A stretch of 34,774 nucleotides of DNA from Fibrobacter succinogenes (GTDB lineage: Bacteria > Fibrobacterota > Fibrobacteria > Fibrobacterales > Fibrobacteraceae): positions 1 to 34,774 of the forward strand of contig CACWPM010000061.1 of the NCBI GenBank assembly GCA_902762795.1, given 5' to 3'. Below are positions 1 to 34,774 of the stretch, one piece after another. Positions within the stretch are counted from its first letter, which is position 1. Each line of letters opens with the position of its first letter. Position numbers and translations under genes: made by a program. The notes beneath the pieces were generated by a model. The model worked only from the letters and a program-made list of their open reading frames with translations. It did no database searches and had not been told where the DNA came from.

Positions 1-210
1 TCCGACAAGAAACAGGCTATCAAGACCTGGTCCCGTCGTTCCACAATCGTCCCGGATATGGTCGGACTCACGTTCTCCGTCTATAACGGCAAGCAGTTCC
101 TCCCGGTCTATGTCACCGAAAACATGGTTGGCCATAAGCTCGGCGAATTTTCCTTGACCCGTACTTTCCGCGGTCACCGCAAGACTGAAACTGCTGGAGG
201 CAAGAAATAA
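1..210 (+). CDS. rpsS: 30S ribosomal protein S19 (5' part outside window)
   Basis: The open frame from base 1 to the TAA at 208-210 gives 69 residues matching the C-terminal three quarters of S19. Recognisable parts are [13 protein letters not shown], the [24 protein letters not shown] core and the TRTFRGHRK tail. S19 binds 16S rRNA in the head of the small subunit with S13. The start lies left of the window. The stop overlaps the rplV start (TAATG), which implies translational coupling in the S10 operon. Identification is very secure; only the N-terminus is unseen. Confidence 0.96.
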
Positions 211-560
211 TGCAAGCTGTTGCTAAAGTTAAAAACGTCCGTTACGGCGTTCGCAAGCTCCGTCGCGTTGTCGACCTCGTTCGTGGCAAGTCCGTTAGCG
301 AAGCCTTCGCGATGCTCTCCATCCTCCGTACGCAGACCAAGGGTGCTCCGCTGGTTGAAAATGCTCTCAAGTCCGCTGTCGCTAACTTGAAGCAGAAGTC
401 CGCCGCTCCGGTTTCCGCCGAAGAAATCGTGATCAAGACTATCACCGCTGATGGTGGTACGATCATGAAGCGCATTCACCCGCGTTCCCAGGGCCGTGCT
501 TTCCGTATCGAAAAGCCGCTCTCCCACATCACCGTCGTTGTCGCAGACAAGGAGAATTAA
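210..560 (+). CDS. rplV: 50S ribosomal protein L22
   Basis: This 116-residue protein has normal L22 length. It carries the family core ([27 protein letters not shown]), and its C-terminal half holds the long beta-hairpin that reaches into the peptide exit tunnel, followed by the [25 protein letters not shown] block. L22 binds several 23S rRNA domains and macrolide-resistance changes map to its hairpin. The ATG overlaps the rpsS stop by one base and rpsC follows after 2 bases. Nothing looks unusual. Confidence 0.97.
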
Positions 561-562
561 CA

Positions 563-1222
563 ATGGGTCACAAAACTCATCCTAATGGTCTTCGTCTTGG
601 CGTTATCCGCGGTTGGGAATCCAAGTGGTATGCCGAAGACAAGTTTGCCGATCTTCTCTATGAAGATATCGTGCTCCGTCGCTACTTGATGAAGCGTTTC
701 GAACATGCCTCCCTCTCCAAGGTCGGCATCGAACGTACCGTCAAGAAGGTGAACGTTAACCTCTATACCGCTCGCCCGGGTATCGTTATCGGTAAAAAGG
801 GCGAAGAATTGGAACGTTTGAAGGGCGAACTCCAGTTCCTCACCGGTAAAGAAATCTATATTGCAGTCCACGAAATCAAGCGCCCGGAAACGGATGCGAA
901 GCTCGTGGCTGAAAACATTGCTCGCCAGCTCGAAAAGCGTATTTCTTTCCGCCGTGCCATGAAGCGCGCTATCCAGTCCGCTATGCGCATGGGTGTCGAA
1001 GGAATCAAGGTGCAGTGCGGTGGCCGCCTCGGTGGTGCCGAAATTGCCCGCGTTGAAAAGTATGCCGAAGGCCGCGTGCCTCTGCACACTCTTCGTGCTG
1101 ACATCGACTACGCAACTGCCATCGCTAAGACCGTTTATGGTGCCATCGGTATCAAGGTGTGGATCATGCACGGTGAAAAGATCGGTAAGGACGTCATGAA
1201 CGACAACAAGAGAGAGAAGTAA
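563..1222 (+). CDS. rpsC: 30S ribosomal protein S3
   Basis: 219 residues, the usual S3 length. The N-terminus [23 protein letters not shown] is the standard S3 start. A type-II KH RNA-binding domain follows with the [11 protein letters not shown] loop (about residues 73-83). The C-terminal domain contains the [11 protein letters not shown] motif and ends in a basic tail. S3 forms part of the mRNA entry channel and has helicase activity with S4 and S5. It sits between rplV and rplP with 2-base gaps on each side, as in most S10 operons. Confidence 0.97.
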
Positions 1223-1224
1223 TT

Positions 1225-1638
1225 ATGCTGAGTCCGAAAAGAACATTGCATCGTAAGCAAATGAAAGGGCGCATGAAGGGCGTCGCCTCTCGTGGCAACT
1301 ATATCGCCTTTGGCGAATTCGGTATCCAGGCTCTTGAAAAGTGCTGGCTCACCGCTCGCCAGATCGAAGCTGCTCGTATCGCCATGACTCGTAAGATCAA
1401 GCGCGGTGGTCGCGTTTGGATTCGCGTCTTCCCCGATAAGCCGATTACCCGTCACCCTGCAGAAGCCCGTATGGGTAAGGGTAAGGGCGCAGTCGAATTC
1501 TGGGCAGCCGTAATCCTCCCGGGTCGCATCCTTTTTGAAATGGGTGGTGTTGAACGTGAACTTGCCATGGAAGCTCTCCATGTCGCAATTCAGAAGCTCC
1601 CCCTCAAGTGCAAAATCATCGAAGAATCGGAGATCTAA
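1225..1638 (+). CDS. rplP: 50S ribosomal protein L16
   Basis: 137 residues, full length for L16. It begins [19 protein letters not shown] and carries the [25 protein letters not shown] segment and the conserved [14 protein letters not shown] motif, which lies near the A-site tRNA and the 5S-binding region of the large subunit. The stop at 1636-1638 overlaps the rpmC ATG (TAATG). An antisense reading frame covering this gene is a composition artefact. Confidence 0.97.
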
Positions 1639-1829
1639 TGAAAGCACGTGAATTGAAAGAACTGGGCGTTGACCAGCTCAAGGAAAAACTGGCTCAGTTG
1701 AATCTCGATTTGTTCAATTACCGCATGACTGCGAAGCTCGGTAATTTGGAAAAACCCTCTGTGATTCGCGCTGCCCGCAAGGACATTGCCAGAATCAAGA
1801 CCATCCTCAGCGAAAAGGCCAAGGCATAA
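1638..1829 (+). CDS. rpmC: 50S ribosomal protein L29
   Basis: 63 residues ([18 protein letters not shown] through [15 protein letters not shown]), a typical helical-hairpin L29 located near the exit tunnel where trigger factor and SRP dock. A GTG at 1608 is in frame upstream, but it lies inside rplP and would add ten non-family residues. The ATG at 1638, overlapping the rplP stop, is therefore the start. rpsQ follows after a 17-base gap that carries a GGAG ribosome binding site. Confidence 0.95.
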
Positions 1830-1846
1830 GCCGGCAGGAGCAGGAA

Positions 1847-2101
1847 ATGGAAAGAAACCTTCGTAAAGTCAAGCAGGGTATCGTCTCTTCCGACAAGATG
1901 GACAAGACGATTACGGTTGTGGTCGAAAACCGCAAGCGTCACCCGATGTACAACAAGATCATGACTACGACCAGCAAGCTCAAGGCTCACGATGAAAAGA
2001 ATGAAGCCCAAGAAGGCGACTTGGTCGAAATCATGGAAACTCGTCCCCTCTCTGCAACGAAGCGCTGGCGCCTCGTCCGCATTGTGGAAAAGAAGAAGTA
2101 A
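1847..2101 (+). CDS. rpsQ: 30S ribosomal protein S17
   Basis: 84 residues, the normal S17 length. It has the signature [27 protein letters not shown] and the [27 protein letters not shown] ending of an OB-fold primary 16S rRNA-binding protein. It is preceded by a good ribosome binding site (GCAGGAG, about 8 bases upstream). It keeps the canonical rpmC-rpsQ-rplN order. Confidence 0.97.
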
Positions 2102-2121
2102 ACTCCTGGAGTAAGGCGAAT

Positions 2122-2490
2122 ATGATTCAAGAAGAAACCAGACTCGTCGTGGCCGATAACAGTGGTGCCAAGGAAGTCGCCTGCATCCGTGTTTTGGGTG
2201 GCACAAACCGTCGCTATGCTAGCATCGGTGATGTCATCAAGGTAGCCGTTAAGGACGCTATCCCCCAGAGCAAGGTGAAAAAGGGTTCCGTGGCCGACGC
2301 CGTCGTCGTCCGTACAGCAAAAGAAATCGCACGTCCGGACGGAACGTTTATTCGTTTCTCCGACAACGCAGTGGTTCTCATCAACAAGGATGGCGAACCG
2401 CGTGGAACCCGTATTTTTGGACCGGTTGCTCGTGAGCTCCGTGACAAGAAGTACATGAAGATCATCTCCCTCGCACCTGAGGTTCTCTAA
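2122..2490 (+). CDS. rplN: 50S ribosomal protein L14
   Basis: 122 residues, exactly the usual L14 length. It starts [19 protein letters not shown], carries the L14 signature [17 protein letters not shown], and ends in the [25 protein letters not shown] block typical of the family. L14 lies at the subunit interface and binds ribosomal silencing factor. The gene overlaps rplX by one base (TAATG) and is intact. Confidence 0.97.
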
Positions 2491-2789
2491 TGGCTAACAT
2501 CAAGAAGAATGATAACGTCAAGGTGATTTCCGGTGTTGACAAGGGCAAGACCGGCACCGTGATCAGCGTCAAGGATGGCAAGGTGACCGTTTCGGGCGTT
2601 AATGTCCGCAAGCGTCATGAAAAGCCGTCTCAGACCAATCAGACTGGTGGCATCGTTGAAAAGGAATTGCCGATTGACATTTCCAACGTGATGCTTCTCG
2701 AAGGCAACACTCCCGTTCGTACCCGCATCGTCCGCGAAAAGGGTAAGAAGGGCGTTCGTACCAGTGTAAAAACTGGAAAGGCTGTGTAA
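2490..2789 (+). CDS. rplX: 50S ribosomal protein L24
   Basis: 99 residues. It has an N-terminal KOW motif ([20 protein letters not shown]) followed by the L24 [32 protein letters not shown] segment. L24 is an assembly-initiator protein that binds the 5' end of 23S rRNA and lines the exit of the peptide tunnel. It starts within the rplN stop and ends 9 bases before rplE. Confidence 0.96.
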
Positions 2790-2798
2790 GGTAACGTA

Positions 2799-3338
2799 AT
2801 GAACCAGATGAAGCAATTCTATCTCGAAAAGGTCGTTCCGGCCTTGCAGCAAAAGTTTGCCTACAAGAACGTGATGCAGATTCCGCGTCTCGAAAAGATC
2901 GTGCTCAACATGGGCGTGGGCGCCGCTTCCCAGAACCGCAAGATTCTCGACGAAGCTGCTGACACTCTCACTGCAATCACCGGTCAGAAGGCTATTGTCA
3001 CTAACGCCAAGAAGGCTGTCGCTAACTTCCACCTCCGTGAAGGTATCGGCATCGGTGCTAAGGTCACCCTTCATGGCGACAACATGTGGGACTTCCTCTA
3101 TCGTTTCATCAACATCGACCTTCCGCGTGTCCGCGACTTCCGTGGTCTTGCACGCCGTGGCTTTGATGGCATGGGCAACTTCACCCTCGGCATCAAGGAA
3201 CAGACGATCTTTGTTGAAATCGATATCGACAAGATTTCCCGTACTTTCGGTATGGACATCTCTTTCGTCACCTCCGCTAAGACGGACGACGAAGGTCGCG
3301 CCCTTCTCGAAGAACTTGGACTCCCCTTCAGGAAGTAA
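2799..3338 (+). CDS. rplE: 50S ribosomal protein L5
   Basis: 179 residues, the standard L5 length. The [20 protein letters not shown] segment is the L5 signature region. [26 protein letters not shown] and the P-R-V-R-D-F-R-G loop (about 107-114), which contacts the P-site tRNA, are present, as is the C-terminal [23 protein letters not shown]5 binds 5S rRNA together with L18 and L25. It is the last undamaged gene before the run of disrupted genes. Confidence 0.97.
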
Positions 3339-3347
3339 GGTAATACC

Positions 3348-3548
3348 ATGGCAAGCAGAAGAATGATTGAAAAATGCAAGCGTACTCCGAAGTATACCGT
3401 TCGTGGGTACAACCGTTGCAAGCGTTGCGGTAGGCCGCACGCCTTTATGCGCCGCTTTGGCCTTTGCCGTATTTGCTTCCGCGAAATGGCACTCGCCGGC
3501 GAAATCCCCCAAAGCTCCCCGTGGTGGACATTCCTGCCAGCAATCTGA
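3348..3548 (+). CDS. rpsN: 30S ribosomal protein S14, zinc-binding type; C-terminus lost at a deletion junction
   Basis: The first 54 residues are a clear type-Z S14 with the four zinc-ligand cysteines C24, C27, C40 and C43 (CKRCGRPH and GLCRIC) and the [11 protein letters not shown] segment. Type-Z S14 proteins are normally about 61 residues and end in a short GVxKxSW-like tail. Here the frame instead runs into twelve unrelated residues and stops at 3548. Those extra codons are the beginning of rpsH read out of frame. Genuine rpsN sequence therefore ends near 3507-3510, with about 7 codons, the intergenic gap and the start of rpsH missing. As written the protein would be abnormal, and an assembly deletion is the likeliest cause. 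Confidence 0.85.
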
Positions 3549-3847
3549 AGCGTGATATTGCACGTGTGTTGCAGGAAAAAGGTTTCATTAAGAAGTTCGT
3601 CGTCGTCGATGACGGTAAGCAGGGCATCCTCAAGGTCCTCCTCCGTTACACGAAGGGCGAATCTGCAATCCAGGGCCTCCAGCGCGTTTCTTCGCCGGGT
3701 CTTCGTCACTACGTTGACGTTGCCAAGCTCCCGCGTGTCCGCAATGGCCTCGGCTATGCAATCATCTCCACATCTAAAGGTGTCATGACTGACCACGAAG
3801 CCCGCGAACAGAAGGTGGGTGGCGAAGTCATCGCAAAGGTATGGTAA
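3509..3847 (+). pseudogene. rpsH: 30S ribosomal protein S8, 5'-truncated by a deletion
   Basis: From about 3512 the frame gives [27 protein letters not shown] and continues to the S8 C-terminal signature region (STSKGVMTDHEAREQKVGGEVIAKVW). This matches S8 from roughly residue 23 to its end. The usual beginning (DPIADxLTRIRNA-like, about 20 residues) and its start codon and ribosome binding site are missing. Upstream in-frame codons back to a TTG at 3464 belong to rpsN in the wrong frame. S8 is an essential central-domain 16S rRNA binder and spc-operon regulator, so real loss in a living cell is implausible. I read this as an intact gene damaged in the assembled sequence. Confidence 0.85.
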
Positions 3848-3849
3848 AG

Positions 3850-4300
3850 ATGTCCCGTATCGGCGACAGTTCATGAACTCATCTCCATCAATCTCGATGG
3901 CGACAAGCTCTCCTTCACCCGCCCGAATGATGAAAAGTTCACCCGCGCTATGCACGGCACCACGCGCGCCCTCGTCAACAACATGGTCGAAGGCGTCACC
4001 AAGGGTTTCCAGAAGACTCTCGAAATCGTTGGCGTTGGCTACCGCGTCGAACAGAAGGGTAAGGATTTGAACCTCGTCCTCGGTTTCTCTCATCCGGTGA
4101 TCTTCAAGGCTCCGGAAGGCGTTGAACTGAAGGCTGTCGATCCGCTGAAGATCACGATTTCCGGCATCGACAAGCAGAAGGTTGGCCAAGCTGCAGCAGA
4201 AATTCGCAAGTACAGAAAGCCTGAACCGTATAAGGGCAAGGGCATCAAGTACGCTGGCGAAGTTGTGCGTCGCAAGCAAGGTAAGAAGACAGGTAAATAA
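3850..4300 (+). pseudogene. rplF: 50S ribosomal protein L6 with internal frameshifting deletion
   Basis: ATG at 3850 begins M-S-R-I-G, the canonical L6 start, then hits a TGA after eight codons. In the next frame, from about 3866, TVHELISINLDGDKLSF continues without interruption to 4300, including the GVTKGFQKTLEIVGVGYRVEQKGKDLNLVLGFSHPV core and a KPEPYKGKGIKYAGE C-terminus characteristic of L6. The missing piece corresponds to about 30 N-terminal residues, with a length congruent to 2 modulo 3. The 142 residues after the junction plus the missing part would make a normal L6 of about 178 residues. L6 binds 23S rRNA near the sarcin-ricin loop and is essential. Confidence 0.88.
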
Positions 4301-4309
4301 GGGTAAACT

Positions 4310-4649
4310 ATGACTGCAATTGCTAAAAAAAGAATCCAGTCCAGAATCGCACGCCACGAACGCGTACGCAAGTCTGTTGTCGGAACTGCAGAATGCCCTC
4401 GTTTGGCTGTTCGCCGTTCCTTGTCTCAACAAGTCTCTCGTCCAGCTCACCACTGCTTCCAAGGAATTCCAGGGAAAGTTCGGTGAAATGACGAAGACGG
4501 AGCAGGCTAAGCAGCTCGGTCTCCAGGTTGCTGAAGTCGCCAAGTCCAAGGGCATTGAATCCGTGGTCTTCGACCGCGGCGGTTACATCTATCACGGTCG
4601 CGTTCAGGCTCTCGCTGAGGGAGCTCGTGAAGGCGGACTCAAATTCTAG
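4310..4649 (+). pseudogene. rplR: 50S ribosomal protein L18 with internal frameshifting deletion
   Basis: ATG at 4310 opens with [34 protein letters not shown], a classic L18 N-terminus. After about 4425 the family sequence resumes in the following frame with [16 protein letters not shown] and runs to the [33 protein letters not shown]-terminus at 4649. About ten residues of the expected xxYAQVIDD-like strand are absent at the junction, consistent with a deletion of about 32 bases (2 modulo 3). L18 brings 5S rRNA into the large subunit. A start later than 4310 would give only a nonsense N-terminus, so the gene should be read as two joined frames. Confidence 0.87.
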
Positions 4650-4652
4650 TGT

Positions 4653-5093
4653 GTACACATCAACCGTTGCGCTAAGACCGTCAAGGGCGGCCGTCGCATG
4701 TCCTTCTCCGCTCTCGTTGTCGTCGGCAACAAGAACGGCAAGGTCGGTGTCGGTCTCGGCAAGGCTAAGGAAGTTTCCGAAGCTATCCGTAAGGGTACCG
4801 AAGCAGCCCAGAGAAACATCGTGGAAGTCCAGCTCCTCGATGGCACCATCCCGCACGACATCGAAGTGAAGAGCGGTTCTACCCGTATCCTCCTCATGCC
4901 GGCTGCTCCAGGTACTGGTGTTATCGCCGGTGCTGCCGCCCGTGCTGTTCTCGAACTCGCCGGTGTACGCAACATCCTCACGAAGATTCACGGTTCCTCC
5001 AACCCGAGCACTGTCGTCAGCGCTTGCTTGGAAGGCCTGCTTTCTCAGAAGAACAAACAGGACTACGCCAAGTTGCGTGGTTTTGAAGCCTAA
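4653..5093 (+). CDS. rpsE: 30S ribosomal protein S5, N-terminus missing
   Basis: From 4653 the frame reads VHINRCAKTVKGGRRMSFSALVVVGNKNGKVGVGLGKAKEVSEAIRKG, the double-stranded RNA-binding domain of S5, and continues through the AAPGTGVIAGAAARAVLELAGVRNILTKIHGSSNP C-terminal domain to 5093. S5 normally has about 20-30 more residues before this point. Here the rplR stop (4647-4649) directly abuts the S5 frame, leaving no intergenic region, ribosome binding site or start codon. The first in-frame ATG is internal (4698), within the RRMSFS motif. The 5' end is lost to the fourth junction of the cluster. S5 is needed for translational accuracy and is essential. Confidence 0.88.
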   Translation, partial: VHINRCAKTVKGGRRMSFSALVVVGNKNGKVGVGLGKAKEVSEAIRKGTEAAQRNIVEVQLLDGTIPHDIEVKSGSTRILLMPAAPGTGVIAGAAARAVLELAGVRNILTKIHGSSNPSTVVSACLEGLLSQKNKQDYAKLRGFEA

Positions 5094-5106
5094 GGAGTAA
5101 TACCTA

Positions 5107-5286
5107 ATGAAGAAAGTTCGTATTACTTTGATCAAGGGTATCGTCCGTCGCCTTCCGGTGCACCGCGCTAACGTGGCTGCACTCGGCCTCCGCAAGATCG
5201 GACAAACTGTTGAACACAATTTGACCCCGTCTATTGCAGGCATGATCAATGCCGTGAAGGACATGGTCAAGGTCGAGGAGATCTAA
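5107..5286 (+). CDS. rpmD: 50S ribosomal protein L30
   Basis: 59 residues from the ATG at 5107 to the TAA at 5284-5286: MKKVRITLIKGIVRR, then the GLRKIGQTVEHNLTPSIAGMINAVKDMVKVEE block of bacterial L30. The length is exactly as expected. It was recognised by reading the gap between rpsE and rplO directly. It has an AAGGAG ribosome binding site at about 5092-5097, and rplO starts 1 base after its stop. Confidence 0.96.
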   Translation: MKKVRITLIKGIVRRLPVHRANVAALGLRKIGQTVEHNLTPSIAGMINAVKDMVKVEEI

Positions 5287-5287
5287 G

Positions 5288-5728
5288 ATGGAACTCAATA
5301 CTCTCAATCCTGGCAAGGCTGCCAAGGGCAAGAGCCGCAAGCGCATCGGTCGTGGTCCGGGCTCTGGCTGGGGCACCACTGCTGGTCGTGGTCAGAAGGG
5401 TGCTGGCGCCCGTAAGAGCGCTAAGGCCGGTCGCGTCGCTTTCGAAGGCGGCCAGATGCCTATTCACCGTCGTATCCCGAAGCGCGGCTTCAAGCACGCT
5501 GGTGTTGAATTCCAGATCGTGAACCTGAAGAAGCTCGCCGCTGTTAGCGTGACTGATTTCGATGCCAAGGTCCTCTTCGACCAGGGCTTTATCAAGAACG
5601 TCGAACTGCCGGTTAAGGTCCTCGCTTTTGGTTCTATCGACAAGGCTATCAACGTAAAGGTTAACGCTATCAGCGAAAAGGCAAAGTCTGCCATTGAAGC
5701 TGCTGGCGGCAAAGTTGAGATCATCTAA
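5288..5728 (+). CDS. rplO: 50S ribosomal protein L15
   Basis: 146 residues. The glycine- and lysine-rich N-terminus (KRIGRGPGSGWGTTAGRGQKGAGARKS) and the FEGGQMPIHRRIPKRGF motif are diagnostic of L15, and the C-terminal globular domain ends IEAAGGKVEII. L15 is a late-assembly protein of the large subunit. The stop overlaps the secY start (TAATG), so the two are translationally coupled. Confidence 0.97.
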   Translation: MELNTLNPGKAAKGKSRKRIGRGPGSGWGTTAGRGQKGAGARKSAKAGRVAFEGGQMPIHRRIPKRGFKHAGVEFQIVNLKKLAAVSVTDFDAKVLFDQGFIKNVELPVKVLAFGSIDKAINVKVNAISEKAKSAIEAAGGKVEII

Positions 5729-7089
5729 TGGAAGCACTCAAGAAAGCCATCGATGCGTTCATCAATGCGTTTAAGATTGCTGAACTGCGCAAGAAGATTC
5801 TCTTCACGCTCGGTCTTTTGATCGTATATCGTATTGGTGCTCACATCACCATCCCCGGAGTAAACGCTGCGGTTCTCGCAGAATACTTCAAAAATTCGAA
5901 TAACCTGTTTGGCCTGTACGACTCGTTTACCGGCGGTGCATTCGCGAAAGCGACTGTATTTGCCCTCGGTATCATGCCGTACATTAGCGCAAGCATCATC
6001 CTCCAGTTGATGGGCTCGGTCATTCCGACTATCCAGATGCTCCAGAAAGAGGGGCAGGAAGGTCGTGCTAAGCTGAATCAGTGGACCCGATACTTCACGG
6101 TACTACTTTCTGCTTTGCAGGGATGGGGTATTTCTATGTGGCTTTCTAACCTCAAGGTGACGACGGCCGCCGGTACGGGTATTTCGGTTCTTTCCGACAA
6201 TTTCTCGTCCGGACTTGGAAACCTGGGCTTTCGTCTCCTTGCGACGTTAACCTTCACCGTGGGTACAATCTTCTTGATGTACGTTGGCGAGCAAATTACC
6301 TCGCACGGTGTGGGTAACGGTATTTCTCTTATCATTTTCGCCGGTATCGTCGGCGGCCTTCCAAGAGCCGTTACAGCCGAATGGGAAATGTTTAGCGAAG
6401 GCATCCAGCCACTTGCGATCGAGGTCTTTATCTTGGCCATTGTGGTTGTGATTGTCGGGTTTATCGTTTTCGTCGAGCAGGCGACCCGTCGCATTCCACT
6501 CCAAAGTCCTCGCAGGACCGTCGGAAACAAGGTCTTGGGTGGTCAGGCTAGCTATTTGCCTTTCAAGGTGAATACCGCTAACGTGATCCCTGTGATCTTT
6601 GCAAGCTGCATCATGTTCATTCCGGCCATGGTTGCATCCTGGTTCCCGAACGTATCTGCGATGCAGGCTTTTGCTACTGCATTTATTCCGGGTCATATCT
6701 CCTATAGCATAGTAGATGCCCTCCTCATCATATTCTTCACCTACTTCTACACGGCAATCCAGTACAACCCTAACGACATTGCCGAAAACCTCAAGAGAAG
6801 CGGTGGGTTTATTCCGGGAGTGCGTCCGGGTAAGCAGACAGCAGAATACATTGACCATGTCTTGACCAGAATTTCTTTGCCGGGGTCTCTCTACCTCGCT
6901 TTAATCAGCGTCGTTCCCCTGCATCTGAAAGACGCTCTCAATATGAGTTTCTATATTGGGGGTACCTCGGTCTTGATCGTGGTGGGTGTTGCTCTGGATA
7001 CCCTTCGTCAGCTCGAAGCCCAGTTGCATACCAAAAATTATGAAGGTTTCTTGAAACGTGGCCGCATCCGCGGCAGGATGGCATCCTAG
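5728..7089 (+). CDS. secY: Protein translocase subunit SecY
   Basis: 453 residues with about ten hydrophobic transmembrane segments. The N-terminal [30 protein letters not shown] and plug-region [11 protein letters not shown] are present, as are the [21 protein letters not shown] segment and the basic cytoplasmic loops that bind SecA and the ribosome. SecY forms the inner-membrane channel for Sec-dependent export with SecE and SecG. It sits between rplO and infA. In many bacteria adk and map follow secY, but here infA follows at once, sharing a base of the stop codon (TAGTG). Confidence 0.97.
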
Positions 7090-7307
7090 TGGCTAAAGAA
7101 GAAGGTATACAAGTAGAAGGCGTTGTGTTGGAAGCTCTTCCCAACGCTTTCTTCCGTGTTCAACTCGGAAATGGTCACGAAATTCTTGCCCATGTTTCAG
7201 GAAAAATGCGCCGGCATTTTATTAGAATCTTGCCGGACGACAAAGTGTTGGTCGAGATTTCCCCGTACGATTTAAATCGCGGGCGAATTACTTACCGTTA
7301 CAAGTAA
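7089..7307 (+). CDS. infA: Translation initiation factor IF-1
   Basis: 72 residues, the standard IF-1 length, an S1-type OB-fold protein that occupies the ribosomal A site during initiation. The family core ([63 protein letters not shown]) is complete. The start is GTG at 7089, overlapping the secY TAG by one base, with no independent Shine-Dalgarno sequence. Translation therefore probably depends on coupling to secY. Confidence 0.96.
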
Positions 7308-7334
7308 TAGGTATTACAAAAGAAGGTCAAACCT

Positions 7335-7451
7335 ATGAAAATCAAAGCCTCCATTAAACCCAGATGTGAAAACTGCAAGATCATCCGTCGTAAGGGTGTA
7401 TTGCGCATCATCTGTTCGAAGAACCCTCGTCACAAGCAGAAGCAGGGATAA
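7335..7451 (+). CDS. rpmJ: 50S ribosomal protein L36
   Basis: A short gene of 38 codons plus stop, found by reading between infA and rpsM. The product [21 protein letters not shown]...[12 protein letters not shown] has the zinc-ribbon ligands C11, C14, C27 and H32 of the zinc-binding form of L36. An AAGG ribosome binding site lies at 7323-7326. It keeps the infA-rpmJ-rpsM order found in many bacteria. S14 in this operon is also of the zinc-binding type. Confidence 0.95.
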
Positions 7452-7460
7452 GGAGATCTT

Positions 7461-7829
7461 ATGGCACGTATCGCTGGTGTCGATTTACCGAAAAACAAGA
7501 CTGTTGAATACGGTCTGACGGCAATTTATGGTGTCGGTCTGTTCACCGCTAACAAGGTCTGTGCTCAGCTGGGCATCGACAAGAACAAGAAGTGTGATGA
7601 CCTGACTGAAGAAGAACAAGGTAAGATTCGTCATCTCCTCGAAGACGAATACTCTGTGGAAGGTCAGCTCCGCGCAGAAATCACCTTGAACATTAAGCGT
7701 TTGCAGGATATTGGCTGCTATCGCGGTATCCGCCACCGCAAGGGCTTGCCCGTTCGCGGTCAGCGCTCCCGTACCAATGCCCGCACTCGTAAGGGCCCCA
7801 AGAAGACTGTGGCTAACAAGAAGAAGTAA
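7461..7829 (+). CDS. rpsM: 30S ribosomal protein S13
   Basis: 122 residues. It starts [26 protein letters not shown] and carries the S13 helix-two-turn-helix, the [28 protein letters not shown] signature and a basic tail that touches the P-site tRNA. It is preceded by an AAGGAG ribosome binding site at about 7450-7455. It is intact and of normal length. Confidence 0.97.
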
Positions 7830-7840
7830 GGAGATTCATC

Positions 7841-8278
7841 GTGGCTGAAGAAGAAATCAAGGAAACTGCTGCCGCCGCTGCTGAAGCTCCGGCTGCTGAA
7901 GAAGTCAAGGTTAAGAAGGGCAAGAAGCGCATTGATATCCAGGGCATTGCCTGCGTGTTCGCTTCCTTCAACAATACAATCGTTTCTATCACCGACGCTC
8001 GCGGCAACGTGGTCGCTTGGGGTTCCCCGGGTAACTCCGGTTTCAAGGGTTCCCGCAAGAGCACGCCGTTTGCAGCCCAGCTCGCCGCTGAAACCGCTGC
8101 CCACAAGGCATTCGATCTCGGCATGCGCAAGGTGGACGTTCGCGTTAAGGGTGCTGGTGGCGGCCGTGAATCTGCCGTCCGCGCTCTCAAGAATGCGGGC
8201 CTCGAAGTTCTCTCTATTCGAGACGTGACGGGCATCCCGCACAATGGTTGCCGTCCTAAAAAGAAGAGAAGAATTTAA
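7841..8278 (+). CDS. rpsK: 30S ribosomal protein S11
   Basis: 145 residues from a GTG at 7841, placed 8 bases after an AAGGAG site. The S11 core begins near residue 28 ([36 protein letters not shown]) and ends [19 protein letters not shown], typical of the platform protein S11. The first 27 residues form an extra acidic, alanine- and glutamate-rich extension ([22 protein letters not shown]), longer than in most bacteria and probably disordered. rpsD, which often follows, is absent. Confidence 0.95.
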
Positions 8279-8296
8279 TCCAAAGAGGTATCGCCA

Positions 8297-9271
8297 ATGA
8301 TGTGGAAATCACTTCAGATGCCGCGCAGCTTCCAGAAAGTGGAAACCGGCGAAGATGGCCGCTACGCCAAGTTTGTCGTAGAAGCCTTGGAACGTGGCTG
8401 GGGTATTACCCTCGGTAACGCTCTCCGTCGCGTTCTCCTCTCTTCTCTGCAGGGTGCGGCTATTGTCTCCGTGAAAATCGAAGGCGTTGACAAGGAATTT
8501 TCGACGATTCCGGGTGTGAAGGAAGATGTCACTGACATTATCCTGAACCTCAAGAGCATCCGTGTAAAGCTCCTGTCTGATCATGATGAAACCCTTCACC
8601 TGGACATGTCCGGTGACGGCGAAGTCACGGCCAAGGACTTTATGGACAATCCCAATGTCACTATCCTGACTCCGGATGTTCACATTGCGACATTGAACGG
8701 TAACGCTTCTCTGTCGATGGACGTGAAGATCTCCTGCGGTCGTGGTTATGTTGTTGCCGACGAACTTAAGGATAAGGACGCTCCGATTGGCGTTATCGCC
8801 ATGGACGCGAACTTCAACCCGGTTCAGAAAGTCGCAATGCACATCAGCGATACCCGCGTTGGTCAGAAGACGGATTACAACCGTCTGGAACTTGAAATTA
8901 CAACAGACGGTTCCATTGACCCGGAAGACGCTCTTGCATATGCTGCAAAGCTTCTTGTGGATCACTTGGAAATCTTCATCAACTTCGAAGGCGATCTTGA
9001 AAGCCCCGAAGAGCTTGAAATGGATGAAGAACGTCAGCGTATCGCTAACCTCCTCCGTATGCGCGTGGACGATCTGGAACTTTCCGTTCGCTCCAGCAAC
9101 TGCCTCCGTATGGCAAACATCCATACCATTGGCGAGCTTGTTCGCAACAAGGAAAACGATATGCTCAAATACAAGAACTTCGGTAGGAAGTCCTTGGTTG
9201 AACTTAACGAGGTGTTGACGTCGATGGGCCTTTCTTTTGGCATGGACGTCGATGATTACTTGAAGGATTAA
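8297..9271 (+). CDS. rpoA: DNA-directed RNA polymerase subunit alpha
   Basis: 324 residues, normal length. The N-terminal dimerisation domain (about 1-230) contains ALERGWGITLGNALRRVLLSSLQGAAI, the assembly motif. The C-terminal domain (about 245-315), which binds UP elements and activators, contains LELSVRSSNCLRMANIHTIGELV and LKYKNFGRKSLVELNEVLTSMGLSFGM. Two ATG codons (8297 and 8300) follow an AAAGAGG site; either could be used. It lies between rpsK and rplQ. Confidence 0.97.
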   Translation: MMWKSLQMPRSFQKVETGEDGRYAKFVVEALERGWGITLGNALRRVLLSSLQGAAIVSVKIEGVDKEFSTIPGVKEDVTDIILNLKSIRVKLLSDHDETLHLDMSGDGEVTAKDFMDNPNVTILTPDVHIATLNGNASLSMDVKISCGRGYVVADELKDKDAPIGVIAMDANFNPVQKVAMHISDTRVGQKTDYNRLELEITTDGSIDPEDALAYAAKLLVDHLEIFINFEGDLESPEELEMDEERQRIANLLRMRVDDLELSVRSSNCLRMANIHTIGELVRNKENDMLKYKNFGRKSLVELNEVLTSMGLSFGMDVDDYLKD

Positions 9272-9273
9272 AC

Positions 9274-9747
9274 ATGAGACACGGTGTAAAAAACAAGAAA
9301 CTGGGTGTTAACGCCCAACACAAGCGTGCCATCCTCCGCGCCCTCACTACTTCCATCATCGGTAAGGGCATGGAATCGGATCAGAACAAGCGCTATGTGC
9401 GTACCACGCTCCACAAGGCAAAGCTTGTGCGTAGCTGTGTAGAACGCATGATTACCTACGCAAAGAAGGGTGACCTTTCTGCACGTCGTGAAGCTGCCCG
9501 CTTCATTATGGACCCGAAGGTTCTCCAGGATTTGTTCAACACGATCGGCCCGCGTTATGCTAACCGCAACGGTGGTTACACTCGCGTGCTGAAGCTTGGG
9601 CCCAACCGCGCCGGTGACGCTGCTGAAATGGCTTTGATCGGTCTCGTCGAAGACGAAATCGTTGCCAAGGCCAAGAAGGCTTCTGAACCTGCCAAGGCTG
9701 ACGCTGCTGTTGACATGGTCGAAGGCGAAGGCAAGTCCGCTAACTAA
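9274..9747 (+). CDS. rplQ: 50S ribosomal protein L17
   Basis: 157 residues. It begins MRHGVKNKKLGVNAQHKRAILRALTTSII and contains the L17 core (DLFNTIGPRYANRNGGYTRVLKLGPNRAGDAAEMALIGLVE). The last 30 residues form a low-complexity A/K/E extension, a common variation in this family. It is the last gene of the superoperon and is followed by a strong terminator hairpin. Confidence 0.96.
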   Translation: MRHGVKNKKLGVNAQHKRAILRALTTSIIGKGMESDQNKRYVRTTLHKAKLVRSCVERMITYAKKGDLSARREAARFIMDPKVLQDLFNTIGPRYANRNGGYTRVLKLGPNRAGDAAEMALIGLVEDEIVAKAKKASEPAKADAAVDMVEGEGKSAN

Positions 9748-9776
9748 GATCAAAAACGGTCAACCGCTTTTAAAAA

Positions 9777-9808
9777 GGGACATGGTTTTTATGCCGTGTT
9801 CCTTTTTT
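9777..9808 (+). terminator. Rho-independent terminator of the ribosomal superoperon
   Basis: GGGACATGG (9777-9785) pairs with CCGTGTTCC (9794-9802) over nine base pairs, two of them G-T. The hairpin is followed by TTTTTT (9803-9808) and preceded by an A-run that can extend the stem. It starts 30 bases after the rplQ stop. Confidence 0.88.
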
Positions 9809-9818
9809 GCATTCTAAC

Positions 9819-9862
9819 GACCAATGACCATTGACTATTGACCAATAACCAATGACTAAAAT
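9819..9862. repeat. Short degenerate tandem/inverted repeat (CCAATGACC units)
   Basis: The stretch is built from repeated and mirrored pieces: CCAATGACC, ATTGACTATTGACC, AATAACC, CAATGAC. CAATG and CATTG alternate, so it can fold as well as slip. A related fragment (GACCAATAACTAACGATTAA) occurs at 14479-14498 in another intergenic gap. It lies between the rplQ terminator and the export operon and codes for nothing visible. Confidence 0.6.
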
Positions 9863-9877
9863 CCAAGTTCTAAAAAC

Positions 9878-9907
9878 TTGTTCCCGCATTTTTTGTATTA
9901 TTATATG
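9878..9907 (+). promoter_or_regulatory. Candidate promoter of the polysaccharide export operon
   Basis: TTGTTC (9878-9883) and TATATG (9902-9907) are separated by 18 bases in an AT-rich segment 38 bases before the Wza-like start; TATTAT overlaps at 9897-9902. The match to consensus is only partial. The placement after the terminator and before a new operon is the main support. Confidence 0.4.
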
Positions 9908-9944
9908 ACCTAATTGTCTTTTTTCTCAACTGTAGAAAAGTAAT

Positions 9945-11120
9945 ATGCGTTCTTTTATTGCCTGTATTCTTTTAGCGTGTGCTTTTGGCTTTGCTTCGGA
10001 ATCTATGTTCGGTAATATGGCATCCAAAAGCGTTGTTCTTGGTGAAGGTGCCTCTACGCGCGGGGCTGCAGCGCTTACTCCGATGTATGCCGAAATGGCG
10101 GTGGATACCAATTACGTGCTCGGTCCGGGCGATTTTTTGGATTTGATGCTTGAAGACAAGTATCTCTCCATCCAGGTATATCCGGACGGAAATGTGGCTG
10201 TCGAGGAGTGCGGAGCCGTAAATGTAAACGGGAAGACGTTCGGTGAAGCCCAAAGGCTTATCCTGGATCTTGTTTCCAAGCGTTACAAGCGTGAGTATTG
10301 CTTTGTTCAACTTGCCGCCCTTAAAAAGTACCGCGTGAATATCATGGGTGCCGTGGCCGCAGTTGGTCAACATGTCCTTGATCCCCAAAACAGGTTGACT
10401 TTGTTTATTCGTGCTATTGGCGGGCTTCTTGCGAATGCAAATCCGGAAGATATCCAGGTGATTCGCGGCAATGATACCATTCACGTGAATTACAACGAGA
10501 TGACGATGAATGGTAATTTTGAAAACGACATTATGTTGCAGCAAGGCGACAAGATCTATGTTCCTTTTGTCCCGATGGGCGATAACGTGAGCTTGATGTT
10601 CCCTGGGTACAGGACCAGTGTTGCCTATAGCCCGGAAAGGACCCTTGCGGATTACTTTGAGCTTGCTGGCGCGAACAGGATGCACAACTATGGCTACAAG
10701 GCGGTGTGCGTGCGCGAACCGGACAAGGAGCCGCGCTGGATTACGCTTGCCGACATGAAGACTACGACCGTTGCGCCGAATACGGAAGTGGAGTTCTTCG
10801 TGCAGGAGCTGTTTGTTTATGTGGGCGGGGCCGTGAACTACATCGGCCGCTATGGCTATAACCCGACCTGGCATGCGATTGATTACATTGCATCGGGTGG
10901 CGTGAATCCGAATACGGGTTCCTGGGGGCAGGTCAAGGTCTGGCGCGGTCCAAAGCCTGAGGCCGTTACGTTGAACGTGGCGACGGACCCGATTTTGCCG
11001 GGCGACTTTATTGAAATTCCCAAGAGCCATTATGAATCGTTCAAGGACTTTACCTTGTTCCTGGCGTCTCTCCTGAGCGTGATTTCGACTGTGTTCATTA
11101 TTTACACCACCAACAAGTAG
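9945..11120 (+). CDS. Wza-like polysaccharide export outer-membrane protein (Poly_export/SLBB)
   Basis: 391 residues. A signal peptide (about 1-17, FIACILLACAFGFA) precedes a Poly_export domain with the characteristic YVLGPGDFLDLML and IQVYPDGNVAVEECGAVNVNGKTFGEAQRLI (about 52-115). SLBB-type beta-grasp repeats follow (VNIMGAVAAVGQHVLDPQNRLTLFIRAIGG, and later LFVYVGGAVNYIGRYGYNPTWHAIDYIASGG). A hydrophobic helix near the C-terminus (about 368-387) is consistent with the outer-membrane-spanning helix of Wza-type channels. No lipobox cysteine is evident in the signal region, unlike Wza itself. It is first in a three-gene operon (4 bases to the Wzz-like gene), so a role in capsule or exopolysaccharide export is well supported. 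The polymer is unknown. Confidence 0.88.
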   Translation: MRSFIACILLACAFGFASESMFGNMASKSVVLGEGASTRGAAALTPMYAEMAVDTNYVLGPGDFLDLMLEDKYLSIQVYPDGNVAVEECGAVNVNGKTFGEAQRLILDLVSKRYKREYCFVQLAALKKYRVNIMGAVAAVGQHVLDPQNRLTLFIRAIGGLLANANPEDIQVIRGNDTIHVNYNEMTMNGNFENDIMLQQGDKIYVPFVPMGDNVSLMFPGYRTSVAYSPERTLADYFELAGANRMHNYGYKAVCVREPDKEPRWITLADMKTTTVAPNTEVEFFVQELFVYVGGAVNYIGRYGYNPTWHAIDYIASGGVNPNTGSWGQVKVWRGPKPEAVTLNVATDPILPGDFIEIPKSHYESFKDFTLFLASLLSVISTVFIIYTTNK

Positions 11121-11123
11121 TTT

Positions 11124-12323
11124 ATGGAAAAGCAAGAAACTATCGGTTTTGTTGAAATCTGCTTGCGGATTTTGAATAACGACTTGAAGCATTTCAAGTT
11201 CGTTGCCGCATGCGTCATTATTCCTACCATTGTTGTCTTTGTCATGGTCATGTGGGTTGTGAAACCAAAGTATGCAGCCTCGGCCATCGTCACTCCGCCA
11301 GCATCCACGCAGCCCATGTCTGGGGCGCTTAGCGGGATTATTGGTGGATCGGGCATGAGTTCGCTTCTCGGGATTTCCATGGATAACGAGGATGCGAATG
11401 CCGTGTGGACAATCCTCAATTCCTGGGAACTGCACGACATGGTCATCGAAAAGTTCGACCTTGCAAGGCACTACAAGTTCAAGGGCAAGTTCCATGCGGA
11501 CTTGCTCAAGGCGTTCCGTAAGAATTTCGGACTCGAGATGAACAAGGAAGAGATGTTCTCTCTCTATTACAAGGATACGGACGCAAAACTTGCAGTTGAA
11601 GTTTTGAACTTCATGCTCGAAAAGGCTGATTCCTCGTTCAACGCGTTCAAGACAAAGCAGGCCCGCCAGTCCAGGGAATATTTCCAGACGCGTCTTGATT
11701 CCTGTGAACATGCCCTCGATTCCCTGCTCAAGGAATTTGTCAATTTTCAGGTCAGCAACAATGTGTATGAACCGACAGTGCAGCTCGAGGCGACTATCAA
11801 GTACTTGAGCGAATTGCAGGCGATGCGCGAAGAAGTGGGCATGGAGATGACTTTCGAAAAGCTCGACCGCGGAGAAAACAGCAAACGCTACCAGGAACTT
11901 GCGAAACGCGCCAAGGGCGTGAATTCCGCTCTTGGCGGGGCACTCAAGGGCAAGCACAGCAACATCGGTATCATGGAACTCAAGAAGTCGCCGGAACTTT
12001 ATGCGGAGTACCTGAGGCGCGAATCGGAAATCCGCATCCAGGAAGCGATGTACAAAATTCTTCGTCAGCAGAGCGAGCAGATGCGTTTGGAAGAAGCCAA
12101 GATGCTGACGAACCTCCATGTGCTTGAGCCGCCTTGGGAAAACAACAAAAAGATTTCTCCGAAGCGTGGTCTCATTCTCATCTTCACGGTATTCTTTACA
12201 TTCTTCTTTGCATCGCTCTTGTGCAACCTAGTCGAGTACATGCGTTCGGAGACGCGCGAGAATAGTAGGGCCGGAGCCGAGTGGAATTTCTTTATCCAGA
12301 AGATTTGCTTCTGGCGTAAATAG
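11124..12323 (+). CDS. Wzz-like polysaccharide chain-length / co-polymerase protein
   Basis: 399 residues with the Wzz architecture: a transmembrane helix at about 27-47 (FVAACVIIPTIVVFVMVMWVV) directly followed by the KYAASAIVTPP strand, a long periplasmic alpha-helical region with coiled-coil character (about 150-330), and a second transmembrane helix at about 349-368. A proline/glycine segment (VLEPPWENNKKISPKRG) precedes TM2, as in Wzz proteins. No C-terminal tyrosine-kinase domain is present. Wzz proteins set polymer length with Wzy, and the next gene is a Wzy-like polymerase. Confidence 0.85.
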   Translation: MEKQETIGFVEICLRILNNDLKHFKFVAACVIIPTIVVFVMVMWVVKPKYAASAIVTPPASTQPMSGALSGIIGGSGMSSLLGISMDNEDANAVWTILNSWELHDMVIEKFDLARHYKFKGKFHADLLKAFRKNFGLEMNKEEMFSLYYKDTDAKLAVEVLNFMLEKADSSFNAFKTKQARQSREYFQTRLDSCEHALDSLLKEFVNFQVSNNVYEPTVQLEATIKYLSELQAMREEVGMEMTFEKLDRGENSKRYQELAKRAKGVNSALGGALKGKHSNIGIMELKKSPELYAEYLRRESEIRIQEAMYKILRQQSEQMRLEEAKMLTNLHVLEPPWENNKKISPKRGLILIFTVFFTFFFASLLCNLVEYMRSETRENSRAGAEWNFFIQKICFWRK

Positions 12324-12344
12324 CTCTTGGAGCTTTAGAGCGTT

Positions 12345-13688
12345 ATGGCAACGTTGTTCGCTTATCCAGAATCGAGCGTGATGTTCGTGCTTGCCATAGT
12401 GGCGCTTGTGCTGGTCTCTATTTTCAAGGAAGACTTTTTCCGCCCGTCGACTCTGTATTTTTTGGTGCAGATGGTGATGCTAGGTGTCTCGTACCTGCAG
12501 TTTTTGCCCGCGATGTCGGATTTTAACTATTCGACTTGGCTTGTGTGGGGCGGTGGCATGTTCTGCTTTATGGCCGGCTGCTACATGACGGATTTTGCGT
12601 GGCGCTCTCTGGGTGGCCCGCCGTTGCAGAAAAAACTGTCGGTGCATGGCGAATACAATTGGGTCTGTCATTTCTTCTTGAGTTTCTCGGCGTTCGCGTA
12701 TTTCTTTGTCGGCGTGCTCGGCGTGATTTCAGTGACAGGAAACCTTGTGCTTTTGACGGATAATCCGTCGCAATGGCTCACGGGTAAAGATAATGACGTG
12801 CTCAAGTATGCGGATTTCTTTACCACGGGTGCGATGGTCGTTGGGCTTTTTGCCGTAGCGTCTTTCAAGTCTATGAACCCGGTGCGCTGGGTGCGCTATG
12901 CATCGCGCTTTATGGTCGCGTTTACGATTGTGCTTTCGTTCATGACGTATCCTAGCCGTGGTATCAATATGCTTTGCATCGGCATGTTCATGATTTTGTT
13001 CAATTATCTGCGCGGGCGTTTCTCGTGGCGATCGCTTGCCGTGGTGACTGTGCTTGTCTGTGTATTCTTTGTGGCTGTCGCATCGCTTAAAGGGCAATAC
13101 GGAAATTCCGACATTACCGATAGCAAGATTGCAAAGGAAGTGGCGCTGCTTCCGTATAAGTACGTGGCGAACAACTACTGGAATCTGGATTACGCTTTTA
13201 ACCGTCCGAGCGATATCCCGGAGCATGAGTGGACGTACGGTATTGACGCGTTCTTTGGAATAACGCATCTCATGCATATCGGCGATGGCATCCAGCAGAG
13301 CTTTGGTTGGGATACGCCGTATAACGAAAGTGTCGTGAAGTATCCGGGGCTCAATACTATTCTTTATCTATGGGATGCGTACAAGGACTTCGGGCTTCCG
13401 GGGGTATTCTTGTTGCCGTTCATCTTCGGTGTGTTCTTCACGTTCTGTTATCATCGGATGGCTGTCGCGAAAAGCCCGCTTATGCTCTTGTTGACGGCAA
13501 CGTTCATGATGTGGATTATTCTTTGGAATTTTACGACGGGTTACAAACAAAGTATGTACTGGGTGTGGATGTTCTTCTTTTTCTTTGTATGTACTGTGAG
13601 CAGTGGCCGATCGATATTACCGGCAGATCCTGCGGTGGTTCACGAAGAACCAAGCGCAAAGCGGGAGGAACTAAGCCCCGTCCCCTAA
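12345..13688 (+). CDS. Wzy-like oligosaccharide repeat-unit polymerase (polytopic membrane protein)
   Basis: 447 residues with ten or more hydrophobic segments. The large periplasmic-type loop about 285-340 contains DIPEHEWTYGIDAFFGITHLMHIGDG and YNESVVKYPGLNTILYLWDAYKDFGLPGVFLLPF. This is the pattern of O-antigen or oligosaccharide repeat-unit polymerases, where a long loop precedes a G-x-x-G-x-F-like helix. The family is poorly conserved in sequence, so the call rests on topology and on its position after Wza- and Wzz-like genes. No glycosyltransferase genes adjoin, so the sugar-assembly genes must be elsewhere. An O-antigen ligase is the alternative. Confidence 0.75.
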   Translation: MATLFAYPESSVMFVLAIVALVLVSIFKEDFFRPSTLYFLVQMVMLGVSYLQFLPAMSDFNYSTWLVWGGGMFCFMAGCYMTDFAWRSLGGPPLQKKLSVHGEYNWVCHFFLSFSAFAYFFVGVLGVISVTGNLVLLTDNPSQWLTGKDNDVLKYADFFTTGAMVVGLFAVASFKSMNPVRWVRYASRFMVAFTIVLSFMTYPSRGINMLCIGMFMILFNYLRGRFSWRSLAVVTVLVCVFFVAVASLKGQYGNSDITDSKIAKEVALLPYKYVANNYWNLDYAFNRPSDIPEHEWTYGIDAFFGITHLMHIGDGIQQSFGWDTPYNESVVKYPGLNTILYLWDAYKDFGLPGVFLLPFIFGVFFTFCYHRMAVAKSPLMLLLTATFMMWIILWNFTTGYKQSMYWVWMFFFFFVCTVSSGRSILPADPAVVHEEPSAKREELSPVP

Positions 13689-14039
13689 AGTCGGACTTCG
13701 TCTAGTCATTCCCGATGTGACTTGGAAATTACTATTGAGGTACAAAGAGTATAGAGCTTATGGTTTGTATGAATTTGTGTTGCAGCGGTTTGGCGTCTTG
13801 AGTCATTCTCGACCTTGTCGTCCTCCGCAAGGAGATTCCCTTTAATGCGACCGTCGCGTCCACTGTCATCCTCCGTTAGGAGACTCCCTTTAAGGCGAAC
13901 GTCGCAGCCACTGTCATCCTCCGTTAGGAGGATCCATACAGTTCTAATCGCTCTTATATGAACATGACTGAGCCAATGGGGAGGGGCTTTGCCCCATCCA
14001 TACAGAACAACAAGCAATTGAATCAATAGGAGTTATTTT
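13689..14039. other. Gene-free gap with a 48-base tandem repeat
   Basis: 351 bases between the polymerase stop and the acetyltransferase start. Apart from the 48-base tandem repeat listed separately and an AGGAG ribosome binding site at 14028-14032, no gene is supported. A minus-strand frame (13706-14026) reads through the repeat because 48 is divisible by three, but it looks spurious. Confidence 0.6.
13817..13937. repeat. 48-base tandem repeat, about 2.5 copies
   Basis: Copies begin at 13817, 13865 and 13913 with GTCGTCCTCCGCAAGGAG, GTCATCCTCCGTTAGGAG and GTCATCCTCCGTTAGGAG. The period is exactly 48 bases. Each copy contains a small hairpin (CCTCC-GTTA-GGAGG in the third). A preceding GTCATTCTCGACCTTGTC string (13802-13819) recurs at 24337-24354, so these are members of a dispersed intergenic repeat family. 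Confidence 0.85.
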
Positions 14040-14480
14040 ATGGATATCAAGGTTCTCCGTGCTACAGAGGAATGGCAACGTGCGGGAGCGTATTCCGTGC
14101 GCATTCAAGGAATGAACCGTGAACACCATATTCCGCTGCGTGAAGAATTTGATGAGCATGATTGCGACGGCACGAAATACATTGTGCTGCTGGATGACGG
14201 ATACCCTGTGGCGACATGTCGCTTTTATGAGCTGAGTGCAAAGTGCGCGACGATTGGGCGTGTTGTCGTGCTGCCGGAGTACCGCGGGAAAAAGCTGGGC
14301 GCAAAAGTTGTGCAAGAAGCCGAAGCGTGGATTGCTGAATGCGGCTATACAGAAATTGCAATTGACAGCCGCTTGGAAGCGGTCGGCTTTTATGAAAAAC
14401 TCGGATACAAATTAGTTTGTAACGATGTCGTGAAAAGTGGCGCCTTCGATTGTGTCCGGATGAGGAAGGTTTTAGCTTGA
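14040..14480 (+). CDS. GNAT-family N-acetyltransferase
   Basis: 146 residues with the GNAT fold pattern. A strand pair (KYIVLLDDGYPVATCRFYE, ATIGRVVVLPEYRGKKLGAKVV) contains the acetyl-CoA-binding motif A R-G-K-K-L-G (about 89-94). This is followed by AWIAECGYTEIAIDSR and the C-terminal VGFYEKLGYKLV strand-helix motif. It presumably transfers an acetyl group from acetyl-CoA to an amine; the substrate cannot be predicted. It has a clear AGGAG site and is transcribed alone, convergent with the flippase gene. Confidence 0.85.
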   Translation: MDIKVLRATEEWQRAGAYSVRIQGMNREHHIPLREEFDEHDCDGTKYIVLLDDGYPVATCRFYELSAKCATIGRVVVLPEYRGKKLGAKVVQEAEAWIAECGYTEIAIDSRLEAVGFYEKLGYKLVCNDVVKSGAFDCVRMRKVLA

Positions 14481-14494
14481 CCAATAACTAACGA

Positions 14495-15730
14495 TTAAAA
14501 TTTCACTCTGCGTTTATATGCAAAATACCCGAATAGGATTGCAGTGAGCGCCAAGTCGCCTGTGAGGGCGAATAGCGGAATCATCGCACTTTCGAGATAC
14601 ATGCCGGCAAGTCCGCAGGCGATGATGTTCAATACTCCGCCGATGCTTATCATGACGGCGTAGATAGGGGTTGCGTGTTCCTTGAGTAGTGTCGAAATGA
14701 GCGTCATTCGCGCTGCCTGGAAAATGAGCGAGAACGAAAGTATTCGTAGAATGTTCGCGCTTGTTTGCAGCATGGAATCCGTCCAAGGCGCAGCGAAGAA
14801 CAATATTTTTAAAATCCATGAAGGCAGTAGCCACAGTGGCGAAGAGCATATGGCGATGAACAGCGTGAAGATGGCGATATCCTTGAGGTGGATATTCTTG
14901 TCATGAGTGGAATGGAGCGTGATGAGGTTTGACGAAATGAAATGGACCATGATCCCCGAGCAGAGCAAAAGAATTTTATGACCGAAGTTGTAGCAGCCGA
15001 GAAATTCGGCACTTGCGAATTTGTCTGCAATGTAGAGACCGGCAGGAAGGTAGGCGAACGAGGCGAAGCTGGAAATGGCATAGGGAATGCCCGCCTTGAT
15101 CATGAGCGCAATGAAGCGGATTGTACGGCGGGTGATTTTTAGAATATGCACGTGGAACGCCTGCGTCACGCCGTAGAAGAACGCCGGGAGTGCCGCGAGG
15201 ACCATTGCAAGCGCAATCAGCTCGATCCGGTCGACCCTGAAATAGAGTAACGTAATTCCCATGACGGCGGAGTACGAAATTGTGTGCAAGACTTTCGAGA
15301 CGAACAGTCTTTTCCAGAATTTACCGCAAATGAAGTACCAGTCGAAAAATGCGTGCTGGAACACGAGACCGAGCGTGAAGACCAGTTCCCCATAAAATAT
15401 CGGGTGGTTGTGGCGGAAGGTAAAAGCGAATGCGACCATGAAAAGCGCGGTAATCATGGCGGAGAACAGCCGCAACTGGAGTATGTTCCTGAAAAGCGAT
15501 CCTGTGGTGGCGCGGCTCCCGAAAAAGGCGAGAATGAGCGTTGTCATGCCGAAATCGGAAATGGCGCAGAATATCGAGTAATCGGTCTGGAGCAGCCCGA
15601 AATGTCCGTAAGAGGCGGTTCCCAGGTTGCGCGCGATGAAATTCTGTACGAAAAAGGAGATTCCTTGGATAAGGAGGTTTACGAAGGCGATGAATACGCC
15701 GATTTTGATATTGCGGATAGCCTGGAACAT
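14495..15730 (-). CDS. Wzx-like polysaccharide flippase (MATE/MOP superfamily membrane protein)
   Basis: 411 residues, almost entirely hydrophobic, with about twelve transmembrane segments. The N-terminus FQAIRNIKIGVFIAFVNLLIQGISFFVQNFIARNLGTASYGHFGLLQT is the typical Wzx/RfbX start, with an ARNLGTxxYG motif. Wzx proteins flip undecaprenyl-linked repeat units across the inner membrane. It lies 2 kb downstream of the Wza/Wzz/Wzy-like genes on the opposite strand, giving most parts of a Wzx/Wzy-dependent export system in one neighbourhood, apart from sugar transferases. It ends convergently 14 bases from the acetyltransferase stop. Confidence 0.82.
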   Translation of the reverse strand: MFQAIRNIKIGVFIAFVNLLIQGISFFVQNFIARNLGTASYGHFGLLQTDYSIFCAISDFGMTTLILAFFGSRATTGSLFRNILQLRLFSAMITALFMVAFAFTFRHNHPIFYGELVFTLGLVFQHAFFDWYFICGKFWKRLFVSKVLHTISYSAVMGITLLYFRVDRIELIALAMVLAALPAFFYGVTQAFHVHILKITRRTIRFIALMIKAGIPYAISSFASFAYLPAGLYIADKFASAEFLGCYNFGHKILLLCSGIMVHFISSNLITLHSTHDKNIHLKDIAIFTLFIAICSSPLWLLPSWILKILFFAAPWTDSMLQTSANILRILSFSLIFQAARMTLISTLLKEHATPIYAVMISIGGVLNIIACGLAGMYLESAMIPLFALTGDLALTAILFGYFAYKRRVKF

Positions 15731-15837
15731 TGATGCAAAGATAAAAGATTTTATGGGATTATAGAAAAAAGGTGATTTCTTGCTGTTGCAAAAGGCTAAT
15801 TACTGAAAAAAACAGAAAAATATCCGACATTTTTTTG

Positions 15838-15845
15838 TATCTTTG
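15838..15845 (+). promoter_or_regulatory. TAnnTTTG-type -7 box before tRNA-Leu
   Basis: TATCTTTG follows a T-run and ends 11 bases before the first tRNA base. TAnnTTTG is the -7 element of Bacteroidetes housekeeping promoters. Its position is right for a tRNA primary start. Assignment is by analogy only. Confidence 0.5.
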
Positions 15846-15856
15846 GTCTTGAAATC

Positions 15857-15936
15857 GCGAGAGTGGCGGAATTGGCAGACGCGCCAGACTTAGGATCTGG
15901 TACTTCGGTGTGTGGGTTCGACTCCCACCCCTCGCA
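15857..15936 (+). tRNA. tRNA-Leu (anticodon UAG)
   Basis: 80 bases fold into a class II tRNA. The acceptor GCGAGAG (15857-15863) pairs with CCCTCGC (15929-15935) with one A-C mismatch. The D arm is TGGCGGAATTGGCAGAC-like. The anticodon stem CCAGA/TCTGG encloses loop CT-TAG-GA, giving anticodon UAG for CUA and other CUN codons. A short variable arm is built on ACTTCGGT, and the T arm is GTGGG-TTCGACT-CCCAC. The discriminator is A (15936). CCA is not encoded (next bases GTT), so it must be added by the nucleotidyltransferase. A run of eight or more T follows. Confidence 0.95.
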
Positions 15937-15982
15937 GTTCTTTTTTTTATCACCTTTTTAACAATTGTATACCGGAGTATTT

Positions 15983-17242
15983 ATGTCCGCTGAAATCAAA
16001 GAAACAAGCGCAACCGTGCGCACCCTTGAAATTACGATCCCTCAGGGTGATCTCAAGGTTCCGTTCGAAAAGAAGCTTTCTCAGTACAAGAAGCAGGTCG
16101 CCTTGAAGGGCTTCCGCCAGGGCCAGGTGCCGAAGTCCATGATTTTGAAGCAGTTCGGACCTTCCATCCGTCATGAAGCTGTCGATGATGTCGTGAACTC
16201 CATTGTTCAGGAAACGCTCAAGGGCGCAAATATTGTTCCGGTCGGCAAGATGTTTGTCAAGGAATTCAACGACGACGAAAAGAATGATATCACACTGAAG
16301 GTCGAAGTCGAAGTTGATCCGGAAATCGATATCAAGGGTTACGCAGACACGGGCATCACCGTTCCGGCTACCGCCGTTCACGAAGAAGAAGTGAAGGCCG
16401 AATTCGACCGCCTCATGCAGATGTGGAGCAAGGATGTCCACGTTGATCGCGAAGCGAAGAAGGGCGATGTTGTCGTTGGCGACTATATCGAAGTTGTTAT
16501 TGACGGTGAAAAGCAGGAACTTCCGGAAAACAAGGAATTCCGTTCCCTCCTCGGCGAATCTGCTTCTCCGGGATTTGACGAAGGCCTTACGGGATCTAAG
16601 GCTGGCGAAAAGAAAGAAATCAACTTCAAGTATCCGGACGACCATAAGGACGAACGCTACCGTGGCAAGACAGCCCAGTTCAATGTCGAAATCAAGGACG
16701 TTCGCGAAATCGTTCCGCCGACTTTGGACGAAGAATTCTGCAAGCAGATCGGCGTGAAGGACGAAGCCGACTTGAGAAACAACCTCGCCGAAAGCCTCGC
16801 CGCCCAGAAGAAGGACGCTGCGAAGAACAAGGCCGTGAACGAAGCGATTGACAAGCTCATCGAAGCTAACCCGTTCGAAGTGCCGAAGGCCCGCATTTAC
16901 GATCTCATCAAGTGGACCTTGAACCGCAATGCCCAGAGCGAGAAGGACGTTGTCGAACCGACCGAAGAACAGATAAACGAACTTTCCGGCGAAGCTGTCC
17001 GCGAAATCAAGAAGCACCGCATTCTCGAATTCGTCGCCACGAAGGAAAAGATCAAGCCGACCCAGGCTCTTGTCGATGAACGTCTCCAGCAGATGGCTAA
17101 TGCATACCACGTGGAATTCGACAACTTGAAGAACCACTTCCGCCAGTCTGGCCGTATCAACCAGCTGCGTGATGAGCTTCGCTTCCAGTTGGCTGCTGAC
17201 TTCATCGTCGGCATCCGTGCTGCGGCTGAAGAAACAAAGTAA
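15983..17242 (+). CDS. tig: Trigger factor (ribosome-associated chaperone, peptidyl-prolyl isomerase)
   Basis: 419 residues from ATG 15983, which follows a CCGGAG site (15972-15976). An in-frame ATG at 15965 has no such site. The N-terminal ribosome-binding domain has GFRQGQVP at 43-50, the variant of the G-F-R-x-G-x-x-P loop that docks on L23. An FKBP-type PPIase domain spans about 155-245 (KKGDVVVGDYIEVVIDG, PGFDEGLTGSKAGEKKEINFKYPDD). The rest is the helical C-terminal chaperone domain (ESLAAQKKDAAKNKAVNEAIDKLIEANPFEVP). It leads a tig-clpP-clpX-lon block, a classic arrangement. Confidence 0.96.
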   Translation: MSAEIKETSATVRTLEITIPQGDLKVPFEKKLSQYKKQVALKGFRQGQVPKSMILKQFGPSIRHEAVDDVVNSIVQETLKGANIVPVGKMFVKEFNDDEKNDITLKVEVEVDPEIDIKGYADTGITVPATAVHEEEVKAEFDRLMQMWSKDVHVDREAKKGDVVVGDYIEVVIDGEKQELPENKEFRSLLGESASPGFDEGLTGSKAGEKKEINFKYPDDHKDERYRGKTAQFNVEIKDVREIVPPTLDEEFCKQIGVKDEADLRNNLAESLAAQKKDAAKNKAVNEAIDKLIEANPFEVPKARIYDLIKWTLNRNAQSEKDVVEPTEEQINELSGEAVREIKKHRILEFVATKEKIKPTQALVDERLQQMANAYHVEFDNLKNHFRQSGRINQLRDELRFQLAADFIVGIRAAAEETK

Positions 17243-17254
17243 TAAGAGGAATAA

Positions 17255-17828
17255 ATGCTCATCCCTACCGTCATTGAAACTACCGGGCGCGGCGAACGCG
17301 CTTACGATATCTATTCCAGACTTCTCAAGGAACGTATCATCTTTTTGGGCACGCCGATCAACGACGAAGTGGCGAACAACGTCATGGCCCAGTTGATTTT
17401 CCTGGAATACGAGAATCCGGAAAAGGATATCACGCTGTACATAAACAGCCCGGGCGGTTGCCATTTATGATACCATGCAGCACGTACGCCCGAATATCGC
17501 TACGATCTGCATTGGCAGCTGTGCTTCGATGGCCGCCGTGCTCCTTTCTGCAGGCACGAAGGGCAAGCGCTATGCGCTCCCGCATTCCCGCATTATGTTG
17601 CACCAGCCGTCGGGTGCCGCTACCGGACAATCCACGGATATTCAGATTACCGCCAAGGAAATTATCCGCACGAAGGATACCCTTACCGAAATTGTCGCGA
17701 AGCACACTGGCAGGGCTGTCGATGAAGTCCGCGAAAAGACGGACCGCGATTTTTACATGAGCCCGGAAGAAGCGAAGGCATTTGGCGTCATCGATGAAAT
17801 TTTTGTGCCGCGTAAAGAGGGAATTTAA
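17255..17828 (+). pseudogene. clpP: ATP-dependent Clp protease proteolytic subunit with a short frameshifting deletion
   Basis: The first frame (17255-17470) reads [43 protein letters not shown] and reaches LYINSPGG, then goes off frame and stops at 17470. From about 17461 the next frame continues [25 protein letters not shown], holding the catalytic serine, then LHQPSG with the catalytic histidine, to the end at 17828. ClpP normally has about six residues (S-V-T-A-G-like) between GG and the IYDTM segment; a loss of 17 bases fits both the missing residues and the frame change. The two halves together make a normal ClpP. A sequencing or assembly deletion is likelier than a true null, since clpX follows intact with overlapping stop/start. 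Confidence 0.9.
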
Positions 17829-19111
17829 TGTATCGTAGCGGGAAGAACCACCCGGCTGTAAGTTGCAGTTTTTGCGGAAAGCCGGCGGAACAGGTCGAAA
17901 AGATGATTACAGGTGCGGGGGCGTATATTTGCAGTGATTGCATACGCATGTGTAGCCGTATCTTGGAAGAAGACCTGGCTCGTACGAAACAGGAAAAGGA
18001 AGCGAGGGAAATTTCTTCGAAGCCGCTTCCGCTCCCGACAGAAATCAAGGCGCACCTGGACGATTTTGTCATCGGGCAGGACCGCGCGAAGATGGCGCTA
18101 TCCGTGGCGGTGTACAACCATTACAAACGCTTGCGCTACAAGCAGACGCATAATTCCAAGGACGATGTCGAAGTCGAAAAGTCGAATTTGCTCCTGGTCG
18201 GCCCGACGGGTTCGGGAAAGACGCTCTTGGCGCAGACGATGGCCCGTTTTTTGGACGTGCCGTTTACGATTGCCGATGCGACGGTCCTTACCGAAGCGGG
18301 CTATGTGGGCGAAGATGTCGACAGCATCATTGTGCGCTTGTTGCAGGCCGCCGATTACGATGTGGCTAAAGCTGAACGCGGCATTATCTTTATCGACGAA
18401 ATAGACAAGATTGCACGTAAGACTGCAAACCCTTCCATCACGCGTGACGTGAGTGGCGAAGGCGTGCAGCAGGGACTCTTGAAGCTCCTGGAAGGTACGG
18501 TTGCATCGGTCCCTCCGAAGGGTGGCCGCAAGCATCCGGAACAGCCGCTTGTGCAGGTGAACACGAGAAACATCTTGTTCATTTGCGGTGGCGCCTTTGA
18601 AACTTTGGACAAGATTATTTCCCAACGCGTGAACCAGGGCGGCATGGGTTTTGGTGCCGAAATCCACACGGCTAGCGAAAACAGCTTGAGCGAGCTTTTC
18701 AAGCAGCTCGAACCGGAAGACTTGATCAAGTTCGGCCTTATCCCGGAAATTGTCGGACGTTTGCCGATTGCCGTTGCGCTTGAAGAACTCGACGAGATGG
18801 CGCTCATGAATATCTTGACGCAGCCGAAAAACGCTCTCGTCAAGCAGTACAAGAGCTTGTTTGCTATGGACAACATCAAGCTTGAGTTCGAAGACGATGC
18901 CCTCAAGGAAATTGTCCGCGAGACGATGACCCGCAAGACGGGCGCTCGCGGCCTCAGATCCGTGATGGAGCGCGTGTTGCAGCAGGCGATGTTCAGGATG
19001 CCTGGTTCCGGTGAAAAGAAGATGACCCTCACGGCCGAAATGGTGAAGGAAAGTCTTTATTCGAAACCGGGCGGCGGGGACCTGAAGAAATCCAAGACTA
19101 ACGTAGCATAG
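17828..19111 (+). CDS. clpX: ATP-dependent Clp protease ATP-binding subunit ClpX
   Basis: 427 residues. The N-terminal zinc-binding dimerisation domain has cysteines C13, C16, C35 and C38 (CSFC and CSDC). The AAA+ module has Walker A GPTGSGKT at 125-132, Walker [10 protein letters not shown] and pore loop G-Y-V-G. An IGF-like tripeptide loop for ClpP docking is not obvious in the expected form: the region reads [15 protein letters not shown]...GMGFGAE, with G-F-G in place of I-G-F. Sensor 2 lies in [15 protein letters not shown]. ClpX unfolds substrates for ClpP. The ATG overlaps the clpP stop (TAATG). Confidence 0.96.
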
Positions 19112-19122
19112 ACAACCACATC

Positions 19123-19146
19123 ACCTCGCAGTTTTTATTGCGAGGT
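19123..19146 (+). terminator. Hairpin after clpX
   Basis: ACCTCGCA (19123-19130) and TGCGAGGT (19139-19146) form a perfect 8-bp stem around an 8-base loop, 11 bases after the clpX stop. Only a weak T-run follows (TT, then ACTAATTTT), so termination may be partial and some readthrough into lon is possible. Confidence 0.6.
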
Positions 19147-19150
19147 TTAC

Positions 19151-19162
19151 TAATTTTATAAT
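19151..19162 (+). promoter_or_regulatory. Promoter-like TAATTTTATAAT immediately before lon
   Basis: TAATTTTA (TAnnTTT-type) and an overlapping perfect TATAAT (19157-19162) abut the lon ATG at 19163. No Shine-Dalgarno sequence lies between hairpin and ATG. If this is the real -10/-7 box, transcription would start within the coding region or at a leaderless ATG. Confidence 0.35.
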
Positions 19163-21619
19163 ATGGCTTTTGATTTTAATAAAACGTATCCGTTGCTTCC
19201 CCTGAGGGACGCTGTTGTTTTTCCGCTCACGACGAGACGCATTTTGGTGGGGCGCGATATGTCCTTGCGCGCCCTGGAATTTGCCGAGAATCATAATAAC
19301 GAAATTATCCTGGTCGCCCAGAAAAACGTGGAGCAGGAATCGCTTGACAATCCGATGCTCGACCTTTATACGGTGGGCGTGATTGCACATGTGGTGAACG
19401 TGACGCCGTTCCCGAACGGATGTGTAAAGGTAGTCCTGGAAGGCGATTCCGTGGTGGATCTCCGTTCGATTATTTTGCGCGATGGATTTTTGCAGGTAAC
19501 TGTTTCCCCGAGAGAAAACGCCATCAAGGCCGAAGACAAGAGTGACAAGTTTGAAGATGTGGTCAACATGTTCCGCGAATACGCGATGCACAGGAACATC
19601 GCCGAGGGCATGGTCGAAGCTCTTTTTACGATGGATAGCCACATCAACGCATTTTACGGGATGGTACCGTTCTTGCAGGTATCGCTTTCTGAAAAGCAGG
19701 GACTTTTGGAGGTGAATTCGATTGATGCGCTTGCAGAACGTCTCGTCAACTTGATGCAGCTTGCGCACGAAAACGAGAACGTGCTGATCCGCGTGCAGCA
19801 GAACGTGCGCCAAAAAATGGCTCAGCAGCAGAAGGAATGGTTTATCTCGGAACAGATTCGCCAGCTGCAGGACGAACTGGACGGCGACAACGGTGGCTCT
19901 TCGGAACCCGACCAGCTGCTCAAGAAAATCAAGGCCAAGAAGTTTAGCCAGGCGATTGAAGAAAAGCTCGAAGACGAAATCAGCCGCATGCGCATGATGC
20001 AGCCGACATCGCCGGAATATGCAGTGAGCCGCAATTATGTGGACTGGTTCCTCTCCATGCCTTATGGCGTTTACACCGATACCGTTCTCAACATGAAGAA
20101 GGTAAAGGCGGAACTTGATTCCAAGCACTTTGGTTTGGACAAGGTCAAGGAACGCATCATGGAATACGTGGCCGTGTTGAAGCTTACCGGTACGGAACGT
20201 CGCGCTCCGATTCTTTGCCTTGTGGGTCCCCCGGGCGTGGGTAAAACAACGCTCGTGGAATCGATTGCTGCTGCCATGCAGCGTAACTTTGTCCGCATTA
20301 CGCTTGGTGGCGTGCGCGACGAGGCCGAAATTCGCGGTCACCGCCGTACTTACATTGGTGCGATGCCTGGTCGTTTTATCCATGCGTTGCGCCGTGCGAA
20401 GTGCATGAACCCTGTCATTTTGCTTGACGAAATCGACAAGATGGCAAGTGACTTTAGAGGCGACCCCGCAAGTGCCATGCTCGAAGTCTTGGACCCCGAA
20501 CAGAACCACGATTTTACGGACCACTTTATGGAAGTGGGGCTTGACCTTAGCCGCGTGCTGTTCATTGCGACAGCAAACAGCGAAGGCGAAATTCCCGAAG
20601 CGCTCCGCGACCGTTTGGAAATTGTCCGCTTGCCGGGCTACTATCCGCATGAAAAGTTGCAGATTGCGGGCAAGTATTTGCTCCCGCGCATTTGCGAACG
20701 CACCGGCGTGAAACTTGATGAACAAGTAAGCTTTACGGACGATGTTATTTCGTATGTGATGCGCGGCTGGACACGTGAAGCGGGTGTCCGCGAACTTGAA
20801 CGCGTGCTTGAAAATGCGGTGCGTCACCGTGCAAAAGACATTGTGATGGGCAAGAAGTTCAAGTCGGAAATGACGGAAAAAGTTCTCCACGATTACCTTG
20901 GAGCTCCGCGTTTCCTTGACAACCAGTTGCCGGAACCGGGCCGCCCGGGCGTTGTGACAGGCCTTGCATGGACAAGCGTCGGTGGCGAAATTCTGCCCAT
21001 TGAGTGTATGCTCTTGAGCGGCAAGGGCCAACTGATCTTGACGGGCAAACTCGGCGACGTGATGAAGGAATCGGCTCAGATTGCCGTTTCGCTTGTCCGT
21101 GAACGCTTGCAGCGCTTTGGCATTGACCCTGCGATTGTGAGAAAGACGGACATCCACATTCACGTGCCGGAAGGTGCCGTGCCGAAGGATGGACCTTCTG
21201 CAGGTATCGCGATTACGCTTTGCCTCTTGAGCGCATTTACGAAGCAGCCGATTTCACCGGACATCGCGTTTACTGGTGAAGTGAGCCTGACGGGCGCCTG
21301 CCTTCCGATTGGCGGGCTGAACGAAAAGGCGCTTGCTGCGCTTGCCGCTGGCGTGAAGACGCTCCACTTGCCTGAAGGCAACAAGAAAGACGTGGCTGAA
21401 CTCCCGGAACCGGCGAAGAAGGGCCTCAAGATCTATCCGCACAAGCACATCGACGAACTTGTGAAGAATTTGTTCAAAATGCCGAAAGCCGTGAGCCAGA
21501 CGAAAGACGAGAGACGAGAGGCAAAAGATGAGCAGGTGGAAAAGTCTGCTGCCGAAAAGGTCGCGTCTGCTGGGAAATCGGCGAAGACAGCCGTGAAAAA
21601 GTCCTCTAAGAAAGCGTAA
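19163..21619 (+). CDS. lon: ATP-dependent protease Lon (LonA type)
   Basis: 818 residues. The N-terminal substrate-binding domain starts YPLLPLRDAVVFPLTTRRILVGRDMS. A helical linker follows (WFISEQIRQLQDELDGD). The AAA+ domain has Walker A GPPGVGKT (about 354-361) and Walker B VILLDEIDKM, and the proteolytic domain has the Ser-Lys dyad S679 (PKDGPSAG) and K722 (GGLNEKALAA). The last 45 residues are a lysine- and alanine-rich tail (SQTKDERREAKDEQVEKSAAEK...KKSSKKA), an extension beyond the usual Lon end and probably disordered. Lon degrades misfolded and regulatory proteins. It follows clpX after a hairpin. Confidence 0.96.
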   Translation: MAFDFNKTYPLLPLRDAVVFPLTTRRILVGRDMSLRALEFAENHNNEIILVAQKNVEQESLDNPMLDLYTVGVIAHVVNVTPFPNGCVKVVLEGDSVVDLRSIILRDGFLQVTVSPRENAIKAEDKSDKFEDVVNMFREYAMHRNIAEGMVEALFTMDSHINAFYGMVPFLQVSLSEKQGLLEVNSIDALAERLVNLMQLAHENENVLIRVQQNVRQKMAQQQKEWFISEQIRQLQDELDGDNGGSSEPDQLLKKIKAKKFSQAIEEKLEDEISRMRMMQPTSPEYAVSRNYVDWFLSMPYGVYTDTVLNMKKVKAELDSKHFGLDKVKERIMEYVAVLKLTGTERRAPILCLVGPPGVGKTTLVESIAAAMQRNFVRITLGGVRDEAEIRGHRRTYIGAMPGRFIHALRRAKCMNPVILLDEIDKMASDFRGDPASAMLEVLDPEQNHDFTDHFMEVGLDLSRVLFIATANSEGEIPEALRDRLEIVRLPGYYPHEKLQIAGKYLLPRICERTGVKLDEQVSFTDDVISYVMRGWTREAGVRELERVLENAVRHRAKDIVMGKKFKSEMTEKVLHDYLGAPRFLDNQLPEPGRPGVVTGLAWTSVGGEILPIECMLLSGKGQLILTGKLGDVMKESAQIAVSLVRERLQRFGIDPAIVRKTDIHIHVPEGAVPKDGPSAGIAITLCLLSAFTKQPISPDIAFTGEVSLTGACLPIGGLNEKALAALAAGVKTLHLPEGNKKDVAELPEPAKKGLKIYPHKHIDELVKNLFKMPKAVSQTKDERREAKDEQVEKSAAEKVASAGKSAKTAVKKSSKKA

Positions 21620-21635
21620 TTGATTGTGAAAAACT

Positions 21636-21665
21636 GCCCGCCACAGTAATGTGCGCGGGCTTTTT
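21636..21665 (+). terminator. Bidirectional terminator between lon and the convergent secreted-protein gene
   Basis: GCCCG-C-CACA (21636-21645) pairs with TGTG-CG-CGGGC (21650-21660), followed by TTTTT (21661-21665). The left side is preceded by AAAAA (21629-21633 region), so on the minus strand the same hairpin is followed by a T-run. It can serve both lon and the minus-strand gene ending at 21667. Confidence 0.8.
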
Positions 21666-21666
21666 G

Positions 21667-22260
21667 CTATTTGCGAATGAACTTAAATCCGAGCCAGACG
21701 GAATAGCCTTTTTCGTCTTTTTGATTAGCGTAAAAGCCGGTCGTTGAAGTATATTCGGCTCCAACAACAATACCTGAATAAATCTGTTTTGATATTTGCC
21801 ACAGGAAGCCCGTTTCGAGGGTCACGTTGGTCCCGAATAAGCCGATGTCGCCACCACCGCCAAGGTGTATATTGGTTGTTGCTGTTATGTATATGTTGCG
21901 AATATCCCCGGTCGAGCTAGAAAACGGGAAAACCGTGACACCGGGGCCCGCGCTCAAGAAAAGTGATTGGTTGTAACGCTCGTCTTTGTTCCAGCCGGAA
22001 TTTTTCCCTTTTGAAGCCTCTACTTTTGGGCCGCCAAAAATGGCAACGGTGTTTTTGATTATACCGCCGAAACGTACAGAAACAAGCACTCCGCCGCCAT
22101 TGTATCCAAGGTAATTTTCCTGGTAGTCATTGAACTGCGATTGTGTGGTTGTGTGGACTGCTTCTAGATGCCGAAAAACAGGCGATAATGTAAAGTCAAA
22201 ATAAAAGCCGGCCGAAGCGAACGAGGCGAAAAACAGTAGAAGCAAAAAAATCTTTCGCAT
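21667..22260 (-). CDS. Hypothetical secreted protein, probable outer-membrane beta-barrel
   Basis: 197 residues. A signal peptide (KIFLLLLFFASFASA, cut about residue 17) is followed by alternating hydrophobic/polar strands rich in G, T, Y and F (GGGVLVSVRFGGIIKNTVAIFGGPKVE, IRNIYITATTNIHLGGGGDIGLFGTNVTLETGFLWQISKQIYSGIVVGAEYTS). It ends in an aromatic-rich strand (YSVWLGFKFIRK), the pattern of small beta-barrel outer-membrane proteins. The family was not recognised. An AAGGACC ribosome binding site lies about 10 bases upstream. It is a single gene with its own AT-rich upstream region. Confidence 0.7.
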   Translation of the reverse strand: MRKIFLLLLFFASFASAGFYFDFTLSPVFRHLEAVHTTTQSQFNDYQENYLGYNGGGVLVSVRFGGIIKNTVAIFGGPKVEASKGKNSGWNKDERYNQSLFLSAGPGVTVFPFSSSTGDIRNIYITATTNIHLGGGGDIGLFGTNVTLETGFLWQISKQIYSGIVVGAEYTSTTGFYANQKDEKGYSVWLGFKFIRK

Positions 22261-22322
22261 GGTTTAGGTCCTTCTTAAAAAGCAATTATACTTTATACAA
22301 GTAATATAATCAAATTAGGTGG

Positions 22323-22814
22323 ATGGAGAAACTTACTTTTTGTATTTTGGAAAATATGCAGAATTGTAAGCCCTTATACATTTTTGAAAAAAAGAAAGTT
22401 ATTCGCATTATGATTGTGGAGGCTATTCTTTTACTTTTGCCTGCAATTGTTTTTGCAATTGCTTTTGCGTATTGTTATATAAGATTTATGGGTTTAGAAG
22501 ATCCGAGTCAATCTGATATTGGACCTGATTTTATGATAGCGATTGTATTGTGTCCTTTTTTACCGATATCGTTTGGGGCGCCATTGGTGCTTTTCTATCG
22601 CAGACTTTGGAAACGTCCGATAAGTAAAATGAAATATCTTATGGTGGCAATAATTCCTTCTATTCCTTTGTTGTTAAGTGCTATATTGTGGATTGGGAAT
22701 ATATTCGTAGTTATTTTTGGTCCATTGGCATTGGTGATTGTTTTAGGAAGCATGAATGCAATATCTGATTGTGCGACCGAAGTCAAGAATGACTTAACGA
22801 TGGATGAGGAATGA
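22323..22814 (+). CDS. Hypothetical membrane protein (first of a related tandem pair)
   Basis: Up to 163 residues with about four hydrophobic segments (VEAILLLLPAIVFAIAFAYCYI, FMIAIVLCPFLPISFGAPLVLFY, YLMVAIIPSIPLLLSAILWI, and a last one to about 150) and short basic loops. The start is uncertain: ATG 22323 follows AGGTGG closely, and later in-frame ATGs exist. It is clearly AT-richer than the neighbouring lon gene. The downstream protein shows the same plan with similar wording in TM2-TM3, suggesting an old duplication. No function is recognised. Confidence 0.62.
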   Translation: MEKLTFCILENMQNCKPLYIFEKKKVIRIMIVEAILLLLPAIVFAIAFAYCYIRFMGLEDPSQSDIGPDFMIAIVLCPFLPISFGAPLVLFYRRLWKRPISKMKYLMVAIIPSIPLLLSAILWIGNIFVVIFGPLALVIVLGSMNAISDCATEVKNDLTMDEE

Positions 22815-22815
22815 A

Positions 22816-23343
22816 ATGATTGATACGGAAACTCCTGAAATTGAACAAAAATTTGTGGTAAAGAAATGGCCGGTCATCATTTGTATGTTGATGAATATGG
22901 TTCTGTTTAGTTTGCCGTGGTTTTGGTATCAAAAGGAAGTTGCCATTAATGATGCCTATGGCAGAGAGAATTTGGATAGTTTTAATTATATAGGCGAGTT
23001 TGCTGCGAGCTTATATCTTCCATTCCTTGCTGGAATTCCACTGTCATTGTTGTATTTGTTTTGTTTGAAGCGTCAGAAAAGTAAATCTATGATATGTTTT
23101 TTGGCGACAACACCTTTTTGGCCATTAGTAGTTACAGCCGTATTGGGAAATATAGTGTGGATTATACTGATTCCTTTGATTATATTGAATATGGCAATTG
23201 TGGCGTACGCATTTTTAAATATGGAACTTTTGACTTATTGTTGCGGTGATGGACTTAAGAAAAGATCGCCTAAATTTTTACTAGTCGGTTATACAGTCGT
23301 ATTTGCGATTGGTACGTTAATGATCAAGCCTGTTTTAGATTGA
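22816..23343 (+). CDS. Hypothetical membrane protein (second of the tandem pair)
   Basis: About 175 residues. I prefer ATG 22816 over 22804, because GAGGAATG just before 22816 gives a ribosome binding site and 22804 lies inside the previous gene. There are four hydrophobic segments: WPVIICMLMNMVLFSLPWFWY, LYLPFLAGIPLSLLYLFCL, CFLATTPFWPLVVTAVLGNIVWI, and LIPLIILNMAIVAYAFLNM merging with it. Compare YLPFLAGIPLSLLY with FLPISFGAPLVLFY in the first gene, at the same relative place. It starts 1 base after the previous stop, so the pair is co-translated. Function unknown. Confidence 0.62.
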   Translation: MIDTETPEIEQKFVVKKWPVIICMLMNMVLFSLPWFWYQKEVAINDAYGRENLDSFNYIGEFAASLYLPFLAGIPLSLLYLFCLKRQKSKSMICFLATTPFWPLVVTAVLGNIVWIILIPLIILNMAIVAYAFLNMELLTYCCGDGLKKRSPKFLLVGYTVVFAIGTLMIKPVLD

Positions 23344-23445
23344 GTAATAATTATACCATTTGGTATTATGCTACTAGGTATAATTGATTTATAGCTTCTT
23401 GCCGATTTATTATCTTTTAGCTGAAAATTGAATTTTAACCTCAAA

Positions 23446-23496
23446 GCGCCGCCGGCGCGACCCCGCAACTCAAAGGTCGTGCAAGCGGCCGACCTT
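23446..23496. repeat. Two GC-rich inverted repeats before the PLP-homeostasis gene
   Basis: GCGCC (23446-23450) pairs with GGCGC (23454-23458) around GCC. AAGGTCG (23473-23479) pairs with CGACCTT (23490-23496) around a 10-base loop, ending 8 bases before the ATG at 23505. This GC-rich block contrasts with the AT-rich stretch just before it. It could be a 5' leader structure or a repeat remnant. Confidence 0.5.
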
Positions 23497-23504
23497 AATG
23501 CTCT

Positions 23505-24299
23505 ATGGAATTCACACTTGATGAAATGCGCGAGCACCTTGCAGCTCTCGAAGCAAGGATTTCTGAGGCTTGCAAGATTGCGGGCCGCAGCCGTGAATCG
23601 GTTAAGCTTGTGTGGGTGAGCAAGTTCCACCCGGCAGAAGCTGTGGAAAATGCGATTGCTCTGGGCGCGACAGACTTTGGCGAGAACCGCGTGCAAGAAG
23701 CGGAACTCAAATTTTCTGAACCGCGCACGGCAAAGAACGGAAGCCGCGTTCGTTGCCATGTGATTGGTCCTGTGCAAAGTAACAAGCTCAAGAAGGCGGC
23801 GCTTGTGGCCGATTGTATCCATTCCATTGCAAGTATCGAAGCGGTGGTAAAGCTGGAGAAGGTCTGTGCGGCGGCTGCAAATGGTCAGGGAAAAATTCTC
23901 GATATTTTGTTCCAGGTGAACGCTGGCGAAGAAGAGACAAAGAGCGGCCTGGACGTTCACGAAGCCGAAGCTTTCTTGAACGATCTTGCGGCAAAAGCGG
24001 GTGCTGCCACTGATGATGGCAAGAGCGAAATCTTCCCGCATTTGCGTTTCCGCGGTCTCATGACGATTGGCAAGAATACGGGCGTTCCTGAAGACAGCCG
24101 CGAATGCTTTGCGTTCTTGCGCGGATTGCGCGACAAGTTCCTTGCACGCGGTGGCGCCTTTGCAAAGTTCGATCAGCTTTCGATGGGCATGACGCTTGAT
24201 TTGGAAGTCGCCATCGAAGAGGGCTCAACGATGATTCGCGTGGGGACGGCGCTCTTTGGCGAACGCGACTATAGCAAACCGGTGAACGATCCGGTGTAA
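23505..24299 (+). CDS. YggS-family pyridoxal phosphate homeostasis protein (PLPBP)
   Basis: 264 residues, a single-domain TIM-barrel member of the alanine-racemase N-terminal fold. The PLP lysine is K40 in LVWVSKFHP. Family motifs DFGENRVQEAELKF, CHVIGPVQSNKLKKAALVADCIHSI, LFQVNAGEEETKSGLD, LRFRGLMTIG and the C-terminal LSMGMTLDLEVAIEEGSTMIRVGTALFGER are all present. These proteins bind PLP without known catalysis and buffer B6 and amino-acid pools. It is somewhat longer than most (about 230) because of insertions around 165-178. No strong Shine-Dalgarno sequence is visible. Confidence 0.92.
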   Translation: MEFTLDEMREHLAALEARISEACKIAGRSRESVKLVWVSKFHPAEAVENAIALGATDFGENRVQEAELKFSEPRTAKNGSRVRCHVIGPVQSNKLKKAALVADCIHSIASIEAVVKLEKVCAAAANGQGKILDILFQVNAGEEETKSGLDVHEAEAFLNDLAAKAGAATDDGKSEIFPHLRFRGLMTIGKNTGVPEDSRECFAFLRGLRDKFLARGGAFAKFDQLSMGMTLDLEVAIEEGSTMIRVGTALFGERDYSKPVNDPV

Positions 24300-24320
24300 T
24301 TGACGTTGTCATGCCAGCCT

Positions 24321-24380
24321 GTCATCCTCGAAGCTTGTCATTCTCGACCTTGTCATCCTCGAAGCCCGTCATTCTCGACC
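24321..24380. repeat. 31-base tandem repeat, two copies
   Basis: Copy 1 starts at 24321 and copy 2 at 24352, each running GTCATCCTCGAAGC, two or three variable bases, GTCATTCTCGACC. GTCAT-CTCGA elements alternate within each copy, so the true unit is about 15 bases. The segment 24337-24360 matches 13802-13825 with a single difference. Confidence 0.8.
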
Positions 24381-24385
24381 GAAGG

Positions 24386-24483
24386 GAGGGAAACCATAAT
24401 TTCTTGTTTTGCTCTTGCGTAGGGGAACCATAATGAGGGAAACCATCATTTCTTGGATTGCACTTGCGTAGGGGATCCATTAT
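24386..24483. repeat. 49-base tandem repeat, two copies
   Basis: Copies start at 24386 and 24435, both beginning GAGGGAAACCAT, continuing ATTTCTTG, then CACTTGCGTAGGGG or CTCTTGCGTAGGGG, then an ACCAT or TCCAT. About 43 of 49 positions agree by eye. It directly follows the 31-base repeat. Confidence 0.8.
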
Positions 24484-24622
24484 TTTCACTTTGTATATTT
24501 GCGGGCGTCGCTGTCTTGTTGTTGAAAGGGAGATTCCCACTTTCTACTCAAAGAGCATAACTCAACTATAGAACTAAAGTTCAAAGTTTCGTATAGCGGG
24601 AATGACAAAACGTTCTGATTTT

Positions 24623-25117
24623 TTAGAAATTGAACGCGAGAGCGATGCCGCCTTGTTGTGTTGGGACGAGGCTCAAGTTGGTGGAGGCATTGCCGGCGAT
24701 TTTGCCGATTTCGTTGTTGTAAATTTCGACTGCTCCATCTTTTTTGGAGTTGCCGATGTATTCGATGACAAAAGCGGCGACAATAATTGCGCCACCCAAA
24801 GCTAATGTCCTTTTGTATCCTTGATCACTAGAACCGGGGGCAGAACCAACGGCGATACTGTAACCGACGAGGAAACCGCCACCGGCAGCAACGCCCCAAG
24901 AGGTGTATCTTAATATGTTTCCCGTTTTCCATTTGCTGATAGCTTCTGGAACATTGGCAAGTTCCCGTTCGAAAGCGTCGCAATCGACTTCCTGTCCGTC
25001 AATGGTGTAGTCCGTTGAAAAAAATCCCCTGTCCATGGTAAGTTTGTGTGCTTGGCCTTGTGCAAAAGAAAGTGTTGCTGCACAGAGGACGAGTAAAACT
25101 GCAAAAAGTTTTTTCAT
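24623..25117 (-). CDS. Hypothetical secreted/membrane-associated protein
   Basis: 164 residues. A clear signal peptide (KKLFAVLLVLCAATLSFAQG, cleavage after SFA) is followed by a soluble acidic part with a conserved-looking F-x-x-x-D/E-x-x-x-A pattern (VDCDAFERELANVPEAISKW). Two glycine/alanine-rich hydrophobic segments come next, at about 75-93 (SWGVAAGGGFLVGYSIAVG) and 104-121 (LALGGAIIVAAFVIEYIGN). It ends in IALAFNF, reminiscent of a terminal membrane strand. No family is recognised. It is the sole gene between the repeat block and the MBL gene, on the same strand as the latter. Confidence 0.68.
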   Translation of the reverse strand: MKKLFAVLLVLCAATLSFAQGQAHKLTMDRGFFSTDYTIDGQEVDCDAFERELANVPEAISKWKTGNILRYTSWGVAAGGGFLVGYSIAVGSAPGSSDQGYKRTLALGGAIIVAAFVIEYIGNSKKDGAVEIYNNEIGKIAGNASTNLSLVPTQQGGIALAFNF

Positions 25118-25180
25118 TTGAAATACCTTGTTGATAGAAATGATTATGATATTACAAGTTAGAATAAATCAAATAAATTA

Positions 25181-25199
25181 TTTGACGTTTTTGGTCAAA
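25181..25199. promoter_or_regulatory. Inverted repeat TTTGAC-N7-GTCAAA
   Basis: TTTGAC (25181-25186) and GTCAAA (25194-25199) form a perfect dyad between the secreted-protein gene start (25117) and the MBL gene end (25241). It lies about 65 bases upstream of the minus-strand gene at 25117. The same half-site forms the dyad at 26977-26998. It could be an operator, or a hairpin after the MBL gene. Confidence 0.4.
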
Positions 25200-25240
25200 A
25201 TGTAGGCTGTTTTGGGAATAACTGGATAAATTCCGTGGAT

Positions 25241-26119
25241 TTACACTTCGATTTCCATGCCGGTGTGCATTTGTGTGACTTTATCGCCGAGCACTTCGTG
25301 TAAAATCTCGTAGGCGCGCTGACCGGTGCAATGCCCCGTGTAGATTTTTTGAACGTTCAAATTGCGGAGGCGTTCGGCGAATGCTTTTACGCGGTCGTCA
25401 GATGTACGGAACAGATGGAAACCGCCGAGGATGGCATAAATTTGCTTGCCGGGGAATGTCGCTTCGATTTCCTTGACGATATTGTCGGCGCCGCCGTGAC
25501 TGCAACTGTTCATGATGAACAATCCCCTTGGCGTATCGAAGACGAGACTTTGTTCGTGGTCAAAACTGTCGGGGCGGTACTTGCCGTTTTCCTTGACGCT
25601 CATGTGGGCGCGTTTGCCGATTTCATCGAGGTTTGGCGTCTTGTGGCCGACGAGAGTTACTCCCGGAAAAATTTCGCAGTCGCCGTTGACGAATACAATG
25701 CGGTCGGCGTTCTTTTTGATCGTGCTTTTGCGGATGCCGATGTATTCCTGATATGTGAAAAACTTTAAGAATTTGTGCGTATGGTAGCAGTTTTCAGCAG
25801 CGGCATCGCGCAGGTAAAATTTGGCGTGGTTGTTGCGCTTGAAAAATTCCTGCATGCCGTCGGCGTGATCGTAATGCGCGTGGCTCAAGACGCCGGCGTC
25901 GATTTTAGAAATGTCAATCCCCATGAGTGCGGCGTTCTTTGCGAATTGCGATGAGGCTCCCGTGTCGAGCAAGATGCGCTTGCCGTTAAATTCCGTGTAG
26001 ACGCAAAGGCCCCATTCGCCTTTTAATTGCTTTTGTGAAGCATCGGCTGTGCAGGAATCGCAAGTGCAGTTACTGTTGGCAAAACCGCTGATGTTGTCTA
26101 TAAGGATTTTAATTATCAC
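25241..26119 (-). CDS. Metallo-beta-lactamase-fold hydrolase
   Basis: 292 residues. The metal motif is S-H80-A-H82-Y-D84-H85 (HxHxDH), and further ligand regions are NSCSHGGADN and the C-terminal GHCTGQ. The layout (LLDTGASSQFAKNAALMGIDISKIDAGVLSHAHYDHADGM) resembles the group containing the archaeal dihydropterin-ribofuranosylaminobenzene phosphate synthase and related oxidoreductase-like MBL proteins. Its substrate cannot be predicted. An unusual Cys-rich insertion sits near the N-terminus (C18, C20, C23: NCTCDSCTADAS). It overlaps the rsmA stop by 11 bases, so both are on one transcript. Confidence 0.85.
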   Translation of the reverse strand: MIIKILIDNISGFANSNCTCDSCTADASQKQLKGEWGLCVYTEFNGKRILLDTGASSQFAKNAALMGIDISKIDAGVLSHAHYDHADGMQEFFKRNNHAKFYLRDAAAENCYHTHKFLKFFTYQEYIGIRKSTIKKNADRIVFVNGDCEIFPGVTLVGHKTPNLDEIGKRAHMSVKENGKYRPDSFDHEQSLVFDTPRGLFIMNSCSHGGADNIVKEIEATFPGKQIYAILGGFHLFRTSDDRVKAFAERLRNLNVQKIYTGHCTGQRAYEILHEVLGDKVTQMHTGMEIEV

Positions 26120-26894
26120 CTTTAAATGCCTTGTAGAAATTCAGGAACTGCTCGGGGCTGAGTTCTTCGGCACGGATGGTCGTGGGCCAATCCAAAAGTT
26201 CGATGGTCGCCTGGATTTTCTTCTTGTCGTAGTTCCTGCCGAACGAATTGGCGAGAGTCTTTCGCTTTTGCGTGAATGCGGTGCGTACAAAGTCAAAGAA
26301 TCCGTCGGGCGCCTGGAGGGCGTCTTCGCGCGGGGTCAAAAGCATCGTGGCGCTATCGACATTCGGCTTCGGCGTGAAATGCTCCGGCCCGATCTTGCGC
26401 AAAATTTGCGTGTTTGCAAATGCAGAAACAAGAACGGATAAACTCCCGTAATTGCTGGAGCAGGGTTCGGCGCAAATGCGTTCGGCCACTTCGAGTTGCA
26501 CCATTCCCATGAAGCCCTTGGTGAAGTGCAATCGCGGCATAAGTCCTGCGATAATTGCGGTACTTACGTTGTATGGCAAGTTGCCGGTGACCCACGGCTT
26601 TTCGTGCGCATCCAGGAATGCTTGCAAGTCGAATTTCAAAAAGTCGATGTTGACAATGTTGAAGTTCTTGTAGTCCTTGAATTTCTCTTTCAAGACTTCG
26701 ACACATTGCTCGTCGATTTCGACAGCGGTGAGTTCCAGCCCGCGGTTGAGCAAGTGCTCCGTGAGGGCGCCGTGCCCGGGACCGATTTCAAGAACGAATT
26801 CGTGAGCTTCGGCGGGCAAGTCGCCCGCGATGGCGGTGGCGGTTTCGACATCCAAAAAGTTCTGTCCGAATTTACGGCGGCGTGCTCTATCCAT
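26109..26894 (-). CDS. rsmA: 16S rRNA dimethyladenosine transferase (A1518/A1519)
   Basis: 261 residues from the ATG at 26894. The longer frame up to 27050 adds 52 residues without family similarity, and the family start RRKFGQNFLD lies just after the chosen ATG. The SAM-binding motif is EIGPGHGALT and the catalytic motif NLPYNVST. FTPKPNVDSATMLLTPR and FTQKRKTLANSF are typical of KsgA/RsmA. It dimethylates two adjacent adenines in helix 45, a late step of 30S assembly. No Shine-Dalgarno sequence precedes the ATG; a TATATTCG box lies 5 bases upstream. Confidence 0.94.
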   Translation of the reverse strand: MDRARRRKFGQNFLDVETATAIAGDLPAEAHEFVLEIGPGHGALTEHLLNRGLELTAVEIDEQCVEVLKEKFKDYKNFNIVNIDFLKFDLQAFLDAHEKPWVTGNLPYNVSTAIIAGLMPRLHFTKGFMGMVQLEVAERICAEPCSSNYGSLSVLVSAFANTQILRKIGPEHFTPKPNVDSATMLLTPREDALQAPDGFFDFVRTAFTQKRKTLANSFGRNYDKKKIQATIELLDWPTTIRAEELSPEQFLNFYKAFKGDN

Positions 26895-26976
26895 GATGGC
26901 GAATATAGAAATTGATGGGGGTGGTTGCGAACGCTGTCGGTGAAACGTATGTGCTATAGATTCAAGGAAAATGTTT

Positions 26977-26998
26977 TTTTGACAGTAAAGTGTCAAAA
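26977..26998. promoter_or_regulatory. Perfect inverted repeat TTTTGACA-N6-TGTCAAAA, candidate operator
   Basis: Eight-base arms at 26977-26984 and 26991-26998 around GTAAAG. TTGACA also equals a consensus -35 element. It is centred about 93 bases upstream of rsmA and about 240 bases upstream of the phosphohexomutase. The dyad at 25181-25199 uses the same half-site. Confidence 0.45.
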
Positions 26999-27183
26999 TT
27001 GAAATGTATATTGAAAATATGTGTTCTCTATTCTTTGCTGTTATTATCACTATGCTCCTCTTTTTCTTTTACTGCTGAAATGAGGGTCTTTATATTAAGC
27101 AGTTTTTAGTATCTTTTACCTTGTAAAAACATTTGGCGGTTTCAGCGGCATTTTAGGATTTTGCAACAGCATTATTGCATCCT

Positions 27184-27211
27184 TCCTACGGTCTACTTCC
27201 TACCGCCTACT
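27184..27211. repeat. 14-base tandem repeat, two copies
   Basis: TCCTACGGTCTACT (27184-27197) and TCCTACCGCCTACT (27198-27211) are adjacent and differ at two positions. They sit just before the ribosome binding site of the next gene. Confidence 0.65.
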
Positions 27212-27226
27212 TATTAGAGGTTTTCT

Positions 27227-28759
27227 ATGTCCGTTGCGATGCAAGATGTGATGAAACAGTCCGGGGTGGCGTTTGGCACGAGCGGTGCCCGCGGCCTCGT
27301 GAGCGCCATGACCGACCGTGTGTGCTATGTGTATGCGCGTTCCTTTATCAAGTACTGCGAAGCCTCTTACAAGTGCGAACATACGATTGCGATTGCGGGT
27401 GACTTGCGCCCGAGTACGGAACGCATCTTGAAGTCGCTCGTGCAGGCTGGCGCCGATGCGAACTGGAAGGTCATTTACTGCGGCCGCATCCCGAGCCCGG
27501 CGATTGCGATGTACGGCATCGACAAGCATTTGCCGACCATCATGGTGACGGGCAGCCACATTCCGGCAGACCGCAACGGTATCAAGTTCAATCACCCGAA
27601 TGGCGAAATCACGAAGGCCGACGAACAGGGTATTGTGTCGCAGTCGGTCGATTTCGACGAATCGCTTTTTGGTGCGGATGGCATGTTGAAAAATGCGCCG
27701 GAACTCCCGGCGGTCGAGGCAGAAGCCGAAGAAAATTACTGCAAGCGTTACCCGGACTTTTTTGGCAGCGACGCTTTGCATGGACTCACGATTGGCGTTT
27801 ACCAGCATTCCGCTGTGGGCCGCGACATTGTCGTGCGCGTTCTCGAAAGCCTCGGAGCGACGGTCAAGCCGTTTGGCCGTAGCGATGTCTTTGTTCCGGT
27901 CGATACCGAAGCGATCCGCAAGGAAGACGAAGAACTTGCCCGCGAATTTACGCACAAGGATTACGTGGATGCCGTGTTCAGCACCGATGGCGATTCGGAC
28001 CGCCCGCTTTTGGCTGATGATGTGGGCATGTGGTTGCGTGGCGACGTGCTGGGCATTTTGGCCGCTCAGGCTCTCGGCATCAAGCGCATCGCGACTCCGG
28101 TGAGCTGCAACACTTCGCTTGAAAAGTCCGGTAGCTTTGAAAAGATTTGCCGCACGCGCATCGGTAGCCCGTATGTGATTGCAGGCATGGAAAGCCTGGT
28201 CGATGCAAACGACAAGAGTCTCACAGTTGCGGGTTACGAAGCGAATGGCGGCTTCCTGCTCGAAACGGATTTGACTCGTGAATTTGTGAAGGGCGACAAG
28301 CGTGAAGTTCGTACGCTCAAGGCGCTCCCGACACGTGACGCGCTCCTCCCGATGATTGCCGTGATGGTGATGGTCCGCGAAGAACGCATGTGCGTTGTGG
28401 ATCTGTTGCGCAAGTTGCCCAAGCGCTTTACCGTGAGCGACCGCCTCAAGGAATTCCCGACCGAAAGATCTAAGGCGAAACTTGCCGAAATCCGCGAAAA
28501 GAATCTCGGAGAAAAGCTCTTCGGCGCTCTCGCTGCAAAGCCCTCCAAGTTCGCGAAGGACAAGACGTTCCAAGGCAAGATCGTGTCGCTCAACGAAGTC
28601 GATGGCTACCGCATGGAATTCGATTCCGGCGACATCATCCACTTGCGTCCGAGCGGAAACGCTCCGGAATTCCGTTGTTACGTGGAAACCGAAGGCAAGG
28701 AACGCAGCGCAGAACTCCTCGCCGATTGCCTCAAGATTATGGAAGGCTGGCGAAAGTAG
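27227..28759 (+). CDS. Phosphohexomutase (phosphoglucomutase/phosphomannomutase family)
   Basis: 510 residues with the four family signatures: phosphoserine loop TGSHIPADRNGIKF (S110), metal-binding loop TDGDSDRP (D254, D256, D258), sugar-binding loop EANGG (E338, in place of the commoner E-x-S-G), and phosphate-binding loop RPSGNAPEFR (474-483). The enzyme interconverts hexose 1- and 6-phosphates; which sugar cannot be settled from sequence alone. The EANGG variant is seen in phosphomannomutase-like members. It has its own ribosome binding site and ends with a strong terminator. It could feed sugar nucleotides to the polysaccharide system nearby, which is inference. Confidence 0.9.
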   Translation: MSVAMQDVMKQSGVAFGTSGARGLVSAMTDRVCYVYARSFIKYCEASYKCEHTIAIAGDLRPSTERILKSLVQAGADANWKVIYCGRIPSPAIAMYGIDKHLPTIMVTGSHIPADRNGIKFNHPNGEITKADEQGIVSQSVDFDESLFGADGMLKNAPELPAVEAEAEENYCKRYPDFFGSDALHGLTIGVYQHSAVGRDIVVRVLESLGATVKPFGRSDVFVPVDTEAIRKEDEELAREFTHKDYVDAVFSTDGDSDRPLLADDVGMWLRGDVLGILAAQALGIKRIATPVSCNTSLEKSGSFEKICRTRIGSPYVIAGMESLVDANDKSLTVAGYEANGGFLLETDLTREFVKGDKREVRTLKALPTRDALLPMIAVMVMVREERMCVVDLLRKLPKRFTVSDRLKEFPTERSKAKLAEIREKNLGEKLFGALAAKPSKFAKDKTFQGKIVSLNEVDGYRMEFDSGDIIHLRPSGNAPEFRCYVETEGKERSAELLADCLKIMEGWRK

Positions 28760-28784
28760 GCGAAAGGACGGCTCTACTTCCCAT

Positions 28785-28809
28785 TCCCGCTTTGCGCGGG
28801 ATTTTTTTT
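28785..28809 (+). terminator. Rho-independent terminator after the phosphohexomutase
   Basis: TCCCGC (28785-28790) pairs with GCGGGA (28796-28801) around TTTGC, followed by eight T (28802-28809). It starts 26 bases after the stop. Confidence 0.9.
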
Positions 28810-28826
28810 GCTCCAATTTTAATTTT

Positions 28827-28834
28827 TATATTCA
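28827..28834 (+). promoter_or_regulatory. TATATTCA promoter-like box before the FGE-like gene
   Basis: TATATTCA follows a T-run and ends 13 bases before the ATG at 28848. It resembles the TATATTCG box before rsmA and the TAnnTTTG boxes elsewhere in the window. It comes right after the previous terminator, where a new promoter is needed. Confidence 0.4.
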
Positions 28835-28847
28835 TTTCTTGACAGAT

Positions 28848-30107
28848 ATGAAATTTCTGCTTGCCATATTGATGTTGATTGTACCGTTAGCCTTGGCTTT
28901 TGCTGAAGCTCGGTCTAGGGCTTTTCTCCCAAGCGAGGGCGTTTTCCGTGTGGCTATGCGGGATTCCGTTTCCTGGCTTGAAATGGAAAAGAATACGGAT
29001 TATTTCATCTGTACGGACGATGTTCACGGTGGCTTTTGGAAAGTTAATGATTTCTCGTATAAGAAAGAGGAAAATTGCATCCGGCTCAATTCGGGCAATT
29101 ATGTCAAGGACGGAAAAATTTGGTATGTGACCCGGATGGGAAACGTGCGTACAATCCATTTTCTTGTCGGGATGAAGTATGTGGATTTATCGACGGAAAA
29201 GCATTGGGTCGGTTTTGAGGGGGCGGATTACGTCGTAAAGGGTAATCGCCGGCAACCTTTCAAAGATTCTCTCCGGCTTGAAAGCATCGACGAAATTTTG
29301 GCGGTAGATGAATACAAAGTTACGGAATGTGAATTTGTTCATGCTTTATGGGATTCGATTCCTGAAAAGGTGAGTGCTGGCTTGGACAGCAATAGCATTT
29401 TTTGGATTGAAAAGAAAAAGTCGATGAAAAAGGGCGGGCTTTGCGATGCCCATGATTCAGCTGCCGTTCGTGTTCGCCTGTATCATGCGTTTCTGTATGC
29501 GAATATGCGCAGCTTGCGCGATGGCTTTAGGCCTGTGTATTCGCTTGAAAAAGCAAATGATGCGCGGCGGTCGTTTCAGGAAGACGGTTCCTTTAACATT
29601 TTAAAGACTGGTTTTGCCGATGTTCAAGGCGATTCGAGTATCGTGCATGTAAAAGAGGACAAAGATGCGGACGGCTACCGTTTGCCTTTTTACTACGAGT
29701 GGGTTGCCTTGGCTGGAGCGGACGATTCTACGGAAATTCAGGGGAAGGCGTGGTTCGGAATCCGCGACCGCAATGACGTTTATTCGAAAATGGACAAGAG
29801 AAAGTACATGGATTCATTCTATTTGGAAGGCTCTTGCGGCAAGTGGCTGCAAAAATCCCGCCCCGTGGGGATGCTTCCTCCCAATGCGTATGGACTGTAC
29901 GACATGTTCGGCCTCGTGTGCGAAAGGGTCCTGTTGCCCGGCAAGAGCATATTTTATGCGGACATCGCCTCGTGCAAGGGCGGGTTCTTGACTTCTTTAC
30001 GCGAAGAATTGAATGTGAGGACTCATTGCGACGATGACGGATTTGACCTCATACCTTTCCAGGGGTTGCGACTTGTCCGTGAGATAAAAGGCGATAAAAT
30101 TTTTTGA
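28848..30107 (+). CDS. Secreted FGE-sulfatase (SUMF1)-domain-like protein, degenerate
   Basis: 419 residues from ATG 28848, which opens a signal peptide (KFLLAILMLIVPLALAFA). The frame stays open upstream into the phosphohexomutase gene, but that part is out-of-frame overlap. The second half (about 145-415) follows the formylglycine-generating-enzyme fold pattern: DEYKVTECEFVHALWDSIPE, ADGYRLPFYYEWVALAGA, VGMLPPNAYGLYDMFGLVCERV, and a final FQGLRLVRE in place of the usual GFR-x-x-R. The RGGSW-like core is altered (CKGGFL) and the two catalytic cysteines are not evident, so enzyme activity is doubtful. Such domains also act as binding modules in secreted proteins. The N-terminal 140 residues are not recognised. 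Confidence 0.78.
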   Translation: MKFLLAILMLIVPLALAFAEARSRAFLPSEGVFRVAMRDSVSWLEMEKNTDYFICTDDVHGGFWKVNDFSYKKEENCIRLNSGNYVKDGKIWYVTRMGNVRTIHFLVGMKYVDLSTEKHWVGFEGADYVVKGNRRQPFKDSLRLESIDEILAVDEYKVTECEFVHALWDSIPEKVSAGLDSNSIFWIEKKKSMKKGGLCDAHDSAAVRVRLYHAFLYANMRSLRDGFRPVYSLEKANDARRSFQEDGSFNILKTGFADVQGDSSIVHVKEDKDADGYRLPFYYEWVALAGADDSTEIQGKAWFGIRDRNDVYSKMDKRKYMDSFYLEGSCGKWLQKSRPVGMLPPNAYGLYDMFGLVCERVLLPGKSIFYADIASCKGGFLTSLREELNVRTHCDDDGFDLIPFQGLRLVREIKGDKIF

Positions 30108-30348
30108 TTCAAGAAGAAAACAAACGAAAAAGCAATAATTTCCATTTCCAGAAGCCACTGCTTTTGACTATTATTTAGTTTACGAAAAAAATGTTATAGA
30201 AATTAGAATTTTTATCGGACAGCAATAAATTGTTTTATGCCATGGAATCTTATGCTTTAGCACGATTAAGATTGTTTTAGAATTGTAAAAAAAAAACTTG
30301 ACAAAAGTTTATAATAAAATAAATTATCACTTGTTGATTGGAGGGGGT
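30108..30348. promoter_or_regulatory. AT-rich upstream region of the PLAT/IPT operon with candidate promoter
   Basis: 241 bases, very AT-rich. TTGACA (30298-30303) is a perfect -35 hexamer. With a 16-base spacer the -10 would be TAAATT (30320-30325). A perfect TATAAT (30310-30315) is too close to be its partner. The ribosome binding site GGAGGGGG (30340-30347) is the strongest in the window, just before ATG 30349. No gene or clear terminator for the previous gene was seen. Confidence 0.5.
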
Positions 30349-33300
30349 ATGAAACAATTTATTGTTATAATTACCATTTTATTTGCTTTATGCACGGCAG
30401 CTTCATTTTCGCCGAATTCAGAAGCGGGAATGATATCGGTTTCTGTAGATGGTGAAAGCTTGCAGAATTTACTTTCAGTTTATGAAAATTCTGGTTTTCA
30501 CGATTTTGGAACTACCGAAAAAATAGATTCCGTTGATATAATAAAAAGAATTGACAAATATTATTTCTACAATTGGAAAATAGATCTAAATGATGATGAT
30601 CTAAAATTTAATATGGATGGAACGTTAAATGCACAAGCAGAATATGATTGGCGTAGCATTACATTTCATCCTTATGGAAAAACAAATGGTATAAGCGCTG
30701 TTGCTAACGCATTTTTTAAAGATTTTGGATTGTCAGATGATGGAAAAATTCATCTAAGTGTGTATATTGCAGATGCAGGTGTTGATATTTCTGATCTTTC
30801 TTATGGATATGGATTTATTATAGATAAGTTATTTATTGATGGTTTACTTGGTGTTGATGATTATATTGAAGCGGAAGTTCAGTCACGTGTTAAAAATACT
30901 TTAGAACAAATGACCGATGCGTTAAATTGTATAGACATTACAAATCAAATTGCTGTAAGTTTTCCGAATTTATCAAAAGAGGTAAAGATTAACCATGCCG
31001 ATACAAAGGTAGAAAATAATAAAATATATGCTTATGGTTGCCCAATTTCAAAAAAAATGATTGGCGATCAAGTCGTTATAAACGATACTCAATGCGAGAA
31101 TGTGATTTATAATATTTCGGTATGGACTGCAACAGATATAGGTAATGCGGGAACAAAATCAAAAACAAAAGTGTCTTTATGTGGTCGTGATATAACAGGA
31201 TCTAATAAATGCATAGACAATATAGATTTGAATAACTGGACTCAACAAGGACAATCTCATAGGCATATCCAAAAACCTTTTGTATTGATTGACGATTTGT
31301 CTGTAACCTTAGAAAGTGATAATTCCAGAAGTGATGATTGGTATGTGGATTCCGTTACAGTGGATATGAAACTTCCTAACAATAAAACATTCCATTATTG
31401 GTTTCCAATACATAAATGGATAGGGGGATTAATTGCACCAAGTTCATACACATTTAAACAAAATGATGATTTCCAAGTTTACACATTTAGAGTTGAAACA
31501 GGAAATCAGTCGGAATTCGATGGTGCTGGTACCGATTCAGATATTTTAGCTGAAGCATGCGATATTAATGATAAATGTCTTTTGTTTAATTTAGATAAAG
31601 ATAATTATAATGATTTTGAGAGTGGTTCTAATACTACATATACAATCATCACCAAGAAAAAATTAGATAATCTTAAAAGTTTGACCCTACATAATGTTCA
31701 TAATGGCAGCGATAACCCTGGATGGTATGTCCAAGATGTCTTGTATCTCCATTATTCATTTCCTGAAAATATCGATCATTCTGTAAAGGATGGTCAGGGA
31801 TTCATGTTCCGTCAATGGCTTGCTAAAGGAGAATACAAAGATTCCTATTATAGAACAGAAATGGATCGTTCATTTACCTCTATTATAGGTAGGTCTGATC
31901 TTTACTTAAGGCATGATATTTCTGTTAAGCGTCAAACAAACAATAATTTCGGATATAATGTCACGGTAAAAACGAAAGCTGGAGGTGCTAGTGGTACTGA
32001 TGCCGATATTATTTTGACTATAGAAGGATGTTCTGGAGAAAAGGAAATTTTCAATCTGAATAATGATAGAAATAATTTTGAAAAGGGAAATTTAGACAAC
32101 TTTAGACTTTCAGGTAAAAAAGATTTAAAGGGGATGAAAAGACTAACTTTATATAATGATGGTAGTGGAGATGGACCTGGATGGAATCCTGATACTTTGC
32201 AAGTATCCCTTATAAGTTATCAAGGTGAATATATTGTCCAATACGCAAAAGATGAAGCTACAGGTTTTGAAACAGGTGTTTACAACAAACCTTTCTTCTA
32301 TGTATTTACTAAAAATATAGCAGCGGGGGAAACATGGACTTCACCAGAACTTGCTTGTCCTGAAATAGAAAAACCAACAATCAATTCGTTCATTTATGAA
32401 ACCTATCCTGGTGATTATATAAAAATAACTGGAAATAATTTAGATAAGGCTCATGATATCAAGATTGTTTTAAATAAAACTACAAAACCTATACTTGTAA
32501 CAAGAGATTATGCTTTGATTCAGATTCCTGATGATACACCACAAGGCGATTATGATTGGGGCTCTGTTATATTAGACAGCGTTGTACAATCTGTTTTTAT
32601 TCATGTTCGCAAACAAAAACCAGTTCTAGACGGTTTAGCGATATCTGTAGCTGAACCCGGTGAAATTTTTGAAGCATCTATGCACAACATTGATTCATCC
32701 GCAAGTTTTTATTTAGGAGATAATCAATTAGAAGTACTTGATGTATCAAAACAAGGTGTTTATTTGCAAATCCCTAAAACTATGGAAAATGGTGTTTATA
32801 AGTTTAGGGCTGTATCAAATGGTTGGGATGTAGTTTATGATGAAACAATAGAAATAATCAAATCGATTGTTCCTCATGTTTCTTCCATTTCGGACAATCC
32901 TGTATATACTGGACAAATGGTTACGATTTATGGGAAAAACTTTGGTGAAGACGCATCATCTATACATGTTTTAGTTGGAGATAAACTGGCTGAAATCACA
33001 TTTCTAAAAGATGAAAAAATCACCATCCAAATCCCTAGCGGCGTATCTGGAAATGATATCACGGTAAGTGTTGATCGAGAAGATGTCTTTGCACCCGAAG
33101 TAATAAAAATTGAAATTAAAGGATTGCCGTGGTTTATGTCATTTGACGATAAAGAACATCCATGGACGAGTAAAAACGCAGAACTTTCGTATGATGCCTC
33201 TATAAAACAGGGTGATGTAGGTTATTCGTTAAAAATCCATGGTGATGGATACAAATCTATTGTTTCTCCAAAATTCAATACATACGAACTAAATTATGTT

Positions 33301-33666
33301 TCAAACACACTATTGTTAGATGTATGGATTCCAGAAATTCAAACAAATCCTTACTGGTATGGTGACGTTCAAATGAGTATAAATATCCCTGCTGCCGGGC
33401 TTTACAATTCTTGGATTAATCAGGTTTTACTGACGGGTTTACAGCCTGGTTGGAATACACTTTCTTTTGAGCTAAACCATGAAATTTATAAGGCTCTTTC
33501 TGGAAATTATTCAAATGTATCCATAACTATAATATTAAATGCTAACCAAAATCTAGATGATTTTCGTATAGATAACCTCAGGTTTGATGGCGACATAAAA
33601 ATTCGTGCAACAAGGCGCACTGTAGCAAGTAGCAACATAAACATTCTTCAAGTCGCAAGCAGGTAA
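30349..33666 (+). CDS. Large secreted multidomain protein: three PLAT/LH2-like and three IPT/TIG-like domains
   Basis: 1105 residues from ATG 30349; the TTG at 30298 would spoil the signal peptide and lies in the promoter. Signal peptide about 1-20. A unique domain follows at about 25-245. Three PLAT-like repeats come next, at about 249-341, 373-468 and 532-622. The second and third carry the family pattern AGTDSDI/SGTDADI, then F-E-x-G, L-K-S/R-L-T-L and G-W at similar spacing. Three Ig-like IPT/TIG units lie at about 674-752, 755-842 and 841-924 (PxVSSISDNPVYTGQMVTIYGKNFG is the clearest). The C-terminal 925-1085 looks like a jelly-roll carbohydrate-binding module (FSFELNHE, LDDFRIDNLRF). 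No catalytic motif was found. PLAT domains bind lipid or protein. The gene is far more AT-rich than the rest of the window and is followed after 4 bases by another secreted protein. Confidence 0.78.
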   Translation: MKQFIVIITILFALCTAASFSPNSEAGMISVSVDGESLQNLLSVYENSGFHDFGTTEKIDSVDIIKRIDKYYFYNWKIDLNDDDLKFNMDGTLNAQAEYDWRSITFHPYGKTNGISAVANAFFKDFGLSDDGKIHLSVYIADAGVDISDLSYGYGFIIDKLFIDGLLGVDDYIEAEVQSRVKNTLEQMTDALNCIDITNQIAVSFPNLSKEVKINHADTKVENNKIYAYGCPISKKMIGDQVVINDTQCENVIYNISVWTATDIGNAGTKSKTKVSLCGRDITGSNKCIDNIDLNNWTQQGQSHRHIQKPFVLIDDLSVTLESDNSRSDDWYVDSVTVDMKLPNNKTFHYWFPIHKWIGGLIAPSSYTFKQNDDFQVYTFRVETGNQSEFDGAGTDSDILAEACDINDKCLLFNLDKDNYNDFESGSNTTYTIITKKKLDNLKSLTLHNVHNGSDNPGWYVQDVLYLHYSFPENIDHSVKDGQGFMFRQWLAKGEYKDSYYRTEMDRSFTSIIGRSDLYLRHDISVKRQTNNNFGYNVTVKTKAGGASGTDADIILTIEGCSGEKEIFNLNNDRNNFEKGNLDNFRLSGKKDLKGMKRLTLYNDGSGDGPGWNPDTLQVSLISYQGEYIVQYAKDEATGFETGVYNKPFFYVFTKNIAAGETWTSPELACPEIEKPTINSFIYETYPGDYIKITGNNLDKAHDIKIVLNKTTKPILVTRDYALIQIPDDTPQGDYDWGSVILDSVVQSVFIHVRKQKPVLDGLAISVAEPGEIFEASMHNIDSSASFYLGDNQLEVLDVSKQGVYLQIPKTMENGVYKFRAVSNGWDVVYDETIEIIKSIVPHVSSISDNPVYTGQMVTIYGKNFGEDASSIHVLVGDKLAEITFLKDEKITIQIPSGVSGNDITVSVDREDVFAPEVIKIEIKGLPWFMSFDDKEHPWTSKNAELSYDASIKQGDVGYSLKIHGDGYKSIVSPKFNTYELNYVSNTLLLDVWIPEIQTNPYWYGDVQMSINIPAAGLYNSWINQVLLTGLQPGWNTLSFELNHEIYKALSGNYSNVSITIILNANQNLDDFRIDNLRFDGDIKIRATRRTVASSNINILQVASR

Positions 33667-33670
33667 CAAG

Positions 33671-34663
33671 ATGATGAAAAAAATTATATTAACAATTGCA
33701 TTTGTCGTTGCAACTCTTTGGGCTGATGATGAAAATAATAACTCTAGAATAAAGTCTGCGGTTGTAAAAATGCAGACCCTTGTTGGAGAAACTGCAGTAA
33801 ATAACATATTAAAGGCTTACTTTGCCGGGAAACACGAAATATCGGTAAAGGACATGGGCAATATTACTTTAACGTTAAATGATGAAAAATTTGGAATCGA
33901 CATTCAGGAAAATGACGACATCGTTTTTGGTTATGATATGACAATTACGTCTGATTTTCAGTCTTCATTATCCAATATATCTGGAGGGCGCATAAGCGGA
34001 GAATTAAATATTAAAGGAGCAATTTCTGCTAAAACGGTGAAACGAGTTGCAGATAATGCAGTTGAAAAGACAAAAAGTGCAATTGTAATTTTATTGGATT
34101 TAAATAGTGCTATTGAAAAAATGTTAAACAAGCATGGAATAAAAGAAGTTCCTATAATGTCTGCTATAAAAGATTTCTTTTTAAAAAAAGAAGCTGAAAT
34201 TGATGGAAAAATAGAACTTTGGAGACAGGAGTATAGCACGCTGTTAAATGTTTACATAAATAAGGTTGAGGCTCCATTAGATTTGAAGATTCTTGATGTG
34301 AATTTAAATTTAAGTCTAAATAACGATAACATTGTCGTTGATTTTGAAGCGGAAATCCAATCTGAAAAGCAATATTTTTGGATGGAAGGGAACTACAAAG
34401 ATTTTGCAAATATGTCTTTAAATTCAAATAAAGAATTTCAACTTATAGAAGTTGATTTGGTAGATGATATTCACAAAACTGGACGAAATCCTTCATTATT
34501 TGCAGTAGTGAAATGTTCCAACATATCAAAAGAACGGAGAAATTTTTTTAATTTAAAAGAGGTTTGTGGGGAATTTCCTGAAAAAGTTCCGTATTTGTAC
34601 GGCTTTTTTAGAGTAAGAACTAAGCATGGCGGAATACTTTTATTTTCGAGGCGTATAAAATGA
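33671..34663 (+). CDS. Hypothetical secreted protein, second gene of the AT-rich operon
   Basis: 330 residues. ATG ATG at 33671/33674 opens a signal peptide (KKIILTIAFVVATLWA, cut before DDEN). The rest alternates beta-strand-rich stretches (MGNITLTLNDEKFGIDIQENDDIVFGYDMTITSDF; PLDLKILDVNLNLSLNNDNIVVDFEAEIQSE) with long amphipathic helices (KTVKRVADNAVEKTKSAIVILLDLNSAIEKML). This strand-helix layout resembles, weakly, the N-terminal domain of the preceding large protein and lipid-binding TULIP/BPI-like folds. No family is recognised. It starts 4 bases after the previous stop, and its own stop overlaps the next start (ATGA), so three genes are co-translated. Confidence 0.7.
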   Translation: MMKKIILTIAFVVATLWADDENNNSRIKSAVVKMQTLVGETAVNNILKAYFAGKHEISVKDMGNITLTLNDEKFGIDIQENDDIVFGYDMTITSDFQSSLSNISGGRISGELNIKGAISAKTVKRVADNAVEKTKSAIVILLDLNSAIEKMLNKHGIKEVPIMSAIKDFFLKKEAEIDGKIELWRQEYSTLLNVYINKVEAPLDLKILDVNLNLSLNNDNIVVDFEAEIQSEKQYFWMEGNYKDFANMSLNSNKEFQLIEVDLVDDIHKTGRNPSLFAVVKCSNISKERRNFFNLKEVCGEFPEKVPYLYGFFRVRTKHGGILLFSRRIK

Positions 34664-34774
34664 TTAAAAAGTTTTTCTTCCTTTTTTTTCTAGTTGTAAG
34701 CGTTTCTTTTTGCTACGCCGGCGATTCGGATCGTCCGTTGGTTGAAATTGTATCGGAATCGAATGCTACGATGG
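34660..34774 (+). CDS. Secreted protein, 3' end outside window
   Basis: ATG at 34660 overlaps the preceding TGA (ATGA). The 38 visible codons give a signal peptide (IKKFFFLFFLVVSVSFCYA) followed by GDSDRPLVEIVSESNATM. A cysteine sits just before the likely cleavage site, but there is no proper lipobox. The coupling implies it belongs to the same operon and acts with the two proteins before it. Nothing more can be said. Confidence 0.7.
   Translation, partial: MIKKFFFLFFLVVSVSFCYAGDSDRPLVEIVSESNATM

Follow-up and report, generated by a model that had tools for sequence, protein, structure and literature searches.

SGBP-B proteins of Bacteroidota, such as BACOVA_02650 and PbSGBP-B, are surface-anchored lipoproteins in which tandem Ig/TIG-like domains are followed by a C-terminal beta-sandwich. 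Their genes lie next to SusC/SusD in polysaccharide utilization loci. Bacteroidota SGBP-B-like proteins bind glycans through beta-sandwich domains, and Cytophaga hutchinsonii requires one of them, CHU_1279, to use cellulose (PMC12016534). PLAT/LH2 domains belong to another setting, that of lipoxygenases, polycystins and clostridial alpha-toxin, in which they are linked to a catalytic or channel domain. The NDxE calcium trio is not universal among PLAT/LH2 domains. In human 5-lipoxygenase, calcium is bound via Asn43, Asp44 and Glu46, and membranes via Trp13, Trp75 and Trp102 (PMC5113960). Here, we describe a gene of Fibrobacter succinogenes whose product joins three PLAT domains to three TIG units and a terminal beta-sandwich.

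The window analyzed, 34,774 nucleotides long, is one whole contig (CACWPM010000061.1) of a 3.93 Mb genome (GCA_902762795.1). The open reading frame at 30349-33666 is a real gene of 1,105 aa, running from the ATG at 30349 to the stop codon at 33664-33666. Its features and those of the genes that follow it are:

30341 to 30348, plus strand: ribosome-binding site, a purine-rich GGAGG just 5' of ATG 30349 (sequence)
30349 to 30405, plus strand: predicted Sec-type signal peptide, aa 1-19, MKQFIVIITILFALCTAAS, without a canonical lipobox (sequence)
30406 to 31098, plus strand: orphan N-terminal module (head), aa 20-250, shared with the orthologues only, with no convincing Pfam or PDB relative
31114 to 31434, plus strand: PLAT domain 1, aa 256-362, in which the calcium site no longer has its acidic residues (PF01477)
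31480 to 31740, plus strand: PLAT domain 2, aa 378-464, N421, D422 and E424 retained (PF01477)
31954 to 32208, plus strand: PLAT domain 3, aa 536-620, N575, N576 and E578 at the trio (PF01477; coral lipoxygenase PLAT fold match)
32374 to 32610, plus strand: TIG/IPT-like unit 1, beginning at aa 676, with a weak sequence match (PF01833 E 0.0077 alone; plexin IPT alignment)
32611 to 32865, plus strand: TIG/IPT-like unit 2, aa 755-839, recognized by its fold alone, no Pfam match
32872 to 33081, plus strand: TIG/IPT unit 3, aa 842-911 (PF01833 E 5e-14)
33124 to 33606, plus strand: C-terminal beta-sandwich (JR), aa 926-1086, CBM-like fold, without Pfam family (AF2, fold matches, 29 homologues aligned)
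33671 to 34663, plus strand: companion gene g2, 330 aa, signal peptide, 4 bases downstream (adjacent homologues in three other genomes)
34660 to 34774, plus strand: 5' part of a third gene, which overlaps g2 at its stop (ATGA) and is cut by the contig end; possibly g3 (gene order)

This succession of three PLATs, three TIGs and a sandwich is real and uncommon: the first-pass annotation had called the combination of tandem PLAT, TIG and jelly-roll units unusual, and Pfam and fold matches confirm the domain order. The whole protein matches PLAT (PF01477) with an E-value of 3e-21, and all three copies, cut out and scored singly, exceed the Pfam curated cut-off of 23 bits (PLAT1, 32.2 bits, E 2e-7; PLAT2, 30.1 bits, E 9e-7; PLAT3, 36.1 bits, E 1e-8), which bears out the proposed triplication. 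They are the sole PLAT matches in the window's genome. PLAT3 matches the coral lipoxygenase PLAT by fold (Z 12.8), and PLAT1 and PLAT2 were modeled as beta-rich, at low confidence only, within the whole-protein AF2 model. The recurrence of GTDxDI and FExG motifs, claimed for the repeats as a set, holds for PLAT2 and PLAT3, where the GTD-to-FExG distances are 29 and 28 residues, and fails in PLAT1, which has GTKSK and no FExG. Against TIG (PF01833), the whole protein reaches E 1e-15. TIG3 alone is strong (52.4 bits, E 5e-14), TIG1 alone stays below the 20.9-bit cut-off (16.6 bits, E 0.0077), and TIG2 alone has no PF01833 match by sequence. By fold, TIG2 fits better than any other part of the model and aligns with an amylase-family Ig/IPT domain (VIA-align, Z 12.9, rmsd 1.5 Å over 82 residues), and the stretch aa 677-839 matches the tandem IPT domains of plexin. 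The count of three TIG units is therefore correct, because TIG2, undetected by sequence, was found by fold.

The C-terminal domain JR was modeled by AF2 from 29 aligned sequences as a confident beta-sandwich (pLDDT 91.7, pTM 0.87), in agreement with the jelly-roll end first annotated. None of the 29 copies scanned belongs to a Pfam family, and a sequence search of the PDB gave no significant relative. PF18329, the xyloglucan-binding domain of SGBP-B, has no match in the window's JR and matches two of the 29 copies weakly, under the cut-off (best E 0.089). The nearest solved folds include CBM27, 22, 28, 17, 11 and 30, MAM domains and the K3 cleaved-adhesin domain of gingipain. CBM27, CBM28, CBM22 and CBM17 share the beta-sandwich with Z 10-12 over 132-146 residues, and CBM11 is matched by Foldseek; identity to the six CBM families is about 10-16%, and the likeness is one of fold. 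The K3 match (Kgp, 3m1h), also by fold and not by sequence, is reminiscent of the situation in Fibrobacterota, as the gingipain jelly-roll adhesin lies downstream of a C25 peptidase, just as JR does in this phylum; the window protein, in contrast, has no peptidase. CBM-like jelly rolls are found as well in proteins of the MAM, cleaved-adhesin, toxin and lyase kinds, so the fold does not prove sugar binding by JR.

Among 167 Fibrobacterota genomes, 24 carry JR. It lies on the C-terminal side of exported C25 and S8 peptidases, VWA proteins, one phospholipase C-like protein and two pectate-lyase-like beta-helix proteins, with peptidases or VWA proteins being commoner hosts than polysaccharide-active proteins. 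We observed it as the last domain of many exported peptidases and beta-helix proteins of the phylum (e.g., L034, L036, L038 and L040). JR may serve in sorting or anchoring. Its reading as a secretion signal was set aside: JR is terminal in many exported proteins, but in others more sequence follows. JR is the best-conserved part of the window protein; in comparison with two orthologues, its identity is 70% and 68%, against 58% and 36% at the N-terminus. All three orthologues have two JR copies and the window protein has one (window 33600-33666); the second copy seems to have been lost.

Relatives were found in Fibrobacterota only. The three full-length orthologues come from Fibrobacter intestinalis ATCC 43854, its close relative (G154) and the F. 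succinogenes metagenome-assembled genome RUG14062, which is of the same genus as the window's genome; in the search of genome contigs, a single-sequence query returned nothing and an alignment query returned three loci. All three orthologues keep the gene order, with the gene followed by g2 and then by one or two small membrane proteins (g3, a multi-copy family), and, judging from this order, the truncated third gene of the window is possibly the g3 membrane-protein gene of the relatives. In these, g2 is exported, measures about 310-330 aa where complete, and shares 36-42% identity with the window's g2; the start of the G154 copy is out of frame. Full-length g2 occurs in two of 80 genomes of the genus, and the head is clearly present in four of the 167 genomes searched in the phylum, the window's own included. 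Another genome of the F. intestinalis genus carries a broken g2 with g3, a transposase-like gene splitting g2 (L129:8329-11148), and the first cassette gene is absent from the stretch read.

The head of about 230 aa had been missing from the first-pass description, as had the gene pair that follows and the abrupt fall in G+C. A PDB profile search returned nothing for it, AF2 placed residues 1-248 below pLDDT 50 with only four sequences, and no relative was found in viral contigs, nor any match in plasmids. Several candidates were discarded: Mfa2 (E 2.8e-4, just under the cut-off) and Peptidase_C71 (weak, under the cut-off), neither matching the F. intestinalis orthologue; kinship with g2 (hhalign probability 2.4%); and weak matches elsewhere in Fibrobacterota (E about 0.004-0.05) to unrelated-looking reading frames, one of them sensor kinase-like.

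The wider family extends to the Fibrobacteraceae genome G137, in which two proteins of about 1,900 aa each carry two JR domains; in L099, the one that was scanned, PLAT and TIG each match three times. The alignment of both proteins with the window protein spans PLAT1 to JR, at about 28% identity, and their N-terminus is longer and unrelated, which makes the PLAT-TIG-JR block a transferable unit with changing heads. We also noted giant Fibrobacter proteins with about 10-11 tandem PLATs and no TIG match (L097:2313-8954, L098:8110-15588); these show no obvious signal peptide and lie in a conserved neighborhood with BSP/DUF285-like repeat proteins, as judged by eye. In a further Fibrobacter, a zinc-dependent phospholipase C-like domain is followed by one PLAT near the C-terminus (L101:5960-8713), which is the domain order of clostridial alpha-toxin.

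The base composition of the locus departs from that of its surroundings. G+C is about 50% in window positions 1-28800, 33% in the 30349-33666 gene and 31% in g2; at third codon positions, it is 22% in the gene versus 63-69% in lon, pgm and clpX. The fall is abrupt, just before the gene, and the low-G+C stretch spans window 30108-34774, to the contig end. The orthologues, too, have less G+C than the DNA around them (43% versus 47-48%; 40% versus 56%). The low G+C fits horizontal acquisition. With the stretch seen on a single contig, a chimeric assembly is conceivable, although the restriction of the relatives to Fibrobacteraceae speaks against one.

Export of the protein is likely from its signal peptide; those of the orthologues are likewise hydrophobic and stop ahead of the same F-(S/A)-P motif. 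There is no canonical lipobox, as LFALC does not qualify and the F. intestinalis orthologue likewise lacks one, nor does the protein match the TIGR04183-type C-terminal sorting domain of type IX secretion. A type IX system that relies on C-terminal tails has been reported for F. succinogenes (PMC6851124), and 51 such tail matches are present in the window's genome. Without either signal, a periplasmic or freely secreted location is also possible. Of the surface or secreted protein first proposed, export is thus likely, and a surface anchor did not emerge; we consider the protein probably surface-exposed.

We favor, at a probability of roughly one half, an exported, non-enzymatic, multi-module binding protein of the adhesin or glycan-capture type, with glycan capture by JR as the first hypothesis. 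The Sec signal would export the protein; PLAT1-3 and TIG1-3, by their domain matches and a low-confidence model, could form a long stalk; JR may bind carbohydrate or a glycoconjugate, as its fold suggests by likeness to CBMs and to the end domains of SGBP-B; PLAT2 and probably PLAT3, by their conserved residues, may bind calcium, stabilizing loops or aiding ligand or membrane binding; and the variable head, g2 and g3, given the gene order, are likely links to the envelope or to a specific target. In a Foldseek search with the whole model, the top matches were SGBP-B structures (5e7g, E 1.9e-10, then 6e57, 6d2y and 7k44); because this model is of low confidence (pLDDT 48.6, pTM 0.28), the match is one of topology only. 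In comparison with SGBP-B, the window protein adds three PLATs and the orphan head in front, has no canonical lipobox and no significant PF18329 match in its JR, and has no recognized SusC/SusD-type neighbor among the window genes scanned (ClpX, Lon, RrnaAD of KsgA type, phosphoglucomutase, an FGE-sulfatase-like protein and g2), the contig ending 111 bases after g2. The adhesin or binding scaffold of the first-pass annotation, with no catalytic domain recognized, remains the best reading, and the C-terminal half (TIG1-3 plus JR) resembles binders of plant and other glycans; the lipid role and surface anchoring fared less well.

The protein might instead be a lipid or membrane scaffold whose PLATs dock in a calcium-dependent manner on the cell's own outer membrane, on vesicles or on protozoal or host membranes, while the head and g2 handle a lipid or partner. 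We consider this unlikely. With the PLAT/LH2 domains of lipoxygenases, polycystins and alpha-toxin, the protein shares PF01477 in three copies, the GTD loop and NDxE in PLAT2, and differs in lacking any lipoxygenase, channel or phospholipase domain. Calcium sites, which had been put forward as a check, differ between the domains: N421, D422 and E424 of PLAT2 align with the NDxE loop of coral lipoxygenase and complete the trio, PLAT3 has most of it as N/N/E (N575, N576, E578), and PLAT1 has none. On residue conservation, calcium binding is likely for PLAT2 and probable for PLAT3. The PLAT attached to the phospholipase C-like protein of another Fibrobacter would also speak for a lipid role. However, the PLAT1 site is lost, and residue comparison with lipoxygenase shows no tryptophan kept in PLAT2 or PLAT3 at the loops that would insert into a membrane; membrane insertion is not indicated. 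A TULIP/BPI-like lipid-binding fold, guessed for the head from helix and strand spacing, drew no support from the PDB profile search or the AF2 model, which did not speak against it either. The membrane- or lipid-binding role first suggested is so far without support. No publication relevant by title was found on PLAT domains in Fibrobacter.

A structural or assembly protein of the outer membrane or periplasm, acting with g2 and g3 and not as an extracellular adhesin, would suit a cassette that is conserved and encodes other exported or membrane proteins, as well as the lack of a surface-export signal; yet the cassette is rare (g2 in 2/80 genomes, head in 4/167) and decaying in relatives, unlike core envelope machinery, and this explanation too appears doubtful. 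That the N-terminal 230 aa are an unrecognized enzyme or effector, with PLAT-TIG-JR as its targeting tail, we regard as improbable: the same block does carry unrelated N-termini, and JR elsewhere follows enzymes, but the head matches no catalytic family, the subthreshold Peptidase_C71 and Mfa2 matches being absent from the F. intestinalis orthologue. The earlier statement that no catalytic domain is present holds for Pfam over the protein, in contrast to lipoxygenase, alpha-toxin and polycystin, and is not assertable for these unclassified residues.

The binding protein we favor has a mosaic history in the F. intestinalis group, where we compared the ATCC 43854 locus C21 with the G154 locus C42 (L062:7430-11206, L063:7763-11536). 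DNA identity changes in steps near module boundaries: 69-75% over aa 1-241, 90-96% over 242-541, 77-82% over 542-841, 96% over 842-901 and 86-100% beyond. By position, C42 corresponds to another ATCC 43854 locus, C103 (97.6% identity over 5.5 kb, in the flanks), where a deletion has collapsed the cassette and the beginning of the first gene now runs, out of frame, into the end of g2 (L064:1382-1767). The two loci, the patchy identity and the deletion point to recombination between duplicated cassettes, which, to judge from the patchwork in these two relatives, may alter head and stalk blocks. The dN/dS between the ATCC 43854 and G154 copies is 0.16, a figure that averages different histories in a mosaic pair, and indicates that intact copies are under purifying selection and not in decay. 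Both the patchwork and the collapsed copy would be accounted for by a surface module that recombines rapidly and can be dispensed with. More tentatively, and with less than even odds by some distance, the locus could represent a Fibrobacter-specific recombining surface system: a three-gene cassette with a conserved PLAT-TIG-CBM-like stalk, head and stalk exchange between duplicated loci and losses by deletion, serving diversified attachment or evasion of phages or protozoa, with the head as a new fold and JR as a new CBM-like family.

Fibrobacter attachment to plant fiber is incompletely understood, and the cassette offers a testable candidate for a non-catalytic binding protein, with PLATs in an unusual setting. 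In JR, there is also a CBM-like domain that has no Pfam family and recurs in the phylum on exported peptidases, beta-helix and phospholipase-like proteins. Should the mosaic stem from active recombination, a gut bacterium would here be seen to diversify an exported protein rapidly.
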